This document shows positions 1 to 64,000 of a DNA stretch of 64,000 nt, one piece after another. Position 1 is the first letter of the stretch. The number at the start of each line of letters is the position of its first letter. A program made the translations under genes and the position numbers. This DNA comes from Oscillospiraceae bacterium (GTDB lineage Bacteria > Bacillota > Clostridia > Oscillospirales > QAMX01): the NCBI GenBank assembly GCA_015067675.1, contig SVMB01000005.1, positions 1 through 64,000 of the forward strand. Reading direction: 5' to 3'. The notes below the pieces were generated by a model. The model saw only the letters and a list, made by a program, of their open reading frames with translations, was not told the DNA's origin and searched no databases.

Positions 1-1
1 T

Positions 2-793
2 GCATTCTTCCGTGAGCATCCTGTTACCGACTGGCACGAGCACACGGGGCTGGATCTCGTGGAGGCCTGCAATGACCGCGACACCCGTGTTGATCAGCTC
101 ATTGCCGCTGCCGATATCGCCGGTATTGACCGGATTGTGATCTCCCTGCCCATGACCGGCGGCGCTCATGCCAGCCCTGAGGAGATCGAAGCTGCCAACG
201 ACTACATCGCCTACTGCTGCCGCCGCCATCCCGGCAGACTCTGGGGTCTTGCCTACGTGGATGCCATCCACGGCAGATACGCCGCCGATGAAATCAACCG
301 CTGCCGCCGTGAGCACGGCTTCATCGGTGTCAAGCTCTACAACCAGTTTTTCCTCTCCGACGATATTCAGAAGCCCATCATCGAGTGCTGCATCGCAAAC
401 GATATGCCTATCCTCATGCATGCCGGTCACGCCGGTCATCCCGGCTCCATCATCTCCCAGCCCTTCATCTCCGACTCCACCCATTTCTGCAAGGCTGCCG
501 AGAAATATCCCGACGCCACCTTCATCCTCGCCCATCCCAACGGCGGCGGCGACTGGTACTGGCAGCTCAAGGGCATTGCCCGGTATCCCAACATCTTCTG
601 CGATACATCCGGCAGTGTGCTCGACGGCGACACCGTGAAGAAGTTTGTGGACACCATCGGCGCTGAGCGCGTGCTCTTTGGCACCGACGGTTCCTTCTGC
701 TCCTCCATCGGCCGTCTGCTCGACTCCGGTCTTACCGAGGATCAGCTGCTCACCATTATGGACAACCCCGCCTTCGCGCGGTATCTGAAGTAA
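2..793 (+). CDS. Amidohydrolase family 2 (TIM-barrel) metal-dependent hydrolase, 5' end outside window
   Basis: The reading frame is already open at the first base, so the start lies upstream. The visible 263 residues form an amidohydrolase-2 (COG2159-type) TIM barrel. All expected metal or catalytic positions are present: Asp-Trp-His-Glu-His near the beginning (the DxHxH motif), a His in MHAGHAGHPG (strand 5), a His in ILAHPNGG (strand 6) and the Asp of FGTDGSF (strand 8). Such enzymes hydrolyse or decarboxylate small cytosolic substrates; the substrate here cannot be told. It sits 13 nt before a second, divergent family member, so the two are surely co-transcribed. Family call is firm, function open. 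Confidence 0.85.
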   Translation, partial: AFFREHPVTDWHEHTGLDLVEACNDRDTRVDQLIAAADIAGIDRIVISLPMTGGAHASPEEIEAANDYIAYCCRRHPGRLWGLAYVDAIHGRYAADEINRCRREHGFIGVKLYNQFFLSDDIQKPIIECCIANDMPILMHAGHAGHPGSIISQPFISDSTHFCKAAEKYPDATFILAHPNGGGDWYWQLKGIARYPNIFCDTSGSVLDGDTVKKFVDTIGAERVLFGTDGSFCSSIGRLLDSGLTEDQLLTIMDNPAFARYLK

Positions 794-806
794 GGAGGAA
801 GGAAGT

Positions 807-1592
807 ATGTATATTGATGTCCATGCATGGATCGGTCATTATCCCTTCCGTCCCGCTCCCGTCCGTACGGCGGCAGAACTCGTTGCCCTGATGGATGACC
901 ACGGCATTGACAAGGCCTGCGTTGCTTACATGCCTGCGGTTTACTATCACGACGTGACCCTGGGCAATGCCGAGCTTTACCCCGAGATCGCGCCCTACGC
1001 AGACCGGCTGATCCCGGTGGCGGTTATCAATCCCGTCTACGCCTGCGCGATTGAAGATCTGGAGCGCGAGGTACGCGAGCACGGCGTGAAGATGATTCGT
1101 CTGTTCCCCCGTCAGCACAAGTATGATCTTGCCTGCCCTGAAAGCGTCGCGCTGCTCAAAAAAGCCGCAGAGTTGGGTGTCTGCGTACAGCTGCCCATCT
1201 ATCTGGAAGATCACCGCGGCCGTCATCCGCTGGATATCGAGGAGCCGCTGATGGCCTCCGAGGTGGAAAAGGCGGCGATGCTTGCACCTGAGACGGATTT
1301 CATGATCCTCAACTACGTCAATTCCGCCTTTGCGGCGCCGCTGTCGAAGCTTGAGCGTCCCGGCAGGATCTACTATGACTTCGGCAAGTGCGATCCGCTC
1401 TACAGCAGCTCCATGTCCATCCTGCTGGAGTCGGCGGGCATCGACAACGTGGTCTTTGGTACCAATATGCCCCTGCAGGCCATCGATGCGCAGCTTGCCA
1501 AGATGGAATACCTGCCCGTAACCCACAACCTGACGGCCGGGGAGATCGAAAAGATCGCCTCCGGCAACGCAAAACGCATTCTGGGTTTATAA
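807..1592 (+). CDS. Amidohydrolase family 2 paralog lacking most metal ligands (possible pseudoenzyme)
   Basis: A 261-residue protein starting at ATG 807, behind a strong AGGAGG site in the 13-nt gap after the upstream amidohydrolase. The fold and strand order match the amidohydrolase-2 family, but the metal site is eroded: the first motif reads DVHAW (second His replaced by Trp), the strand-5 His is absent (VQLPIY), the strand-6 His is replaced (ILNYVN) and the strand-8 Asp is Asn (FGTNMPL). Family membership is seen; that it is a non-catalytic partner or regulator of the upstream protein is inference. A metal-independent activity is the alternative. A 13-bp terminator follows. Confidence 0.75.
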   Translation: MYIDVHAWIGHYPFRPAPVRTAAELVALMDDHGIDKACVAYMPAVYYHDVTLGNAELYPEIAPYADRLIPVAVINPVYACAIEDLEREVREHGVKMIRLFPRQHKYDLACPESVALLKKAAELGVCVQLPIYLEDHRGRHPLDIEEPLMASEVEKAAMLAPETDFMILNYVNSAFAAPLSKLERPGRIYYDFGKCDPLYSSSMSILLESAGIDNVVFGTNMPLQAIDAQLAKMEYLPVTHNLTAGEIEKIASGNAKRILGL

Positions 1593-1616
1593 TCACGGTT
1601 ATTTCGGCTGATTTTG

Positions 1617-1655
1617 CGGCGGCACACGTTTTTTGACGTGTGCCGCCGTTTTGTC
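1617..1655 (+). terminator. Rho-independent terminator of the amidohydrolase pair
   Basis: Perfect 13-bp stem (1617-1629 with 1636-1648), loop of six bases, followed by TTTTGTCT. It closes the upstream two-gene unit. Confidence 0.9.
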
Positions 1656-1678
1656 TGATCGGAAATCGTTTTCGGGGA

Positions 1679-1707
1679 TTGCGCAGACGCTGAAAAACGT
1701 GTATACT
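1679..1707 (+). promoter_or_regulatory. Sigma-A type promoter for the 907-aa enzyme gene
   Basis: TTGCGC at 1679-1684, a 17-base spacer and TATACT at 1702-1707, about 40 bases upstream of the start at 1750. Confidence 0.75.
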
Positions 1708-1749
1708 AGTGGCGATGTATCCCGAATACACGTAAGTGAGGTCATGGAC

Positions 1750-4473
1750 ATGAAGCGTACCGTGAAGCGCGACTACTGGTTTGACAAGCAGCCGCCGATG
1801 ACTTTCATTGACGAGCTGAAAACGCCGCTGCACAGCCAAAAACCGGCGGGGTTTGGGCTGCGCGCCATCGCACAGGGCGAGGCGGATGTGTCGGGGCTTT
1901 GGCTTGACTGGAACTTCCCGGACCCCAAGGGCCTTCTGGAAACGATTGACGCAGATTTGAACCTCTTTATGACTCTCTGCGGCATTGCAGGTGACCGGTA
2001 TCCCATCCGGATTGTCGAGGGGGAGACGCCCTGCTTTGAAGCCTATGCGGTGGACGTACGCGAAAACGAATGCGTGGTCACGGCGGCGGATACGGAGGGT
2101 GTGCGACGGGCGCTGATCTGGATTGAGGATGAGCTGCGCAGGCGTGAAGGTGCTTTCCTGCCGCTGGGCAGGATTGAAAAGAAACCGTTCCTGCGCACCC
2201 GCATCACCCGCTGCTTCTTCTCGCCCATCAACCGTCCGCCCAAGTACGGCGACGAGCTCACCGACGACATCGACTACTATCCCGAGGAGTACTTGAACCG
2301 TCTCATGCACGACGGTGCCAATGCAGTCTTTATCTATACCCGCTTTTCAGACCTTATCTATTCCTCCCTGCGTCCGGAATACGGAAAAGGCTCGGATGCC
2401 CGCATTGAAAAGCTCAACCGGGTTATTGACAAGCTTGCCCGCTACGGCATCAAGGTCTTTATCTTTGCCATCGAGCCGATGAGCTTTACTGCCGAGGAAG
2501 CGGAGAAGTATCCCGAGGCCAAGGGCGGCAGAGTATATGAAAACCGCTATACCTTCTGTACGCAGACCGAGTTTGGCAAAGCTTTCTGCGAGGAGGCCGG
2601 ACGCCGTCTCTTTGAACGGGCGCCCGGAATTGCCGGTTTTCTGTGCTGCGTCTACGGTGAGCGCAGCACCGGCTGCTCGGCGACCTACATCAGCCCCTAT
2701 AAATGTCCCCGCTGCGGCGGTAAGCACTATGGACGGATGCTGGCCCGCGAGGTGGATGTGCTGATGTCCGGCATGAAGCAGGCAAAGCCTGAGGCGGAGC
2801 TTGTGAGCTGGACCTACGGTCACCGCGAATGGAAGTTTGACGAAGTGCGCGAGTACATCGAGCATCTGCCGGAGGGTGTCTGTGCGCAGCAGAACTTTGA
2901 CGATATGGGATATGAGGATCAGCTTGGCCGCGAACGTCTGGCGGTGGACTACTGGCTGAGCTATGTGGGTCCGTCGGAGTTCTTCCGCATCACGGCGGAA
3001 GCGGCGGCCAAACACGGCAAGCCCCTGTTTGCCAAGGTGCAGGTCTGCTGCTCTCATGAAATTGCATCGGTGCCCTACATCCCGGTGCCGGGCATCCTTT
3101 ACAAAAAATACGCCGGTATGCACGAGCTGGGCGTTGTGGGCGTGACCCAGTGCTGGTACTTCGGCAACTATCCGTCCCTGATGAGCAAGGCGGCGGGTGA
3201 GCTGGCCTTTGAAGAAAACTTTGACGATGAGGATGCGTTCCTGCGCAGGCTTGCCGGTATCTACTGGGGCAATTCCAGGGCTGATGCAGTGGTGCGGGCG
3301 TGGAAGCTCTTTGAAAAGGGCTACCGCAACTATCCGATGAACGTGATGTTCTCCTACTACGGCCCGATGCACGACGGCCCGGTGTGGAAGCTGTGGCTGG
3401 AGCCGAAGAATTTCTCGCTGCCCAGATCCTGGCAGTCGCTGGATCCCATCGACGGCGACCGCATCGGCGAGTGTCTTGTGGGCGGTCATACGCTGGAGGA
3501 AGGCGCGGAGCTTGCCCGGCGCATGAGCCTTTACTGGAATGCGGGGCTGCGCGAGCTTGAATCTCAGATTCCCGATGATGACGATCAGCGCGAGGAGCTC
3601 AGCGTTGCCCGGGCCATCGGCCTGATCTTTGAAAGCGGCTCAAACATTCTGGAATTTTACCGCCTGCGCGATCAGTTGGGTCACAATATCCGTCCCCGCG
3701 TGACGCTGGACGCCATGCGCATGCTGGTGGAGGCCGAGATCGGCATCAGCCGCGCGCTTTCACGGCTGTGTGTGCAGGACGGCCGTCTGGGATATCATTC
3801 CGAGGCGGAAGGGTACAAATTCTTCCCGGAAAAGCTGGATGAGCGCATAGAGCAGCTGGAAGAACTGCTGGAAACCGAGTTTGTGCGTGTTGGCGAGCGC
3901 ATTGACGCGGGGCTTGCACCGCTTGCTTATTACCAGGGCGAGGAAGAAGGCTTCCCGCACTACAAAATGAGCCGAAGCGGGCTTGAAAACGCCCCGTGGG
4001 AGCTTCTCTCTGACGGCGTGAGCCGGTTCCGAGCCGCCTACGATGCGGAAAATATCAGTTTTGAGCTGCACATTCCGAAGGATCACGGCGTGGTGCTGGC
4101 ACCTGAGTTCAAGCTTCTCTGGCCCGATCCTCCGATGGTGGCGCGTCCCGACGGCAGCATCAATCCCGGTCATGAATTCCTCATGTACTACCAGTATTTC
4201 GGCAAGCGCGCCGAGGACAAGCGCAATATGTGGGACTGCAAGGTACTGCCCGGCGCGGACACCCATCTGCTCATCACCGCAAAGCGCGCAGGTACCGACT
4301 GGGACGGCGTGACACCGATGAAGCTGAGCATCGCCGCCGAGCATGTGAGCACCGCCGGTGTTCCGGGCGAGCTGTTTGCGCCCAAGATCCTCTGGAACGT
4401 GGAGGAGGATCCTGTGATCACGCTGGGCAAGAACCATGTGTCTCCCGGCCGGTTTGGCTGGCTGATGCCCTGA
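1750..4473 (+). CDS. Large cytosolic putative glycoside hydrolase (zincin-like N-domain plus TIM barrel), paralog 1
   Basis: 907 residues. The frame is open from 1633, but ATG 1750 is chosen because GTGAGG at 1736-1741 lies 8 bases ahead and the protein then aligns end to end with the paralog starting at 4554. There is no signal peptide. The N-terminal ~170 residues (ending TAADTEGVRRALIWIEDELR) resemble the helper domain preceding barrels in GH20/GH67/DUF4838-type proteins; a TIM-barrel-like part follows (RITRCFFSPINRPPKYGDE, then IKVFIFAIEPM), with a Cys-x2-Cys pair (KCPRCGGK) in it, then a helical region and a C-terminal beta domain. The exact family and substrate are not recognised; the hydrolase role is inferred from architecture and neighbourhood. 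Confidence 0.6.
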   Translation: MKRTVKRDYWFDKQPPMTFIDELKTPLHSQKPAGFGLRAIAQGEADVSGLWLDWNFPDPKGLLETIDADLNLFMTLCGIAGDRYPIRIVEGETPCFEAYAVDVRENECVVTAADTEGVRRALIWIEDELRRREGAFLPLGRIEKKPFLRTRITRCFFSPINRPPKYGDELTDDIDYYPEEYLNRLMHDGANAVFIYTRFSDLIYSSLRPEYGKGSDARIEKLNRVIDKLARYGIKVFIFAIEPMSFTAEEAEKYPEAKGGRVYENRYTFCTQTEFGKAFCEEAGRRLFERAPGIAGFLCCVYGERSTGCSATYISPYKCPRCGGKHYGRMLAREVDVLMSGMKQAKPEAELVSWTYGHREWKFDEVREYIEHLPEGVCAQQNFDDMGYEDQLGRERLAVDYWLSYVGPSEFFRITAEAAAKHGKPLFAKVQVCCSHEIASVPYIPVPGILYKKYAGMHELGVVGVTQCWYFGNYPSLMSKAAGELAFEENFDDEDAFLRRLAGIYWGNSRADAVVRAWKLFEKGYRNYPMNVMFSYYGPMHDGPVWKLWLEPKNFSLPRSWQSLDPIDGDRIGECLVGGHTLEEGAELARRMSLYWNAGLRELESQIPDDDDQREELSVARAIGLIFESGSNILEFYRLRDQLGHNIRPRVTLDAMRMLVEAEIGISRALSRLCVQDGRLGYHSEAEGYKFFPEKLDERIEQLEELLETEFVRVGERIDAGLAPLAYYQGEEEGFPHYKMSRSGLENAPWELLSDGVSRFRAAYDAENISFELHIPKDHGVVLAPEFKLLWPDPPMVARPDGSINPGHEFLMYYQYFGKRAEDKRNMWDCKVLPGADTHLLITAKRAGTDWDGVTPMKLSIAAEHVSTAGVPGELFAPKILWNVEEDPVITLGKNHVSPGRFGWLMP

Positions 4474-4553
4474 GATTGAAATACGACCGCCGGGAACGGC
4501 GGATTACGAATGAAATATTGTCAGTATGACATACATACGGAAAGGAAAACGCT

Positions 4554-7310
4554 ATGATCAGAACTGTCAAGCGCGACCCCTGGTTTGACAAGCAGCCGCC
4601 CCTGTCCTTTATCGAAGATCTCAAGACCCCTGTTCACATGGCGCCCCCTGCTGATTTCGGCAAGCGTGCCGTGGCTTCCGGCGAGGTCTGTGTGAAGGGC
4701 CTTTGGATTGACAATCAGTTCCCGGATCCCAACGGCCTTCTGGTGACCGTCATCGAGGACTTCGATCGTTTTGCCTGCATCTGCGGCATCGAGGGCGAGA
4801 GCTTCTGCATCCGCATTGTCGAGGGTGAGACGCCCTGCTTTGAAGCTTACTCCATCAGCGTCAGCAAGTCCGGCATTACCATCACTGCCGCCGACACCGA
4901 AGGCGTGCGCCGCGCGCTGATCTGGCTTGAGGACGAGATGCGCCGCCGCGAAGGCCCCTATCTGCCCCTGGGCAAGATCGACCGCAAGCCCTCCATGACC
5001 GCCCGCATCACCCGCTGCTTCTTCTCGCCCATCAACCGTCCGCCCAAGTACGGCGACGAGCTCTCCGACGACATCGACTACTATCCCGAGGAGTACCTCA
5101 ACCGCATCATGCACGACGGCTCCAACGGTGTGTGGATTTACACCCGTTTCTCTGACCTTGTTCATTCCTCCTACATCAAGGAATTCGGTCAGGGCTCTGA
5201 GGCGCGCATTGAAAAGCTCAACCGCGTCATCGCCAAGTGCGCCCGCTACGGCGTGCGCGTCTACGTCTTTGCCATCGAGCCCATGAGTCTGGAAGAAGAG
5301 CTGGCCAAGAAGTATTCCGACTATGTGGGCGCCGAGCTCTACGGTCACCGTCACACCTTCTGCATGGATACCGAGTTCGGTCAGGCCTACTGCGAAGAGG
5401 CAGGCAGAAAGCTCTTTGAGCTCTGCCCCGATCTGGGCGGCTTTATCTCCATCACCTTCGGTGAACGCGGTACCTCCTGCGCTTCCGCCTACCGCAAGAA
5501 TCCCGACGGAAAGGGCTCCATCGTCGGCTGCCCCCGCTGCGCGGGCAAGGCTCCCGGTGTGGTACTGGGTCAGGCCGTGGATGCGCTGACTTCCGGTATG
5601 CGTAAGGCAAAGCCTGAGGCCGATCTGATCAGCTGGACCTACGGTCAGCGTCTGTGGAATCACGACGACATCCGCGAGTACATCCGCAATCTGCCTGAGG
5701 GCGTCATCGCTCAGCAGAACTTCGACGATATGGGCTATGAGGAGCAGCTTGGCCGTGAGCGCATGGCTGTTGACTACTGGATGAGCTATGTGGGCCCGTC
5801 TGAACTGTTCAAGATCACCGCTGAGGAAGCGCAGAAGTGCTCAAAACCCATGTTTGCCAAGATGCAGGTCTGCTGCTCTCACGAAATCGCCTCCGTGCCC
5901 TATATCCCCACCCCTGGCATCATCTTCAAGAAGTTCGCAGCGGCCCATGCGCTGGGCGTCACCGGCGTTATGGAGTGCTGGTACTTCGGCAACTATCCGT
6001 CCCTGATGAGCAAGGCCGCCGGTGAGCTGGCGTTTGAAAACGATTTCAGCGACGAAGAGGATTTCCTCAAGCGTCTGGCCGGTATCTACTGGGGCAACTC
6101 CAAGGCGGCGGCTGTGGTCCGGGCATGGCAGCTCTTTGAAAAGGGCTATCGTCAGTACCCGATCAACGTGATGTTCTCCTACTACGGCCCGATGCACGAC
6201 GGCCCGGTATGGAAGCTGTGGCTCAAGCCCAAGAATTTCTCCCTGCCCCGTTCCTGGCAGTCGCTGGATCCCATCGACGGCGACCGCATCGGCGAGAGCC
6301 TCATGAACGGTCACACCCTGGAGGAGGCTCTGACCCTGGCCGGACGCATGAGCCGGTTCTGGAACGCCGGTTTACGCGAGCTTGACACGCTGGAAATCTC
6401 CGACGAGGCCAAGCGTGAGCAGTGGAGCGTTGCCCATGCCGTCGGTCTGCTCTTTGAAAGCGGCCGCAACATCTTGGAATTCTATTATCTGCGCGATCAA
6501 CTGGGTCGCGGCATCAAGCCCGCTGAGAATCTGGACAGCATGCGCACCATCGTTGAGGCGGAGATCCGCCAGAGCAAGGCGCTGGCCCTCATGTGCGTGC
6601 AGGACGGCAGACTCGGCTATCACTCCGAGGCCGAAGGCTACAAGTTCTTCCCCGAAAAGCTGGAGGAGCGCATTGCGCATCTGGAAATGATCCTTGCAAC
6701 CGAGTTTGTAGAGGTGCAGGAGCGCATTGACAAGGGTCTTGCTCCCCTTGCTTACTATCTGGGCGAGGAAGAGGGTATTCCGCACTACAAGATGGGTCGT
6801 GACGGCATCGAAAACGCCGACTGGGAGCTGATGTCCGACGGCAAGACCGCGTTCCGCGTGGCCTACGACGATGAGGATATCGCCATTGAGTTCAAGTCTG
6901 AGCGCGTCTGCGGTCTGACGCTGTGCCCCGAGTTTGCGCTGATGTGGCCGGATGCGTCGCTGGTGGCAAAGCCCGACGGCTCCATTGCGCTGCTGCACGA
7001 TCACTTTATGTACTATCAGCTCTACGGCGAGCGTGCCGCGAAGAATCTGGGCCGCTGGAACTGCAAGGTCATGTCCGATAAGGGCACCCATCTGCTCTTT
7101 ACGGTCAAGCGTGCCGATACCGACTGGGACGGCGTGACGCCGATGAAGCTCAAGCTTGCCTCCGAGCTGCTGGAAGTCTCCGGCAAGGCGGGCCATGTCT
7201 ACGAGGCCACCGACGAGCCGATGGTTCTGTGGAGTGTAGAGGCCGATCCTGTGATTACGCTGGGCAAGAGCTCTGTGAGCCCCGGTCAGTACGGCTGGCT
7301 GATGCCCTGA
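4554..7310 (+). CDS. Large cytosolic putative glycoside hydrolase, paralog 2
   Basis: 918 residues from ATG 4554 behind AAAGGA. It matches the upstream 907-residue protein throughout, including RITRCFFSPINRPPKYGDE, the barrel segment, a Cys-x2-Cys pair (GCPRCAGK) and a shared C-terminal sequence GWLMP. Several stretches are nearly identical at the DNA level (for example 5003-5090 against 2200-2287). Codons are more strongly biased to C-ending optimal forms than in paralog 1, suggesting higher expression. The 80-base gap contains the short palindrome TGTCAGTATGACA (4519-4531), a possible operator. It is cytosolic; substrate unknown, and the pair may act as isoenzymes or as a heteromer. Confidence 0.6.
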   Translation: MIRTVKRDPWFDKQPPLSFIEDLKTPVHMAPPADFGKRAVASGEVCVKGLWIDNQFPDPNGLLVTVIEDFDRFACICGIEGESFCIRIVEGETPCFEAYSISVSKSGITITAADTEGVRRALIWLEDEMRRREGPYLPLGKIDRKPSMTARITRCFFSPINRPPKYGDELSDDIDYYPEEYLNRIMHDGSNGVWIYTRFSDLVHSSYIKEFGQGSEARIEKLNRVIAKCARYGVRVYVFAIEPMSLEEELAKKYSDYVGAELYGHRHTFCMDTEFGQAYCEEAGRKLFELCPDLGGFISITFGERGTSCASAYRKNPDGKGSIVGCPRCAGKAPGVVLGQAVDALTSGMRKAKPEADLISWTYGQRLWNHDDIREYIRNLPEGVIAQQNFDDMGYEEQLGRERMAVDYWMSYVGPSELFKITAEEAQKCSKPMFAKMQVCCSHEIASVPYIPTPGIIFKKFAAAHALGVTGVMECWYFGNYPSLMSKAAGELAFENDFSDEEDFLKRLAGIYWGNSKAAAVVRAWQLFEKGYRQYPINVMFSYYGPMHDGPVWKLWLKPKNFSLPRSWQSLDPIDGDRIGESLMNGHTLEEALTLAGRMSRFWNAGLRELDTLEISDEAKREQWSVAHAVGLLFESGRNILEFYYLRDQLGRGIKPAENLDSMRTIVEAEIRQSKALALMCVQDGRLGYHSEAEGYKFFPEKLEERIAHLEMILATEFVEVQERIDKGLAPLAYYLGEEEGIPHYKMGRDGIENADWELMSDGKTAFRVAYDDEDIAIEFKSERVCGLTLCPEFALMWPDASLVAKPDGSIALLHDHFMYYQLYGERAAKNLGRWNCKVMSDKGTHLLFTVKRADTDWDGVTPMKLKLASELLEVSGKAGHVYEATDEPMVLWSVEADPVITLGKSSVSPGQYGWLMP

Positions 7311-7328
7311 TTGTTCACAGAATTGACG

Positions 7329-7357
7329 TTGACCTGAAAGCCCTGCTGTGATACAAT
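7329..7357 (+). promoter_or_regulatory. Promoter of lgt
   Basis: TTGACC (7329-7334), 17-base spacer, TACAAT (7352-7357), 40 bases before the GTG start. Confidence 0.85.
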
Positions 7358-7396
7358 GAAACATACTGAAAAAATCAGGTCAGGGAGGATTTATCC

Positions 7397-8428
7397 GTGC
7401 AGAACTTGATCACTTTCCCCGGACTGGGGCTGGAACTCAACATTGACCGGGTGGCGTTCAGCTTATTCGGCAAGGACATCTACTGGTACGGCATCATCAT
7501 CGCCGTGGGCTTCCTGCTTGCGGTGTTCTACTGCATGAAGCGGCTGCCTGAGACCGGACTCAAGTCCGATGATCTCATCGACATGCTGCTCTTCGCGGTG
7601 CCTGCCTGTCTCATCGGCGGACGCGCCTATTACGTCGCGTTCATGTACGATCAGCTTTACTACTACGACCACGCGGCAATGTTCCGCATCTGGGACGGCG
7701 GCATGGCCATCTACGGCGCCATCATCGCAGGCGTCATTACGGTCGTCATCTTTGCCCACGTCAAGCGCATCCGCATGGGTGCGATTCTGGACCTGGCCTG
7801 TCTGGGTCTGCTCATCGGTCAGGCTGTGGGCCGCTGGGGCAACTTCGTCAATCAGGAAGCCTACGGCTCCGCTGCCGAGAACTTCCTGCGCATGGGCATC
7901 TACGTCAACGGCGTGCTGACCGAGGTTCACCCCACGTTCCTGTATGAATCCCTGTGGAACATCGTGGGATTTGTGCTGCTGCACTTCTACTTCAAGAAGC
8001 GCCGCTATTCCGGTGAAGTGTTCCTGCTGTATGTTGCCTGGTACGGCATCGGCCGCGGCATCATCGAGGGTCTGCGCACCGACAGCCTGTACTTCTTCGG
8101 TACCGCGCTGCGCATCTCCCAGTTCGTGGGCTTCTTCTCTGCGGTGATCGCGGTTGGTATTATCATTTACCTGTACCTGTTCCGTGAGCGCGATCCCGAG
8201 ACGCTGACCAATCCTTATCTGCCCAAGCGTGTGAAGAAAAAGAAGGGCGAGGACGAGGAAGAGGCAGAGATGCTCGAAGAGGACGAAGAGGAAGAAAACG
8301 TCACCGTCATCAGCGGCATCGACTTTGGCACCGCCGACGAGGAGGCCGATGACGCCGATCATGTGGCCGACGATAACGGCGGCAGTGACGATGCAGACAA
8401 CGCTGCCGACAACAGCAAAGACAACTGA
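7397..8428 (+). CDS. lgt: Prolipoprotein diacylglyceryl transferase with long acidic C-terminal tail
   Basis: Transfers diacylglyceryl from phosphatidylglycerol to the lipobox cysteine of prelipoproteins in the cytoplasmic membrane. 343 residues from GTG 7397 behind GGGAGG. Several hydrophobic segments and family hallmarks are visible: DGGMAIYGAIIAG, GRWGNFVNQEAYG and a C-terminal YGIGRGIIEGLR. Typical members end near residue 280. Here about 60 extra residues follow, beginning with a Lys-rich stretch (VKKKKGEDEEEAEM) and then almost only Glu and Asp, presumably cytoplasmic. Its targets in this window include three lipoproteins (31059, 50248 and 51743). It has its own promoter and terminator. 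Confidence 0.95.
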   Translation: MQNLITFPGLGLELNIDRVAFSLFGKDIYWYGIIIAVGFLLAVFYCMKRLPETGLKSDDLIDMLLFAVPACLIGGRAYYVAFMYDQLYYYDHAAMFRIWDGGMAIYGAIIAGVITVVIFAHVKRIRMGAILDLACLGLLIGQAVGRWGNFVNQEAYGSAAENFLRMGIYVNGVLTEVHPTFLYESLWNIVGFVLLHFYFKKRRYSGEVFLLYVAWYGIGRGIIEGLRTDSLYFFGTALRISQFVGFFSAVIAVGIIIYLYLFRERDPETLTNPYLPKRVKKKKGEDEEEAEMLEEDEEEENVTVISGIDFGTADEEADDADHVADDNGGSDDADNAADNSKDN

Positions 8429-8460
8429 TCCGCCAACTGCCCGAAAGGGTCAAAAAACAG

Positions 8461-8500
8461 CCGCTGTCAGCGAGAAAATCGTTGACAGCGGCCCTTGTTT
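8461..8500 (+). terminator. Terminator of lgt, overlapping the next promoter
   Basis: 13-bp stem 8461-8473 with 8479-8491 (one G-T pair), followed by CCCTTGTTTTA. The descending arm contains the TTGACA that serves as -35 of the S-layer gene. Confidence 0.8.
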
Positions 8501-8511
8501 TACTGTAAAAT
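8482..8511 (+). promoter_or_regulatory. Promoter of SLH gene 1 embedded in the lgt terminator
   Basis: TTGACA at 8482-8487, 18-base spacer, TAAAAT at 8506-8511. The same arrangement (terminator arm carrying TTGACA, then TAAAAT) occurs at 13925-13953 before SLH gene 2. Confidence 0.75.
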
Positions 8512-8529
8512 AAATCAGATACCACTCGA

Positions 8530-8566
8530 AGCGGGGCGCCCCGCTGTTTGCAGCTTTGCTGCAAAC
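8530..8566 (+). promoter_or_regulatory. Double-hairpin 5' leader of SLH gene 1
   Basis: Two directly abutting inverted repeats: 8530-8545 (AGCGGG, loop GCGC, CCCGCT) and 8546-8566 (GTTTGCAG, loop CTTTG, CTGCAAAC). A near copy with identical stems and changed loops lies at 13976-14012. Both stand between promoter and ribosome binding site, so they would form the 5' end of the mRNA. A stability or regulatory role is inference. Confidence 0.75.
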
Positions 8567-8595
8567 AATCAACCTTTCCCCGAGGAGGAAAAAAT

Positions 8596-11500
8596 ATGAA
8601 AAAACGCTTTATTCTGACTACCCTGCTGCTTGCGGCGCTCTTTGCGCTGTGCATGTCGGCATATGCGACGGATGATGACCTCTGGGTCGGCGGCGTCGGC
8701 ATGGCGGACGGCGATTATCTCGCAAACGGCGCGACGACGACAAGCACGACGCAGCCTTCCGGCGGCTATGCGTATTATAAGAATGGCACGCTGACGCTCA
8801 ACGGCTACGATAACGGCGGCGAGGCGTATAAGTATACCAACTACTACGGCAACAGCTACACCGCGATCTATTCGAAGCTTGCTTCCCTCAAAATCGTCCT
8901 TGTGGGCAATAACAGCCTGAAGTGTACCGTTAACACCACCGCCTACACCAACGCCAACGGCATCTGCACCGACGGTGACGTGAGCATCAGCGGATCCGGC
9001 ACGGTGAACATCACCGTCACCGCCACATCCACCGACGCCACCGCCGACACCATTGCCCGCGGAATCCGCGCCACCGGCATCATATCCATCAGCGGCGGCA
9101 GGGTGGACATCACCGCCACCGCCAGCGCCAGCGGCTCCAATGTTGTCGGCGCCGTTGGTGCCTACGGGATCGATGGCGACGTGAACATCACCGGCGGCAT
9201 GGTGAACATCACCGCCAGCGCCAGCGGCTCCAATGTTGTCGGCGCCAGCGGCATCTATACCAACGACGCGAGTATCAGCGGCGGCACGGTTGATATCACC
9301 GCCACTTCCAACAATGGCATTGCCTACGGCATCAACGCCTCCCCCGCCCCCTTCGCGAACACCTATGGCACAATCTCCATCAGCGGCGGCAGGGTGGACA
9401 TCACCGCTACCGCCACCGCCAGCGGCTCCAACACTCCCTACGCCTACGGCCTCAGCGCCAACAATGTGAGCATCTCCGGCGGCACGGTGGACATCACCGC
9501 CAGCGCCAGCGGCTCCAACAATAGCAGCGCCTACGGCATCTTCGCCAACGACTACTCCAACGCCAGCGGCACCATCTCCGTCAGCGGCGGCACGGTGGAC
9601 ATCACCGCCACCGCCAGCGCCAGCGGCTCCAACAATAGCAAAGCCTACGGCATCTTCGCCAACGACTACGCCACCGCCAGCGGCACCATCTCCATCACCG
9701 GCGGCGTGACCACGATCGACGCGGGTACGCAGGCGTTCAACAAGGCGCCCACGCTCACAAATACTATGGACTACCTGATGGGCAATGGTTTTACAGATCA
9801 GTTCGTCGTCATCGGCGCGAAGTCTCTGCAGCATAAGCACAGCTTCTCCGACGACTACGCCTTTGACGCCACCCACCACTGGCATCCCTGCACCGTGGAC
9901 GGCTGCTGGCTGCCCAACGAGGGCGCGTACTACGCCGCGCTGGATGACCCCAATGCCGATTACGGCGCGCACAATCCGTCTGATGACTGCGCTACCTGCG
10001 GCTATACCACCACCGCCGACGTCTGGGTGGGCGGTATGCCCCTGCAGGATGGGCAGTACGTGAGCAATGACGGCATTGTGACGCCGGTGAAGCCTACCGG
10101 CGGCTATGCGTATCTGTCGGAGGACGGCAAGACACTCACGCTCAACGGCTACGACAACGACGGTGCGGTGCGTGACTGGTACGACGACGACGCCGCGATT
10201 TATTCGAACGTCGAGCTTACGATCGAGCTTGTGGGCAAAAACAAGCTGAGCTCTTCGAAGCACGGCATTTTCGCCGACGACAACTTAGCGATCACCGGCG
10301 ACGGATCGCTTGAGAGCGACGCAAATAACCTTGGCATCCGCGCCGTCACATTAACGATCCGCGACGGCAAGATTGACATCAATTCCGGAAATTGGGGTAT
10401 CGTCAGCGAAGATTACGGCGTAACAATCGAGGACAGCGATGTGACGATCAATTCCGACAGCTACGGCATCTACGCCGAATCCGGCGAAGGCGACGTGACA
10501 ATTTCCGGCGGCACGGTGAAGATTAACACCGAGAGCGGTGAGGGTATCCGCAACGATGACCGCGACGTAATAATCTCCGGCGCAACGGTGGCCATCACCA
10601 CCGGCGGCAGCATCGGTATCAGTGCCGGTGCCGGTGTAACGATTTCCGATAGTACAGTGAATATCACCGCCGACGGCAACGGCATCAAAGCGGACGGTGC
10701 GGTAACAATCTCCGGCGGCTACGGCACCATCGTGGGCGAGATACAGGCGCTGAAGATCGGTGTCATCGACGACGGTGTGCTCACCATCGGCGACCGCATG
10801 GAGGTTCTGGGCAGCACCGATGAAAACGGCTCCGGCGCGAAGCCTTACGTCGAGAGCAAGCGCCGGGACTACCAGTACATCTGGTTCGCCCCCGCCACCT
10901 CTTCTCCCGCTGATCCCGATGATCCTACCACCCCCGCTGATCCCACCGTACCCACCATCACCAATCCCATCCCCGAGAATGCCACCGTCTCTGAGGACGG
11001 CACCGTGACCGTGCCCGCCGAGGGCGGCAGCGTGAGCTATCCCGCCACGTTCGGCGCGGGTGAGACGGTGACTGTGACCGTGACCCCCGACGAGCATGAA
11101 AAGATCGCAAGTGTGGTCATCAACGGCGTGGAAATGGGTACTTCCGGCGTGTATGTGATCGAGAACGTCACCGAAGCGCTGGATATCGAGGTCATTTTCG
11201 TCAAGGCGCAGTCCTTCATCGATGCGGCGCAGGGTCAGGAGCCCTCCGAGCCCGCGGTTCCCGCCTACGCAGGCTCCGCGCTGCGGTTTTACGACGTGAT
11301 GCCCTACAACTCCGCATACGACGCCATCAACTTCGTTGCCGACCGCGGTATCATGAACGGCACCGGCGTGGGTGAGTTCAGCCCCGAGGCAGCGCTGACC
11401 CGTTCTATGATGGCGACGATCCTCTGGCGCATGGAGGGTGAGCCGACGGTCTGGTACGGCGGCCAGTTCTCCGACGTCAAGGGTGGTCAGTGGTACTCCA

Positions 11501-11766
11501 CGCCCATCGCCTGGGCCAATGCCGCCGGTATCGTGGAAGGCTACGGCAACGGCGTGTTTGGTCTGAATGATTCTCTCACCCATGGTCAGCTCTGCGCCAT
11601 GCTCTATCGCTGGAACACCCGGTCCTATGGTGACATTGCCACCGCCTGGGCCTGGGCGCAGGCGAACGGTCTCTATGACGACCTCGCAGGCGTCAGCGCC
11701 GACGAGGCTGCCACCCGCGCCGGGATTGCGCAGGTGCTCATGGCCTTCGTCACCCGTGTGTGGTAA
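8596..11766 (+). CDS. SLH-domain cell-surface protein with beta-helix repeats
   Basis: 1056 residues from ATG 8596, chosen because AGGAGG (8583-8588) precedes it and a signal peptide starts there (MKKRF, hydrophobic core, cleavage near AYA-TD). Residues 27-400 hold stacked SISGG/VDITATASASGSN repeats typical of a parallel beta-helix. Residues ~414-472 carry a small His/Cys region (HHWHPC, CATCGY). The N-terminal block (WVGG...GGYAYY...LTLNGYDN) recurs from residue ~474, so the protein is internally duplicated. An Ig-like domain spans ~790-872. From ~894 to the end come SLH repeats, which anchor proteins to cell-wall polymers. Two similar genes nearby share leader and anchor. The ligand of the beta-helix part is unknown. 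Confidence 0.85.
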   Translation: MKKRFILTTLLLAALFALCMSAYATDDDLWVGGVGMADGDYLANGATTTSTTQPSGGYAYYKNGTLTLNGYDNGGEAYKYTNYYGNSYTAIYSKLASLKIVLVGNNSLKCTVNTTAYTNANGICTDGDVSISGSGTVNITVTATSTDATADTIARGIRATGIISISGGRVDITATASASGSNVVGAVGAYGIDGDVNITGGMVNITASASGSNVVGASGIYTNDASISGGTVDITATSNNGIAYGINASPAPFANTYGTISISGGRVDITATATASGSNTPYAYGLSANNVSISGGTVDITASASGSNNSSAYGIFANDYSNASGTISVSGGTVDITATASASGSNNSKAYGIFANDYATASGTISITGGVTTIDAGTQAFNKAPTLTNTMDYLMGNGFTDQFVVIGAKSLQHKHSFSDDYAFDATHHWHPCTVDGCWLPNEGAYYAALDDPNADYGAHNPSDDCATCGYTTTADVWVGGMPLQDGQYVSNDGIVTPVKPTGGYAYLSEDGKTLTLNGYDNDGAVRDWYDDDAAIYSNVELTIELVGKNKLSSSKHGIFADDNLAITGDGSLESDANNLGIRAVTLTIRDGKIDINSGNWGIVSEDYGVTIEDSDVTINSDSYGIYAESGEGDVTISGGTVKINTESGEGIRNDDRDVIISGATVAITTGGSIGISAGAGVTISDSTVNITADGNGIKADGAVTISGGYGTIVGEIQALKIGVIDDGVLTIGDRMEVLGSTDENGSGAKPYVESKRRDYQYIWFAPATSSPADPDDPTTPADPTVPTITNPIPENATVSEDGTVTVPAEGGSVSYPATFGAGETVTVTVTPDEHEKIASVVINGVEMGTSGVYVIENVTEALDIEVIFVKAQSFIDAAQGQEPSEPAVPAYAGSALRFYDVMPYNSAYDAINFVADRGIMNGTGVGEFSPEAALTRSMMATILWRMEGEPTVWYGGQFSDVKGGQWYSTPIAWANAAGIVEGYGNGVFGLNDSLTHGQLCAMLYRWNTRSYGDIATAWAWAQANGLYDDLAGVSADEAATRAGIAQVLMAFVTRVW
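8984..9711 (+). repeat. In-frame tandem repeats in SLH gene 1
   Basis: Degenerate coding repeats built on GGCACGGTGGACATCACCGC and CCAGCGCCAGCGGCTCCAA, with units of about 36-120 bases encoding GGTVDITA and SASGSNN-AYGIFAND blocks. The last two long units (9484-9711) are almost identical, suggesting recent unit duplication. Confidence 0.8.
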
Positions 11767-11779
11767 GTGAAATAACGAA

Positions 11780-11816
11780 GCCCCCGGAAGCAAACGCTTC
11801 CGGGGGCGGTTTTTTC
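11780..11816 (+). terminator. Terminator of SLH gene 1
   Basis: Perfect 12-bp stem 11780-11791 with 11796-11807, loop AAAC, then GGTTTTTT. Confidence 0.92.
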
Positions 11817-11854
11817 CTCACAGCGCCCAACGGGGAGCCGTGAGGGCGGGGGCG

Positions 11855-11883
11855 TTGACAGCCATCAGGCCGCGTGTTATACT
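11855..11883 (+). promoter_or_regulatory. Promoter of the beta-galactosidase-like gene
   Basis: Consensus TTGACA (11855-11860), 17-base spacer, TATACT (11878-11883). Confidence 0.88.
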
Positions 11884-11914
11884 GGAATCACAACAAACGA
11901 TGGGGGATTTTTAC

Positions 11915-13867
11915 ATGGTTACGAGCAAAATCAGCCGTGTGGGCGATCTGCTGGCCTTTGAGGTGAACGGAAAGCCTGCGATTCCTTACGGATATATGAG
12001 TTATCAGCCGACCTGTGCCGATTATGCGGGATTTCGCAAGGCGGGTGTGCGGCTTTATTTCACCGGCGTGTATGCGGGTGATCGCGGTATCAACACCTAC
12101 AGCGGTCTGCGGCCCTTCCGGCCCGGGTTCTGGAAAGCGCGGGATGTATTTGACTTCTCCGCCGCCGATGAGGATTTCCGTCTGATCGCGGGAGGCTCTC
12201 CCAGGGAGGGAACTGTCCCGGAGGGGCTCTTCATCATCCCACGGCTGATGCTGGAGCCGCCGTCCTGGTGGGAGGATGAGAATCCCGATGCGTTGGCGCG
12301 GGATTTTGAGGGCAAGAGCATGCACCAGAGCTATTCCTCCGAAAAGTGGTTTGCCGACACCATTGGTGCGATGGAAGCCTTTCAGGCGTGGCTTGTCGAG
12401 TCCGGCTGGGATGCGCACGTTGCGGGCTGGCATCTGGCCTGCGGCGCGACGGAGGAGTTCATGCGTCCGACGATTCATCCGCTGCAGTACACTGACTACT
12501 CCGGGGCATCAAAGCTTGCGTGGCGGGAGTATGTGCGGGAGCTTTTCGGCGGCGTGGCTGCGATGAATGCCGCGTGGGGCACGGACTACGCCTCCTTTGA
12601 CGAGATGGAGCCTGCGACGCCTGCGCAGCGGATGTATGCCGCGGATACGAATGGCGAGCGCAGCCCGATGGCGGCGGAGTACTGGCACTTCCACAGTGTG
12701 GAGAATGCCCGGGCGGTCTGCCGTCTTGCCCATGAGGCCAAGCGCATCACCGGCGGTGAGCGGGTGGTCGGCGCGTTCTTTGGTTACTGCGGGCTGCTGC
12801 GCGGTCACACGGCCACCGACATGGTGCTGCGGTGCCCGGATGTGGATTTCCTCGCCAGTCCCTTCTCCTACGGGCATGCCCGGGCGGCCGGTATCGACTG
12901 GCTTGTGGGCGGCCCTACCGGTTCCTGCCAGTTCCACGGCAAGGCGTGGTTTATGGAGGCCGACGTGCGTACGCATCTCTCGCGCTCCATCCGGGACTGC
13001 ATGTCCTTTGCCTATCCCGCCAATCACCACTACGACCTGCCTGTCTGGTACGGTCCCGACACGGAAGAATTATCGCTGCACCAGATGAAGAAGGCCTGGG
13101 CCAGATCCCTCTGCACGGGCTGCGCGATCTGGTGGTTTGACATGTGGGGCGGATGGTACCGCACGGATGCGATGATGGCGTTCCATGAAAAGGCGCGCGC
13201 CCTCTACGAGGAGGCGACGCTGGGCGGCGGGTACGTGTCGCGCTCGCAGGTGGCGGTTTTCCGCGACGAGCGGGAAGGTGAATGGAAGCTGGATGCTCGC
13301 AGCGGCGAGGTGATGGAGGCGCTTTCACGCACCGGTGCGGTCTACACGCAGTATTTATTATCCGATTTACCGGAGGTTTCTCCTGAACGGTACCGTGCGG
13401 TGATCATTGCCGGGGCGAAGGTCTGGACGCGTGCGCACGCTGAGGCGTTGAAAGCGTGGATGGCGGGCGGCCGCAGCGTGATCCTGATCGACTCGCCGGA
13501 GGCGGAGGCGGCGTTCTTCGACGAGGCCTGTGCCGTGCCTACCGGGGCGGACGAATCCGCCCGGGTGATGGTAAAGGCGGGGTATCAGCTCTACCGGGTG
13601 GAGTCTGGTGTCACGGCGGCGCAGCTCAGGGAGGCTTTCCTACTGGCCGGTGCGCATATATACAATTTCACCGAGGACATCATCTACGCTGCGGGCGACA
13701 TCGTGGCGATTCACGCGGCGTCCGATGGCATCAAGCGCATCACGTTACCGGTCAAGGGCGAGCTCTGCGAGGTATTTACCGGCGAGCGGCCGCGGATGAC
13801 GGATTTCTATGCGGATATGACGATGGAAAAGGGCGAAACGCGGATTTTTCGGGTGACAGAGCGGTAA
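11915..13867 (+). CDS. Cytosolic beta-galactosidase-like glycoside hydrolase (GH42-type)
   Basis: 650 residues. ATG 11915 is preferred over upstream in-frame codons because GGGGGA lies 7-12 bases ahead and a strong promoter ends at 11883. No signal peptide. The order resembles GH42/GH-A proteins: an N-terminal TIM barrel (NGKPAIPYGYMSYQP, later AGWHLACGATEEFM, where the Glu would fit the acid/base position after strand 4, and AWFMEADVRTHL, where Glu fits the nucleophile), then a Rossmann-like trimerisation domain (VIIAGAKVWTRAHAEALKAW) and a C-terminal beta domain. It stands alone between two S-layer genes with its own promoter. Substrate not determinable. Confidence 0.7.
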   Translation: MVTSKISRVGDLLAFEVNGKPAIPYGYMSYQPTCADYAGFRKAGVRLYFTGVYAGDRGINTYSGLRPFRPGFWKARDVFDFSAADEDFRLIAGGSPREGTVPEGLFIIPRLMLEPPSWWEDENPDALARDFEGKSMHQSYSSEKWFADTIGAMEAFQAWLVESGWDAHVAGWHLACGATEEFMRPTIHPLQYTDYSGASKLAWREYVRELFGGVAAMNAAWGTDYASFDEMEPATPAQRMYAADTNGERSPMAAEYWHFHSVENARAVCRLAHEAKRITGGERVVGAFFGYCGLLRGHTATDMVLRCPDVDFLASPFSYGHARAAGIDWLVGGPTGSCQFHGKAWFMEADVRTHLSRSIRDCMSFAYPANHHYDLPVWYGPDTEELSLHQMKKAWARSLCTGCAIWWFDMWGGWYRTDAMMAFHEKARALYEEATLGGGYVSRSQVAVFRDEREGEWKLDARSGEVMEALSRTGAVYTQYLLSDLPEVSPERYRAVIIAGAKVWTRAHAEALKAWMAGGRSVILIDSPEAEAAFFDEACAVPTGADESARVMVKAGYQLYRVESGVTAAQLREAFLLAGAHIYNFTEDIIYAAGDIVAIHAASDGIKRITLPVKGELCEVFTGERPRMTDFYADMTMEKGETRIFRVTER

Positions 13868-13902
13868 AACGTAGAAAAACGGCGGAAATGTGCCGGGAAA
13901 AT

Positions 13903-13943
13903 CGGCTGTTGATGCATACAGGCATTGACAGCCGTTTTAATTT
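13903..13943 (+). terminator. Terminator after the GH42-like gene, overlapping the next promoter
   Basis: 13-bp stem 13903-13915 with 13922-13934 (two G-T pairs), loop ATACAG, tail TTTTAATTT. As at 8461, the descending arm carries the TTGACA of the following promoter. Confidence 0.8.
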
Positions 13944-13953
13944 GCAGTAAAAT
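13925..13953 (+). promoter_or_regulatory. Promoter of SLH gene 2 embedded in a terminator
   Basis: TTGACA (13925-13930), 17-base spacer, TAAAAT (13948-13953). A second possible -10 (TATAAT, 13966-13971) follows. Confidence 0.78.
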
Positions 13954-13975
13954 AAAATTATGGGATATAATGACA

Positions 13976-14012
13976 AGCGGGACGTCCCGCTGTTTGCAGT
14001 TTTACTGCAAAC
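13976..14012 (+). promoter_or_regulatory. Double-hairpin 5' leader of SLH gene 2
   Basis: 13976-13991 (AGCGGG, loop ACGT, CCCGCT) abutting 13992-14012 (GTTTGCAG, loop TTTTA, CTGCAAAC). Stems are identical to those at 8530-8566, loops differ, and the whole 16-base first unit is palindromic in both copies. Confidence 0.75.
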
Positions 14013-14087
14013 AATAAGGTGCTGAAAAAACAACACGCGGGAAACTGCGTTTGAGATAGATGATAATAATTTAGGAGGCACAGAAAG

Positions 14088-17000
14088 ATGAGAAAGTCTA
14101 TTCTGAGCATGATGCTGGCAATGGCTATGGTAATGAGCTTGCTGACCGGCGTTGCATTTGCGACTGGCGAAGTGGCGGAGGTCAATGGAACCAGATATCC
14201 AACCTTGGCCGCTGCCGCTGCTGCAGCAAGCAACGGCGATACCATCACTTTGTTGGATTCCGTGACAGAAAACGTTTCTTTACCTGCCGGAGTAACGATT
14301 AATGGTAATGGCAAGACAGTTACGGGAACCATCACTGCTGGCGGAGATTTGACGTTTTCTGGTTATACGAAGGTTACAGCATTAAATACAGGTTACTATA
14401 ACCGTGTATTTACCATTGTAGAAGGTGCAACGCTGGAAATTACCGGAGAAGGAAGAATGACCGTGGGCTATGGTAATACTTTCAATATTACCGGCAGCCT
14501 TACAAATGCCAAGACAGCCAATAAGGAAACCGTTACTCCCTCTTTGATCATTCCCGGAGGTATTTCCATTACCGGTGCCAATGATGCGGTTTTCAATGTG
14601 ACTAATGCCTATGTTAAGCTTGGTAACACTTCGAGTAAGAATAGTGTTGCTGACGGTGAGTTTGATATTAATTTTACTAACAGTATTGTTGAATTTACAC
14701 ATCAGTTTACCCTTTCCGCGCCCACCAATGGCAACACACCCGTGTTTAATGTTAATATTCAAGACAGCGTAGTAAGTGCGGTAGCAAAAATTTGCATTGC
14801 AGCCCCTGACGCCAATGTGGTAATTGACAATTCTGACGTTGAAACCCAAAATAACCTCCATAATAGCGGCGAGATTACCCTCAGGAATAGTGCGTCTCTT
14901 ACTGGTGGTATGATCCAATTTGGCGAGAACGGTGGTAATGCGGGTACGATTATCGTTGATAATTCCACACTGACCATCAGAAACAGCAACGCAGCTCATG
15001 CCATGGACGGTAACGGCACCGGTGTACTTAAGGTCGTTAACGGAGGTATGGCTGATATTGACCATATTACGCGAAGCGAGATCAGTGTTGATGGCACTGA
15101 TTCTAAGCTGACCGCGAAGGGAAGTATCACATCCAGTACGGTTGAACTGAAAAATGGTGCGACCGCAGAAGTGGATACTCTTGACAGCAACAGTCATGTG
15201 GGTGTGGATTCTTCCAGTACACTCAAAGGCACTGGAGATAATGATTCTCCAAGCGGTAGTCCGACGGTGACTGTTGATCCTGTAGCTAAGGTTGACGGTA
15301 ATTTTTTTGAGAATCTCACCGATGCATTAGAGAAGCTCACAAGCGACTCTAAACTTACCCTTTTAAAAAATGTGGCACTGACCAACACTCTGACCGTTCC
15401 TGCCGGAAAGACCCTGACGATTGACGGCAATGGTCACAAGATAACCCCCGCTTCGGGTTTCGTGGTAGATGGTCATAATGCAGCTCTTGTTCTGGAGCCT
15501 GATACTGGTGAGTACACCGTTAAGAATCTGACCTTTGAGGGTTTCAGTGGCCTGACCCGTGTGGTTCGCGCCAACTTTGGGAAGATTACGATCGAAAATT
15601 GTGTGTTCAACGATAACTCTGTCTCGGAAGGCGTTATCACTTCCACTTCCGCTGATCTTGACGTTATAAACTGCGAGTTTACCGGTAACACCATCTCCGG
15701 TTATGGAGTCATCGACATCGGTTCCGATGTCAGCAATGGTACAGATAAGGTTGCTAACATCACCGGCAGCAGATTTACCGGTAACAGTGCCGGTACTGCC
15801 GTGGTCTATCTGGGATCTTCTGCTAATGTAACCGACAACTATTTCAGCGGCAATAAGCATACCGGCAACAATGAAAACGGTGCAGCTATTCTGGCTGGTC
15901 CTTACACCGGAAACATGGACTACACCATCAACATCACCGAAAACGCTTTTGATAATGCTATGGGTGAAAAGCCCGCTGTCTTTGCGGAGGACTGGTCAAG
16001 CCTCGGCTCCACTACCGCGTTTGACCTCAGCTCCAACTACTGGGATGGTGTAAAGCCTGTTGAGGGCATGGCATACAAGACCAGCGGTGATAACCCGAAT
16101 GTGAAACTGGATGACTACTACGATACCTATACCTTTGATGCTGATGGCAATCTGGTGCTGAGCAATACACCTGTTCCCCCTTCCTCCACGTCCCCCTCCG
16201 AAACCATCGTCACCGTTCCCGTAATCGGCGACTCCAACACCGTCCATGTTGAGGCCGAGATCACTGAGGATACCGCTACTGTTCTGCCGGTGAATCCCGG
16301 CGAAATCGATGCCGCGCTCTCCGGCAACGATGCCACCGGCGTTGTGACCGTCGACCTGTCCGCTGTCAGCGAGACCGTCACCACCGTCAATCTGCCCATC
16401 ACCCTGATCGAGGACGTCGTTGCGGCGGCTGAGCACGCCCATAACGACACCGAGCATCTGGCCATCGCCCTGCCCGCCGGTACCGTCACCCTTGACGACG
16501 TTACCATGCGCACTATCATCGAGCAGGCCGAGGGCGAGGATGTCCAGCTTGTGCTTGAGACCAACGAGCCTGATCAGCTTAACGACGCCCAGGCCGGTGC
16601 TCTGGCCGGTGAGGACGTCCACGGCACCATCGAAGTCTACTTTGTCTGCAACGAGACCGGCCGCCGTATCTCCGACTTCAATGGCGGCGAGGCCGTGCTG
16701 AAAGTTCCCTTTGAGATTCCGGCGGGCAAGGTCGCCAAGGGCTTCTCTGTCTGGTATGTGGACGATTTCGGCCGCAAGACCAAGCATGAAACCTGGCACG
16801 AGAATGGTCACATCCATTGGAAGACCGGCCATTTCTCCGATTACGTCATCATCTACGACGCGGCTGACGCAAACGGCCCGAGCTTCATCGACGCCATTGA
16901 GACTCCCGTGGCTCCTGTGGAGCCCGAGGTTCCCGCCTACATCGGCAATACGCTCCGCTTCAACGACGTCATGCTCTATAACTCTGCCTACGACGCCATC

Positions 17001-17438
17001 AACTTCGTTGCCGACCGTGGTATCATGAACGGTACCGGAGCCGCTCAGTTCAGCCCCGACGCTGACCTCACCCGTGCGATGATGGCGACGATCCTGTGGC
17101 GTATGGAAGGTCAGCCCACGGCATGGTACAACGGTCAGTTCTCCGACGTCAAGGGCGGTCAGTGGTACTCCTCCGCCATTGCCTGGGCCAATGCCGCCGG
17201 TATCGTGGAAGGTTACGGCAACGGCGTGTTTGGTCTGAATGACAGCCTGACCCATGGTCAGCTCTGCGCTATGCTCTATCGCTGGAACACCAGATCCTAC
17301 GGTGACATCGACACCGCCTGGAACTGGGCGCAGGCCAACGGCCTGTATGCCGACCTCGCGGGCATCAATGCCGACGAGGCTGCCACCCGTGCCGAGATCG
17401 CCGAAGTCCTGATGGCCTTCGTCCTCCGCGTCTGGTAA
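14088..17438 (+). CDS. SLH-domain cell-surface protein, mosaic composition
   Basis: 1116 residues from ATG 14088 behind AGGAGG. Signal peptide (MRKS, hydrophobic core, cleavage near AFA-TG). Residues ~26-690 are beta-helix-like repeats rich in Asn, Gly, Thr and Val. A Pro/Ser/Thr linker (VPPSSTSPSE) and a globular beta domain follow, then SLH repeats from ~954 to the end that closely match those of the gene at 8596, down to the sequence GNGVFGLNDSLTHGQL. The first two thirds are AT-richer with mixed codons; from about 16190 the codons become the GC-rich type of the neighbours. That suggests an imported passenger domain joined to a resident anchor. Ligand unknown. Confidence 0.85.
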   Translation: MRKSILSMMLAMAMVMSLLTGVAFATGEVAEVNGTRYPTLAAAAAAASNGDTITLLDSVTENVSLPAGVTINGNGKTVTGTITAGGDLTFSGYTKVTALNTGYYNRVFTIVEGATLEITGEGRMTVGYGNTFNITGSLTNAKTANKETVTPSLIIPGGISITGANDAVFNVTNAYVKLGNTSSKNSVADGEFDINFTNSIVEFTHQFTLSAPTNGNTPVFNVNIQDSVVSAVAKICIAAPDANVVIDNSDVETQNNLHNSGEITLRNSASLTGGMIQFGENGGNAGTIIVDNSTLTIRNSNAAHAMDGNGTGVLKVVNGGMADIDHITRSEISVDGTDSKLTAKGSITSSTVELKNGATAEVDTLDSNSHVGVDSSSTLKGTGDNDSPSGSPTVTVDPVAKVDGNFFENLTDALEKLTSDSKLTLLKNVALTNTLTVPAGKTLTIDGNGHKITPASGFVVDGHNAALVLEPDTGEYTVKNLTFEGFSGLTRVVRANFGKITIENCVFNDNSVSEGVITSTSADLDVINCEFTGNTISGYGVIDIGSDVSNGTDKVANITGSRFTGNSAGTAVVYLGSSANVTDNYFSGNKHTGNNENGAAILAGPYTGNMDYTINITENAFDNAMGEKPAVFAEDWSSLGSTTAFDLSSNYWDGVKPVEGMAYKTSGDNPNVKLDDYYDTYTFDADGNLVLSNTPVPPSSTSPSETIVTVPVIGDSNTVHVEAEITEDTATVLPVNPGEIDAALSGNDATGVVTVDLSAVSETVTTVNLPITLIEDVVAAAEHAHNDTEHLAIALPAGTVTLDDVTMRTIIEQAEGEDVQLVLETNEPDQLNDAQAGALAGEDVHGTIEVYFVCNETGRRISDFNGGEAVLKVPFEIPAGKVAKGFSVWYVDDFGRKTKHETWHENGHIHWKTGHFSDYVIIYDAADANGPSFIDAIETPVAPVEPEVPAYIGNTLRFNDVMLYNSAYDAINFVADRGIMNGTGAAQFSPDADLTRAMMATILWRMEGQPTAWYNGQFSDVKGGQWYSSAIAWANAAGIVEGYGNGVFGLNDSLTHGQLCAMLYRWNTRSYGDIDTAWNWAQANGLYADLAGINADEAATRAEIAEVLMAFVLRVW

Positions 17439-17464
17439 GCAACTGAAAACAGAATTACAGACTG

Positions 17465-17505
17465 AAAAGCCCGTCCGGGATGCATCCCGGACGGGCTTTC
17501 CTCGT
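17465..17505. terminator. Bidirectional terminator between convergent genes
   Basis: Long perfect stem (AAAGCCCGTCCGGG, centre TGCA, mirror) with an A-run on the left and TTTCCTC on the right, so it works for SLH gene 2 and for the minus-strand glycyl radical operon. Confidence 0.88.
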
Positions 17506-17527
17506 ATATCACGTTTTTACGCGGCGT

Positions 17528-18463
17528 TTAGCGGAACAGCCGCGCCGGGTTTTCGATCAGCATCCGGTCAAGCTCCGCCTGCGAGACGCCCCGCGCACGC
17601 AGAAGCTCGCAGAACGGGCCGAGGACGACCAGAAACGTGTTGACGTTCTTCTCAAGCTCCGAGGCGTAGGTGCGATCACCGAAGTCGAGGAAGGCTGCAC
17701 CGTCCCGGGAGAGCAGGATCCGGTCGCCGTAGCCACGGTCAAGAAGACGGCACAGCGTATCCGCCTGATCCTCCCGGGCGTAGATCCGGTCAAAGCCGAT
17801 GTAAACCCCGCGGGCAAGCAGCGACGTAAGATAGTCCACGTCCTGCGTGTCGCTGGTGTGCCCCACAATCACGTGGGTGAGATCCGCGCCCGCGCGCTCG
17901 AGCACGTCAAGCTGGGCAGGAGCAGTCTGGTGCCGGTGAGCGTTGTGGGCATAGAGGGGAAGATGGGTCTCCCGCTGGACGATGCCCATGGTCTCGATGC
18001 TTAAGGCGTTGATGGAGGTCAGCCCCGGATGGTCGGTGGCACATTTGAGCAGCCCCGGAAGTACCGGCTGAGCGGTGAGATAGGTGTTTTCCATGCCGCG
18101 GGTGCACTCGTCGATGAAGAAGCGGGCCAGCTCCTCCGGTTTCTTTCCGGACATGAAGCTGCGGTCGTCCCAGTAAAGGCCGGTGGAGGCCACGATGTTG
18201 ACGCCGCTGCGGCGGGAGACTTCCACCAGCATCCCCACGTCGCGGCCCAGATCGACGGGAGTGCCGTCAAAGACGGTGGAGAGGCCGAAGCGCTCTTTTG
18301 CCTCGGTGAGCCGGGTCACGGCCAGCTCGATGAGCGCTTCGCGGTTATACCAGCGGTCGCCGAAGGCGCGGGCGAAGTCGCCGGAGCCGACGAAGATGTG
18401 CTCATGTCCCAGCGTAACGCCCAGAGCGTCGGGGGAAATGGGACCTAAAACGGTGTTGACCAT
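17528..18463 (-). CDS. Phosphotriesterase-family metal hydrolase (probable lactonase)
   Basis: 311 residues; ATG 18463 behind AGGAGG. The family's binuclear metal site is recognisable: GHEHIF (HxH on strand 1), His in VIVGHTSDT and in YAHNAHRHQT, and Asp in LLSRDGAAF on strand 8. Characterised relatives hydrolyse lactones, including sugar lactones, or phosphotriesters. It is the last gene of the glycyl radical enzyme operon, 21 bases after the activase, so hydrolysis of a lactone or ester intermediate in that pathway is a reasonable inference. Length is normal for the family. Confidence 0.82.
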   Translation of the reverse strand: MVNTVLGPISPDALGVTLGHEHIFVGSGDFARAFGDRWYNREALIELAVTRLTEAKERFGLSTVFDGTPVDLGRDVGMLVEVSRRSGVNIVASTGLYWDDRSFMSGKKPEELARFFIDECTRGMENTYLTAQPVLPGLLKCATDHPGLTSINALSIETMGIVQRETHLPLYAHNAHRHQTAPAQLDVLERAGADLTHVIVGHTSDTQDVDYLTSLLARGVYIGFDRIYAREDQADTLCRLLDRGYGDRILLSRDGAAFLDFGDRTYASELEKNVNTFLVVLGPFCELLRARGVSQAELDRMLIENPARLFR

Positions 18464-18484
18464 GGTTTGATTCCTCCTGAGATG

Positions 18485-19330
18485 TCAAAAGGTGCAGCCT
18501 GCCGCCATTTCACGCAGCCGGGCAAGGATTTCGGCCTCCGGCGGGGAAAATCGGGTCAGCTCACGGTTTAAAGCGGCGTATTTGTGCTCGCCGAGGGTGT
18601 GATACGCAAGCACTTCCACGCGCTCGGGGTGTACATGGGAGGAAAGCCAATCGCAGAGCGCGGCAAAAGCCGCCTCATCGTCGTTGACGCCTGCCATCAC
18701 CGGCATACGGATCCATATCCGCGCACCGTGAAGACCAAGCCGGGCGAGATTATCAAGGATACGCTCGTTTCCCACACCAGTATACGCCCGGTGACGCTCG
18801 GAGTCAAACAGTTTTACGTCATAGAGGAATAAATCCGTGTAGGGAAGCACGCGCTCAAAGGTTTCCCACGGCACGTGCCCCGCCGTGTCCACCGCCGTGT
18901 GAATGCCTGCTTCCCGGCAGCGGCGCAGGAGCTCTTCGAGGAAATCCGGCTGCAGCATACACTCGCCGCCGGAAAAGGTCACGCCGCCGCCGGTGTTTTC
19001 ATAAAACGGGAGGTCGGAAAGGATATCCTCCATCACCTCGTCGGCGGTGTATGCCCGCCCGGAGATTTTGCGTGCATCGTGGGGGCACAGCAGCGCACAT
19101 TTCCCGCAGAGGATGCAGCCGCCGGGGGAGGGGCAGACGGCGCGGCATTTGCCGCAGCCGGTGCACTTGTCGTGGTAGAGAAGCATTTCGGGATCAAAGC
19201 GCTGACTTTCGGGATTGTGGCACCAGGCGCAGCGCAGATTGCAGCCCTTGAAGAATACCACCGTGCGCACGCCGGGGCCGTCCACGAAGGAGCCGTGCTC
19301 GATGTCAAAAAGAATGCCGGATGATTTCAT
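18485..19330 (-). CDS. Glycyl radical enzyme activase (radical SAM)
   Basis: 281 residues. The start at 19330 is chosen over upstream in-frame ATG because AAGGAG precedes it and the protein then begins like known activases (MKSSGILFDIEHGSFVDGPG). It carries the radical SAM cluster motif C-x3-C-x2-C (GCNLRCAWCHNPES) and an inserted two-cluster ferredoxin domain (KCTGCGKCRAVCP, GCILCGKCALLCP), as in activases of dehydratase-type glycyl radical enzymes. It would abstract a hydrogen from the C-terminal glycine of the enzyme encoded at 20102-22231. Located in the same operon, 10 bases after the SDR gene. Confidence 0.93.
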   Translation of the reverse strand: MKSSGILFDIEHGSFVDGPGVRTVVFFKGCNLRCAWCHNPESQRFDPEMLLYHDKCTGCGKCRAVCPSPGGCILCGKCALLCPHDARKISGRAYTADEVMEDILSDLPFYENTGGGVTFSGGECMLQPDFLEELLRRCREAGIHTAVDTAGHVPWETFERVLPYTDLFLYDVKLFDSERHRAYTGVGNERILDNLARLGLHGARIWIRMPVMAGVNDDEAAFAALCDWLSSHVHPERVEVLAYHTLGEHKYAALNRELTRFSPPEAEILARLREMAAGCTF

Positions 19331-19340
19331 AGCCGGCTCC

Positions 19341-20105
19341 TTACAGCGTTGCGGCCTTGTCGCCGCCATCGGCGACGACGGTGTGACCGCAGATGATCTC
19401 GCCGTAGTCGCTCATGAGGTAGAAGGCAAGCTCGGCGATCTCGTCGGGACGGATGAATCGCCCGATGGCGTGACGCGGGTAGGGCTGGTTGATGTCGTGG
19501 GCGTACCGGGCGATCATGGGCGTGAAGGTCGCGCCGGGGGCGATGCCGTTGATGATGATGCCGTTGCAGCCTTCCCGGTTGCCAAGGGCGCGGGTCCATT
19601 TGATGACGGCGAGCTTTGATGCACCGTAGCTGCCGACGATGCCCATGCAGGCGGCGTTGGAGGCGATGTTGAGGATGTTGCCGCGCACGGAGCGCGCCTT
19701 CATCCAGTCGATCTCGTTGCGCATGAGGAAGAACGCGGCCTTGAAGTTGGTGTCGGTGAGGGTGTCCCACTCTTCCTCGGTGATGTCCCAGGGTTCATAT
19801 CCCCGGCCGGTGTAGGCACCGGTACCCAGGGCGGCGGCGTTGACAAAGCCCGAAAGACCGCCCATGAGCTGCTCACATTCGGTGAAAAAAGCGTCGTGAC
19901 GGGCGATATCGGTGATATCAAAGACCCGGTAGGTCACGTTTTCGGAGCCGATTTCCCGGCAGGCGTCGGCAAGCTTTTCTTCCGTGCGCCCGGTGATGAC
20001 GACGCTTGCTCCGGCTTCAGCCAGCCGTGCGGCGATGGCCTTGCCGATGCCGGAGCCGCCGCCGAATACGATGATGTGATCGTTTCGCAGCCGCATGATA
20101 CTCAT
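19341..20105 (-). CDS. SDR family NAD(P)-dependent oxidoreductase
   Basis: 254 residues. Classical SDR: cofactor motif FGGGSGIG near residues 14-21, NAA in the middle, Ser in NIASNAA and the YGASK active-site Tyr/Lys pair, then a C-terminal HTVVADGGD. Its ATG overlaps the TGA of the glycyl radical enzyme gene (ATGA at 20102-20105), which implies translational coupling and a joint pathway. It probably reduces or oxidises the carbonyl or alcohol that is substrate or product of the glycyl radical enzyme. The specific substrate is not visible. Confidence 0.9.
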   Translation of the reverse strand: MSIMRLRNDHIIVFGGGSGIGKAIAARLAEAGASVVITGRTEEKLADACREIGSENVTYRVFDITDIARHDAFFTECEQLMGGLSGFVNAAALGTGAYTGRGYEPWDITEEEWDTLTDTNFKAAFFLMRNEIDWMKARSVRGNILNIASNAACMGIVGSYGASKLAVIKWTRALGNREGCNGIIINGIAPGATFTPMIARYAHDINQPYPRHAIGRFIRPDEIAELAFYLMSDYGEIICGHTVVADGGDKAATL

Positions 20106-22231
20106 CCTTTCTGTACGGTGCGGTTGATGATCTCCCGCTGATGCTCGTCGGGCAGACCCACGAAGGACGCGGAGTAGCCGGATACGCGCACCTTCAGACT
20201 GCGGTAGTTCTCGGGGGTTTTCCGCGCGGCTTCCAGCTCTTCACGGGAAACGTAGTTGAGCTGGACGTGGATGCCGCCCATGCGGAAGTACTGCTCGATC
20301 ATGCGGCAGACCGATTCAAAGTAGCGGTCGTCCCGGATGAGTACCTCGTCGATGAGCATATTGCAGACGTTGGGGCCGCAGAGGATGCCGTTGGGATCCA
20401 TCTGGGCAAGGGATTTCATCAGCGCAAGCATTCCCTTTCTGTCCTTACCTCCCGCCTGACCGGTGCCGACCATCAGTCCGTCGCCGTCAAAGCGTCCGTC
20501 GGGGGTGGCGGGCATCATCGCGCCGTACTTCATGTGATGGGGATTGTATCCGGCGAGAGTGCCGATGAGGATGCGGGCGTCACCGGTGAGACGGCGGTCA
20601 CGTGTGAGCTCATAGAGGTCGGTGGTGTAGCGGCGGGCCATGCCGTCGGAGAGGGGATCGTTGTTGCCGAAGAAGCGGCCGGTCTTGAGAATCTCCGTGC
20701 GCAGGTCGGGGTCTGATTCCCAGTTGGAGCGCAGGACGTCGATGAGATGCGCCATGGAGGTGCGCTGCTCGTCAAAGACGAACTGCTTGACCATGGACAG
20801 GGAGTCGATGACGCAGGTGATGCCCATGAGGTTGAAGCCGCCGATCTTCTTTTCGCAGCCGAAGCGGTTGGGCGGGGTGGCGTTTTCGATGCAGCCGTCC
20901 AGGAGGAACGCCGAGAGGACGGAAGCGTCCTTGGCACGCATGGCGTTGAACTTCCCGGCGTAGAAGAGGATGCGCTCGATGTCGCGCGCCAGCTCCTCGC
21001 GGAAGATGGCGTAGAACGCGTCGAAATCCCGGCAGGCGATGACTTCGTCTGAGCGGTTGTAGAGGGTGTTGACCAGACTGCGAACGGCGTTGGAGGTGCA
21101 GCCGCCGATCCAGAGCGCACCGGGGAAGGAGGGCTCGTTGCAGCCGACCATGGTGTACTTCACCGCATCCTCGTAGGAGAAGCCGGAGATGTTCATGAGC
21201 GCCTTGATGCGGGGCTCGTCGCTGACGAAGGCAAAGCGCTTGTTCTTGTCGTGCCGCTCACAGTCCAGCATGAAGTGCAGGACTTCAAAGGGCGTTTTGT
21301 TCGTCCAGCGCAGGGAGATGGCGGGACGGCGGGTGTCGATGGACATGAGCGCCTCCACCATGAGCCGGGAGAGATCGGTGAAGCCGTCCTCACCGTCGGG
21401 GGTGTAGCCGCCGATGGCGAAGTGACACTCGGCAGAGCGGTCGGCATTGCCGTTTCCGACCGGGGTGAAGTTGGAGAGATGGACGAAAATCTCGGCGATG
21501 AGATCACGCGCCTCGTCGCGGGTGATGGCACCCGACTCGATATCCCGGCGGTAGAGATCCCACAGGGCGCGGTCGATGGTGCCCACGCTGTCGGGCAGGA
21601 ACTGGAAGCACATGATGATGGACTGCAGACCCTCGTAAAAGCTCCGGGCGGGCTTGGCGGGTACCTGACGGCAGGCGGCAGCCAGACGTAAGAGCTCCTG
21701 CTTTCGCACGTCGTCGGTACACGCGGCGGCTGCCGCCTCGTGGGCATCGGCGCACTTCTCGCTCCAGGCGATGATGCCCCGGCAGACAGTCTCGAAAGCG
21801 TCGAGCATCGTGAGCTTATCGGTGTCATCGGCAAACCGGACGCGGGCATCGCGGATGGCGGCAAGCCGCCCCTCGATGCCGTGGTCGAGGATGAAGCGGT
21901 AGTTGGGCGCGGAGTGCTGCCACTCAAAGGTGACGAGCTGCTCGACGTACTTGCGGTAGTAGATTGCCTGGGCGGCGCGGATGTGTTTGTGATTGGTGCG
22001 GGTAAAGACATCGGCAGGAACCTCGGCAGCGCCCAGACGGAGCATACCGGTGAAGCGGTTTTCCTCGGTGAGGTAGACAGGCTGGGCGACGATGTATTCG
22101 GCAATACGCTTGGCATTGAACATAGGTTCCGGTAAAGCCAGATCAAGGCCGTCGTATTCGACGGGGATGCTGGGGGCGATGAGATCCTGTTCACGGCTCA
22201 GAGCCGCGAGACGGGTAACACGTTCGGACAT
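20102..22231 (-). CDS. Pyruvate formate-lyase-like glycyl radical enzyme, dehydratase-type active site, unassigned substrate
   Basis: 709 residues from ATG 22231 (AGGAGG 9 bases ahead; the frame is open further upstream but without support). The C-terminal glycyl radical loop reads RVSGYSASF and the active-site cysteine lies in MVGCNEPSFPG, i.e. Cys-x-Glu rather than the Cys-Cys of pyruvate formate-lyase. That points to the C-O, C-N or C-S bond-cleaving dehydratase-like branch of the family. It is somewhat shorter than the usual 780-850 residues. First gene of an operon with SDR, activase and lactonase and divergent from an AraC regulator, which speaks for an inducible catabolic route. None of the well-known subclasses is identified. 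Confidence 0.92.
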   Translation of the reverse strand: MSERVTRLAALSREQDLIAPSIPVEYDGLDLALPEPMFNAKRIAEYIVAQPVYLTEENRFTGMLRLGAAEVPADVFTRTNHKHIRAAQAIYYRKYVEQLVTFEWQHSAPNYRFILDHGIEGRLAAIRDARVRFADDTDKLTMLDAFETVCRGIIAWSEKCADAHEAAAAACTDDVRKQELLRLAAACRQVPAKPARSFYEGLQSIIMCFQFLPDSVGTIDRALWDLYRRDIESGAITRDEARDLIAEIFVHLSNFTPVGNGNADRSAECHFAIGGYTPDGEDGFTDLSRLMVEALMSIDTRRPAISLRWTNKTPFEVLHFMLDCERHDKNKRFAFVSDEPRIKALMNISGFSYEDAVKYTMVGCNEPSFPGALWIGGCTSNAVRSLVNTLYNRSDEVIACRDFDAFYAIFREELARDIERILFYAGKFNAMRAKDASVLSAFLLDGCIENATPPNRFGCEKKIGGFNLMGITCVIDSLSMVKQFVFDEQRTSMAHLIDVLRSNWESDPDLRTEILKTGRFFGNNDPLSDGMARRYTTDLYELTRDRRLTGDARILIGTLAGYNPHHMKYGAMMPATPDGRFDGDGLMVGTGQAGGKDRKGMLALMKSLAQMDPNGILCGPNVCNMLIDEVLIRDDRYFESVCRMIEQYFRMGGIHVQLNYVSREELEAARKTPENYRSLKVRVSGYSASFVGLPDEHQREIINRTVQKG

Positions 22232-22307
22232 GGTAAAATACCTCCTGGATGAGATGCTACCATGATACCGCAGAGCGGGGAGAGAGTAAATGCATCTTTT
22301 GGGACTT

Positions 22308-22345
22308 TTGCACTTTTTGACACACTGTTGCAAACTTTTTCCACG
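22308..22345. promoter_or_regulatory. Direct repeat, candidate AraC-family operator
   Basis: Two imperfect direct repeats, TTGCACTTTTTGACAC from 22308 and TTGCAAACTTTTTCCACG from 22328, are 20 bases apart, close to two helical turns. They lie in the intergenic region between the glycyl radical operon and its AraC regulator, and the second one coincides with the regulator's -35 box. Operator role is inferred. Confidence 0.55.
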
Positions 22346-22356
22346 TGTGATACAAT
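22328..22356 (+). promoter_or_regulatory. Promoter of the AraC regulator gene
   Basis: TTGCAA (22328-22333), 17-base spacer, TACAAT (22351-22356), 15 bases before ATG 22372. Confidence 0.75.
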
Positions 22357-22371
22357 GAATCCGGTGATGAT

Positions 22372-23154
22372 ATGGAAAAAGAGTTCGTGATAACCGGCAT
22401 AGCCCGGGTGATCTACGTGGGAAAAGAGGAATATACGGCCCCAAAGACGCAGTTTAAGGGTAAGCTTTACCACAATGAGCTGATTTTTCACCTTTCGGGA
22501 CGCGCACAGGTGCGCTTTAACGGAAAAGTGCTGCCAACCGGCCCCAATACCCTGCGGTTTCTCCCGAAGGGCGATAACCGGGAGTATATCGTGGAGCGGG
22601 AGATGCCGGGCGACTGCATCGATGTCTTTTTCGACACGGACAGGCCGATATCGGCGGAGGCGTTTGTGCGGAAGATGCCGGAAAACAGCGGACTGGACGC
22701 GCTGTTCCGCAAAATCTTCGCAGTCTGGGTAGGCCGCGAGGAGGGGTACAAATTTGCCTGTATGTCGCTTCTGTACCGCATCTTTGCCCAGCTGCAGGAT
22801 GAGCGGTATCTCCCCGAGCAGCAGTATCAGGCCATCCGCCCGGCGATTGACTGGATCGCCGAGCACTTTAACGATCCGGAGCTGTCCATGCAGATGCTGG
22901 CCCAGCGCTGCGGCATCAGCCAGTCCTGGCTGCGCAGGCTCTTCATCGCCCGCTTCGGCGTGCCGCCGAAGAAGTATATCCTGCAGCGCAGGATCAACTA
23001 CGCCTGCGACCTGCTCAGATCAGGGCTTTACAGCGTCACGCAGATTGCGGAGCTCTGCGGCAGCGGCAGCGTGTATTTTTTCAGCCGCCAGTTCCGGGAG
23101 TATGTGGGCCTGAGCCCCACGGAGTACGTAAAACGCTATCAGTCGTCCAAATAA
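22372..23154 (+). CDS. AraC family transcriptional regulator (of the glycyl radical enzyme operon)
   Basis: 260 residues. The N-terminal ~140 residues look like a cupin-type sensor (LIFHLSGRAQVRFNGK, PTGPNTLRFLPKG). The C-terminal ~100 residues contain the two helix-turn-helix motifs: LAQRCGISQSWLRRLFIARF and the family signature ending in FFSRQFREYVGLSPTEY. It is divergent from the operon starting at 22231, with 140 bases between, so it most likely controls that operon in response to its substrate. A bidirectional terminator follows. Confidence 0.9.
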   Translation: MEKEFVITGIARVIYVGKEEYTAPKTQFKGKLYHNELIFHLSGRAQVRFNGKVLPTGPNTLRFLPKGDNREYIVEREMPGDCIDVFFDTDRPISAEAFVRKMPENSGLDALFRKIFAVWVGREEGYKFACMSLLYRIFAQLQDERYLPEQQYQAIRPAIDWIAEHFNDPELSMQMLAQRCGISQSWLRRLFIARFGVPPKKYILQRRINYACDLLRSGLYSVTQIAELCGSGSVYFFSRQFREYVGLSPTEYVKRYQSSK

Positions 23155-23162
23155 GAGGAAAG

Positions 23163-23205
23163 AAAACAGATCTGTCAGGCCGCAGCGGCCCGGCAGATCT
23201 GTTTT
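23163..23205. terminator. Bidirectional terminator
   Basis: 12-bp outer stem AAAACAGATCTG (23163-23174) with its complement at 23194-23205 and an inner GC-rich hairpin; it separates the convergent AraC and EamA genes. Confidence 0.85.
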
Positions 23206-23215
23206 GTCGCAGGAG

Positions 23216-24091
23216 TTATTTTGCAGACTTCGGGGAGATCTCGTTCCAGAGGGTGAAGCCCAGAATCAGCAGACCGCCCACGGCCTGCCAGAGCGTCATC
23301 GGCTCTCCCAGCAGCGTGACGGAGACGAGCACCGCCACCAGCGGGTCAATGTAGCTGAGAATGGCTGCCTTCTGTCCGGGAATCTCCCGGAGGGAGGAAA
23401 AGTACATGCAGTAGGTCACGCCGGTGTGGATGAGACCGACGATGAGCAGATTGATCCAGCCAACACCGCCGAGACTGCCTATGTGTACGCCCGTGGTCAG
23501 CAGGACGTAGGGTAAGAGGATCACAATCGCCGCCAGGAACTGCAGGAAGGTGCGGTGAATGCCGTCCACGTTTTTGATGAACTTGTTGACCAGCACGGCG
23601 GAGGCGTAGAATACCGCAGCGCCCAGTCCGAACAGGATGCCCACCAGGTCGCGGCTGCCGCTCAGAGAGCCGATACCGGTGATCATCACGATGCCCAGCG
23701 TGGACATGATGAAGCAGATGATCTGCTTGACGGTCAGCTTTTCATGAAACAGGAACGGGCACACAATCGTCACGATGACCGGCGCGAAGTAATAGCTCAG
23801 CGTGGCCACCGAGACCGTGGTGTACCGATAGGCCTCAAAAAGCAGGATCCAGTTGATGCCGATGGCCACGCCGGAGGCAAGCAGCAGCGGCAGTTCCCGG
23901 CGAATCCGGGCAAAGGGGATTTTCTGCCGTGTCACCAGCAGAAAACCGGCGATCAGCAGCGTTGCCAGAATGGCGCGGTACAGCGCAAGCTCTCCCGAGG
24001 ATACCGGGATGCGGCGCACAAAAAGGCCCAGAGTACCGAATATCGCCATGGCGGTCATCATCATCACGCGGGGGCTCATGATTTTCTTCAT
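23216..24091 (-). CDS. EamA/DMT family transporter
   Basis: 291 residues with about ten hydrophobic segments in two repeated halves, as in the EamA (RhaT/YdcZ-like) drug/metabolite transporter family. The first half begins PRVMMMTAMAIFGTLGLFVRR; the second ends with ALVSVTLLGEPMTLWQ-like features (LVAVLVSVTLLGEPMTLWQA), a typical EamA ending. ATG 24091 is preceded by GAGAGGA. It lies 42 bases after the GH65/95-like glycosidase gene on the same strand, so it may move a substrate or product of that enzyme across the membrane. Direction of transport unknown. Confidence 0.88.
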   Translation of the reverse strand: MKKIMSPRVMMMTAMAIFGTLGLFVRRIPVSSGELALYRAILATLLIAGFLLVTRQKIPFARIRRELPLLLASGVAIGINWILLFEAYRYTTVSVATLSYYFAPVIVTIVCPFLFHEKLTVKQIICFIMSTLGIVMITGIGSLSGSRDLVGILFGLGAAVFYASAVLVNKFIKNVDGIHRTFLQFLAAIVILLPYVLLTTGVHIGSLGGVGWINLLIVGLIHTGVTYCMYFSSLREIPGQKAAILSYIDPLVAVLVSVTLLGEPMTLWQAVGGLLILGFTLWNEISPKSAK

Positions 24092-24133
24092 AATGAATCC
24101 TCTCAGTCAGCCGATGGGGTCAAAAGATATGCG

Positions 24134-26152
24134 TCAGCAAAGGGGTTCGCCGCGGAAGCGTACGGCCAGATGTTTGTCGGGCGCGGTGGGAAGATAGGAG
24201 ATGTCAAGATGGGCAAGCTTGCCGTCCCGGACTTCGGCCTCGACGATGGCGCCGCCACGGGCCAGCAGCCGGAAGGAGACGTTGTCCAGTTCAGGGTGCG
24301 CCGCCGGGAGAATGTCGATGGTCTTGCCGTCGCAGGAGAGCAGCATCTCGTTGACGGAGGTGAGGAGAACGCCTGCGGCGGTGGAAAACCAGGGACGCAG
24401 CCGGACTGCATCCTCGTTGATCTCCCAGACCTCGGAGAATGCGCCCAGAGAGGAGAGTCCCTGCTGGAGATTTTCCCAGGCAAGATCGGCGCGACCAAGC
24501 CTTGCAAAGGCGATGGCCTTCCAGCAGGCGTACCAGCAGGCTACCTTTTTGCCCTGACGGTACATATTGCCGAATCCCTGCTCGGAGGCGGTGAAGTCCA
24601 GCATCGCCGCGATCTGCCGGGGATCGTCCCGGGCGATCACGTCGAAGGGATAGGTGCCGGTAAAGACGGCGATGCTCTTCTGGGGGCAGCCGTCGAAGGG
24701 AATGTACTTTTCACCGTCATGGGGGAGCGTACGGCGCAGCGCGGCGGCGGCATCGAGGCACTCGGCCCGATAGGCCTCGTCCTCGCCCAGCAGCTCAGCG
24801 GCTGCGGCGCAGACCTCCAGCGTGCGGATGACGCCGCAGGAGGAGAAGTAGGGATTGAATACCGACGCGCCCAGACGCTCCAGATCGGCGCATTTCCAGA
24901 CGAATGTCTGCCCGTCGGGGTAACGGCAGACGCAGTTGAGGGTGTAGAACTTGGCGCAGGCGCGAATCATCGGGTAATAGCGGCGCAGGGCGTCCATGTC
25001 GCCGGTGAACTCGTAGTAATCCCAGGCGCCCAGTGCAACCAGCGCCATGTGGAAGATGTGATCCCGCCAGTAGCTGGGGAAGGATGCCTCATCGCCCCGC
25101 TCTTCACTGGTCCAGGGGAAGCGTGCCTGCTGGGTATCGGGATTCTGCAGGGAGTCGGTGGCGCGGCGGATGGCCTTGGGCAGAGTGGCAAGCCGGAATT
25201 CCGGGATGCGGGAGGCAAGATCTGCGCGGCCTGACTGCAGCAGGGCAAAATAGGCGTAATATTCGTCAAAGGGGAAGAATTTGCCGTACCAGTGGGAGTT
25301 GTTGATGCCGATGGCGCAGGACCAGCGGGTCATGGAGCAGCGCAGATGATAAAGCGCCGTGGCGTAGGCGTTGTCCACCGCTTCGATGCCGGTGCGCACA
25401 TAGCCTTCGGCGTGATACGCCTGCCAGAAGGCGGAGCATTCCGCCTGCAGCGCATCAAAACCTGCGGCGCGGATGTGCGCCTGTACAGCATTGAGCTTTT
25501 CACGGTAATCGGGGGCGTCATCCTCACGGAAGAGGGAGTCATCGAGGAGATAATAGCAGCAGACGGCGTCGCCGTCGGCGGGGGTGAAGGAAAAGACCGC
25601 CCGGTTGTCGGCGAAAGTGATTTCGGAGGGGGTATCGGTGAGGAGTACCGAGCGGGAGAAATAGCGGTCGTAGGCGCGGATGTCTGCGTCGATGGTGATG
25701 GAATCGGCGGTGATCTCATGGGTGAGGGAGAAGGCCGCGTCGGTCATGGACGGATCAAGATTGAGGGTGAGCTCAGCCTTGGGCGGAACGCCGGTGAAGG
25801 TGCGGCGCACGGCGAAGAGGTTGTGGGAGGGGTGGACGAAATATTCCGCGCGCACGGAGAAGCCGCCGGGGTAGACGCATTCGGCGGTGGTGATACCGGC
25901 GCGTTCATCAAAATCCTGGGTGAAGGAGACCGGTTCTTCCCCGCAGTCAAAGCCCAGAATGCCCCAGAGAATGAGCGGGAGGCGGGAGGAAGTGCCGCGT
26001 CTGCCGGCACGGAAAACGCCGAGCCCGGAGGGAAAGCCCTGGTCCGAGACGCGGTCGGAGCCTGCGTAGTTGGGCGTTACGGCGATGTCGCCGTTTGCCA
26101 GCAGCGGGAAGAAGTAGTCATGACGCTGCTCGCGGCTGTTATATTGTGTCAT
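24134..26152 (-). CDS. Cytosolic (alpha/alpha)6-barrel glycosidase, GH65/GH95-like
   Basis: 672 residues from ATG 26152, which follows GGGGGTG; the longer open frame upstream would cross the promoter region and is not supported. No signal peptide. The N-terminal ~240 residues form a beta-sandwich-like domain (FFPLLANGDIAVTPNYAGSD), followed by a helical barrel with the pattern of clan GH-L/GH-M/GH-Q enzymes (WYGKFFPFDEYYAYFALLQS, SYWRDHIFHMALVALGAWDY, AFSEVWEINEDA). The Asp/Glu of PFDEYY and EVWEIN are plausible catalytic residues. Family cannot be fixed between GH65, GH78 and GH95. Co-transcribed with an EamA transporter. Confidence 0.65.
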   Translation of the reverse strand: MTQYNSREQRHDYFFPLLANGDIAVTPNYAGSDRVSDQGFPSGLGVFRAGRRGTSSRLPLILWGILGFDCGEEPVSFTQDFDERAGITTAECVYPGGFSVRAEYFVHPSHNLFAVRRTFTGVPPKAELTLNLDPSMTDAAFSLTHEITADSITIDADIRAYDRYFSRSVLLTDTPSEITFADNRAVFSFTPADGDAVCCYYLLDDSLFREDDAPDYREKLNAVQAHIRAAGFDALQAECSAFWQAYHAEGYVRTGIEAVDNAYATALYHLRCSMTRWSCAIGINNSHWYGKFFPFDEYYAYFALLQSGRADLASRIPEFRLATLPKAIRRATDSLQNPDTQQARFPWTSEERGDEASFPSYWRDHIFHMALVALGAWDYYEFTGDMDALRRYYPMIRACAKFYTLNCVCRYPDGQTFVWKCADLERLGASVFNPYFSSCGVIRTLEVCAAAAELLGEDEAYRAECLDAAAALRRTLPHDGEKYIPFDGCPQKSIAVFTGTYPFDVIARDDPRQIAAMLDFTASEQGFGNMYRQGKKVACWYACWKAIAFARLGRADLAWENLQQGLSSLGAFSEVWEINEDAVRLRPWFSTAAGVLLTSVNEMLLSCDGKTIDILPAAHPELDNVSFRLLARGGAIVEAEVRDGKLAHLDISYLPTAPDKHLAVRFRGEPLC

Positions 26153-26178
26153 AAAAACACCCCCATTGATAGAGTATA

Positions 26179-26190
26179 GCACATATGTGC
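26179..26190. promoter_or_regulatory. 12-bp palindrome upstream of the GH65/95-like gene
   Basis: Perfect GCACATATGTGC directly beside a minus-strand TATACT-like -10 (plus 26173-26178), 27 bases before the start codon. A repressor or activator site overlapping the promoter is inferred. Confidence 0.5.
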
Positions 26191-26209
26191 GGAAAAGTAC
26201 AGACGAAAA

Positions 26210-26243
26210 GCGCTGCCGGGCTGTGACTTCAGCCCGGCAGCGC
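26210..26243 (-). terminator. Terminator of the isomerase operon
   Basis: Perfect 14-bp stem (26210-26223 with 26230-26243), loop TGACTT; on the minus strand it is followed by CTTTTCG. Confidence 0.85.
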
Positions 26244-26260
26244 AAAGGTTTTCAAACGTA

Positions 26261-27010
26261 TTACATATTCTGCAGCTCACGGCGCAGTGCCGCCGCCACA
26301 TCAGCCCACTTTCCGGTATCCTCAAAGCCCGGATAAGCGGCGATGGAGAAGTAGCCGCCAAAGCTTCTGGCCAGCGCCAGAGACATCAGCTCCCGGATAT
26401 CACCGGAGCCCTCGCCGGGGAGCTTGCCCTCACCGGTGGGCAGGCCGTCGTTTGCGCGGATCACAGCCACGGCGTTCTTGAGCTTGCTTGCGTAATAGCC
26501 CTTCCAGAAGGCACTTGAGCCGCGGCTGACGTGGTAGTACGGATCCAGAATCACGTTCACCTGCGCCGGAGCCAGCGCTTTCACGACCCGGGTGAGCCCG
26601 GCATCGTCGGCAAGGAAGGTGTCGGCCTTGCAGGCCAAAAGAATCTGCATACCGTAGCTCTGGGCATACGCGCAGGGACGGCGCAGACTCTCGATGTAGG
26701 CTGCTTCGTCGTCGGTTTTCGGCGAGGGCAGCTCCGCAGCCTCCACGCCGAGGAAGTGCGCGGCCTGGAACCACCGCCGGATCGCCTCGTCGTCGCACAG
26801 GCAGCAGGAGATTTTCGCGCTCACCGGCGCCACACCGGCGGCAATCAGCGCTGCACGGGCGTCCTCCACCTGATCGGGGGTCATGTCGGAGAGCTTCACG
26901 CCGTCGATGCAGCCGCCCAGCTCGAGATTGGTGATGTTCAGGCTCTTGCAGAGAGCCAGCTTCTCTGCCAGCGTGCAGGCGCAGGCAGGTTTGATGCTGT
27001 AACGATACAT
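26261..27010 (-). CDS. Sugar phosphate isomerase/epimerase-like TIM-barrel protein
   Basis: 249 residues. Xylose-isomerase-like (AP endonuclease 2) barrel: LNITNLELGGCIDG on strand 2, VNVILDPYYHVSRG with metal-type Asp/His, and a C-terminal FSIAAYPGF. The ATG at 27010 follows AAGGAGG, which overlaps the last codons of the AAC(3)-like gene, so translation is coupled. Members isomerise, epimerise or cleave sugars and polyols with a divalent metal. As third gene of an operon with a cyclase-family protein and an acyltransferase it probably handles a modified sugar; no specific role is assigned. Confidence 0.78.
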   Translation of the reverse strand: MYRYSIKPACACTLAEKLALCKSLNITNLELGGCIDGVKLSDMTPDQVEDARAALIAAGVAPVSAKISCCLCDDEAIRRWFQAAHFLGVEAAELPSPKTDDEAAYIESLRRPCAYAQSYGMQILLACKADTFLADDAGLTRVVKALAPAQVNVILDPYYHVSRGSSAFWKGYYASKLKNAVAVIRANDGLPTGEGKLPGEGSGDIRELMSLALARSFGGYFSIAAYPGFEDTGKWADVAAALRRELQNM

Positions 27011-27014
27011 GGCG

Positions 27015-27794
27015 TTAGTCCTCCTTCGGTACGTTGCCGCCGGAGCGTGCGGCGGTGCAGAACTTGCAGTGGGGATTGTCGCACAGGAAGAAGAAGGGAT
27101 CCTCCGCCACGTGCTTCATGCCCCAGTCAAACATGTCGCCGATGCCCATGCAGCGCACGACGGCGCTGCCCAGACGTGCTTCCTTCAGCAGACCCGCACG
27201 GCGCAGCACCGGCGTGGTGCCCTTGAAGTTGCGGTGTCCGGGAGGGAACTTCGTCAGGGTGAACTTCTCTTTTCCCGGCTGATAGGTGGGCGCGGGGATG
27301 TCCAGGGTGACGAGATAGGAGGAGTCCATGAACTCCTCGATGCAGTGCAGGGAGGTGTTGCGGTCCATGTCCACGCCGAGGAGGATGATCTTGCCGCCCA
27401 GATCGCGGATCTTGGTGTAGGGAGTACCCTCACCGCAGCCGGTGGGAGCATTTTCGTGGCCCTCGGTGATGAAGGCGGCGTGGCGGCCGCAGGCGGTGAC
27501 GGAATGCACCGGATGCAGGGAGCGCAGCACTCCCGCGCGGCGGCGGAAGGTCTCGGCGAGATAGCCCACGCCGGTGGGGGTGGTGTCGGCGTCGAAGGGA
27601 GCCGACCAGCCGGTGAGGGAGGACATGCAGAGGGTGCCGGTGGGACCCAGAGCCTCAAGGAAGGCATCGATGAGAGCGTCTGCGCCGCCCTCCACGCCGC
27701 CGATGGCGGTGTAGGCGGAATGCATGAGGATGACGTCGCCGGGCTTGACACCCAGCAGGTCAAGAGTCAGCAGAATGTCACGTTTTGTAACCAT
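27015..27794 (-). CDS. AAC(3)-family N-acyltransferase-like protein
   Basis: 259 residues from ATG 27794 (AAGGTGAT 3 bases ahead). It resembles aminoglycoside 3-N-acetyltransferases of the YokD type: GDVILMHSAYTAIGGVEGG near the start, the characteristic SLHPVHSV segment around residue 95, and a C-terminal FDWGMKHVAEDPFFF. The family transfers acetyl or other acyl groups from CoA to amino groups. Many members found in catabolic operons do not confer resistance. Its place between a cyclase-family and an isomerase-like gene argues for a metabolic acyltransferase or reverse reaction rather than antibiotic resistance. Two Cys pairs (CDNPHCKFC) lie near the C-terminus. Confidence 0.8.
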   Translation of the reverse strand: MVTKRDILLTLDLLGVKPGDVILMHSAYTAIGGVEGGADALIDAFLEALGPTGTLCMSSLTGWSAPFDADTTPTGVGYLAETFRRRAGVLRSLHPVHSVTACGRHAAFITEGHENAPTGCGEGTPYTKIRDLGGKIILLGVDMDRNTSLHCIEEFMDSSYLVTLDIPAPTYQPGKEKFTLTKFPPGHRNFKGTTPVLRRAGLLKEARLGSAVVRCMGIGDMFDWGMKHVAEDPFFFLCDNPHCKFCTAARSGGNVPKED

Positions 27795-27846
27795 ACTATC
27801 ACCTTTCGGATGAAATTTGATACGTGTTGATAAAAACCGCCGCCGG

Positions 27847-28524
27847 TCAGTCCCAGCGCAGCACGGCGCGGCAGGGAACGCAGGAGGTACCTTCAATTGC
27901 CGGGGCAAGGGCGGTGAGCCGGAGATTTTCGGCATCCGCAGGGACATCCTCGAGCCGCACCACGGGAGCCAGCATCAGGATATCGGCGGCGTAGAAGGAT
28001 TCAAAGAAGTTCTGGGGATCGTCGCGGTTTTCCCAGGCCGGGATGTCGGAGCCCAGAAGAAACGGGGCAAGGGCGATGATGCGCTCCATGGCTTCCCGGG
28101 TGAAGTAGGGTGCGGCGGAGATGTAGAAGGGTTCGTCCCAGTGCTTGCCCCAGCCGCAGGCCACAAGGATGGCAGCGCCCGCGGGGATCTCGCCTGCGTT
28201 GGCGATGGCCTGCTCAATAGCGGTCTGCGTTACAGGCGGCCTGGAGTCGCCGGGCACAGGTTCCGGCAGCCGCAGGATCACGCAGGGGAGATCCATGAGC
28301 TTTTCCACCGGCACGTCGATGAGCTGATAGGTATTGCCGTACCAGTGGGCAGGGGTTTCCAGATACGTACCGGTCTGGGAGTGGAGCCCCTCGAAGGATT
28401 CCATAAAGACCGGGTGCTCGACCCAGGCAGGCTGGGGGATATGGTGCAGATGGTAGGTGGGGAACGGCGGGGGAGAGCCCCACATGCCGTCGTGAACGCG
28501 TCCGGTGATGTCGCAAACCGGCAC
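27847..28524 (-). CDS. Cyclase family protein (kynurenine formamidase-like fold) with altered metal motif
   Basis: 225 residues. GTG 28524 is used as start because AAAGGGG stands 9 bases ahead and the next in-frame Met is far inside the fold. The cyclase hallmark HxGTHxDxPxH appears as HSQTGTYLETPAHW: both outer His residues are kept, but the central His is Tyr and the Asp is Glu. IPAGAAILVACGWGKHW and FLLGSDIPAWEN are further family segments. Relatives hydrolyse amides or lactams or catalyse cyclisation with Mn or Zn. First gene of the cyclase, acyltransferase, isomerase operon. A natural-product degradation role is inference. Confidence 0.8.
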   Translation of the reverse strand: MPVCDITGRVHDGMWGSPPPFPTYHLHHIPQPAWVEHPVFMESFEGLHSQTGTYLETPAHWYGNTYQLIDVPVEKLMDLPCVILRLPEPVPGDSRPPVTQTAIEQAIANAGEIPAGAAILVACGWGKHWDEPFYISAAPYFTREAMERIIALAPFLLGSDIPAWENRDDPQNFFESFYAADILMLAPVVRLEDVPADAENLRLTALAPAIEGTSCVPCRAVLRWD

Positions 28525-28659
28525 AAAAATGCACCCCTTTCGCGGTAAATGGAGTATTTAAAGATAGTATAACACAGGAAAAGGGCCTGTGCAAGACCGG
28601 ATATCCGGGATGCCTGCACGGGCAGTAAAAATTTTTTTGAGAAAATTTGATTTTGGGTA

Positions 28660-28688
28660 TTGACTTTTTGGAAGAGATCCTGTATAAT
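28660..28688 (+). promoter_or_regulatory. Promoter of tRNA-Leu
   Basis: TTGACT (28660-28665), 17-base spacer, TATAAT (28683-28688), with an AT-rich stretch just upstream as expected for stable RNA genes. Confidence 0.92.
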
Positions 28689-28725
28689 AACATCTGTCAG
28701 CGAGAGATCGCGACAAAGTGAATAT

Positions 28726-28812
28726 GCGGATATGGCGGAATTGGCAGACGCGTATGGTTCAGGTCCATATGAGGGCAACTTCATGGGGGTTCAAGTCCCT
28801 TTATCCGCACCA
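28726..28812 (+). tRNA. tRNA-Leu (anticodon CAG)
   Basis: 87 bases including an encoded CCA. Acceptor stem GCGGATA (28726-28732) pairs with TATCCGC (28802-28808). The anticodon arm TATGG-TTCAGGT-CCATA gives anticodon CAG. A long variable arm (GAGGGCAACTTC) marks a class II tRNA, and GGTTCAAGTCC is the T arm. It has its own promoter and terminator. Confidence 0.97.
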
Positions 28813-28813
28813 G

Positions 28814-28847
28814 AAAAGAGCTTATTGCATCAGCAATAAGCTCTTTT
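28814..28847 (+). terminator. Terminator of tRNA-Leu
   Basis: 15-bp stem 28814-28828 with 28833-28847, loop ATCA, ending in CTCTTTT. Confidence 0.9.
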
Positions 28848-28861
28848 CATCGTCATGAATC

Positions 28862-29230
28862 CCGTGCGGGATTCCGAAAGAATCTGCGGCGTCTTTGCTG
28901 CTGAAACCGCGGTTTGACACGAAAATTGTGTATCACTTTCGGCGGGAAGATTTTCATCCCGCGCCGGGGGTGGATACGGTCATGCTGGAATTTCGGCGAA
29001 AGGACAGGCCGGATGTGACGGCTGAGCAATGGGATCGCTACTGCACGTTTGTGCGGCATGGTCTGCAGTATGGACTCTTCGGAAGCAAAGCGCTGCTGAC
29101 AAAGCGGCAGATTGATACGGCATTGAGACTGGAGGGACTGCCCCGGCTGAAGCAGCCGGATGACATTCTGTATGTCCAGTGGCTGTGCCTTTTCCGATGT
29201 TGGCTGCGGTTTGGCTGCCGCAGGGAATAA
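28862..29230 (+). pseudogene. C-terminal remnant of an Erm-type 23S rRNA adenine methyltransferase
   Basis: The frame reads KESAASLLLKPRFDTK, then FRREDFHPAPGVDTVMLEF and ends TALRLEGLPRLKQP and a short tail. This matches the C-terminal part of the Erm/KsgA family, where helix-rich residues follow the FxPxPxVD motif. The N-terminal SAM-binding domain with GxGxG and the NLPY motif is absent: bases between the tRNA terminator and 28862 cannot encode it, and no ribosome binding site precedes the frame. I read it as a decayed gene; a functional small protein is unlikely. Its position right after a tRNA gene fits the remains of an integration event. Confidence 0.6.
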
Positions 29231-29261
29231 AGATACCGCGCTGTTCCTGATTCAATAAGAG

Positions 29262-29317
29262 AAGCCCCCTCTGTTTTGCCTTTCCTTGTACAGGTCAGGC
29301 AGGACGCAAGGGGGCTT
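29262..29317. terminator. Weak hairpin between Erm remnant and ABC operon
   Basis: AAGCCCCCT (29262-29270) pairs with AGGGGGCTT (29309-29317) around a long loop, followed by TTG on the plus strand. Possible terminator for the converging ABC operon; U-tract poor on the minus strand. Confidence 0.4.
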
Positions 29318-29335
29318 TTGTCGTTTAAGGGCTTT

Positions 29336-30094
29336 TCATCGGAAGAACAGTGCCTGCTCGCCTTGCTCATCCTGCGCGGTGTAACGACGGACGTGAAACA
29401 CCGCCTCCGGGATGCCGCTTGCTGCAAATGCCGCCGCCGTGCCGTCGAAGCATACCGTGCCTTTGTCCAGTACGATCACCCGACGGGCATAGCGTACCGC
29501 CGCCGATAAGTCGTGCAGCACCGCCAGCACGGTCTTTTGACCCTGCATCGCCGCCGCCAGCTCCAGATACCGGGCCTCGTTCTCGGCGTCCATGAACGCC
29601 GTCGATTCGTCCAGCAGTACCACCGGCGTGTCCTGCGCAAGCATCGCCGCAAAATGCGCCCGGCGCTGCTCGCCGCCGGAGAGCGTGTCCACGTACCGAT
29701 GGCGCAGCGGTTCCAGCGCGGTTTCATGAATGGCGGCCTCGATTTTGGCAAGATCCAGCGCGTCCGGGCGATCGTGACCGAAGGTGTGATACGGCCTGCG
29801 TCCAAAGCAGACCAGCTCCTCCACCGTGATGTGCGGCGCACGGGGCTGCTGCAGCATCACCGCAATCCGACGGGCACGCTCACGGCCGGAGAGCGTGGCC
29901 AGATCGATGCCGCCGGCGCAGATTGTGCCCTCAAAGGGAAGAATCCCTGCGATGCAGGACAGCAGCGTGGATTTTCCCGAGCCGTTGCGCCCGAGAATCG
30001 CCGTGAAAGAGCCTGCAGACAGGGTGAAGCGGATGTTTTCAAGCACCGCGTGGCGGCGGTAAGCCGCTTTTTTGATGTCAACCGAGAGCTCCAT
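29336..30094 (-). CDS. ABC transporter ATP-binding protein, iron/siderophore/cobalamin type
   Basis: 252 residues: Walker A GRNGSGKST, Q-loop region VMLQQPRAPH, signature LSGGEQRR, Walker B PVVLLDEST and H-loop VLHDLSAA. The pattern is that of FecE/FhuC/BtuD ATPases, which energise binding-protein-dependent uptake of ferric chelates, heme or cobamides. It starts 3 bases after the permease stop and is the last gene of the reductase-SBP-permease-ATPase operon. Confidence 0.92.
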   Translation of the reverse strand: MELSVDIKKAAYRRHAVLENIRFTLSAGSFTAILGRNGSGKSTLLSCIAGILPFEGTICAGGIDLATLSGRERARRIAVMLQQPRAPHITVEELVCFGRRPYHTFGHDRPDALDLAKIEAAIHETALEPLRHRYVDTLSGGEQRRAHFAAMLAQDTPVVLLDESTAFMDAENEARYLELAAAMQGQKTVLAVLHDLSAAVRYARRVIVLDKGTVCFDGTAAAFAASGIPEAVFHVRRYTAQDEQGEQALFFR

Positions 30095-30097
30095 TGC

Positions 30098-31069
30098 TTA
30101 CCCCTTTCTGCGGCGTATGAGCAGATACAGGAAAAATGGCCCACCGATAAAGGCCATCATGATGCCCACCGGGATCTCGGAAGGCGCGGCCAGTACACGG
30201 CCTGCCAGATCCGCAGCCACCGTGACGGCGGCGCCCAGCAGCATCGACGCGGGGATCAGCACCGATGTGCGCGTGCCGACGAGCCTGCGGGCGATGTGGG
30301 GCACGATCAGTCCCACGAAACCCAGGAGTCCCGAAAAGCTCACTGCGGCGGCGGCTGATGCCGACGCGCACAGGATGCACAGAAGTCGGATTCTGCCCAC
30401 CGGGACACCCAGTACCGCCGCTCCGCTGTCACCCAGACAGAGCAGATCAATCTGCCCCGCGGCAAGCAGTCCCGCACCGGCGCAGAGAAGAATCATCACC
30501 GCCGGCAGCCAGAGCTGACCAAACCCTACACCCCGCAGTCCGCCCACGGAAAAGGCGTTGTAGGCCGCCAGCAGGTCTGTGTCCACGTAGGTGAAGGAGG
30601 AGATCACGGCGTTCAGAATCGCCGTCACCGCGACACCGGCGAGAATCACCGACGAGCGCGAATTGTTCCCCGCAAGCGCCGTAATCAGCAGCGTCGTCAG
30701 ACAGGCGCCGACGAATGCCGCACCCGGCAGCAGCAGGGAGGCCGTCGGGACGAAGGTCAGGCACAGCACCACGGCCAGTCCCGCACCGGCGTTGACGCCG
30801 ATGATGTTGGGCGCTGCCAGATCGTTGTCTGTCACAGCTTGCAGCAGTACGCCCGAAAGGGCCAGTCCCGCACCGGCGACGATGCCCGCACAGACGCGGG
30901 GCAGCCGCACGGCCCAGAGAATCAGACTCTCCGTCTCGGCGCCGGGAGCGAACCGGAGCGCTGCGAGAAAGTGCGCCGTGCTCAGGTTCGCGCTGCCGCA
31001 GCGTACGCCGCAGTACAGCACGACCATCAGCGCCGCCGCAAGAAGCGGCAGCCGGTACTTATTCTTCAT
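30098..31069 (-). CDS. FecCD-family ABC transporter permease
   Basis: 323 residues from ATG 31069, which overlaps the end of the substrate-binding protein gene by 11 bases. Upstream in-frame codons would lie inside that gene. It has around nine to ten transmembrane segments and the FecCD signatures VRLPRVCAGIVAGAGLALSG near the start, DNDLAAPNIIGVNAGAG, and LLGFVGLIVPHIARRLVG near the C-terminus (the ATPase coupling region). It forms the membrane channel of the importer. Confidence 0.93.
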   Translation of the reverse strand: MKNKYRLPLLAAALMVVLYCGVRCGSANLSTAHFLAALRFAPGAETESLILWAVRLPRVCAGIVAGAGLALSGVLLQAVTDNDLAAPNIIGVNAGAGLAVVLCLTFVPTASLLLPGAAFVGACLTTLLITALAGNNSRSSVILAGVAVTAILNAVISSFTYVDTDLLAAYNAFSVGGLRGVGFGQLWLPAVMILLCAGAGLLAAGQIDLLCLGDSGAAVLGVPVGRIRLLCILCASASAAAAVSFSGLLGFVGLIVPHIARRLVGTRTSVLIPASMLLGAAVTVAADLAGRVLAAPSEIPVGIMMAFIGGPFFLYLLIRRRKG

Positions 31070-31994
31070 ATAAGATCTCCGCAAGCATCCGATAGGCCTC
31101 GGCCCATCTGGCGTTGGGCTTGTACTGGAACAGCTCCTTGGGGAGCCAGTGCACGCGGCCTTCCCGCACAGCACGCACACCCTGCCAGGCAGGGGTATCA
31201 AGCACCGCACCGAAGTTTGCCTTGGCCGCAGCCTCGTCTCCCATGGCGGTCACGAAGATGATCGCAGGATCCGCCGTCAGGATCTCCTCGATGCTCAGCC
31301 CGTCGATGAGAACCGGCGCGGCATCGGCGATGTTGACGCTTCCCAGTTCGTCGAGCATCACGCAGGCGAAATGCTCTGCGGCAGTTTTGGCCTTGGTGGA
31401 CTTTTCCGAGGAGCCGGCACGCACGAAGAGAATCTGCGGCTTTTCCCCTGTGCGGGGGATTTCGGCGAAGATCTGCCTGATCTGCTCCTGGACCTCGGTG
31501 CCGTGGAGCCGGTAGGCGTCGGCGTTTCCTGTGATGTCGGTGCAGATTTTGAGCACGCGCAGGTAATCGTCAAAGGATTCCACCCGAAGCTGTGCCGCGG
31601 GAATGCCTGCAGAGCGGAGCAGCTGCGCCGTCTGTGCCTGCGCCGGGATGTCCGACGAGACAATCACCAGATCGGGCTTTGCGGCGATGAGCAGCTCCGT
31701 GTTGATCGATTTCCCGGCGCCCTCGTCCACCAGAGTCACGCCGGGGTCAGCAAAGCCGCGCTCCACGGCTTCGCCCACCGTGACCGCGACCTCGCCGCCG
31801 GCGAGCTGCCAGATCTCGGCAAAGGAGGAGGTGAGCACGGCGACGGTTTCGGGAGGGGCTGCCAGCGTGACGGTGCTGCCGGCGTCGTCGGTGAAGGCGT
31901 ACCAGTCACCGGCGGGGCTGCCTGCTGCTGTGCAGGCACAGAGCAGGCACAGCAGCAGGGTCAGGATCAGCGTCAAAAGGGCAGGTTTTCTCAT
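31059..31994 (-). CDS. ABC transporter substrate-binding lipoprotein (iron/cobalamin type)
   Basis: 311 residues. N-terminal signal with lipobox (LLCAC; predicted lipid-modified Cys about residue 21), so it is an Lgt substrate on the outer face of the membrane. Two lobes typical of the BtuF/FhuD group: PPETVAVLTSSFAEIWQLA at the start and ELLIAAKPDLVIVSSDIPAQ in the first lobe, YKPNARWAEAYRML at the end. Its ATG overlaps the TGA of the siroheme reductase gene (ATGA at 31991-31994), so the two are coupled. Ligand unknown; iron chelate, cobamide or heme-like compounds are the family's usual cargo. Confidence 0.88.
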   Translation of the reverse strand: MRKPALLTLILTLLLCLLCACTAAGSPAGDWYAFTDDAGSTVTLAAPPETVAVLTSSFAEIWQLAGGEVAVTVGEAVERGFADPGVTLVDEGAGKSINTELLIAAKPDLVIVSSDIPAQAQTAQLLRSAGIPAAQLRVESFDDYLRVLKICTDITGNADAYRLHGTEVQEQIRQIFAEIPRTGEKPQILFVRAGSSEKSTKAKTAAEHFACVMLDELGSVNIADAAPVLIDGLSIEEILTADPAIIFVTAMGDEAAAKANFGAVLDTPAWQGVRAVREGRVHWLPKELFQYKPNARWAEAYRMLAEILYEE

Positions 31995-32908
31995 TTCTCC
32001 AGCAGGGCCTTTTCGACCTGCTCAAAGCCGATGCGGGCGATGGTGTCGGCGAAGCGCTCACCGGCGGTACCGTTGTCACGGTAGAAGTAGATGGCCTTTT
32101 CGATCACGTCGAGCACCTCTTCTTCGGTGGCGAAGATGCGGGAGAGGGGTGTACCGCGGCCGACCTTCTTGCCCCAGCGGCCGCCGAGGGTGACTTTGTA
32201 GCCAGACTCGGCCTCTTCCAGCGCACCGAAGGGACATTTGCCCCAGCAGCGGCCGCAGTTGTTGCAGTTTTCACCGTCCAGGGCGATTTTGCCGTCCCTG
32301 ACGGCGGCAGCCTTCATCGGGCAGGCCTTTTCCACCTGGCAGACCTTGCAGCCCCGGCACAGGTTCTCGTCAACGGCGACGATGCGCTGACCGATGATGC
32401 CGATGTCGTTGAGATCGGGCTTGACGCAGTTGTTGGGGCAGCCGCCGACGCCGATTTTGAACTTGTGGGGCAGCTTCATGTCGTGCAGACCGCGGTAGAA
32501 ACGCTCATGGATTTTCAGAGACAGGGAATAGGTGTCGATCAGGCCGAAGGTACAGGTGGTACCCTTGCAGGAGACGACGGGACGCACCTTCGGGCCGGTG
32601 CCGCCCACTTCAAGACCCTTTTCGGCCAGAAAGGCGATGAAAGCGTCGATGTTTGCATAGGGGATGGCCTGCACTTCCACGGTCATGCGGGTGGTCATGG
32701 CGATTTCGCCGCTGCCGAAGCGGCGGGCGGCCTCTGCGATGTGAATGCTTTCCTCGGCGGTGATCTTGCCGTTGCGGGTGATCACGCGGGCATTGAAGCA
32801 GTCGGGCGTGGTTTTGTCGCGCAGGAAGCCCAGACCCTTGACGCGGGCGATATCCTCGGCGGGGACGGTGGATGCCATGGGTTTGTCCTGAGAATAAACC
32901 AGTTTCAT
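31991..32908 (-). CDS. Siroheme and 4Fe-4S nitrite/sulfite reductase-like protein
   Basis: 305 residues from ATG 32908. An N-terminal ferredoxin-like half-domain (MTTRMTVEVQAIPYANID) precedes the siroheme/4Fe-4S ligands CKGTTC and GCPNNC, then a two-cluster ferredoxin insert (CRGCKVCQVEKACP, CNNCGRCWGKCP). This is the compact clostridial arrangement related to AsrC and dissimilatory sulfite reductases. The physiological substrate (sulfite, nitrite or another compound) cannot be told, and no AsrA/AsrB partner is present. It heads an operon with an iron/cobalamin-type importer, an unusual pairing. A leader element at 32919-32968 precedes it. Confidence 0.85.
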   Translation of the reverse strand: MKLVYSQDKPMASTVPAEDIARVKGLGFLRDKTTPDCFNARVITRNGKITAEESIHIAEAARRFGSGEIAMTTRMTVEVQAIPYANIDAFIAFLAEKGLEVGGTGPKVRPVVSCKGTTCTFGLIDTYSLSLKIHERFYRGLHDMKLPHKFKIGVGGCPNNCVKPDLNDIGIIGQRIVAVDENLCRGCKVCQVEKACPMKAAAVRDGKIALDGENCNNCGRCWGKCPFGALEEAESGYKVTLGGRWGKKVGRGTPLSRIFATEEEVLDVIEKAIYFYRDNGTAGERFADTIARIGFEQVEKALLEK

Positions 32909-32918
32909 TGTAAGTAAC

Positions 32919-32968
32919 CTTTCAGCCGCTGCACCGCAAATCGGGATGAAACGGCTGCCTTTCCTGAA
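32919..32968 (-). promoter_or_regulatory. Leader element copy A, upstream of the siroheme reductase gene
   Basis: On the minus strand: TTTTTCAGGAAAGGCAGCCG, then TTTCATCCCGATTTG, then GCAGCGGCTGAAAGG just before the start codon. CAGCCG can pair with CGGCTG, placing a hairpin immediately before the Shine-Dalgarno AAAGG. A second copy precedes the DUF4838 gene at 34977-35050. It matches no riboswitch that I recognise. Confidence 0.5.
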
Positions 32969-32982
32969 AAATGGATTTGTAT

Positions 32983-34971
32983 TTATTCGCGGTTGCTGTT
33001 GTCGCTTTCCAGAATTTTTTCGATGGGACGCTTGACGGTAACCATCGCAAAGCGCTTCATGCCCTCGGCTTCTGCGATGGCCGCATCGAGCTTTTCCTCC
33101 ATCTTTTCGGCAAGACCCCGCGCATCGGTGAAACCGGGCACGAAGTCTGCGGTATCATCGGGAAGTGCCGCGTCGGCATCCTCGGGAACCGCATTGCGGG
33201 ACAGACGATAGTAGTGGAGCATATGAGGCGCAAAGGCGCCGTAGGTATCGGCAGCCATACGGGCGTAGAGCGTGACGATGCTGCGGATGTTGGCTTCAAA
33301 CGTCTCCTTAATGTAGCGGATGCGCGCTCTCGCCGTTTCATCGGCGGCGTTCCAGGCCTCGTCCAGCGCCTTCTGCATGGGCTCGGCAAGCTCATGCTTG
33401 AGGACAAAGTGGTGCAGATACATCTCCGGCGGATTGTGCCAGACCAGAGTGGCGCCGTCACGGCCCAGCTCCCAGCCCTTTTTCACCAGATTGTAATAGG
33501 TCAGCATCGCATCGGCTGCCTTGCCGTAGGCTTTGCGGCAGAACTTCCCGGTCAGCGCTTTCGTGTCCGCCCAGGGATTCCAGGCCAGCTTGCTGTAGAG
33601 CCAGAAGGTCAGCGCATTCATCGCCCAGACGTTGTTGTTGGCATCGACCATACCTTCCGGAATGGTACCGGTGAAGCCGTTTTCGGCGTAATACTGCAGA
33701 TCGGCCTGAATGCGGTCAGCCAGGGGACGTTCGTATTTCTCCGATGCACGGAAGCAGCCGTAGTAGTTGTAGAAGGCAAGGTTTGAGGTCTTTTTCTTCC
33801 AGGTTTCCACGTTTGAGTAGACCTTGTTGTTGGGGCAGATCTTTGCGGTATTGGTGGGCTCGGTCACATCCTCGCCCAGAGGGGCAAACACGACGCAGAT
33901 GTTATCCTCCAGCTCACACTCCGGCGGCACCTCTGAGAAGAAGTAGGCATAGGTATTGATGGTCACGTCGGGATAGACCCGGCGCACCTTGCGGGAGATG
34001 CGGTTGATGCAGGTGAAGAAAACCGTGGAGACGTAATTCTCGGCGGCAGGCTCCACAAACTGTCCCGGGGCGTACTCAAAGGGAAGCTGATCCCACGGGC
34101 GGGTTTTGGTGTTCCAGTTATCCTCCAGGCCCACGCCGATATAGCGCACGTCATGCTCACCGAGGAAGGCGATGATGGAGTCTGCGATGGTGTCGGCGGT
34201 GCGCTCGCTCCAGTAGTTGAGGTTTGCCTTGAAACCGTCGATGGGGACGTTGACGATGGGGTTGCCGTCGTCGTCGGTGTTCCAGTATTCCATGCACTGG
34301 GCATCGTAGGACGGGCTTCTCAGCAGCCACTGGGTCACGTTGTGGCCCAAGTTGAACGGTTCCAGACCACGTGTTTTGTAGCTGTCCCACTGCTCGAGAT
34401 TTTCAAACTCCGCAAATTTGGCGTTGAGCTTGTTGCGGGAAAGCATCACTTCCGTGGCAGGGTCGGAATGGCATTCGCCGCCGACGCCTGTGCCGCAGGT
34501 ATGCCAGCCGCGCACGGCAAAGGGGGACTTTTCGCGGTAGTCCGTGCAGGTTAAGCTGACGGTGGGCATGGGATCGTAGAGAAGACCGATGTCCGTGGAA
34601 CGAACCCAGAGAACATCAAGGTTCTTTTCGATGAAGTCATGAACGCCGTTAAGCACACCGCCGGGATTGGTACCGAAAATGTAGATCGTGTTCTCAACCG
34701 TGCGTACCGCAAAGCCGTCGGAGGTGCCGATCCAGGCAAGATCCTCTGCAAAGAGGGAGGCGATTTTGGGGCAGGTGTCCGGTGTGGCGGCAATCAGACT
34801 CACTTTGCAGCTGCAGGCGTTGGCCTCACAGACCACCGGAATCTCGGCGCCCGTGACAAGTTTGAAATGCTGTACCAGCTCCTGCACGGCATAGGCTTCC
34901 AGACCCTGGGATGCGCAGGAAATAATCTGCATTTTGGCTGCGGAATTTTCAACAAGAATCAGCTCAGACAC
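32983..34971 (-). CDS. DUF4838 (alpha-glucuronidase/GH20-like) domain protein
   Basis: 662 residues if translation starts at GTG 34971, preceded by GGTGG; the frame is open further up but crosses the promoter. The N-terminal ~115 residues form the zincin-like helper domain (YAVQELVQHFKLVTGAEIPV); the DUF4838 barrel follows (SPFAVRGWHTCGTGVGGE, RYIGVGLEDNW, INTYAYFFSEVPPE). A C-terminal helical region ends in repeated acidic residues. No signal peptide. DUF4838 proteins occur in polysaccharide-utilising bacteria; catalytic function is not established. It lies 74 bases upstream of the siroheme reductase on the same strand and may be co-transcribed with it. Confidence 0.72.
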   Translation of the reverse strand: MSELILVENSAAKMQIISCASQGLEAYAVQELVQHFKLVTGAEIPVVCEANACSCKVSLIAATPDTCPKIASLFAEDLAWIGTSDGFAVRTVENTIYIFGTNPGGVLNGVHDFIEKNLDVLWVRSTDIGLLYDPMPTVSLTCTDYREKSPFAVRGWHTCGTGVGGECHSDPATEVMLSRNKLNAKFAEFENLEQWDSYKTRGLEPFNLGHNVTQWLLRSPSYDAQCMEYWNTDDDGNPIVNVPIDGFKANLNYWSERTADTIADSIIAFLGEHDVRYIGVGLEDNWNTKTRPWDQLPFEYAPGQFVEPAAENYVSTVFFTCINRISRKVRRVYPDVTINTYAYFFSEVPPECELEDNICVVFAPLGEDVTEPTNTAKICPNNKVYSNVETWKKKTSNLAFYNYYGCFRASEKYERPLADRIQADLQYYAENGFTGTIPEGMVDANNNVWAMNALTFWLYSKLAWNPWADTKALTGKFCRKAYGKAADAMLTYYNLVKKGWELGRDGATLVWHNPPEMYLHHFVLKHELAEPMQKALDEAWNAADETARARIRYIKETFEANIRSIVTLYARMAADTYGAFAPHMLHYYRLSRNAVPEDADAALPDDTADFVPGFTDARGLAEKMEEKLDAAIAEAEGMKRFAMVTVKRPIEKILESDNSNRE

Positions 34972-34976
34972 AGTAA

Positions 34977-35050
34977 TCCACCGTTCGGTCGCTGCGCGTC
35001 GGCACAAACCGGGATGAAAGCGTGCAGACAAGCGGCCGCCTTTCTTGAAA
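34977..35050 (-). promoter_or_regulatory. Leader element copy B, upstream of the DUF4838 gene
   Basis: Minus strand: TTTTTCAAGAAAGGCGGCCG, then CTTTCATCCCGGTTTG, then GCGCAGCGACCGAACGG. It shares the three conserved blocks of copy A (32919-32968) but has a longer first spacer of about 16 bases. It lies between a promoter at 35106-35134 and the GTG start. Confidence 0.5.
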
Positions 35051-35105
35051 AAGTTTTTTGGGGAATGCACACTGACCGGTGAGAACGGCAGTTTATACCA
35101 GGTAC

Positions 35106-35134
35106 ATAGTATCATAAAACCGCGCTTTCCGCAA
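35106..35134 (-). promoter_or_regulatory. Promoter of the DUF4838 gene
   Basis: Minus strand TTGCGG (plus 35129-35134), 17-base spacer, TACTAT (plus 35106-35111). Confidence 0.6.
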
Positions 35135-35154
35135 GTATGCGGGGCGTAAAAGAT

Positions 35155-35195
35155 CATCCCCCGGCGCCAATCCATCGGATTGGCGCCGGGGGATG
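35155..35195. terminator. Strong terminator after the 980-aa protein gene
   Basis: Perfect 19-bp stem (35155-35173 with 35177-35195) and 3-base loop. On the minus strand it is followed by ATCTTTTACG; on the plus strand by AAAGGTTTTTT. Confidence 0.9.
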
Positions 35196-35213
35196 AAAGG
35201 TTTTTTATGGGGA

Positions 35214-38156
35214 TCAGAAGATCAGTTCCAGAAGTCCTGCGCAGTCCGGGCGGAGCTCGAGGAGTCCGGGCTCGGGGGTGATGCCGCGGATCTCGCAGCC
35301 GTTGAGCAGGATCTTCTGCGGCGGCTCGGTGACACCCAGGACGATGCGCATCTCACCGACACCGGAATAGGTGAAGCTGATGCAGGCGCGGTTGTCTGCA
35401 AAGACCGCGCGCTCGATGCAGGTTTCCTCCCAGAAGGTAAGCCATGCTTTGTGCTCCCGCATCTCCATCCAGGCCAGAAGCTGGGCGAGGAAGTAGTTCT
35501 TCGGCAGGGCACGGCTGAAAATGTGGATGCCGCGCCACTCGCGGATGAGCAGCTCCCGGGAACTCCCTTCCCCGATGAGCTCGTGGAAGCGTTGGACGGA
35601 GGAGGCGGGATTGTGGGCACGGTCGATGAGCAGGGCGGTGAACTGCTGCACGAGACCCCAGCGGAAGCCTGAATTGGTAAGGCCGTCCAGCAGCGCTTCC
35701 TCCAGCCGCAGCGTCAGATCGTCATACAGCGCGCCGCCGTATTGGCGAAGTCCGGCGTACGCCTCGGGATACAGACCCTCGGTGGTGAAATTGTACACCG
35801 CATCCGAGCGCACATCCCGGTGGGAGAGGTTGGGATAGTTCTGGAAAGCGTGGGCGGGGGAGAGCTCTTCGTGGAAGAACTTGGCCACGTACCAGGGATT
35901 GACGTCGAAGTAGCGGGGGAAGTAGTCCACGGAGGCGTGGATGACCGCCAGACGCAGTGCAAACTGCTTGGCGGCATTGTAGATGCCGAAGTCGCGGGCG
36001 TCCCGGTCGCCGACGGCCTCCGCCATTTTGATGTAGGAGGTGAATGCACCGTAATTGGCGCCCTCGACCCAGGTGATGGCATTGTCGCTGTAGCCGGTAC
36101 CCATGCAGGCGAAGTCATGCATCAGCTCAAAGAAGTAGTAGACGCTCTTGAGAAGCTCCCAATGCCGGCGGACAGGCTCGAACGTGCCGGCGGCGAGGCT
36201 TGCCAGGTAGAGATAGTAGAACGTCAGACCCACACCCCAGTCGTTTTCGATCAGGGGAAGCTTCAGACTGCGGATTTCCTCGGGGGATGCCGTTTTGATG
36301 GTGCCGGAGGAGAACATACCCACGTTGAGGTAGCAGATGTTGAAGGACTGACCGGTGAAGGGCTCGATGCGGGTGAACCAGTTGCGCAGACGAAGCCGGG
36401 GCCGGGCGGGATCCTCGTAGATGCGGCGAACCTCGTCATGCTCGGGGTTGGTGCGCATCATCTCGCCCCAGTTGATGACCACGTAGTCGGAGTCATGGTC
36501 GGGGTTGAGACAGGCTTCCAGTCGCTGGGAGAGCGTATCGCGCAGAAATGCCCGGTCGTCGTCGGACATGAACAGGGACATGGTGGAGGTAAGCGCGAAG
36601 GGTTCCAGCAGCGCACCGGCATAGGGGTAGGACTTGACCTCGTCGGAGAAGGCGGACACCAATGCACGGTACTTTTCCATCCCATCGGCCAGTAGTTCGG
36701 GGATTTTGGAGCCTTCGGAGCGAAGGGGGAACCGGCGCTCGGTGGGCATCATCGGGATGGTGTACGCAGACCAGCTGCCAAGCTTCCCGCGCAGATGACC
36801 GTACTTGGTGGGGAATTCAAAGTCCGTACAGCTGCCGGTCTTTGCCGTGCCGCAGATGGAGGTGGGCGGCGGGAAGGGGGCGGTTTCCAGCGGCCGGGTG
36901 CCCCAGGCATCCCGGATGGTGCGGTATTCAAAGCTCTGGCGGATGGTGACCTCTTTATGAGCCTCGTCGAGCCGGAAATACTCCTTTTGCCGCACGGGAT
37001 AGGCAAGTACCGCACGGCTCCAGAACCGGGCACGGCGCACAGCGTCCGGGACCGGCATGGCAGCGGGCGCAAAGCGCTCGATGCCAAAGGGCGTGAGGGA
37101 GAACATCAGCGGCGTGCCGGTAAAGTCGATGCTGCGCAGCCTGCCGTGACCATCACGGGTCACGGTCATGCTTGCGGGATTGCGGTCAAAGACCAGCATG
37201 AGGGGCACGTCGGGAAATTCCGATGAATTGAAGAGCAGAATCCAGTTTTCCGCCATCCCGGCGATGTCCGCCGTGTCGAGATCGCACTCCTCCACACCGT
37301 CTGCGCGGGGAATCAGCACCGAGCGGTAGCTGCCCGCGTACCGGAGCCCGCCCAGACGCATACAGCCGTCCTCGCGCTCGGTGAGAATGGCGGGAGAGGC
37401 CAGCGAATAGGTGCAGGCAAAACGCCTGCCCTGATGGACGGCGGCCCAGGATGCCGAGAGATGGTTGATGGAGATGTCGTCGTCCCCGATGCCGGTGTCA
37501 AAGGGCGCAAGGGAGCCGTGAAGCGGCATATCCTCCGGGAGCAGGGTGTAGCTCCAGCGGTAGGGCTTTTGGTATTTCGGCTGACCGCAGAGAAACATCT
37601 TGTCCACCATGCCCAACGCGGGCATGGCGCAGTCCAGCAGGCCGTCGCCTTTCAGATAGCCGAAGCGTCCTACTGTGGGCGAGCGTCCCACGCCCTCGGT
37701 GAAGCCGTCAAGGGACAGGGGTTCGCTGTCGGCGGTATAATCCTGCGCAGGGATATGATGCAGCTTCGGCTCAGCGTGATACGGGGCGGGGTCTGCCTCG
37801 TCCTTCTGCAGGAAGAAGGGGAGCTTGTCAGGCTCTGCCGCCGGTTCGGCGGACAGCACGGCCGAGATGGTGTTCTTACCCTCGGATAAGGTGATTTCGA
37901 TGCCGTACCGGGGATAGAGGGAATGGATGTAGACCGCCTCGCGCTTGCGTACCGCCAGGGGCTCACCGTTCACGGTGACGGAGAGCAGGGCGGGGAAGCG
38001 CTGATCGTCCGCAGGATATAGCAGAACATACGCCCCGGCGGGGAGGTCTGTCACGGCTGCGAGGGTGATGCTGTCTGCCGCGCTCTTCACAACGTTCCAG
38101 TCGGAGAGCGGGAGTTCGGTTGAAAAATCGTAGTAGAATTTGTGATCTCCGCCCAT
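35214..38156 (-). CDS. Large uncharacterised cytosolic protein, putative glycan-active toroid enzyme
   Basis: 980 residues from ATG 38156 (AAAGGAGA ahead). No signal peptide. The first ~480 residues are beta-rich (FYYDFSTELPLSDWN, AGAYVLLYPADDQRFP), consistent with sandwich domains. Residues ~490-900 are helical with many aromatic residues (SYPYAGALLEPFALTSTMSL, NDWGVGLTFYYLYLASLAAG, YFPRYFDVNPWYVAKFFHEE), as in (alpha/alpha) toroid glycosidases and lyases. A short beta domain ends the protein. I do not recognise a named family; the glycan role is inferred from architecture and neighbours. Last gene of a probable three-gene unit with a GDPD-family and a beta-propeller gene. Confidence 0.55.
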   Translation of the reverse strand: MGGDHKFYYDFSTELPLSDWNVVKSAADSITLAAVTDLPAGAYVLLYPADDQRFPALLSVTVNGEPLAVRKREAVYIHSLYPRYGIEITLSEGKNTISAVLSAEPAAEPDKLPFFLQKDEADPAPYHAEPKLHHIPAQDYTADSEPLSLDGFTEGVGRSPTVGRFGYLKGDGLLDCAMPALGMVDKMFLCGQPKYQKPYRWSYTLLPEDMPLHGSLAPFDTGIGDDDISINHLSASWAAVHQGRRFACTYSLASPAILTEREDGCMRLGGLRYAGSYRSVLIPRADGVEECDLDTADIAGMAENWILLFNSSEFPDVPLMLVFDRNPASMTVTRDGHGRLRSIDFTGTPLMFSLTPFGIERFAPAAMPVPDAVRRARFWSRAVLAYPVRQKEYFRLDEAHKEVTIRQSFEYRTIRDAWGTRPLETAPFPPPTSICGTAKTGSCTDFEFPTKYGHLRGKLGSWSAYTIPMMPTERRFPLRSEGSKIPELLADGMEKYRALVSAFSDEVKSYPYAGALLEPFALTSTMSLFMSDDDRAFLRDTLSQRLEACLNPDHDSDYVVINWGEMMRTNPEHDEVRRIYEDPARPRLRLRNWFTRIEPFTGQSFNICYLNVGMFSSGTIKTASPEEIRSLKLPLIENDWGVGLTFYYLYLASLAAGTFEPVRRHWELLKSVYYFFELMHDFACMGTGYSDNAITWVEGANYGAFTSYIKMAEAVGDRDARDFGIYNAAKQFALRLAVIHASVDYFPRYFDVNPWYVAKFFHEELSPAHAFQNYPNLSHRDVRSDAVYNFTTEGLYPEAYAGLRQYGGALYDDLTLRLEEALLDGLTNSGFRWGLVQQFTALLIDRAHNPASSVQRFHELIGEGSSRELLIREWRGIHIFSRALPKNYFLAQLLAWMEMREHKAWLTFWEETCIERAVFADNRACISFTYSGVGEMRIVLGVTEPPQKILLNGCEIRGITPEPGLLELRPDCAGLLELIF

Positions 38157-38194
38157 GGCCTTTCTCCTTTGTCGTTAGTGGGATGCTTCGGCGT

Positions 38195-38914
38195 TTATTG
38201 TACCTTCTTTTTCCACGCGGCAGCCAGATCCATGCGGTTGGTCAGCAGCGTGTCCACGCCCATTTCGAAGTACTTCTCATAGGCTTCGTCATCGTCAGCC
38301 CAGAAGAGGTTGCAGAACGCGCCGCGCTCGTGGAGCCGGTTGATCAGCGCCTCGTCAAAATAGCCCAGCCAGAACTGCACGCCCACGCAGTCGTACCGGC
38401 AGACGATGTCATAAAGCCGGGGCGCATTGTCGGGAAACTGGATTGCCACGCGGGGAATCTCGGGGGCGACCTTCTGCATCCAGTAAAGCTGTTCCTCACC
38501 GCCGGCAAAGTAGATGCTGCCCGTGGCGTCGTACTTTTCGGCCAGCCGCACCAGCTCCTTCACGAGAGAACCTTCCACACCGGTCTCCTTGAGGTGGATG
38601 TTGAAGATCATCTTGTTTGCAAACTGCGCAAACACTTCCTCCGGCGTGCAGAAGGGCACAACCCAGCCTTTTTCGTGGCCTGCGTTGATGGTCAGGAGCT
38701 CAGAAAGCGTCTTTTCGCAGAGCTTTCCCGTGCCGTCGGAGATGCGCTCGAGGGAATCGTCGTGGGAGACGATGAGCTGACCGTCGCAGGACAGCCGCAC
38801 GTCAAATTCGATCTCGTCGGCGCCCAGCGCAAGGGCTGCGCCGAAGGCGGGAAGCGTATTTTCGGGCATCAGCGCGGAAACACCGCGGTGGGCGCAGAAT
38901 TTTCCGATTTTCAT
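38195..38914 (-). CDS. Glycerophosphodiester phosphodiesterase family protein
   Basis: 239 residues, ATG 38914 after AAGGGAG. GDPD hallmarks: CAHRGVSALMPENTLPAF at the N-terminus, EIEFDVRLSCDG with the metal-binding Glu and Asp, and the second catalytic His in VSHDDSLER. Family members hydrolyse glycerophosphodiesters or, in some lineages, glycosyl phosphodiesters with a divalent metal. No signal peptide, so cytosolic. Located between the beta-propeller gene and the 980-residue protein gene, which suggests a role in handling a phosphodiester-linked glycan or teichoic-acid fragment, though this is inference. Confidence 0.88.
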   Translation of the reverse strand: MKIGKFCAHRGVSALMPENTLPAFGAALALGADEIEFDVRLSCDGQLIVSHDDSLERISDGTGKLCEKTLSELLTINAGHEKGWVVPFCTPEEVFAQFANKMIFNIHLKETGVEGSLVKELVRLAEKYDATGSIYFAGGEEQLYWMQKVAPEIPRVAIQFPDNAPRLYDIVCRYDCVGVQFWLGYFDEALINRLHERGAFCNLFWADDDEAYEKYFEMGVDTLLTNRMDLAAAWKKKVQ

Positions 38915-39001
38915 GGCTTTTTCTCCCTTATAGTAGTCAGGCTGCCCGGCGCGTGATGCGCCGGACAGCCGTTTTATCGGCCTTGCGGCCGGCAGATTGA
39001 C

Positions 39002-41071
39002 TTACTTGAGCTTGGCGATGTGGATGGAGCCGATGCGGTCGGCGCCGCCGACGGCGATGAGGCTCTCGTCAGCGTTGACGGCAACGGCGGAGAGGATGTT
39101 GGAGGCGGAGGGGCCGTCCATGTAGCCGTGGGTGTTGTAGCTGAGCATGCCCAGCTGCTGGATGCCGCCTTCGTCGTCGAAGTAGAACACGATGCCCAGC
39201 ATCTCCTTGTCACCGGCAGTACCCCACAGACGGGTCTTGTCGGCGTTGGTGCACAGGGAGCGGATGGGGCCGTAGGGCGCGGCATTGCCGAGGCTGAAGA
39301 TCTTGTCGCCGGCAGCGTTGATGATGCCGAGCAGACCGTCGTTGGTACCGACGATCTTGCGGCCGCCGTTCCACTCGGTCAGAGCGGTGGGATCGGACAG
39401 CCACTGGCGGCCGGTCACGTGAGGCATCTTGACCTTGATATCCTCCGCATTGAAGGGACGGGGCAGGATATTGGCCTCGAGCCAGGCGCGGTAGCCCATT
39501 TCGGCCTCGTCCAGAGGCTGAATCTCGGCGACCTTGCCGTCGATGACCTTGAAGCAGTAGCGGGTGTTCTCGCCGCAGATGCCGTGCAGGACATTGTCGC
39601 AGTCCCAGACCAGACCGATGACCTTGGAGTCCTCGATGTTGGTGTGGGGCACGCTTCTCCACAGACGCACGGGGGTGACGTCCTCGATGGGGAAGGCCTG
39701 GAAGGGATTGCGGTCGGTGACTTCCTCACCGGCGCGGGAGCGGCGCTTGAAGCGCTCGATCTCTTCCTCGTTCATGTCAACGGGATGCATACGGGGATCC
39801 TGGGCCAGCGGGCCGGGCTCGTACATATGCTGACGGAAGACCGCCAGATCGATGGCGATGACGCTCAGGCCAACGTTTGCCACGCCGCCGGAGTCCACCA
39901 TGTACAGCAGATCGCGATCCTTATCGATCTTGATGCCGGAGGTCTGGCCGTGGGAGTGGTCGATGCCGCCGATCATGCCCAGAACCTCAGGAGCCTTGCC
40001 GTTCTGGAAGTCCCAGCGCACCAGGTAGTCGGAGAAGGAATACTTGCGGAAGTCGTCGTCGGGCTTCTGGAAGGAGTAGGTGGTCATGGGATACCAGATC
40101 ACGCCGTCCTTGTCCAGCGCGAACTCGTTGCAGGCCTTGGTCACGGGGTAGGCATCGATGAGCTCGTCGGTGGGGAACTTCTTGCCGATGGAACGAACCT
40201 GCATGGTGTTGCAGTCGTAGATATAGAAATCATCGGAGCAGAAGCCGCAGAAGATCATCTCATGGTCGTTGAGATCCACGGCGTAGGACATATAGCGATA
40301 CCAGGTGTTGTTGCAGTAGTTGCCCTCGAACTCAGGCAGACGCCAGTTGAGGTCCTCGAGCTTCTGGGTCTCGACGTTGATGCGCCAGAGGTAGCCGGAC
40401 TTGGTCATGGCGTAGATGTGCTTGTCGGGGCCGACATGGAGGCGGTAGCAGAAGATCTCAGCGGCCTTGCCGAGGTCCTTGAGGGAGCGGTCGTCGAGGT
40501 TGAAGCAGTAGACATGGCCGCGCATGAAGCCGATCATGTAGATGCAGTTCTTAACGGAGTCATAAGTAGCGCCGTAGATGGTTTCACGGGGAACGGGGAT
40601 ACCCCAGTTTTCGACAGCGCCGGTCTTAGGATCGTAGACGAACATATGGGAGCCGGGGAAGCCTTCCCAGATATGGGTAGAGAGGGCCATAGGCATCCAC
40701 TCAGGCTGATGAGGAGCGCGGTCGGTGGTATGGGTGGTCATGAAGATGCGGCCGTCGGGGAGAACGGTGAGGGACTCATGGAACTTGGTCATGGGCTGCT
40801 CACGGACGCGGGAGACGGTGACGCGTTCGGGGTAGACGCAGATTTTAGCGGAGTCGGTGTCATAGTCATAGGCGACGAGGCGGGTATGTTTGCCGGTACC
40901 GGACTCATCGGAGGGGGAGAAGTAGTAAGTACCGTCGGGGGCGAGGAGGTTGTCCCAGCAGCCGCCGTGGGTGATGCCGCAGAGGCCGACGCGCTGACGG
41001 ACGCCGGTTTGGTTGATAAGGCGGAAGTAGTCGTCGGAGAAGAGTTTGAACAGATAGCTGCGCTCGCTCAT
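39002..41071 (-). CDS. Cytosolic beta-propeller protein of unknown function
   Basis: 689 residues from ATG 41071 (AGAAAGG ahead). The sequence shows recurrent blade-like units: LLAPDGTYYFSPSD, FHESLTVLPDGRIFMTTHT, ATYDSVKNCIYMIGF, LHVGPDKHIYAMTKSGYLW, NEFALDKDGVIWYPM, TNADKTRLWGTAG, VAVNADESLIAVGG. This is typical of SMP-30/lactonase-like or YVTN-type propellers, but no clear metal or catalytic set is visible. No secretion signal. It opens the unit with the GDPD-family gene and the 980-residue protein. It might be a lactonase, lyase (oligogalacturonate-lyase-like) or sensor. Confidence 0.55.
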   Translation of the reverse strand: MSERSYLFKLFSDDYFRLINQTGVRQRVGLCGITHGGCWDNLLAPDGTYYFSPSDESGTGKHTRLVAYDYDTDSAKICVYPERVTVSRVREQPMTKFHESLTVLPDGRIFMTTHTTDRAPHQPEWMPMALSTHIWEGFPGSHMFVYDPKTGAVENWGIPVPRETIYGATYDSVKNCIYMIGFMRGHVYCFNLDDRSLKDLGKAAEIFCYRLHVGPDKHIYAMTKSGYLWRINVETQKLEDLNWRLPEFEGNYCNNTWYRYMSYAVDLNDHEMIFCGFCSDDFYIYDCNTMQVRSIGKKFPTDELIDAYPVTKACNEFALDKDGVIWYPMTTYSFQKPDDDFRKYSFSDYLVRWDFQNGKAPEVLGMIGGIDHSHGQTSGIKIDKDRDLLYMVDSGGVANVGLSVIAIDLAVFRQHMYEPGPLAQDPRMHPVDMNEEEIERFKRRSRAGEEVTDRNPFQAFPIEDVTPVRLWRSVPHTNIEDSKVIGLVWDCDNVLHGICGENTRYCFKVIDGKVAEIQPLDEAEMGYRAWLEANILPRPFNAEDIKVKMPHVTGRQWLSDPTALTEWNGGRKIVGTNDGLLGIINAAGDKIFSLGNAAPYGPIRSLCTNADKTRLWGTAGDKEMLGIVFYFDDEGGIQQLGMLSYNTHGYMDGPSASNILSAVAVNADESLIAVGGADRIGSIHIAKLK

Positions 41072-41130
41072 AGTGATAGCCTTTCTGCCGGTGGAACCGG
41101 CGTAAGAATTATCCGCGGTGGGATGAGTAC

Positions 41131-41159
41131 ATGATAACACGTTTGAGGGAAAATGGCAA
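41131..41159 (-). promoter_or_regulatory. Promoter of the beta-propeller operon
   Basis: Minus strand TTGCCA (plus 41154-41159), 17-base spacer, TATCAT (plus 41131-41136). Confidence 0.75.
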
Positions 41160-41209
41160 TGGGATAATCGTAAGGGAATAGGAGAAAAATGTGAAAGAGG
41201 AAATGGAGA

Positions 41210-41490
41210 ACCGAATCATGAAATGCAGTAGAGGTTAAGGAGCGCAGCGCAAACGGGTGCAGGGTCCTGTGGACCCTGCCGAGGGGAGAGAGGGGGCGAG
41301 CAGCCCCCGGGTGTTCCCGTATGGCGCAGTAGAAGAATGAAAGATGAAGCGGATGGAGGACGGCAAGAAATAAAAAATTAAAACGAAACCTGACCGTTTG
41401 ACGGCATTTCCTGCTGTATTACTACGAGTCACAAGTATGGGAACTCTTTGAGTTCCCATAACGAGTGACGAGCCACGTTTCCGACCGTTT
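41210..41490. repeat. Left arm of a 725-bp inverted-repeat element
   Basis: Starts with a 23-bp sequence (41210-41232) that recurs perfectly inverted at 41912-41934. Within the arm there are shared landmarks with the right arm: AAACGGGT, CAGGGTCCT/TGGACCCTG hairpin, a GGGGGCG...CAGCCCCC hairpin, GAATGAA, CCGTTTGA, CTGCTGTA, CGAGTCAC, GGGAACTC..GAGTTCCC and GTGACGAGC. No gene is seen from 41160 to 41948. Confidence 0.8.
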
Positions 41491-41572
41491 CCGGCGTACT
41501 CGCTTTTACTTTTTATGCCGTCCACGGCGCGAAATCATCTGAAAGCAGCATAAAAATCGAAAAAGTATAAAA

Positions 41573-41632
41573 AGAACCCGCATTCTGTGAGTCGGCCTCT
41601 GTAAGGCTCGGTTATCACAGAATACGGGTTCT
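41573..41632. repeat. Central hairpin of the inverted-repeat element
   Basis: 18-base arms 41573-41590 and 41615-41632 pair with a single mismatch around a 24-base loop; the loop itself can form a short GC hairpin (GAGTCGGCC, GGCTCGG). Confidence 0.8.
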
Positions 41633-41654
41633 ATGTTTTAGCTTGGTATAACAG

Positions 41655-41934
41655 GAGACGTTCGAAATAGTTGCTCGTCACTGGGGAACTCTTCGAGTTC
41701 CCGCGTGACTCGACGTTGGTACAGCAGATAAAGGGATCAAACGGCAAGGTTTTGTTTTATTTTTTTATCTTTTTCCCCGCTGTTATGCTCCATATTTCAT
41801 TCTGTCAGCGCGGAGCTGCGGGATCGACGGGGGGCTGTCGCCGCCCCCCTTTGACCCCCGCGCCAGGGTCCAAAGGACCCTGGACCCGTTTCTCGTGTGC
41901 CACGCTTAGCTTCTACTGCATTTCATGATTCGGT
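41655..41934. repeat. Right arm of a 725-bp inverted-repeat element
   Basis: Inverted, diverged counterpart of 41210-41490, ending with the perfect 23-bp terminal repeat at 41912-41934, only 15 bases from the stop codon of the GH36 gene. Its GGTCCAGGG/CCCTGGACC hairpin may also serve as that gene's terminator. Confidence 0.8.
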
Positions 41935-41948
41935 ATTGCATTTCTGCA

Positions 41949-44039
41949 TTACGCTTTTACGCGGTAGTTCAGGCTTTCTCCGGTCTGGTGCAGCCGGTAC
42001 AGGCCATCCCGTACCTTCTCAACCGTACAGCCCTCCGCTGCCTCGATCTCTCTCTCACACACCATCCACAGCGTCTCGCCGCGCTTGACAAACTTACCCT
42101 CCAGCTTACCTGCCTTATACTCCTGCACCATCTCCGGGCACAGGCAGTCATCCGCACCAATTACCGCGATCTCCGCGTCATCCGTCACAAATACCAGTCT
42201 CACTCCATGCGGCTCTACCCGGAACTTACGCACGCCCTGCATCTTCCCCAGATACTCCTGCGCCCAGAACTCAAACACCAGCCCGGAGCCTGCGTCCACG
42301 CTCATCTCCTTCTCCGCATCCGTCCAGTTGATCAGCGCGTAAATGTGCGTCTTTTCCCGTCTGCCCAGATCCAGAATACCCGGATATTCACTATCCATCA
42401 GATCCAGCGGCACCGCAGCCTGCGTGTTGATCGGGAACATCTTCGACAGCAGATCAAGCTGGTATTCCTCCAGCCGCGGCATCTTGTCCGACATAATCAT
42501 CGCGCCGCCCGTCGCCATCAGCGCCGTGGCAAACGTGCGCACTTCATCCACCGTACGGGTGCACTGACGGATGCAGTCCTCGTCCTCGTTGGCGGCCTGA
42601 CGCACCAGCAGACAGTCGGGGTCGTTGTTGAACCAGATCTTGTTGTAGTAGTAGCGCTTCAGATTCTCCGCGAAAATCGGCAGCAGGCAGGACCAGTCCT
42701 CGAAGATATCTTCGCTGGTGCGCATGCCGTCGGCGTAGCCGATGGCGCCGCCCATGGGCGCGGTGCAGGTCAGCAGCACCGTGTCGTCGGTGATGGCCTC
42801 GCGGATGAGACGCAGACCCTCGCGGTAGTTCTTCAGCGTGTTGAAGGTGGGATCATAGTACCGGCCGGGGATGAGGGTGGCGGTGATGATGTCGATCTTG
42901 ATGTGGCGATATCCCCAGTCGTGGGAGATTTTGTGGTAGAGGTCGTGTACCCATTTCTTCACTTCCGGGTGGGACATATCCACGGAGATGTACTGACCCC
43001 AGGGGCAGTCGAAGGTGGCCAGCTCGTCGCTGTCGTACTTGCGCACGAACCAGTCGGGATGCTCGGTGTGCAGCTTCGAGGGGATCTTCGCGCCGAAGGG
43101 CGCCAGCCAGATGCCCGGGAGGTATCCCGCGTCGCGGATGTCGTCGGCGATCTTGCCCATGCCGCAGGAGAACTTCTCGTTCTCCGTCCAGTCGCCCCAT
43201 TCCTTGAACCAGCCGTCGTCGAGGTTGAAGTACTTGACGTCCAGACGGTCGCGGTTGGCGCGGAAGGTTTCAAGGTTTTCATAGACGGTCTCGGCCTTCA
43301 GGCCGTTGCCGTAGTAGTACCAGGTGCAAAAGCCGTAGGGCGTTTCGGCAAGACCTGCGCGGCTGTTCATGAGCCGGGCGGCGATCTTTGCATAGTCCAT
43401 CAGACCCCAGCGCACGTCGTCGCACAGGCCGATGTAGAGCCAGTCGGAGGTGATGGTGTCGCCGGACTTCAGGGGACGGTTTTCAAGCTGTGCCCAGGCG
43501 CGCAGGCGGCCCTCGGAGCCTGCCTGCAGGTCGGTGAAGTATTCGTTGAAGGTGACGTAGCCCGCCAGCACCTGACCGCCTTCGCAGTCGATGAGTGCGA
43601 GGTTTTCAGAGCCGGTCACGCGCTGACCGTCGGTGAAGCGCACGGTGTGAATCGGGGACTGCATCTCGTTGAAATCCACGCCGGACAGGGCTCGGGTCTC
43701 GTTGTACAGGCAGCGGTCAAACCCGCAGCGCCACAGGCCGCAGAGGGTATACAGGCGGGACGCCATACCCAGCTCATCGCCCTGATGGGTGTAAGTGGTG
43801 CGCAGCGCCATGCCCTCGCCCTCACGGCGGTACTCAATGGCGAAGTTTTCGCAGCGAAGGGTGCCGCAGGTGTCGTCGCCGGTGAGGCTCCACGGGCCTT
43901 CGCTCCAGATATTGAGGTTATTCCAGGTCTTGCCCGGATATTCGATACCGGCGCGGATATCGGTCAGCAGCACACGGCCTTTTTCATCAATCAGCGCAGG
44001 ATTTCCATGCAAAATTGTCATAGAAACGCTTCTGTTCAT
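41949..44039 (-). CDS. Alpha-galactosidase-like glycoside hydrolase (GH36 type)
   Basis: 696 residues from ATG 44039 (AAGGAGA, 9 bases). No signal peptide, so intracellular. Beta-sandwich N-domain (~1-240), TIM barrel (~240-560) and C-terminal beta domain. Clan GH-D features: GFCTWYYYGNGLK, VKYFNLDDGW, PGIWLAPFGAKIPS, and HIKIDIITAT with the presumed nucleophile Asp near residue 384; the RTSEDI Asp near 442 is the presumed acid/base. These enzymes remove alpha-linked galactose or related sugars from oligosaccharides. It lies 112 bases after the Gld-type operon on the same strand. Exact specificity not visible. Confidence 0.82.
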   Translation of the reverse strand: MNRSVSMTILHGNPALIDEKGRVLLTDIRAGIEYPGKTWNNLNIWSEGPWSLTGDDTCGTLRCENFAIEYRREGEGMALRTTYTHQGDELGMASRLYTLCGLWRCGFDRCLYNETRALSGVDFNEMQSPIHTVRFTDGQRVTGSENLALIDCEGGQVLAGYVTFNEYFTDLQAGSEGRLRAWAQLENRPLKSGDTITSDWLYIGLCDDVRWGLMDYAKIAARLMNSRAGLAETPYGFCTWYYYGNGLKAETVYENLETFRANRDRLDVKYFNLDDGWFKEWGDWTENEKFSCGMGKIADDIRDAGYLPGIWLAPFGAKIPSKLHTEHPDWFVRKYDSDELATFDCPWGQYISVDMSHPEVKKWVHDLYHKISHDWGYRHIKIDIITATLIPGRYYDPTFNTLKNYREGLRLIREAITDDTVLLTCTAPMGGAIGYADGMRTSEDIFEDWSCLLPIFAENLKRYYYNKIWFNNDPDCLLVRQAANEDEDCIRQCTRTVDEVRTFATALMATGGAMIMSDKMPRLEEYQLDLLSKMFPINTQAAVPLDLMDSEYPGILDLGRREKTHIYALINWTDAEKEMSVDAGSGLVFEFWAQEYLGKMQGVRKFRVEPHGVRLVFVTDDAEIAVIGADDCLCPEMVQEYKAGKLEGKFVKRGETLWMVCEREIEAAEGCTVEKVRDGLYRLHQTGESLNYRVKA

Positions 44040-44108
44040 GCTTTTTGGTCTCCTTTTCGATCAAAAATGAATGCTGCGGTGAAATCGGTACGTAATTGGG
44101 GTGCAAGA

Positions 44109-44136
44109 AGCGCCTTCTCCGGGCGGAAAAGGCGCT
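44109..44136 (-). terminator. Hairpin after the Gld-like operon
   Basis: 8-bp stem AGCGCCTT with AAGGCGCT around a 12-base loop; tail on the minus strand is TCTTGC, so termination may be partial. Confidence 0.45.
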
Positions 44137-44151
44137 GTCTTGATATTTTAC

Positions 44152-45603
44152 TTAAAAATCGGGAACCAGATCGCCCTCGAGGATAATCTCGATGCAGTCG
44201 GCGATCTCCTTGATGGAATCCTTCTTCACGAGGAAGCCGGTTTCCACATCATCAAGGTAGGCGGCATACTGACGCTCATTGATCGTGTAGAGAGAAAGCT
44301 CGGGGTTTTCTCCGGTCTCGGTCTCAAAGCGCAGCACGCAGTAGGGCTCGGCAGGACGCTCGTAGCCTTCCGGCACCAGCGCATAGATGGAGGGGCTCAG
44401 CATACGGACGAAGAGGCCGCGGCAGTTTTCTTCGCGCATCTCTTCACCGTTGAAGGTGGCCCAGAAAGTCTTACCGGCTTCCTCTTCCTCCGTCGTGGGA
44501 TCAAAGAACTCCATGCGGTAGGTTTCGCCGTTGAGCTCAACCTCAGCGGCATTGCAGTCCACGATGCGGTAGTTCCAGAACAGGCCGTAGAGCATCTTGT
44601 CGTAGGAGACGTCCTCCAGGAAGTCGAAGGTGGAGGCGCTGAAGGAGTAGACAGAGTCGATGCCGCCGATGAGGGCGTAGCGCATACCGTCTTCCTGCGC
44701 GGGGGAGATGGTCATATAGACCTTGCTGCCGTCGGCATTGTCGACGTTGAAGTGGAACACATCATCGCCGTCCAGACCATACTTGGACAGATCCTGGGGA
44801 TTGTCCTCCACAACAGCCTTGGCGTTGACCAGTCTGATGTGATCGATGACCTGCGCGGTGAGCTTGACATCGTTGAGGGGGTAGAAGATCGGCTCTTCCA
44901 TATAGGCGCCGGCGGCCAGACCCTTGGGAGGATTCTCCTGCTCTTCTTCGGTGGCCAGATGATACTTCAGGATCATCTCGTCGCCGCGGGTGATCTCGAT
45001 ACCGGCGATTTCGGAGAAAGCGCCTTCATCGGAGTAGGAGAAGATGCCCAGTTCACGGTAAGCGTGATCGGTCTGGGTCAGGTAACGGGCGGTGTAGCCG
45101 GAGACCAGATAGACCTTGTCGTCGCCCACAACCTGCACGTAGCAGTAGTTGCCGATGCGGGTGGGATCGCCGACGATGAGGCTGACGGAGGTACCGTCGG
45201 TACCGTAGATGTCAACAAAGGCGCGGGGGTTGTCCAGGCCGTAGACGGCGGCTTCCATGGCATCCTCGGCGTAAGCCTGGGAGGTGGAAATCGTCGCAAC
45301 GGAGAGACAGGCGCTGGACAGGGCGGTGAAGTCGTACTCGTACTGAGTCTTGCCGACAACCGCGTAGGAACGGTTGGACTCGGTCTTATGGGTCAGATCA
45401 ATGGTATACTCATAGCCGTCGTCAAAGCGGAAATCGACGCGGTCAAGGTTTTTAAGCTGATAAGGGGTGATGGTGTCGTACTCCGGGAGCTGAGTTTCCA
45501 CTTCGGGAGGCTCGGGGATGAACACCAGAACCAGCGCATAAGCGATGCCGGCAATCAGCATGGCGCTCAGTGCGATGATCAGCGGACGGAATTTTTTCTT
45601 CAT
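44152..45603 (-). CDS. DUF4340 domain protein of a Gld-type ABC system
   Basis: 483 residues. One N-terminal transmembrane helix (LIIALSAMLIAGIAYALVLV) followed by a large extracytoplasmic domain with the DUF4340 pattern: YQLKNLDRVDFRF, then repeated beta segments with SRSYAVVG and SLIVGDPTRIGNYCYVQV, and a late KMLYGLFWNYRIVDC. DUF4340 proteins regularly follow GldG-like subunits. It shares one base with the GldG-like stop (45603), showing tight coupling. It is probably a membrane-anchored accessory subunit of the exporter; substrate unknown. Confidence 0.8.
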   Translation of the reverse strand: MKKKFRPLIIALSAMLIAGIAYALVLVFIPEPPEVETQLPEYDTITPYQLKNLDRVDFRFDDGYEYTIDLTHKTESNRSYAVVGKTQYEYDFTALSSACLSVATISTSQAYAEDAMEAAVYGLDNPRAFVDIYGTDGTSVSLIVGDPTRIGNYCYVQVVGDDKVYLVSGYTARYLTQTDHAYRELGIFSYSDEGAFSEIAGIEITRGDEMILKYHLATEEEQENPPKGLAAGAYMEEPIFYPLNDVKLTAQVIDHIRLVNAKAVVEDNPQDLSKYGLDGDDVFHFNVDNADGSKVYMTISPAQEDGMRYALIGGIDSVYSFSASTFDFLEDVSYDKMLYGLFWNYRIVDCNAAEVELNGETYRMEFFDPTTEEEEAGKTFWATFNGEEMREENCRGLFVRMLSPSIYALVPEGYERPAEPYCVLRFETETGENPELSLYTINERQYAAYLDDVETGFLVKKDSIKEIADCIEIILEGDLVPDF

Positions 45604-47093
45604 TACTTGTTCTTCCTCCGCATGTAGACCAGCAGACCAAGGCCGAGGGTGATGACGGGGATCACCAGAACCAGCAGCACCAGGATGACGTTGGCCTGCT
45701 CGGTGAGGATCGCCATGGAAGTGGAGGTCAGGTCACGGGCTTCCAGCGTCACGGTATCGGTGGTGGGGTTGATATAGTTGATCACGTGGGTCAGGAAGCG
45801 GTTGTTGGAGAGAGCGGCGGTCTCGAGCATGGTCTCGTTGGTGACGCCGGAGGTACCGAAGAACACAACACGGCCGGTGTAGGCACGGTTGTTGCTCCAC
45901 TCGAAGTACTCAGACAGGATCGCCATCGGGAAGGGACCGGTTTCGTCGCCGTCTTCCTTGGCGTAAACGGAGATGGGCTCGTCGACGGAGTAATCCTTGG
46001 CGTAGGAGGTGTCGCCGGTCTTGAGCAGGACGGTGGTGGTGTAGCTGCCGCTGGTCTCAAAGAGGACGTCCAGCTTGCGGCTGTTGGGGGCGACGATCAT
46101 GGTGTTCTCATCGTAGCTGAAGCCGTCGATGAAGTCGTTGTTCTGGACATAGGGGACGACCATGAAGGGCATGGAGATGGCGCGGGCGGAATCCATGACC
46201 ATCTTCTGCTCAACGCCGATACCCCACTCCTCAAAGTAGAGCTCGAACAGATCCAGATCGTAGGAGTCGAAATCAACAAAGACCATCGCGGAACCGAAGT
46301 CCTCACGCAGATACTTGTCGATCTTCTCAATCTCGGCCTCGGTGAAGTCAACCTTGGGGCTGGAGATGAGGATGATGTCGGCGGAGGCGGGGATTTCTTC
46401 CATGGAGAGGTTGCACTCGAGGATCTCGTAGTTGTTCTTCTCAAAGATCTCAAGGAACACTTCGTCATAGTACTCACGGTGGCCGGTGATCTGCACCACG
46501 GTGGGCAGCTCGCCGGTGGTCACGTAATGGAGCATGGAGGCGAAGGTCTCATCGGCCTGGAAGCCGGAGATGTACTGGGTCGCAGTGCCGTCCTCGGAGT
46601 AGGACACGGAGACTTCGTACAGGTCGTACATGGAGCAGACGCGGTAACGGGTGTCGCTTTCGATGATGAAGGAGCCGGCGGAGATACCGGATTCCTCGTC
46701 ATACTTGTTCATGAAGGCGGGGTTTTTGTAGACGTCGATGAACTCAACGCTGAACTTGCCGTCGGAGAGGGTGACAAAACGCTTGAGGAACTCACTGGCA
46801 ACGGCGTAGTAATCGTTGCCGGCGGCGTAGGCGTTGGCCTCGCTCATGAGAATGTAGGCGCGCACGGGCTGATCCAGGTTCTTGAGCATGATTTCGGTCT
46901 GCTCGGAGATCTGGTAGAGACCCTCGGCGGAGATATCGGCCTTGAGGGAGTAGCGGTCGGTCACGTAGCTGATGGCGGCGTTGCCCAGGAGGATGGCGGC
47001 GATGAAGGCGACGGTCAGAGCGATGGACAGGGAGCCGTACTGCAGCTTCTTGAGGTTGCGCTTCTTGAGGCTTTTGGCCTTATTCTTTTTCAT
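45603..47093 (-). CDS. GldG-like auxiliary subunit of ABC exporter
   Basis: 496 residues. Positively charged N-terminus, one transmembrane helix (SIALTVAFIAAILLGNAAIS), a long extracytoplasmic alpha/beta domain of the ABC-auxiliary (GldG/DUF7088) type with SVEFIDVYKNPAFM, VQITGHREYYDE, ADIILISSPKVDF and MVFVDFDSYDLDLF, and a C-terminal transmembrane helix (VILVLLVLVIPVITLGLGLL) followed by Arg/Lys. In Bacteroidota GldG works with GldA and GldF in gliding and secretion; in Clostridia the role of this cassette is not known. Confidence 0.85.
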   Translation of the reverse strand: MKKNKAKSLKKRNLKKLQYGSLSIALTVAFIAAILLGNAAISYVTDRYSLKADISAEGLYQISEQTEIMLKNLDQPVRAYILMSEANAYAAGNDYYAVASEFLKRFVTLSDGKFSVEFIDVYKNPAFMNKYDEESGISAGSFIIESDTRYRVCSMYDLYEVSVSYSEDGTATQYISGFQADETFASMLHYVTTGELPTVVQITGHREYYDEVFLEIFEKNNYEILECNLSMEEIPASADIILISSPKVDFTEAEIEKIDKYLREDFGSAMVFVDFDSYDLDLFELYFEEWGIGVEQKMVMDSARAISMPFMVVPYVQNNDFIDGFSYDENTMIVAPNSRKLDVLFETSGSYTTTVLLKTGDTSYAKDYSVDEPISVYAKEDGDETGPFPMAILSEYFEWSNNRAYTGRVVFFGTSGVTNETMLETAALSNNRFLTHVINYINPTTDTVTLEARDLTSTSMAILTEQANVILVLLVLVIPVITLGLGLLVYMRRKNK

Positions 47094-47116
47094 GATGAAT
47101 CAAACCTTCCTTTCCC

Positions 47117-47821
47117 TTACGCCCAGCGCTTCTTTTCGATGACCCGGGTGGTCAGGAACAAGAAGATGACGGTGATGCTGATGTAGTAGACGATGTCGTC
47201 GAGGGCAAAGAGACCCAGGGCGAAGTTGGAATAGCGGGAGAACAGGGAAATAAAGTTCATGATGGCACGCACGACGGGGTTGTCGATGGCGGAAGCCAGG
47301 GTGCCGATCAGGTACAGACCCATGTAGGTGGCAAAGGAGCTGATGGCGGCGACGATCTGGCTCTCGGTCATGCAGGAGAGGAAGACGCCGATGGCCATGA
47401 AGGCGGCAACGCCGAAGAAGAGGGCGGCGTAGTTGCCGACGATGGTGTACAGGGCGGGATGGCCGTACATGGTGACGATGAGAGGCCAGGTGAAGGTGCC
47501 CAGAAGCGCCACCACGAACACGGTCAGGCAGGACAGGTACTTACCCACGACGATACCGGTGAGGCTGACGGGGGAGGTGAGCAGGAGCTGCTCGGTTTTC
47601 TGCTTCTTCTCTTCGGAGAAGGTGCGCATGGTGAGCATGGGGATGATGAAGCTGGAGATGAAGAGCAGGTTTGCGAAGGTACCGGACAGGTCAGAGGTCT
47701 GGCTCATGACGCAGTACATATAGAAGAAGAGATTGGCCAGGGCCAGCCAGATGGCCAGGAAGATATAGCCCATCGGAGAGGTGAAATAGGCTCTGAGTTC
47801 ACGTTTATAGACAGCAAGCAT
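47117..47821 (-). CDS. ABC-2 type permease (GldF-like)
   Basis: 234 residues with six hydrophobic segments. The start LAVYKRELRAYFTSPMGYIF and the pattern FSEEKKQKTEQLLLTSPVS are characteristic of ABC-2 permeases of the GldF/NosY group. It begins 2 bases after the ATPase stop and is followed by the GldG-like gene, so ATPase, permease and auxiliary subunits form one operon. Confidence 0.9.
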   Translation of the reverse strand: MLAVYKRELRAYFTSPMGYIFLAIWLALANLFFYMYCVMSQTSDLSGTFANLLFISSFIIPMLTMRTFSEEKKQKTEQLLLTSPVSLTGIVVGKYLSCLTVFVVALLGTFTWPLIVTMYGHPALYTIVGNYAALFFGVAAFMAIGVFLSCMTESQIVAAISSFATYMGLYLIGTLASAIDNPVVRAIMNFISLFSRYSNFALGLFALDDIVYYISITVIFLFLTTRVIEKKRWA

Positions 47822-47823
47822 GA

Positions 47824-48780
47824 TTACTTAGCCCCCTTTTTGACAGTTTCGCTGTGGGTCAGCTTGACGAAGATGTCCTCAAGGCTCATATCCATGGGCT
47901 TGAGCATCAGGATGGGATAACCGGCTTTGGCCAGGGAGTAGAACAGCGGCTTGCGAACGTCCACGGCGGGATCGGACTCCACGACGAAGTCGCAGGAGTT
48001 CTTCTCATGCTCGCCGAGGAACTCGGCCATGCGGATGCCCTCGGAGGCACGGATGATGGCCTGGACGGCGTCCTGAGGACCGGCCACACGCACGACGAAC
48101 TTGTGCTCGCCGGAGACGTCGGCGCTCAGATTCTCGGGGCTGTCGTTGGCGACGATGGATCCGTTGTTGATGACCAGCACGCGCTCGCAGATGGCCTCAA
48201 CCTCGGAGAGGATGTGAGTGGACAGAACGACCGTGCGCTGACGGCCCAGTTCCTTGATGACGTTGCGGATTTCGATGATCTGGATGGGGTCGAGGCCGAC
48301 GGTGGGCTCGTCCAGGATCAGAACATCGGGATTGCCCACCAGTGCCATGGCAAGGCCGGTACGCTGGCGGTAACCCTTGGACAGATTCTTGATGACGCGG
48401 TCACGGACGTGGGAGATGCCCACGATCTCGCAGATCTCGCCCAGATGTTTTTTCTTGCTGGTGCCCTTTACGCCCTTGAGCTCGTATACGAAGTCCAGAT
48501 ACTCGGCGACCGTCATATCCGGGTACACGGGGGGGATTTCGGGCAGATAACCGATGTGGCGCTTGGCCGCCATCGGGTCATCGAGCACGTCGATGCCGCA
48601 CACCGACACGCTGCCGGAGGTGCTGGACAGGTAGCCCGTGATGATGTTCATCGTGGTGGACTTACCGGCACCGTTGGGGCCCAGGAAGCCGACGACCTCA
48701 CCGGAATTGATGGTGAAGCTCAGGTCGTTGACCGCGCGCTTGTTGCCGTAGAGCTTAGTCAGGTTTTTGACCTCTATCAT
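47824..48780 (-). CDS. ABC transporter ATP-binding protein (GldA-like)
   Basis: 318 residues from ATG 48780 (GGAGGA ahead); the longer open frame upstream is not supported. Walker A GPNGAGKST, Q-loop YLPEIPPVYP, signature LSKGYRQR, Walker B VLILDEPT, H-loop STHILSEVEAI, and a C-terminal extension of ~90 residues typical of ABC-2 exporters. First gene of the four-gene unit running to 44152. I see no convincing promoter in the ~300 bases upstream. Confidence 0.92.
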   Translation of the reverse strand: MIEVKNLTKLYGNKRAVNDLSFTINSGEVVGFLGPNGAGKSTTMNIITGYLSSTSGSVSVCGIDVLDDPMAAKRHIGYLPEIPPVYPDMTVAEYLDFVYELKGVKGTSKKKHLGEICEIVGISHVRDRVIKNLSKGYRQRTGLAMALVGNPDVLILDEPTVGLDPIQIIEIRNVIKELGRQRTVVLSTHILSEVEAICERVLVINNGSIVANDSPENLSADVSGEHKFVVRVAGPQDAVQAIIRASEGIRMAEFLGEHEKNSCDFVVESDPAVDVRKPLFYSLAKAGYPILMLKPMDMSLEDIFVKLTHSETVKKGAK

Positions 48781-49014
48781 GACGCTTGATCCTCCATATG
48801 CCGCGCACCTGCCGGACGCATTCCCGCGTCCCGGTCCGCTGCGGCTTATAGTGCGGCAGTACCGCACAGTAATGGCAATATTCTACCTAAAAAAAGCGCA
48901 TCTTGTGTTACGGTTTTGTTAAACTTCCGCGAGGAAAGGGGTTCGGAGGCCGGGTTATGGAGAAAATCGAGTAAAAGAGCCGATAAGTCAGGCGAATTTT
49001 TAACAATATTACCC

Positions 49015-49043
49015 TTGTATCAGGACGCAAAAGCGTGTATAAT
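49015..49043 (+). promoter_or_regulatory. Promoter of gap
   Basis: TTGTAT (49015-49020), 17-base spacer, TATAAT (49038-49043). Confidence 0.9.
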
Positions 49044-49065
49044 TCTACCAGACTACTCTGGTAGA
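49044..49065 (+). promoter_or_regulatory. Inverted repeat at the gap transcription start
   Basis: TCTACCAGA, loop CTAC, TCTGGTAGA: a perfect 9-bp inverted repeat touching the -10 box and ending 9 bases before AGGAGG. It could be a repressor operator or a 5' mRNA-stabilising stem. Confidence 0.65.
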
Positions 49066-49087
49066 TTACAATTAGGAGGAAACTATC

Positions 49088-50110
49088 ATGTCTGTTAAGG
49101 TTGCAATCAATGGTTTTGGCCGCATCGGTCGTCTGGCTTTCCGTCAGATGTTCGGCGCTGAGGGTTACGAGATCGTCGCTATCAACGATCTGACCTCCCC
49201 CGCGATGCTCGCTCACCTGCTCAAGTACGACTCCACTCAGGGCGCTTATGTCGCTCCCTTCGGCTGCCACACTGTTGAGGCCGGCGAGAACAACATCATC
49301 GTCGATGGCAAGTCCATCACCATCTATGCCGAGAAGAACGCTGCCGATCTGCCCTGGGGCGAGCTCGGTGTTGACGTCGTCCTCGAGTGCACCGGTTTCT
49401 ACACCTCCAAGGACAAGGCTGCCGCCCACATCACCGCCGGCGCCAAGAAGGTCGTCATCTCTGCCCCCGCCGGCAACGACCTGCCCACCATCGTTTACAA
49501 TGTTAACCACGAGACCCTGACCGCCGCCGACACCATCATCTCTGCCGCTTCCTGCACCACCAACTGCCTGGCCCCCATGGCCAAGGCCCTGAACGATCTG
49601 GCCTCCATCGAGTCCGGTATCATGTGCACCATCCACGCCTACACCGGCGATCAGATGCCTCTGGACGGCCCCCAGCGTAAGGGCGACCTGCGCCGCTCCC
49701 GCGCCTGCGCCGTGAACATCGTTCCCAACTCCACCGGCGCTGCCAAGGCTATCGGCCTGGTTATCCCCGAGCTCAACGGCAAGCTCATCGGCGCTGCCCA
49801 GCGTGTTCCCACCCCCACCGGTTCCACCACCATCCTGAACGCTGTCTGCTCCAAGGCTGTCACTAAGGAAGAGATCAACGCTGCCATGAAGGCCGCCGCC
49901 ACCGAGTCCTACGGCTACACCGAGGACGAGATCGTCTCCTCCGACGTCATCGGCATGAAGTTCGGTTCCCTGTTCGATGCCACCCAGACCATGGTCTGCA
50001 AGCTGCCCGACGGCAAGGTTCAGGTTCAGGTCGTTTCCTGGTACGACAACGAGAACTCCTACGTTTCTCAGATGGTCCGCACCATCAAGTACTTCGCTGA
50101 GCTGGCCTAA
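49088..50110 (+). CDS. gap: Glyceraldehyde-3-phosphate dehydrogenase, type I
   Basis: 340 residues, ATG behind AGGAGG. Catalyses NAD-dependent oxidative phosphorylation of glyceraldehyde-3-phosphate in glycolysis. NAD-binding start [14 protein letters not shown], the catalytic Cys in [10 protein letters not shown] (about residue 155), the His in [11 protein letters not shown] and the conserved QRVPTPTGS and SWYDNENSY segments are all present. Codons are very strongly biased, as for a highly expressed gene. Monocistronic, with its own promoter and terminator; no pgk or tpi next to it. Confidence 0.97.
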
Positions 50111-50136
50111 TCGCCTCCTCTGCCCAAGTAAATTTC

Positions 50137-50169
50137 CGGCCGGTCCCAATCGGGACCGGCCGTTTTTTT
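50137..50169 (+). terminator. Terminator of gap
   Basis: 11-bp GC stem (50137-50147 with 50152-50162), loop AATC, then TTTTTTT. Confidence 0.93.
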
Positions 50170-50181
50170 GGATATACAAAG

Positions 50182-50204
50182 GGGGAGGGTCTATGACCCT
50201 CCCC
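50182..50204 (-). terminator. Hairpin after lipoprotein 1
   Basis: GGGGAGGGT (50182-50190) with ACCCTCCCC (50196-50204); on the minus strand followed by CTTTGTATA. The same GGGGAGGG-type hairpin follows lipoprotein 2. The spacer to the gene holds two copies of TCAATTGTCC. Confidence 0.55.
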
Positions 50205-50247
50205 TGCGGACACGATTCATTGTCAATTGTCCATTTTCAATTGTCCG

Positions 50248-51609
50248 TTACCCTTTCAGGATGCCGTTGAAGGCTTCCAGGTACTCACCGTTGGAAAGCT
50301 GTGCGTAGAGATGAACGGTGTTTTTGTTGTTGGCGTAGGGCTTGAGCCGGTTGGCCATCTGCGGATCGGTCAGCATGATCTCCCGGTTTCGGGGATCGGT
50401 AGGCAGGTTGGGAATGAAGGAACACAGAGTTTCCCCGGCGGGGTTCTTGACTTCCACCCGAATGTAGCACAGGGCGTAGTTGGTATAGAGGTTCTTGGTG
50501 GTCAGCGCGGAGGGAGAAATCTCCTTGCCGTTTTCCATCACCTGCTCCGGAACAGCGCCGACCCAGGCCTTGCCCGACTCCACCGGATCTTCACCGATGA
50601 ATTCCTTCAGGGTGAAGGGGATGTAGCCCTTGTCGCACATGGTCTTGAAGGTGACCTTTTTATCCACGGTGCCCAGAGGACGCAGCTCCACGCCGTTGCC
50701 CTGCTTATAGTTAAGGGTGTCGCCCCGAGTGCCGGTCTGGCCCTGCTCATGGATATAGACATAGCTCTGTTCCGGGTCGATCTTGCCGTTTTCATCCCGG
50801 ACGACCACCGGGTTGGTGGCGATCATCTGAACGTGCCAGCTGGAGGAGGAGTAGATGCCGTCAGCCATCTTCATCAGGGCGTAGGACTCGTACATCACTT
50901 CCGCGCCGTTTTTGGCGATGATCTGGTTACTGGCGGTTCTGGAACCGAAGTCCCGGTTGTAATCCTCGGGGGTATAGGTGTAGGGACCGACGGGAACGAT
51001 GTTGGCGTCGTACATATTGAAGGCGGACATGCTGCCGACGCCGTGGCTGTCGGAAACCCGGTCCCAGCCCTGAACCGCGCCCAGAGCGCAGGCGCTGGAA
51101 AGATTGTTCAGAACACTGCCGCCCATGGCGGCGGTATCCAGCGCGCCGGTAGTCACATCGTAGTAGGGCAGGATCTTCCAGATGGTGCCGCAGGTGGCTT
51201 TGGCGATACCGGTGGCGTAGCAAAGGCCGGAGTAGGCCTTGCCCACAGGCAGAAGGGCTGTATGGTCTTTATTCAGCAGGGTATAGGTATAGGAAATCTC
51301 CTGGGTGGGGGTCCACTGGAAGGTCAGGTTGGCTTTGAAAGCATCCACGCACAGCTGGCGCAGCTCATCTTCGGTCATGTCGGCGTTGGCGATGGGGAGG
51401 GCCATAAAGTTGTCGTACCAGGTCTTGGGGTCTTCCACGATGCCGGCGAACCGGGTATAGTCCTTCGGCTCCGAAGGCTCGGGAGGGGTTTCGGTTTCCT
51501 GGGGCACAGTGGGTTCCGCGGAGGGTTCCGTCGCGGGGGGATTGCTGCCGCAGGCGAACAGGGAAAGCGCCAGCAGAATGCTCAGCAGAAGAGAGATAAT
51601 CTTTTTCAT
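50248..51609 (-). CDS. Lipoprotein of unknown function, paralog 1
   Basis: 453 residues from ATG 51609, where a lipoprotein signal begins (MKKIISLLLSILLALSLFAC, lipid-modified Cys at residue 20); GGAG lies just ahead. A Pro/Glu/Thr-rich spacer is followed by a globular domain that is shared with the next lipoprotein, with landmarks FAGIVEDPKTWYDNFMALPI, FQWTP, DGIYSSSSWHVQM and YVYIHEQG. SGLCY near residue 110 and the later His superficially recall NlpC/P60 proteins, but the paralog has Ser in place of the Cys, so peptidase activity is doubtful. Anchored on the outer membrane face. Function unknown. Confidence 0.75.
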   Translation of the reverse strand: MKKIISLLLSILLALSLFACGSNPPATEPSAEPTVPQETETPPEPSEPKDYTRFAGIVEDPKTWYDNFMALPIANADMTEDELRQLCVDAFKANLTFQWTPTQEISYTYTLLNKDHTALLPVGKAYSGLCYATGIAKATCGTIWKILPYYDVTTGALDTAAMGGSVLNNLSSACALGAVQGWDRVSDSHGVGSMSAFNMYDANIVPVGPYTYTPEDYNRDFGSRTASNQIIAKNGAEVMYESYALMKMADGIYSSSSWHVQMIATNPVVVRDENGKIDPEQSYVYIHEQGQTGTRGDTLNYKQGNGVELRPLGTVDKKVTFKTMCDKGYIPFTLKEFIGEDPVESGKAWVGAVPEQVMENGKEISPSALTTKNLYTNYALCYIRVEVKNPAGETLCSFIPNLPTDPRNREIMLTDPQMANRLKPYANNKNTVHLYAQLSNGEYLEAFNGILKG

Positions 51610-51623
51610 AAGCTCCGTCCTTT

Positions 51624-51678
51624 CTTTACTGTGGTAAAGTGATGTAAATAGAATAGCAAAAGAATAACCGGAACGCAA
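51624..51678 (-). promoter_or_regulatory. Promoter and hairpin of lipoprotein 1
   Basis: Minus strand TTGCGT (plus 51673-51678), 17-base spacer, TATTCT (plus 51650-51655), then an inverted repeat CTTTAC-CACA-GTAAAG (plus 51624-51639). The same layout occurs at 53104-53158 with a different loop and spacer. Confidence 0.75.
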
Positions 51679-51700
51679 GGCTTTTTTGAAAATAATTTCA

Positions 51701-51723
51701 GGGGAGGGTTACAAGCCCTCCCC
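51701..51723 (-). terminator. Hairpin after lipoprotein 2
   Basis: GGGGAGGG with CCCTCCCC around a short loop; on the minus strand followed by an AT-rich tail (TGAAATTATTTTC). Confidence 0.6.
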
Positions 51724-51742
51724 TGTTGTGATTCCTTTTTTA

Positions 51743-53089
51743 TCAGCCCTTCAGTGTGCTGTTGAAGGCTTCTACCAACTCGCCGTTGGCCAGACGGGCA
51801 TAGATATGGATGGTATTTTTGCCGTTGGCATAGGGCTGCAGCCGCCCTGCCTTGATCGCCAGCATCAACGAGCTGTCATAGGTTCGGGGTGCGGTCAGAA
51901 GGCCGGGGTCATAGCTGACCAGGACCTGTCCGTCGGGATTCTTCACCTGAACCTCCACGGTACACAGGGCGTAGTTGCTGAAAATGGTTTTGGAAGAAAG
52001 GCTGACAAGAGACACATCCGCCCCGTTTTCCACCACAGTTGTGTTGGTTCCGATCCATGCCTTACCCGGCTCCACAGGATCCTGGCCGATCAGTTCCTTG
52101 ACGGTAAAGGGAATATAGCCCTTATCCTTCAGCTGCTTGAAGGTATACCTGTTATTGAGGGTACCCAGGGGGCGCATATCGAAACCGTTTGGCTGTTTGT
52201 AGTTTAGGGTGGTTCCGACGGAGCCGGTGGCACCCTGCTCATGGACATGGAGATAGCTCCGCTCCGGATCGATCTTGCCGTTTTCGTCCCGCACCACCAC
52301 AGGGGCGACGGAGCACATCATGACATGAAAGCTGGAGGAAGAATACACACCGTCAGCCATCTTCATGTTGGCATAGGACTCGTACATGGTTTCATCGCCG
52401 TTAAAGGCAATAATATCGTTGCTGGCGGTTCTGGAAGAGAAGGAACCGTAAATACCCGCTGTGTAAGTATAAGGGCCAACAGGAATGATGTTGGAATCGT
52501 ACTGGTTAAAGGATGCCATAAGTCCGAGATTGTGGCTGTTCGACACCCGGTTCCAACCCTGCATGGCGCCGTTGGCACAGGCGCTGGTGAGGATGCCGAC
52601 GACCTTCTCACCCATGCCGGCTACATCCAGGGCGCCGGTTTCCTTATCGTAGTAAGGCAGCGCTTTCCAGACCGTGCCGTAAGAGCTTCCGCCCTCCCCG
52701 GTTCCGCCGGAGTAGGAAAGGCCGGAATAAGCGCAGCCGATGGGCAAAATCACATCTCTTGTTTTTTCCAGCAGCGTGAAGGTGTAGGAGATCTGCTGAT
52801 TGGGAGTCCACTGAAAGGTCAGATTGGCCGCGAAAGCGTCCACGCAGAGCTGGCGAAGCTCCTCTTCGGTCATGTTATCATTGGCGATAGGGAGGGCCAT
52901 AAAGTTATCATACCAGGTCTTGGGGTCTTCCACGATCCCGGCAAATTCGGAGAAGTCCTTAGCCTCCGTAGGCTCCGGCCCCAGCTCGGTGGGCAGCGGG
53001 GCGGTCGTTTCGCCGGGGCCATTCGACCCGCAGGCAAACAGGGAAAGCGCCAGCAAAACACACAGCAGAAGAGAAATGATTTTTTTCAT
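51743..53089 (-). CDS. Lipoprotein of unknown function, paralog 2
   Basis: 448 residues from ATG 53089. The signal peptide is nearly the same as in paralog 1 (MKKIISLLLCVLLALSLFAC), and the same globular domain follows (FAGIVEDPKTWYDNFMALPI, DGVYSSSSFHVMM, YLHVHEQG). The position of the single Cys in paralog 1 (SGLCY) is SGLSY here. Paralog 2 lies directly upstream, with its own copy of the promoter and hairpin, so the two arose by tandem duplication of the whole transcription unit. Function unknown. Confidence 0.75.
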   Translation of the reverse strand: MKKIISLLLCVLLALSLFACGSNGPGETTAPLPTELGPEPTEAKDFSEFAGIVEDPKTWYDNFMALPIANDNMTEEELRQLCVDAFAANLTFQWTPNQQISYTFTLLEKTRDVILPIGCAYSGLSYSGGTGEGGSSYGTVWKALPYYDKETGALDVAGMGEKVVGILTSACANGAMQGWNRVSNSHNLGLMASFNQYDSNIIPVGPYTYTAGIYGSFSSRTASNDIIAFNGDETMYESYANMKMADGVYSSSSFHVMMCSVAPVVVRDENGKIDPERSYLHVHEQGATGSVGTTLNYKQPNGFDMRPLGTLNNRYTFKQLKDKGYIPFTVKELIGQDPVEPGKAWIGTNTTVVENGADVSLVSLSSKTIFSNYALCTVEVQVKNPDGQVLVSYDPGLLTAPRTYDSSLMLAIKAGRLQPYANGKNTIHIYARLANGELVEAFNSTLKG

Positions 53090-53103
53090 AAGCTCCGTCC
53101 TTT

Positions 53104-53158
53104 CTTTACCGCAGTAAAGTGATGTAAACAGAATAGCAAAGCCGCAGACAAAACGCAA
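53104..53158 (-). promoter_or_regulatory. Promoter and hairpin of lipoprotein 2
   Basis: Minus strand TTGCGT (plus 53153-53158), 17-base spacer, TATTCT (plus 53130-53135), then CTTTAC-TGCG-GTAAAG (plus 53104-53119), matching the unit at 51624-51678. Confidence 0.75.
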
Positions 53159-53187
53159 GCGTTTTCTTTAAAAAATCCCGGCAGGGC

Positions 53188-54060
53188 TTACCGCACATCA
53201 TAAGAAGGATACACGTAAGGGTCGGTGAGGAAATCTTCGCTGAGCATATAGCCGCACATAGCAAGAGCAAAGGAAAGCTTGGCGTCCCGGATGGGCAGCG
53301 GGGCGATGCGCTCGCCCAGGATTTCCAGATTGAAAAGATCCTTGTAGCCGATCTCATCCAGAGCGGTGATGACTTCCTTCCAGTCTATGCCGTAGCGGGC
53401 GGAGAAAGGCATCTGGTGGGTGTCCTTGACGCCGTTGTTTTCGGTGATGTGCAGCGCCTGCAGCAATTCCCCCGCGCCCAGAATAAATTCCCGGTGGGTC
53501 TGCTCCGTCAGATGGTTGATCCGGCTCAGATGCAGATGGCCGGTGTCGAGACAAATGGCAAGGTTCCTGCCGCCGGCATCGTCGATGATGGACTTGATCT
53601 GCTGGACGGTGCTGCACTGGGGGATGGAGAACATATTTTCAACGCAGAGGGTCACGCCGGTACCTTCCACATATTCCGACAGCTTGCGGACGTAATGAAC
53701 CCACCGGTCGTACCGGGCTTCGTCGGACAGCTCTTTGCCGCCGTTGGTATGGAGAATGGCCTTGCCGATGCCGGCGGCGGCGAACATGTCCAGCTCGGGC
53801 ATGAGCCGCTCCATGGCGGAGTCATCGCACAGGCCGCCGATAAAGCTCAGGTGGCCCTGGGGGATGGCGTAACCGCAGCTGTCGGCTGCCTGCCGCAGCC
53901 GCTTTCCGGCGGCGGTGGGGTTACCCATAGCCATCAGCTCTTTCAGATGGGTCAGGGAAAGCTCGCCGTGGGTAAAGCCCGCCTTTGCCAGCCGGGCGAT
54001 GGCCTTGTCAAAAGGCAGATCGTAAAAATAGTCAAGCCATACAGATACAGGATATTTCAT
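53188..54060 (-). CDS. Sugar phosphate isomerase/epimerase (xylose isomerase-like barrel)
   Basis: 290 residues; ATG 54060 behind GGAGG. AP-endonuclease-2 type TIM barrel: FTHGELSLTHLKEL on strand 2, VTLCVENMFSIPQ with a metal-binding Glu, LAICLDTGHLHLSRI with Asp and His, ALHITENNGVKDTHQMPF and FNLEILGERI with the last Glu. All expected metal ligands are present, so it is probably an active metal-dependent isomerase, epimerase or related enzyme. It stands alone between the lipoproteins and a repeat region. Substrate unknown. Confidence 0.85.
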   Translation of the reverse strand: MKYPVSVWLDYFYDLPFDKAIARLAKAGFTHGELSLTHLKELMAMGNPTAAGKRLRQAADSCGYAIPQGHLSFIGGLCDDSAMERLMPELDMFAAAGIGKAILHTNGGKELSDEARYDRWVHYVRKLSEYVEGTGVTLCVENMFSIPQCSTVQQIKSIIDDAGGRNLAICLDTGHLHLSRINHLTEQTHREFILGAGELLQALHITENNGVKDTHQMPFSARYGIDWKEVITALDEIGYKDLFNLEILGERIAPLPIRDAKLSFALAMCGYMLSEDFLTDPYVYPSYDVR

Positions 54061-54171
54061 AAAGTACCTCCGTGTGATGATATTTTTTGTGTTTTGATTC
54101 GGATTTTCAAAAAACCTCCCCCACCGCTGTCATTCCGAGGGCCGTCAGGTCCGTGGGAATCCGTTTCCCAG

Positions 54172-54328
54172 CCTCCCCTGTGTAAGGGGAGGTGCCCCGC
54201 AGGGGCGGAGGGGTTGTCAATCCTCCAGTCAGCTTCGCTGACAGCCCATCTCCGCGCTAAGAGCCGCCCTTCGGGCGGTTGCGCTCCGAAACGCGCCTGC
54301 GGGCGCAGCCTTTGCACAAGGGGGCCTT
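54172..54328. repeat. Composite intergenic repeat, copy 1
   Basis: Two modules: a CCTGTGTAAGGGGAGGTG...GGAGGGGTTGT part (about 54172-54221) and a hairpin-rich part from CATCTCCGCGCTAAGAGCCG to GCAGCCTTTGCACAAGGG (54247-54328). The same order occurs at 60719-60930, and the second module occurs inverted at 61078-61139. The gap 54061-54389 otherwise shows no gene. Confidence 0.82.
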
Positions 54329-54389
54329 TGGTGCCCCGCAGGGCGCTGACACTTCCCCCCGGGGGAGGGGTCAGGCGCCGTGCCGGCGT

Positions 54390-55775
54390 TCATCCTTTCT
54401 CAGCCGTTCGCGCCCGGACACGGTCTGTGATCCGCTTCAGCTGATCCGGTGTGCGGTAGAACCAAAGGGCAATGGCGATGGATACCGCCCCGTCTGCCGC
54501 CCAGCTGATGATCTGACCCAGATAAGCGCCCTCAATGTGCATCCGCGGCACCAGCAGAAGGGTGGCCGCCACCCGGATGGCGCTTCCGAAAAGGGTAATG
54601 CCCAGAACCGTATGGATCGAGCCGAGGCTTCGCATATAGGCGTGGAGAATATGTCCCACCAGCTGCACATAGACGAAGACCAGATACACCGCCGCGTAAC
54701 GCCGGGCGTATTCGTAGGCATCCCCCGTAAAGCCCTCAGGGAAAAAGAGGGATGTGATCGGCCCGGCGAAGCTCACAAAAACCAGCACAAAGGGAAGCAG
54801 CAGCAAACTGTTCAGAAGGAAGCTGGCCTTCACGCCCCGGCCGATCTTCCGGTGGTCGCCCTTGCCCACACATTGGGCGGTGTAGCAGGTAAAGGCGTTG
54901 GTGACGCACCAGAGGGGGATGGTTGCCAGATTGTAGATCCGGTTGGAGACATTGTAGGCCGTGGTCGCCGCCGCGCCCAGACCGTTGACGGCGGGAGCGA
55001 TGAGCATACCGATGCCGTGGAAGGCCACCTGCTGCACCGCGGCGGGGACGGCATAGCGCAAAGAGTTTTTCACGCAGGAGAAGCGGAAGCGGTAAGGCGT
55101 TTTTTCGCTTTGCAGCTCCCGGAAGGCCCGCTTCAGCATCCAGACATAGCAAAAGGTCACAGCGCCGTTGGACATGATGGAGACAAACGCCATCCCCGCC
55201 ACGCCCAGGTCGAATACCAGCACGGAAAGCAGGTTTCCGGCGATTTTTACAACGGCGGCAAGGAAGGATACGTACAGGGAGAACGAGGTGATTCCCAAGG
55301 CGTACAGCGCCTGCAGCAGAAGCATATTCAGATAAGGAAGAAAATAGCCTGCCGTGTAGATGATAAAGTAAGCTTCCGCGTCGGCCCGCAGCACCGGGTC
55401 TACCTTCAGATAGTTCAGAATCGGCCCCCGCAAAAGAATGGAAAGTGTGCTGAACAACCCGGCAAGCACCGCAACGAACAGGCCCATGGTCACCACATCC
55501 CGCTTGACAGAGCCGAAATCGCCCTTGCCGAACTGCTGGGCGATGTAGATGCCGAAGCCCGCGGCAAAACCGTTGAAAAGAGAGTGCAAAAGCAGGTCAT
55601 AGGAGCCTGTGGCGCTGATGGCACCCAAGGCGTTTTCGCTGATGAATTTTCCCGCGATCACCGCGTCGACGGTGGTATACGCCTGGGAAAGCAGGGACGA
55701 GAGGATCAACGGAAGGGCAAAATACAGAAAGTTTCTGTAAATATTTCCTTCGGTCATGTTCTTTGTCAGTTTCAT
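54390..55775 (-). CDS. MATE family efflux transporter
   Basis: 461 residues with about twelve hydrophobic segments in two related halves. MATE-type start (NFLYFALPLILSSLLSQAYT, then VDAVIAGKFISENALGAISA) and second-half equivalent (FHGIGMLIAPAVNGLGAAAT). These are cation- or proton-coupled exporters of drugs and metabolites. Divergent from the DeoR regulator at 55900, which may control it. Promoter at 55807-55835. Confidence 0.92.
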   Translation of the reverse strand: MKLTKNMTEGNIYRNFLYFALPLILSSLLSQAYTTVDAVIAGKFISENALGAISATGSYDLLLHSLFNGFAAGFGIYIAQQFGKGDFGSVKRDVVTMGLFVAVLAGLFSTLSILLRGPILNYLKVDPVLRADAEAYFIIYTAGYFLPYLNMLLLQALYALGITSFSLYVSFLAAVVKIAGNLLSVLVFDLGVAGMAFVSIMSNGAVTFCYVWMLKRAFRELQSEKTPYRFRFSCVKNSLRYAVPAAVQQVAFHGIGMLIAPAVNGLGAAATTAYNVSNRIYNLATIPLWCVTNAFTCYTAQCVGKGDHRKIGRGVKASFLLNSLLLLPFVLVFVSFAGPITSLFFPEGFTGDAYEYARRYAAVYLVFVYVQLVGHILHAYMRSLGSIHTVLGITLFGSAIRVAATLLLVPRMHIEGAYLGQIISWAADGAVSIAIALWFYRTPDQLKRITDRVRARTAEKG

Positions 55776-55806
55776 GTTTATGCCTCCTTGACATGGGGAA
55801 TGGGCA

Positions 55807-55835
55807 ATGATAAGATAAGTTTATCACTTTCTCAA
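55807..55835 (-). promoter_or_regulatory. Promoter of the MATE gene
   Basis: Minus strand TTGAGA (plus 55830-55835), 17-base spacer, TATCAT (plus 55807-55812). Confidence 0.72.
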
Positions 55836-55886
55836 ACCATGTCAACCGGTGGGCAGTATTTTGAAACTTTCTCAATAATTCTCAAA
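55827..55886. promoter_or_regulatory. Three TTCTCAA direct repeats, candidate DeoR operator
   Basis: CTTTCTCAAA (55828 on), CTTTCTCAAT (55868 on) and ATTCTCAAAA (55878 on) lie in the divergent region. The first overlaps the -35 box of the MATE promoter. Direct repeats of this kind are usual for DeoR-family operators; the assignment is inferred. Confidence 0.55.
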
Positions 55887-55899
55887 AGAGAGGTATGAA

Positions 55900-56646
55900 A
55901 TGTCACAGAAATTACGGCAGGATCAAATTCTGGATATCCTCCAGAAGCGGGGCTATGTCACCGTCCGGTATCTGGTGGATACCCTTCACTACAGCTCCGC
56001 CACCATCAACCGGGATCTGAACCATATGCAGGTGCTGGGGCTTGTGAAACGGACCTACGGCGGTGTGGAAGCGGCGAAAGCGGCGCGCCTTCCCGCCCTG
56101 ACCGAACGGCAGTTCTATATGAAAAAGGAAAAACGCCGCATTGCCCGGGAAGCGGCGGGGCTGATCCGCAGCGGGGAGACGGTTTTTCTCGACGGCAGCA
56201 CCACGGTGCAGTACATTCTCCCCTTCCTGGCGGAGAAAAAGCAGCTGCGGGTCATCACCAACAATCTCCGGCTGGCCATAGAGCTGGGGGATATGGACGT
56301 GGATGTCATCTGTTTGGGAGGACACATCACCGAGCGCCCCCATGTGCTGGACGGGGAAGAAACGGTGGAAAACGCCCGGAAATTTACGGCGCACAAAATG
56401 TTTTTCTCCGTGGACAGCATCACGCCCGACGGTTTCATCAACGGCGCCCATTATTTATTGTATAAAACCATGCTGCAAAACGCTGACGAAGCGTACCTTC
56501 TGACAGACAAGACAAAGCTTACCAACCGGCTGGAGGTAAAGCTCTGCGATTTTTCCGCTCTGGCCGGGGTGATCTCGGATTTTGACTTTCCCGCGGAAAC
56601 GAAGGAAGCCTATCCCGGTGTGGATTTCATCTGCGCCAAAGAATAG
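55900..56646 (+). CDS. DeoR/GlpR family transcriptional regulator
   Basis: 248 residues, ATG 55900 behind GAGAGG. N-terminal winged helix of the DeoR type (QDQILDILQKRGYVTVRYLV, SSATINRDLNHMQVLGLVKR, TYGGVEA). The C-terminal sensor is an ISOCOT fold with FLDGSTTVQYILPFL and LLTDKTKLTNRLEVKLCDF, where relatives bind sugar phosphates. It is divergent from a MATE transporter and flanked by sugar isomerase genes, so a phosphorylated sugar effector is likely but not shown. Confidence 0.9.
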   Translation: MSQKLRQDQILDILQKRGYVTVRYLVDTLHYSSATINRDLNHMQVLGLVKRTYGGVEAAKAARLPALTERQFYMKKEKRRIAREAAGLIRSGETVFLDGSTTVQYILPFLAEKKQLRVITNNLRLAIELGDMDVDVICLGGHITERPHVLDGEETVENARKFTAHKMFFSVDSITPDGFINGAHYLLYKTMLQNADEAYLLTDKTKLTNRLEVKLCDFSALAGVISDFDFPAETKEAYPGVDFICAKE

Positions 56647-56692
56647 CCACGCAAACAGGCGCGCCGTGAAATCGCGGCGCGCCTGTTATGCG

Positions 56693-57175
56693 TCATTCCA
56701 GAGGTTCGTTTCTTCTGTGGCCAAAGCGGTCAAAAGCAACGATCACCGTCAGGTTGATCACGATGCAGGCAAGTACCGCCAGTCCCAGCTGCCAGAGCAG
56801 GTATTCTCCCGCTGTCCACAGCATATCCACCGGGTTCATCTCCCCGAATTTCAGGCACAGCACCGACATCACCACCGTCAGCACAAGACCCAGACCCGTC
56901 CAGGCCATGCCCGCCACCCGCTGGGTAAAGCGCCAGGCCTCCAGGCTCGCCATGCCCCACCAGCAGCGGTAGCCGGCGGAGTAATTGGCTTCCTTGGGCG
57001 GCGTCAGCAGATACATAAGGCCAAGGGCCAGAAGCACCAGAGGACCTGCCAGCACCGCCAGCCGGGCGGCAAGCTCCACCCATCCCAAAACCGTATCCAG
57101 CGGCGGGATCAGCTTCTGGAGCAGCGTTTCCGGGTCCAGACCCGAAAACATTTCCTTTAAAGCGTCAAAATCCAT
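56693..57175 (-). CDS. Small membrane protein, SdpI-like
   Basis: 160 residues with about three strong hydrophobic segments (ARLAVLAGPLVLLALGLMYL, TGLGLVLTVVMSVLCLKF, GLAVLACIVINLTVIVAF). The stretch YRCWWGMASLEAWRFTQRVA resembles the conserved C-terminal motif of SdpI family proteins, which give immunity to a killing peptide in Bacillus, but the match is only by eye. It starts 3 bases after nrdR and is co-transcribed with it. Confidence 0.55.
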   Translation of the reverse strand: MDFDALKEMFSGLDPETLLQKLIPPLDTVLGWVELAARLAVLAGPLVLLALGLMYLLTPPKEANYSAGYRCWWGMASLEAWRFTQRVAGMAWTGLGLVLTVVMSVLCLKFGEMNPVDMLWTAGEYLLWQLGLAVLACIVINLTVIVAFDRFGHRRNEPLE

Positions 57176-57178
57176 GGG

Positions 57179-57640
57179 TTACTCCTTATTTTCCAGACGG
57201 AACCGGTTGATCTCCTGCAGGAAGCTGTCCACGTCCTGGAACCGGCGGTAGACGGAAGCGAAGCGGATATAGGCAACCTCGTCCAGAGGCTTCAGCCGCT
57301 CCATTACCATTTCGCCGATCTTGTAGGTACTGACCTCCCGGTCCAATGTATTCTGAATGGTCTGCTCGATCTCCGTGGTGATCCGGTCCAGATCCGCCAC
57401 GTCCACCTGCCGCTTGTCGAAGGCCCGGATCATGGAATTGAGAACCTTGTTCCGGTCAAAGCTCTGGCGGGTGCCGTCCCGCTTGACGACGATGATGGGC
57501 AGACTTTCCACGATCTCATAGGTTGTAAACCGCCGCTGGCAGGCGATACACTCCCTGCGCCGGCGGATGCTGTTGCCGTCCTCGCTCCGGCGGGAGTCCA
57601 CAACCTTGCTTTCCTGATCTCCGCAAAAGGGGCATTTCAT
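57179..57640 (-). CDS. nrdR: Transcriptional repressor NrdR
   Basis: 153 residues, the normal NrdR length, from ATG 57640 (GGGAGG ahead). N-terminal zinc ribbon with CPFC and CIAC pairs and the RRRREC link, then an ATP-cone domain (residues ~49-139: VVKRDGTRQSFDRNKVLNSM and YIRFASVYRRFQDVDSFLQ). NrdR senses ATP/dATP and represses ribonucleotide reductase genes. No nrd genes are in this window, and no clear NrdR box is seen at its own promoter. Confidence 0.96.
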   Translation of the reverse strand: MKCPFCGDQESKVVDSRRSEDGNSIRRRRECIACQRRFTTYEIVESLPIIVVKRDGTRQSFDRNKVLNSMIRAFDKRQVDVADLDRITTEIEQTIQNTLDREVSTYKIGEMVMERLKPLDEVAYIRFASVYRRFQDVDSFLQEINRFRLENKE

Positions 57641-57675
57641 GGGCAATTTCCTCCCTGATCTCATACTTTTTTAGT

Positions 57676-57704
57676 ATTATACCAGAACCTTGCCCCACTG
57701 TCCA
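57676..57704 (-). promoter_or_regulatory. Promoter of nrdR
   Basis: Minus strand TGGACA (plus 57699-57704), 17-base spacer, TATAAT (plus 57676-57681); an ATACT...AGTAT hairpin follows in the leader. Confidence 0.85.
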
Positions 57705-57714
57705 GTATTTTTTC

Positions 57715-57743
57715 TTGCCTTTCCCCCGACGATGGGGTACAAT
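57715..57743 (+). promoter_or_regulatory. Promoter of the 138-aa membrane protein
   Basis: TTGCCT (57715-57720), 17-base spacer, TACAAT (57738-57743), back to back with the nrdR promoter (10 bases between the two -35 boxes). Confidence 0.75.
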
Positions 57744-57771
57744 ATCCATAATATATTTCGTGGAGGATCCC

Positions 57772-58188
57772 ATGCGAAACAAAACTCTTGTGATTTTGTG
57801 GGCGGCGGCCTATTGCCTGTGCGCCGCTCTGAGCTTTTTCCCTTCCCCGGAGGGGGCGCAGCATAAGGCGCTGGTGCTGCTGGCGCTGCTGTTTTTCCTG
57901 CCCGGCGGAATTCTGCTGTACCGGGCCATCCGGGCCGGGAACCGGGTCATCTGCCGCCGGATCCGGCTGCTCAGCGCCTGCTCTTTGGCTCTGACGGTGC
58001 TTGCCATCATCGGAAATTTCCTGACCTACAGCGCTTCGGCCTCGGCGGGGATGGTGATGCACATTCTGCTGGTGCTGGTGTCAGTGCCCATGGTCTGCGG
58101 GCAGGTTTGGGTCATCAGTCTTTTTCTCTGGGCCTGCCTGCTGCTGACCAGCCACCGCTATCTGCGGTCGGCAGGCAATGCCTGCTGA
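57772..58188 (+). CDS. Small membrane protein of unknown function
   Basis: 138 residues from ATG 57772 behind GGAGGA; the longer open frame from 57715 would include the promoter. Four predicted transmembrane segments (LVILWAAAYCLCAALSFF, ALVLLALLFFLPGGILLY, IRLLSACSLALTVLAIIGNF, MHILLVLVSVPMVCGQVWVI) joined by short Arg-rich loops. No family recognised. It is divergent from nrdR and has a promoter of its own. Confidence 0.75.
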   Translation: MRNKTLVILWAAAYCLCAALSFFPSPEGAQHKALVLLALLFFLPGGILLYRAIRAGNRVICRRIRLLSACSLALTVLAIIGNFLTYSASASAGMVMHILLVLVSVPMVCGQVWVISLFLWACLLLTSHRYLRSAGNAC

Positions 58189-58222
58189 TATACCCGGGAC
58201 CGGCAGCCGGGTAGGTGTCGTT

Positions 58223-58325
58223 ACACCATTGGGTACCGCCCGGATCGGTGGGTATGCACCCGCTGGCAAGCTCGGGACTGTTACCCGGGTGGTAATCGTC
58301 ACACCATTGGGTACCGCCCGGATCG
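58223..58325 (+). repeat. Two-copy direct repeat in a 437-bp gene-free gap
   Basis: A 25-base sequence beginning ACACCATTGGGTACCGCC is present exactly at 58223-58247 and 58301-58325 (period 78), within longer related units rich in ACCCGGG/CCCGGGT. A GGGAGGGGCA/TGCCCCTCCC hairpin follows near 58362-58380. Nothing coding is seen between 58189 and 58625. Confidence 0.85.
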
Positions 58326-58543
58326 TGATTGCGGTTAACCCGTTACCTTTTGTAGGGGAGGGGCATTGCCCCTCCCGCAACGTAACAGAACTTACAATGC
58401 CGGATCGTTCTGTCCGGCGGGAAAGCATCGGCAAATTGCACTATAAAAAACGGCGAGAATCCAACCGAAGGGAAAAACCGGAGGGCAGGATTCGGCAAAC
58501 ACCGGAAATGCCGGGCGGGGATTTGTGCATCCTGCTGAATAAA

Positions 58544-58558
58544 TGTGCATTATGCACA
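58544..58558. promoter_or_regulatory. 15-bp palindrome upstream of MATE gene 2
   Basis: TGTGCAT-T-ATGCACA, perfect, 18 bases before the -35 box at 58576; a half site (TTGTGCAT) occurs 20 bases upstream at 58523-58530. Candidate regulator binding site. Confidence 0.6.
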
Positions 58559-58575
58559 AAAAGGTGGAAAACGGA

Positions 58576-58603
58576 TTGTATTTTCCGCCGGGGGATTTAT
58601 AAT
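58576..58603 (+). promoter_or_regulatory. Promoter of MATE gene 2
   Basis: TTGTAT (58576-58581), 16-base spacer, TATAAT (58598-58603). Confidence 0.78.
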
Positions 58604-58625
58604 ATTCACCAAAGGAGGGGATCTT

Positions 58626-60011
58626 ATGAAATCCCGAAAAATGCTGGACCTGACCAGCGGCCCGGTTACCGGCAAGCTTCTGCGCTTTGTCTACCCGATC
58701 CTTGTGACCAACCTGCTGCAGTATTGCTACAACGCAGCGGACAAAGCGGTCGTCGGCCACTTCTCCGGCGCGGACGCGCTGGCGGCGGTAGGTGCCAGCG
58801 GACCCATCATTACGCTGCTTGTCAGCCTCTTTGTCGGCCTTGCGGTGGGAACCAATATTATCTGCTCCAACCTCCGGGGCGCGAAAAAGGAAACGGAGCT
58901 TTTCCGGTTCATGCATACCGCCATCCCGGTAGCCTTCACGGTAGGCCTGTTTGTCTGCCTGCTGGGTCAGGCGGCGTCGGAGCCGCTGCTCCGGCTGATG
59001 GACACGCCGGAGGACATCATGGATAAATCGGTTCTGTATCTGCGGATCCATTTCTTCGGTGTCCCCTTTTCCCTGACTTATAACTTCTGTTCCGCCATCC
59101 TCCGGGCCAACGGCGATACCCAGCGGCCCATGCGGATCATGACCCTCAGCGGCATCACCAATGTGGTGCTGAATCTGATCTTCGTTATTTGCTTCGGCAT
59201 GGATGTGGACGGCGTGGCGCTGGCGACCGCCATTTCCCAGGCGCTGTCCGCCGGATGCGCCCTGTATTTCCTCTTCAAGCCCGACGGCGACTATGGGATG
59301 CAGTTTAAGAAGCTGCGGGTCTATTGGAGCGACTGCCGCCAGATCATCAAGGTCGGCGTTCCCTGCGGCATCAACAGCATGGTCTTCGGTTTCTCCAATG
59401 TCATCGTCCAGTCCACCATCAACGGCCTCGGCTCCGTGGTTCTGGCGGGCAACACCGCTGCCAACAGCGTCAATTCTCTGGTCTACCAGATCCTGGTCGC
59501 CTTCTATACCGCCTGCATCAGCTTCTCCGGCCAGTGCTACGGCGCGAAAAAGTATAAGCGGATCGATCGGGTCATGCGGTGCAGCTTTGCCCTGTGTCTT
59601 TCGGCGCTGGCGTTTTTCGAGATCCTCTTTACCCTGTTCCCGGAGCCGGTGATGGGCATTTTCAACTCGGATCCGGAAGTGATCCGGGCTGGTCTTCCCA
59701 GATTGTACATTGGCGGCTGGGGCCAGCTGATCTACGCGGTCAGCGAGATCGTTCTGGGATGCCTGCGGGGCATGAAGCGCTCCACCGTCCCCACCATTAT
59801 GAACATTGTGTGCATTTGCGGTACCCGGATCATTTGGGTCTGGCTGATCTATCCCATGATGACACCCGGCATGGCGTCTCTGTTCTGGTGTTATCCGCTG
59901 TCCTACGCAGTCAGCACACTGGCGCTGGGTGCCTACTACCTCTATTGCCGCCGCAAGCTGAGTCTTCAGGGCGACGAAGTCCCCGATGTGCCGGCTGCGG
60001 CGCAAGCCTGA
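58626..60011 (+). CDS. MATE family efflux transporter
   Basis: 461 residues from ATG 58626 behind AAAGGAGGGG; upstream in-frame codons fall in the promoter. About twelve transmembrane segments with typical MATE pattern: LRFVYPILVTNLLQYCYNAA, DKAVVGHFSGADALAAVGAS in the first half and VGVPCGINSMVFGFSNVIVQ in the second. Export of cationic compounds or metabolites is the family role. Followed 18 bases later by a C39-like peptidase gene in the same unit. Confidence 0.92.
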   Translation: MKSRKMLDLTSGPVTGKLLRFVYPILVTNLLQYCYNAADKAVVGHFSGADALAAVGASGPIITLLVSLFVGLAVGTNIICSNLRGAKKETELFRFMHTAIPVAFTVGLFVCLLGQAASEPLLRLMDTPEDIMDKSVLYLRIHFFGVPFSLTYNFCSAILRANGDTQRPMRIMTLSGITNVVLNLIFVICFGMDVDGVALATAISQALSAGCALYFLFKPDGDYGMQFKKLRVYWSDCRQIIKVGVPCGINSMVFGFSNVIVQSTINGLGSVVLAGNTAANSVNSLVYQILVAFYTACISFSGQCYGAKKYKRIDRVMRCSFALCLSALAFFEILFTLFPEPVMGIFNSDPEVIRAGLPRLYIGGWGQLIYAVSEIVLGCLRGMKRSTVPTIMNIVCICGTRIIWVWLIYPMMTPGMASLFWCYPLSYAVSTLALGAYYLYCRRKLSLQGDEVPDVPAAAQA

Positions 60012-60029
60012 CAGAAAAGGAGTAAAATT

Positions 60030-60626
60030 ATGAAGTACCTCAATCAGCTGAACTACCCCCATATTCCTTATATTACCCGCACCTCTCAGGAGCCGGAGCT
60101 ACGGGAGCGGGGCAGCAAAACTACCATCCGTTCCTCCGGCTGCGGTCTTTGCTCGGCGGTCATGGTAGCGGACAGACTGCTTCCGGAAACGGACTTTTCT
60201 CTGGAAGACGCGCTGCGGATCTCCTACGCCACCGAAGCCAACTACCGGGCCGGCACCGCCTATTCCCGCTTCGCTCCGGCGTTTGCCGAGGAATTGGGTT
60301 TGAAGGTGGAACTGACCGATGATATGCAGCGGCTTCTGGAATGCCTGCGGACCGGCGGCGCCGCCGTTGTCCATGTGGGCGGTGACCGGGAGAGCTATGT
60401 GGGCCTGTTCAGCCACGGAGGACACTATGTTGCCGCCATCAACGTAGAGCCTGACGGACGGATCGCCATTCTGGATCCCTCTCTCAAGGAGGGAAAATAC
60501 GACGAAGCGGGCCGGGAAGGAAAGGTGGAGATCCGCAATAAGGTGGTTCTGCTCTGCCGCCCGGAGTACGTCGCCGAGGACTGCGCCTCCCGAAAAGACC
60601 CCTACGCTCTCTTCTGGAGAGGATAA
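60030..60626 (+). CDS. C39-like papain-fold peptidase family protein
   Basis: 198 residues, ATG 60030 behind AAAGGAG. Papain-like catalytic positions are visible: Cys in RSSGCGLCSAVMVADRL (near residue 38-41), His in FSHGGHYVAAINVEPDG and Asp in AILDPSLKE. This is the pattern of the Peptidase_C39-like family. No signal peptide or transmembrane segment, so it probably acts in the cytosol. It is co-transcribed with a MATE transporter; processing of an exported peptide is possible but there is no precursor gene nearby. Confidence 0.72.
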   Translation: MKYLNQLNYPHIPYITRTSQEPELRERGSKTTIRSSGCGLCSAVMVADRLLPETDFSLEDALRISYATEANYRAGTAYSRFAPAFAEELGLKVELTDDMQRLLECLRTGGAAVVHVGGDRESYVGLFSHGGHYVAAINVEPDGRIAILDPSLKEGKYDEAGREGKVEIRNKVVLLCRPEYVAEDCASRKDPYALFWRG

Positions 60627-60627
60627 T

Positions 60628-60661
60628 AAATGGGAACGGCCCCTTGGGGCCGTTCCCATTT
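60628..60661 (+). terminator. Terminator after the C39-like gene
   Basis: Perfect 16-bp stem AAATGGGAACGGCCCC with its complement, 2-base loop; works on both strands. Confidence 0.88.
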
Positions 60662-60718
60662 CAGCGTGTCGAAAAAGCCGCTTTTGGTGCAGAAGGCTAA
60701 AACTTTGTGCCGCGCCAA

Positions 60719-60930
60719 AGCCTACCCTGTGTAAGGGGAGGTGGCAAAAATCTATTTGATTTTTGCCGGAGGGGTTGTAAATACGGAAGTATTCCAAACT
60801 TTTTAGATGACAATCCCTCAGTCTCGCCTATCGGCGAGCCAGCTCATCTCCGCGCTAAGAGCCGCCCTCCGGGCGGTTGCGCTCCGAAACGCGCCTGCGG
60901 GCGCAGCCTTTGCACAAGGGAGCCTTGATT
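60719..60930. repeat. Composite intergenic repeat, copy 2
   Basis: Same two modules as at 54172-54328: CCTGTGTAAGGGGAGGTG...GGAGGGGTTGT at about 60725-60780 and the hairpin-rich module 60844-60926. The 530-base gap 60662-61192 consists almost wholly of this copy and the following element and shows no gene. Confidence 0.82.
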
Positions 60931-60970
60931 GCTTCCGCAATAGAGGTTTTTTGACAGTCTGAAAACACGA

Positions 60971-61162
60971 TGTCATTGCGAACCAGCCCGCTTATCTGGT
61001 GTGGCAATCCCCTAAATAGAAGGAAAACGCCTCGGTTTTTGACAGGAAATGTTCTAAAAACCAGGGGATTCCCACGCCACTGCGCCCGCAGGCGCGTTTC
61101 GAGCGCAACCGCCGCAGGCGGCTCTTAGCGCGAGATGTGAAGCACCGGCTCGGAATGACACC
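60971..61162. repeat. MITE-like palindromic element containing repeat copy 3 (inverted)
   Basis: Ends are TGTCATTGCGA (60971 on) and CGGAATGACA (61151-61160), imperfect inverted repeats. Inside, TGGCAATCCCC (61012 on) faces GGGGATTCCCACGCCA (61064 on). The right half carries 61078-61139, an inverted copy of the CGCTAAGAGCCG module. Non-coding, resembles miniature inverted-repeat elements. Confidence 0.72.
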
Positions 61163-61192
61163 CTTTTTCGACAGTCTCTGTCGTCTGCCTGG

Positions 61193-62050
61193 TTATAAAC
61201 CGGCTTCCTGCCGGGCCTTGCGGAAATCCCGGGGCGTCAGCTTCACCGTCTGCTTGAAGACCTGATTGAAAAACTTCACATTTTCATAGCCCACCCGGGC
61301 TGCGATTTCGCTGACCCGCAGGTCGCTGTTTTCCAGCAGGCGGCAGCTTTGCTCGATGCGGATCCGCTGCAAATATTCCGAAAAGCCCACGCCCACCTCC
61401 TCGGCAAATTTCCGGGACAAAAAGGAGGTGGAGTAGTGATTTTCCTCCGCGAAATCCGACAGGCGGAGCTTTTCCGGGTAGTGCTCCCGGACATACTCGG
61501 TGATCCCCATGACCACCTCGCTTCTGGCCCGTTCGTGCTGGATCCTGCCCACTTTGCGCATGGTGTGGATCAGAAGCTGCACCAGAAGGCAGCGGATGTA
61601 CTCGATATAGCCGTGGTTTTTCTTCCGGTATTCCTCCCGCAATTCCTCCACGATCTGCCGGATCCGCCCATCCTCGTCGTGGAAGGTCCGCCCGGTAGGG
61701 GAGGTGCGGAGGGTCTTGTAGCGGAACCGCAGCAGGTAGGAATTGACCACATCCTCAAAGCTGCGGCTGCCTGCCAGAGTCCGTTCCACAAATTCCGGGT
61801 AAAACAGCAGGTTTACCACCGTCAGGGGCGCGTCGGAGGCGCTTTCGTAGGTATGCTGGATGCCGTAGTCCACGATGAAGTAGTCCCCCGTCCCCAAAAG
61901 CTCCCGCCGCCCGTCGATCTCATGGTACATGGAGCCTTCGGCAATGAAGGATACTTCCAGAAAGTCGTGGCCGTGGAGCTTCGAGTACCGCTCCGGGGCT
62001 ACATGGATATGAAATTTATGTTCTCCAAGAGCCGGGTATTTGTAGTTCAC
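61193..62050 (-). CDS. AraC family transcriptional regulator with cupin sensor
   Basis: 285 residues from GTG 62050 (GGGGGGGA, 7 bases ahead). N-terminal cupin: VAPERYSKLHGHDFLEVSFI, GTGDYFIVDYGIQHTYES. C-terminal AraC HTH pair: RLSDFAEENHYSTSFLSRKF and EIAARVGYENVKFFNQVFKQ, ending TVKLTPRDFRKAR. It is divergent from the GH106-like gene at 62148 and shares an overlapping promoter region with it, so it very likely regulates that gene and itself. Confidence 0.92.
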   Translation of the reverse strand: MNYKYPALGEHKFHIHVAPERYSKLHGHDFLEVSFIAEGSMYHEIDGRRELLGTGDYFIVDYGIQHTYESASDAPLTVVNLLFYPEFVERTLAGSRSFEDVVNSYLLRFRYKTLRTSPTGRTFHDEDGRIRQIVEELREEYRKKNHGYIEYIRCLLVQLLIHTMRKVGRIQHERARSEVVMGITEYVREHYPEKLRLSDFAEENHYSTSFLSRKFAEEVGVGFSEYLQRIRIEQSCRLLENSDLRVSEIAARVGYENVKFFNQVFKQTVKLTPRDFRKARQEAGL

Positions 62051-62085
62051 AGCAAAATCCCCCCCAATACTGGCAATTATGATGG

Positions 62086-62123
62086 TTGATTTTATTATAA
62101 CACCTGTTCTATAATGAAATCAA
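62086..62123. promoter_or_regulatory. Overlapping divergent promoters in a 38-bp near-palindrome
   Basis: Plus promoter: TTGATT (62086-62091), 18-base spacer, TATAAT (62110-62115). Minus promoter: TTGATT (plus 62118-62123), 18-base spacer, TATAAT (plus 62094-62099). The two occupy nearly the same bases on opposite strands, so polymerase can hold only one at a time. Confidence 0.8.
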
Positions 62124-62147
62124 CTATCAAAATTAGGAGGGAACATC

Positions 62148-64000
62148 ATGTTATACAAAAAAAATGCCTCTCCCGCCCTCAGTAAGGAGCTGTTCCGCGC
62201 GCCTACCAGCGAATACCGCGGCACCCCCTTCTGGGCGTGGAACTGCCAGCTGGAGAAGGACGAGCTTCTGCGGCAGCTGGAGGTTATGAAGAAAATGGGT
62301 CTGGGCGGCGCCCACATGCACGTCCGCACCGGCATGGCCACCCCGTACCTGAGCGATGAACATATGGATCTGATCAAGTCCTGCGTGGAAAAATGCCGGG
62401 ATGAGGAAATGCTGGCATGGCTCTACGACGAGGACCGCTGGCCCTCCGGCGCAGCCGGCGGCATCGTCACCAAGGATAAAAAGTACCGGGCAAGATACCT
62501 GCTGTTCACCGCCGTTCCCTACGCCGAGAACGGCGAAGCGATCGCCTGCAGCTTCGACAGCAGCGCCAAGGGCAAGCGGGCAGAGACAGGTTATCTGCTG
62601 GCCTGCTTTGACATCGTTCTGGACGAAAACGGCTGCCTGAAAAGCGCCGAAAAGATCGACCGGGATCAGGAAGCGGAAGGCGCCAAGTGGTATGTCTATG
62701 TGGAGACTCCCGGCCCCAACCCCTGGTACAACAACCAGACCTATGTTGACACCCTGAACCCGGAAGCCATCCGCCGGTTCATCGAAGTCACCTACGACCG
62801 GTATCTGGAAACCGTAGGCGAGGACTTCGGCGGCGTGGTGCCTGCCATCTTCACCGACGAGCCGCAGTTCACCCGGAAGCAGACCCTGGGCTTTGCCAAG
62901 GAGAACAAGGACGTGATCCTGCCCTGGACGGAGGATGTGCCCGAGACCTTCCGGGCCGCTTACGGCGAGGAAATTCTGGATCACCTGCCGGAGCTTCTGT
63001 GGGATCTGCCCGACGGAAAAATTTCCACCGTCCGCTACCATTATCATGACCACATCTGCGAGCGGTTTACCCAGGCCTTCGCCGACCAGTGCGGCGACTG
63101 GTGCGGCAAGCACAATCTGATGCTCACCGGCCACATGATGGAAGAGCCCACCCTCTTCAGCCAGTCCCGGGCGCTGGGCGAAGCCATGCGCTCCTACCGT
63201 GGCTTCCAGCTGCCGGGCATCGACATGCTCTGCAACCGCATCGAGCTGACCACCGCCAAGCAGGCCCAGTCCGCCGCCCACCAGTACGGCCGGGAAGGCG
63301 TCATGAGTGAGCTGTACGGCGTTACCGGCTGGGACTTCGACTTCCGGGGTCACAAATTCCAGGGCGACTGGCAGGCGGCGCTGGGCGTTACCGTTCGGGT
63401 GCAGCACCTGTTCTGGGTGTCCATGAAGGGCGAAGCCAAGCGGGACTACCCCGCTTCCATCGGCTATCAGTCCCCCTGGTGGGAGCATTACAGCTATGTG
63501 GAAGACCATTTTGCCCGTGTCAACACCGTGCTGACCCGGGGCAAGCCCCAGGTGCGGGTGGGCGTGATCCATCCCATTGAAAGCTACTGGCTCCACTTTG
63601 GACCCGATGAGCAGAACCAGGGCATCTGCACCCAGATGGACAACAACTTCCAGAACCTCACCGACTGGCTGCTGACCGGCAGCATCGACTTTGACTATAT
63701 CTGCGAGTCGCTGCTTCCCGAGCAGTGCGCCGAAGGCGGCGCGCCGCTGAATGTAGGCGTGATGGCCTATGACACCGTCATTGTTCCCGCCTGCCAGACC
63801 CTGCGCAGCTCCACGCTGGAGCGGCTGGAAGCCTTCGCCGCCGCCGGCGGACGGCTGATCTTCCTGGGCGCTGCCCCCGAATATGAAAACGCCGTTCCCA
63901 GCAGCCGCGGCAAGGCCCTTTGGGAAAAGTCCGTTCAGGCCGACTTCACCCGGGAGACCGTCCTCACGGCGGTGGAGCCTGCCCGTACCGTGGACATCCG
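62148..64000 (+). CDS. GH106-like (alpha-L-rhamnosidase-type) glycoside hydrolase, 3' end outside window
   Basis: Starts at ATG 62148 behind AGGAGG; the first 617 residues are visible and the frame is open at the window end. The opening resembles family GH106: YRGTPFWAWNCQLEKDELLR, KKMGLGGAHMHVRTGM and the strongly conserved LYDEDRWPSGAAGG. Then IFTDEPQFTRK, MLTGHMMEEPTLF and GREGVMSELYGVTGWDFDF supply the expected barrel Glu residues. No signal peptide, so cytosolic. Probable removal of rhamnose or a related sugar from plant or bacterial glycans; family call by motif, specificity uncertain. Controlled with the divergent AraC gene. Confidence 0.75.
   Translation, partial: MLYKKNASPALSKELFRAPTSEYRGTPFWAWNCQLEKDELLRQLEVMKKMGLGGAHMHVRTGMATPYLSDEHMDLIKSCVEKCRDEEMLAWLYDEDRWPSGAAGGIVTKDKKYRARYLLFTAVPYAENGEAIACSFDSSAKGKRAETGYLLACFDIVLDENGCLKSAEKIDRDQEAEGAKWYVYVETPGPNPWYNNQTYVDTLNPEAIRRFIEVTYDRYLETVGEDFGGVVPAIFTDEPQFTRKQTLGFAKENKDVILPWTEDVPETFRAAYGEEILDHLPELLWDLPDGKISTVRYHYHDHICERFTQAFADQCGDWCGKHNLMLTGHMMEEPTLFSQSRALGEAMRSYRGFQLPGIDMLCNRIELTTAKQAQSAAHQYGREGVMSELYGVTGWDFDFRGHKFQGDWQAALGVTVRVQHLFWVSMKGEAKRDYPASIGYQSPWWEHYSYVEDHFARVNTVLTRGKPQVRVGVIHPIESYWLHFGPDEQNQGICTQMDNNFQNLTDWLLTGSIDFDYICESLLPEQCAEGGAPLNVGVMAYDTVIVPACQTLRSSTLERLEAFAAAGGRLIFLGAAPEYENAVPSSRGKALWEKSVQADFTRETVLTAVEPARTVDI

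Follow-up and report, generated by a model that had tools for sequence, protein, structure and literature searches.

The window, i.e. the whole stretch of 64,000 nucleotides which was analyzed, carries a five-gene locus that is read, with a probability of roughly 0.5, as an inducible catabolic cassette under local regulation. Herein, a glycyl radical enzyme (GRE) of a new, eliminase-type subfamily would perform a C–O elimination on a polar substrate and a short-chain dehydrogenase/reductase (SDR) would reduce the carbonyl product. A preliminary description had claimed a GRE operon with an SDR, an activase, a phosphotriesterase (PTE)-family gene and a divergent AraC regulator, and all five genes were found (Table 1): GRE, SDR, activase and PTE-fold hydrolase form a minus-strand set of four, next to the divergent regulator. 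The details given there, i.e. 709 aa, the Cys loop GCNE, the glycyl loop RVSGYSASF, an activase with two ferredoxin clusters and the ATGA overlap, were correct. The GRE gene starts with the ATG at 22231, preceded by AGGAGG; its stop codon overlaps the SDR start by 4 bases (ATGA), and the inner ATG of the activase at 19330 lies 10 bases past the SDR stop.

Table 1. Features of the locus (window coordinates). Fractions are clade members; GCNE and EWQH served as motifs in the database scan, hence part of their invariance is due to selection, and both were recovered free of this bias by tblastn.
Feature	Position	Strand	Remark
PTE-family (amidohydrolase) hydrolase, 311 aa, last in operon	17528..18463	-	Pfam PF02126, 167.7 bits
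Radical SAM GRE activase, 281 aa, two extra ferredoxin-type clusters	18485..19330	-	TIGR02494, 321 bits; Radical_SAM, Fer4
SDR, 254 aa	19341..20105	-	Pfam adh_short_C2, 139 bits
GRE, 709 aa, supported as new subfamily	20102..22231	-	Pfam PFL-like 252 bits, Gly_radical 70 bits
Codon of G685, glycyl radical site, RVSG[YF]S	20177..20179	-	46/46
Codon of E366, Cys-x-Glu motif	21134..21136	-	45/46; aligns with eliminase Glu
Codon of C364, thiyl radical site, GCNE	21140..21142	-	46/46
Codon of E268 (GDH Y339 / HypD F340 / CutC F395 position)	21428..21430	-	Glu 41/46, Gln 5/46; alignment
Codon of D214, shortened loop near GDH H281 / HypD D278	21590..21592	-	46/46
Codon of H106 (GDH H164 / HypD H160 position)	21914..21916	-	46/46; alignments
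Shine-Dalgarno AGGAGG of GRE gene	22241..22246	-	perfect site
Operator-like element GTGTCAAAAAGTGCAAA, AraC-GRE intergenic region	22307..22323	-	recurrent core
Divergent AraC-family regulator, 260 aa, C-terminal AraC HTH	22372..23154	+	Pfam HTH_18, 66.6 bits

The protein has the C-terminal RVxG[FWY] loop and the mid-protein Cys loop of the superfamily, both intact, and an AlphaFold model (pLDDT 91.4, pTM 0.90) has the full GRE fold. Compared to solved GREs, the model reaches Z ~35; propanediol and glycerol dehydratases rank first among the matches, along with HypD and further eliminases, with many ties. The Cys-x-Glu motif of the eliminases (dehydratase/lyase class) is present as C364-N-E366. 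The preliminary description had restricted this motif to dehydratase or lyase types, which is corrected here, since it also occurs in two arylacetate decarboxylases, HPAD (Cys503/Glu505) and IAD (Cys500/Glu502) (PMC9248008). A decarboxylase or C–C cleaving GRE would share this motif, and in Z the structure of an arylacetate decarboxylase (7e7l) is level with the eliminases. However, profile searches rank eliminases at the top and decarboxylases near the bottom, and the His at the H106 site fits C–O cleavers, which makes such a reaction very unlikely.

In the phylogeny, the window GRE and about 99 relatives, most of which come from herbivore-gut Clostridia MAGs, form a clade of their own (support 100/100). 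The window GRE has 21–29% identity to the aligned known subclasses and scores far below the cut-off of every NCBIfam subclass model. The tree reference set was without HPAD, BSS and HplG, which were compared by profile and fold only. Judged by sequence, a separate new subfamily outside the named subclasses, as proposed before, is supported. Drift of an orthologue away from one of the known subclasses (diol, hydroxyproline, choline, isethionate, sulfopropanediol or anhydrosugar-phosphate) would explain the same fold and loops, but is extremely unlikely given the identities and scores above, the separate clade and the altered substrate-contact residues.

Individual memberships were rejected as follows. 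HypD: NF043068 gave 219 bits against a cut-off of 1100, whereas true members reach 1400 bits. CutC: TIGR04394 gave 198 bits against 1050, and His106 and Glu268 replace Asp216 and Phe395. HpfG/HpsG (3-sulfopropanediol dehydratase / sulfolyase): NF048011 and NF048009 gave 240 and 185 bits against 1000. Pyruvate formate-lyase: TIGR01255 gave 69 bits against 994, and GCNE has a single Cys instead of a Cys-Cys pair. HPAD and IAD: NF033715 and NF033718 gave 140 and 180 bits against 1150 and 1100. Glycerol and 1,2-propanediol dehydratase: the substrate-binding residues Asp447 and Tyr339 (GDH numbering) are not kept.

In the alignment, GDH D447 corresponds to G376 and GDH Y339 to E268 of the window GRE. 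The clade has Glu (or Gln) at the latter site, at which an aromatic residue faces the substrate in almost all of the aligned relatives, and its D214 loop is about 8 residues shorter than that of the eliminases. Due to the exchanges of D447 and Y339 in the clade, substrate binding and perhaps the chemistry should differ from the diol dehydratases. His at the H106 site is common to the aligned C–O cleavers GDH, PD, HypD, YbiW and PflD, and H160 of HypD is essential (PMC7077986). An exception among the C–O cleavers is N-methyl-hydroxyproline dehydratase 8id1, which has Glu; a literature search on N-methyl-hydroxyproline GREs found none. Elsewhere, the site is occupied by Asp in CutC and by Gln in IslA (PMC8473560). 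By position, H106, E268 and D214 may serve in proton handling or substrate holding.

For an active site with a Glu in place of the aromatic packing residue and a second acid in a remodeled loop, an elimination of a new kind, on a substrate class used by no known GRE, is conceivable, though less likely than not. If so, the clade would be among numerous unexplored branches of an arsenal of more than 20 GRE genes per genome in herbivore-gut Clostridia. About 25 GRE genes were counted in the genome of the window, suggesting a lifestyle of radical eliminations on many compounds. A literature search for GRE expansion in ruminant MAGs and for GRE counts per genome returned nothing relevant.

The acidic residues that the pocket gains, Glu268 and Asp214, could bind a cation, and cleavage of a C–N bond was considered, in which the amine or amide nitrogen of an amino-acid- or dipeptide-derived compound leaves. 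Known GREs cleave C–N bonds in choline and D-hydroxyproline, and M20 dipeptidase-type (PepV/Sapep-like) genes, whose products might cut the amide first, are co-transcribed in 10/77 clade loci. However, the window operon is without an M20 gene, and in the C–N cleaver CutC the H106 site is occupied by Asp, not His; C–N cleavage is considered somewhat unlikely.

Across the 77 clade loci, a divergent AraC gene (59 loci) and an activase in the operon (52 loci) are the defining module. SDR genes were found in 15 and PTE-type genes in 7 of the 77 loci. Both are enriched in the operons: SDR genes account for 15/128 operon neighbours versus 3/836 other genes (p = 2e-11), and PTE-type genes for 7/128 versus 0/836. 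Thus, SDR, PTE-type and M20 genes are enriched, yet optional. Most nearest orthologues are without SDR and hydrolase; L044, L046, L049 and L072 have GRE and activase only, and likewise L047 up to the contig end. Of the conserved SDR and lactonase neighbours expected in the preliminary description, the significant link of the SDR to the clade held, while general conservation of either gene did not. Because most loci have neither gene, reducing the carbonyl in cis is not a requirement.

The SDR of the window has the motifs GxxxGIG and S-Y-K; no match to a solved SDR was found at E 1e-30. The clade recruited two different SDR types, and that of the window adjoins clade GREs in L048, L069, L105, L111 and L115 (70–78% identity). 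In ten SDR-bearing loci the SDR gene lies ahead of the GRE gene, and the direction of an SDR cannot be told from its sequence. The SDR might therefore oxidize an alcohol before the GRE takes the keto compound. This order is quite unlikely, as reduction of a carbonyl product gains a fermenter more and reductases act after GREs in known pathways: P5C reductase follows HypD, and alcohol dehydrogenases follow the diol dehydratases.

The activase exceeds the TIGR02494 cut-off (321 versus 174 bits), has two Fer4-type Cys clusters and lies in the same operon as its cognate GRE. In the hydrolase, the binuclear metal site of the PTE family is complete (HxH, the Lys that is carboxylated in this family, His, His and Asp ligands); PTE proteins of other clade loci have 28–35% identity to it. 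It had been called lactonase-like, of which the intact PTE site stood. In the NCBIfam profile search, no lactonase model matched at its cut-off, the phospho-furanose lactonase model giving 63 bits against 630.

The core AAAGTRYAAA was found in 15 of 30 intergenic regions with a close AraC gene (shuffled sequences: mean 0.125, maximum 2). The operator pattern has a single exact match in the genome, at 22307-22323. Conservation of the divergent AraC gene, together with this operator-like palindrome, supports the earlier proposal that the operon is inducible by design. Concerning a regulon beyond the locus, matches in the genome with two mismatches were about as common as those of a reversed-pattern control. 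One such match (26187-26203) lies beside a GH95-like gene and is a weak lead. A rare AraC-HTH–GRE fusion protein was also encountered.

For the preferred C–O elimination with subsequent reduction, the following course is proposed. AraC would sense a metabolite and switch on the operon via the palindrome between the divergent genes. By homology, the activase would use SAM to place a radical on G685, which would pass to C364, and C364 would abstract a hydrogen atom from the substrate. With E366, H106, E268 and D214 handling protons and holding the substrate, water, as the C–O leaving group, would be lost from the neighbouring carbon to yield a carbonyl compound. The co-translated SDR would reduce it with NAD(P)H, also disposing of electrons. 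In the loci that encode one, a PTE-type hydrolase may open a bond in the substrate or product, such as that of an ester or lactone. As a guess, the substrate is probably polar, bears hydroxyl or amino groups, comes from plant or host and exceeds both glycerol and choline in size; it might be a sugar derivative. No microcompartment shell gene (PF00936) was matched in the genome, hence a volatile toxic aldehyde is improbable as the product, although this absence is not final with a genome 73% complete.

Radical steps of GREs shape gut chemistry, e.g. trimethylamine, p-cresol, skatole and sulfide. The clade is widespread in herbivore-gut MAGs and lies outside the known subclasses. Accompanied by a regulator, an activase and a reductase of its own, it lends itself to testing as a compact system, in which the operator-like site and the AraC protein offer a second route to the inducer.

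Among known systems, propanediol dehydratase of Roseburia inulinivorans (5i2a) and B12-independent glycerol dehydratase (1r8w) resemble the window GRE in fold (Z 35–36), Gly and Cys loops, CxE and the His at the H164 position, and their identities of 26–29% are among the highest. In contrast to these, the clade has Gly for D447, Glu for Y339 and the loop shorter by about 8 residues, and the window GRE has RVSG instead of RVAG, in a genome in which the microcompartment gene was not found. HypD (6vxc) is similar in fold (Z 35.4), CxE, His at H160 and possibly an Asp in the D278 region, but has 25% identity, and its F340 and Y450 are not kept. CutC and IslA share the fold and radical machinery, whereas they have Asp216 and Gln193 at the His106 site of the clade, and their aromatic residues F395 and W374 correspond to Glu268. 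YbiW and PflD (1,5-anhydrohexitol-6-phosphate enzymes; 8id7, 8id0) have the GRE fold and the His at the H106 position, but fall into separate clades with 22–23% identity; their genes adjoin PTS, phosphatase or aldolase genes, none of which occurs at the window locus. Finally, GRE homologues from gut MAGs, including aminoacyl radical enzymes (PMC11528403), are like the clade in having their own activase and no assigned reaction; unlike the aminoacyl radical enzymes, the clade retains Gly at the radical site.

The window holds the five genes named in the preliminary description, namely a glycyl radical enzyme (GRE), a short-chain dehydrogenase/reductase (SDR), an activase, a phosphotriesterase-family (PTE) hydrolase and a divergent AraC regulator; positions and assignments were confirmed, the latter with both Pfam and NCBIfam. 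The GRE start codon is preceded by a perfect AGGAGG site, and the end of the gene shares ATGA with the start of the SDR gene. Adjoining the operon, 14088-17438 (plus strand) encodes a large secreted protein that combines S-layer homology repeats with a beta-helix.

Coordinates of the operon, its regulatory region and the AraC-HTH–GRE fusions
Feature	Location	Position	Strand	Remarks
GRE	window	22231-20102	minus	709 aa; first in transcription order
SDR	window	20105-19341	minus	second in transcription order
Activase	window	19330-18485	minus	third in transcription order
PTE-family hydrolase	window	18463-17528	minus	fourth in transcription order
AraC gene	window	22372-23154	plus	
Operator-like palindrome copy	window	22307-22323		sole exact match in genome
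GH95/GH65-like gene	window	24134-26152	minus	
AraC-HTH–GRE fusion	L134, own genome, C83	987-3575	plus	single open frame
AraC-HTH–GRE fusion	L130, genome G152, C108	230-2887	plus	single open frame

The GRE contains both radical loops, GCNE (C364, E366) and RVSGYS (G685). Its top NCBIfam score was 240 bits against cut-offs near 1000, and 46 members of its clade scored alike (best E-value 3.6e-93, general PFL2-3 model), in contrast to the 1400 bits of true trans-4-hydroxy-L-proline dehydratase (HypD) proteins of the order. Against those known subclasses that were aligned, identity was 21-29%. A structure model built from the 46 clade sequences was reliable (pLDDT 91.4, pTM 0.90) and matched solved GREs across almost the whole chain, also by Foldseek. 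Propanediol dehydratase (PD), HpsG, glycerol dehydratase (GDH), HypD and others tied as fold matches (Z 35-36).

Searching 197 genomes of the order returned, besides the gene itself, six full-length relatives at 40-43%, including a second clade copy in the window's own genome. Among 84,980 species genomes, a scan picked up 99 relatives, eight of them with 60-69% identity to the window GRE; hosts were mostly herbivore-gut Clostridia MAGs, a few being labelled Kiritimatiellae or Verrucomicrobia. In a quick tree, and likewise in a careful one to which the 1,5-anhydrohexitol-6-phosphate enzymes YbiW and PflD were added, the clade stood apart on a long, fully supported branch, and no known GRE included in the trees fell within it. 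Placement inside a defined subclass, which would have refuted the preliminary description, was checked and did not refute it.

An active-site signature was derived by aligning the clade to solved enzymes and counting residues in the 46 members. H106 (46/46) aligns with GDH H164 and with HypD H160, which HypD activity requires (PMC7077986); the same site holds Asp216 in choline TMA-lyase (CutC) and Gln193 in isethionate sulfite-lyase (IslA) (PMC8473560). The clade residue matching GDH Y339, HypD F340, CutC F395 and IslA W374 is Glu in 41/46 members and Gln in 5/46, and where diol dehydratases have D447, the window GRE has Gly. Ahead of strand 1, the clade's loop is ~8 residues shorter, and D214 (46/46) sits in it close to the position of H281 and HypD D278; R308, R332 and Y562 are also invariant. 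Judged by this signature, the radical machinery appears standard and the substrate pocket rebuilt; the residue roles are putative and come from the alignment.

Neighbours were surveyed at 77 clade loci. A divergent AraC gene adjoins the operon in 59 and an activase lies downstream of the GRE in 52; contig ends truncate many of the remaining loci. Co-transcribed neighbours include SDR genes in 15 loci (15/128 operon neighbours vs 3/836 other genes), PTE-type genes in seven (none among other genes) and M20 dipeptidase-type genes in ten (one among other genes, a less independent test since the M20 query came from the same loci); CapA-like genes occur in five. Two dissimilar SDR types were found beside clade GREs, the window type downstream (L048, L069, L105, L111, L115) and the other upstream (ten loci). 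Between the window and L105 the SDR is 78% identical and the GRE 42%, so the two have not always travelled as a pair. Only GRE and activase are present in most of the closest orthologues (L044, L046, L049, L072, and L047 up to its contig end); therefore, SDR and PTE are genuine yet optional partners. This qualifies the pathway proposed earlier, in which both enzymes take part. In some clade operons a second, different GRE lies between the first GRE and the activase (L069:10085-12157, L088:5735-7726), and one activase may serve both.

Genes, motifs, predicted fold, clade, linkage and operator-like site are observed; the following reaction sequence is proposed. The activase would activate G685, a thiyl radical would then arise on C364, water would be eliminated, the SDR would reduce the resulting carbonyl and the PTE-type enzyme would carry out a hydrolysis. 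A hydroxyl leaving group is favoured by the His at H106, because the aligned C-O cleavers GDH, PD, HypD, YbiW and PflD have His there; however, N-methyl-hydroxyproline dehydratase (8id1) cleaves C-O without it. The genome, which is 73% complete, yielded no microcompartment gene, in keeping with a non-volatile product.

An operator-like palindrome, consensus TTTGTRCCGAAAAGTRCAAA, recurs in the intergenic regions between AraC and GRE genes. Among the 30 regions with an AraC closely similar to the window's, 15 contain its core AAAGTRYAAA, compared with a mean of 0.125 (maximum 2) after shuffling and none on the opposite strand. As the window copy is the only exact genomic match, the regulator looks local. 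A two-mismatch copy at 26187-26203 (plus strand) lies directly upstream of a -10-like TATACT of the GH95/GH65-like gene, which might be co-regulated with the operon; genome-wide, two-mismatch matches were no commoner than the control level.

The window's own genome has ~25 GRE genes (26 PF02901 matches, E 1e-10; loci including L024-L043) and the related genome G152 (92% complete, 2% contamination) has 25 matches; other selected genomes have 9-20, and loose candidates across the order number mostly 1 to 4 per genome. In the tree that was built, GREs of this genome other than PFL and the single clade member (L020) group with neither references nor clade, and many have unusual loops. In one GRE group, seen in L027, L033 and L036 of this genome and in L050, L063 and L086, Cys directly precedes the radical Gly (RVCGW/RLCGW) and the Cys loop reads GCYE; RIGGY or RLWGV is found in other paralogues, whose Cys loops include LCQD, GCWD and GCNW.

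In two genera, an AraC-type helix-turn-helix is joined to a complete GRE (L134 and L130, 55% identity; Pfam HTH_18 81 and 71 bits, PFL-like 408 and 437 bits, plus Gly_radical), and the orthologue in genome G112 (L132) has no such domain. A GRE that binds DNA would be very unusual.

The GRE fold, the radical chemistry and the gene types have precedents; so far as the tools can tell, there is no earlier description of the subfamily, of its active-site signature or of its regulator-operator module.
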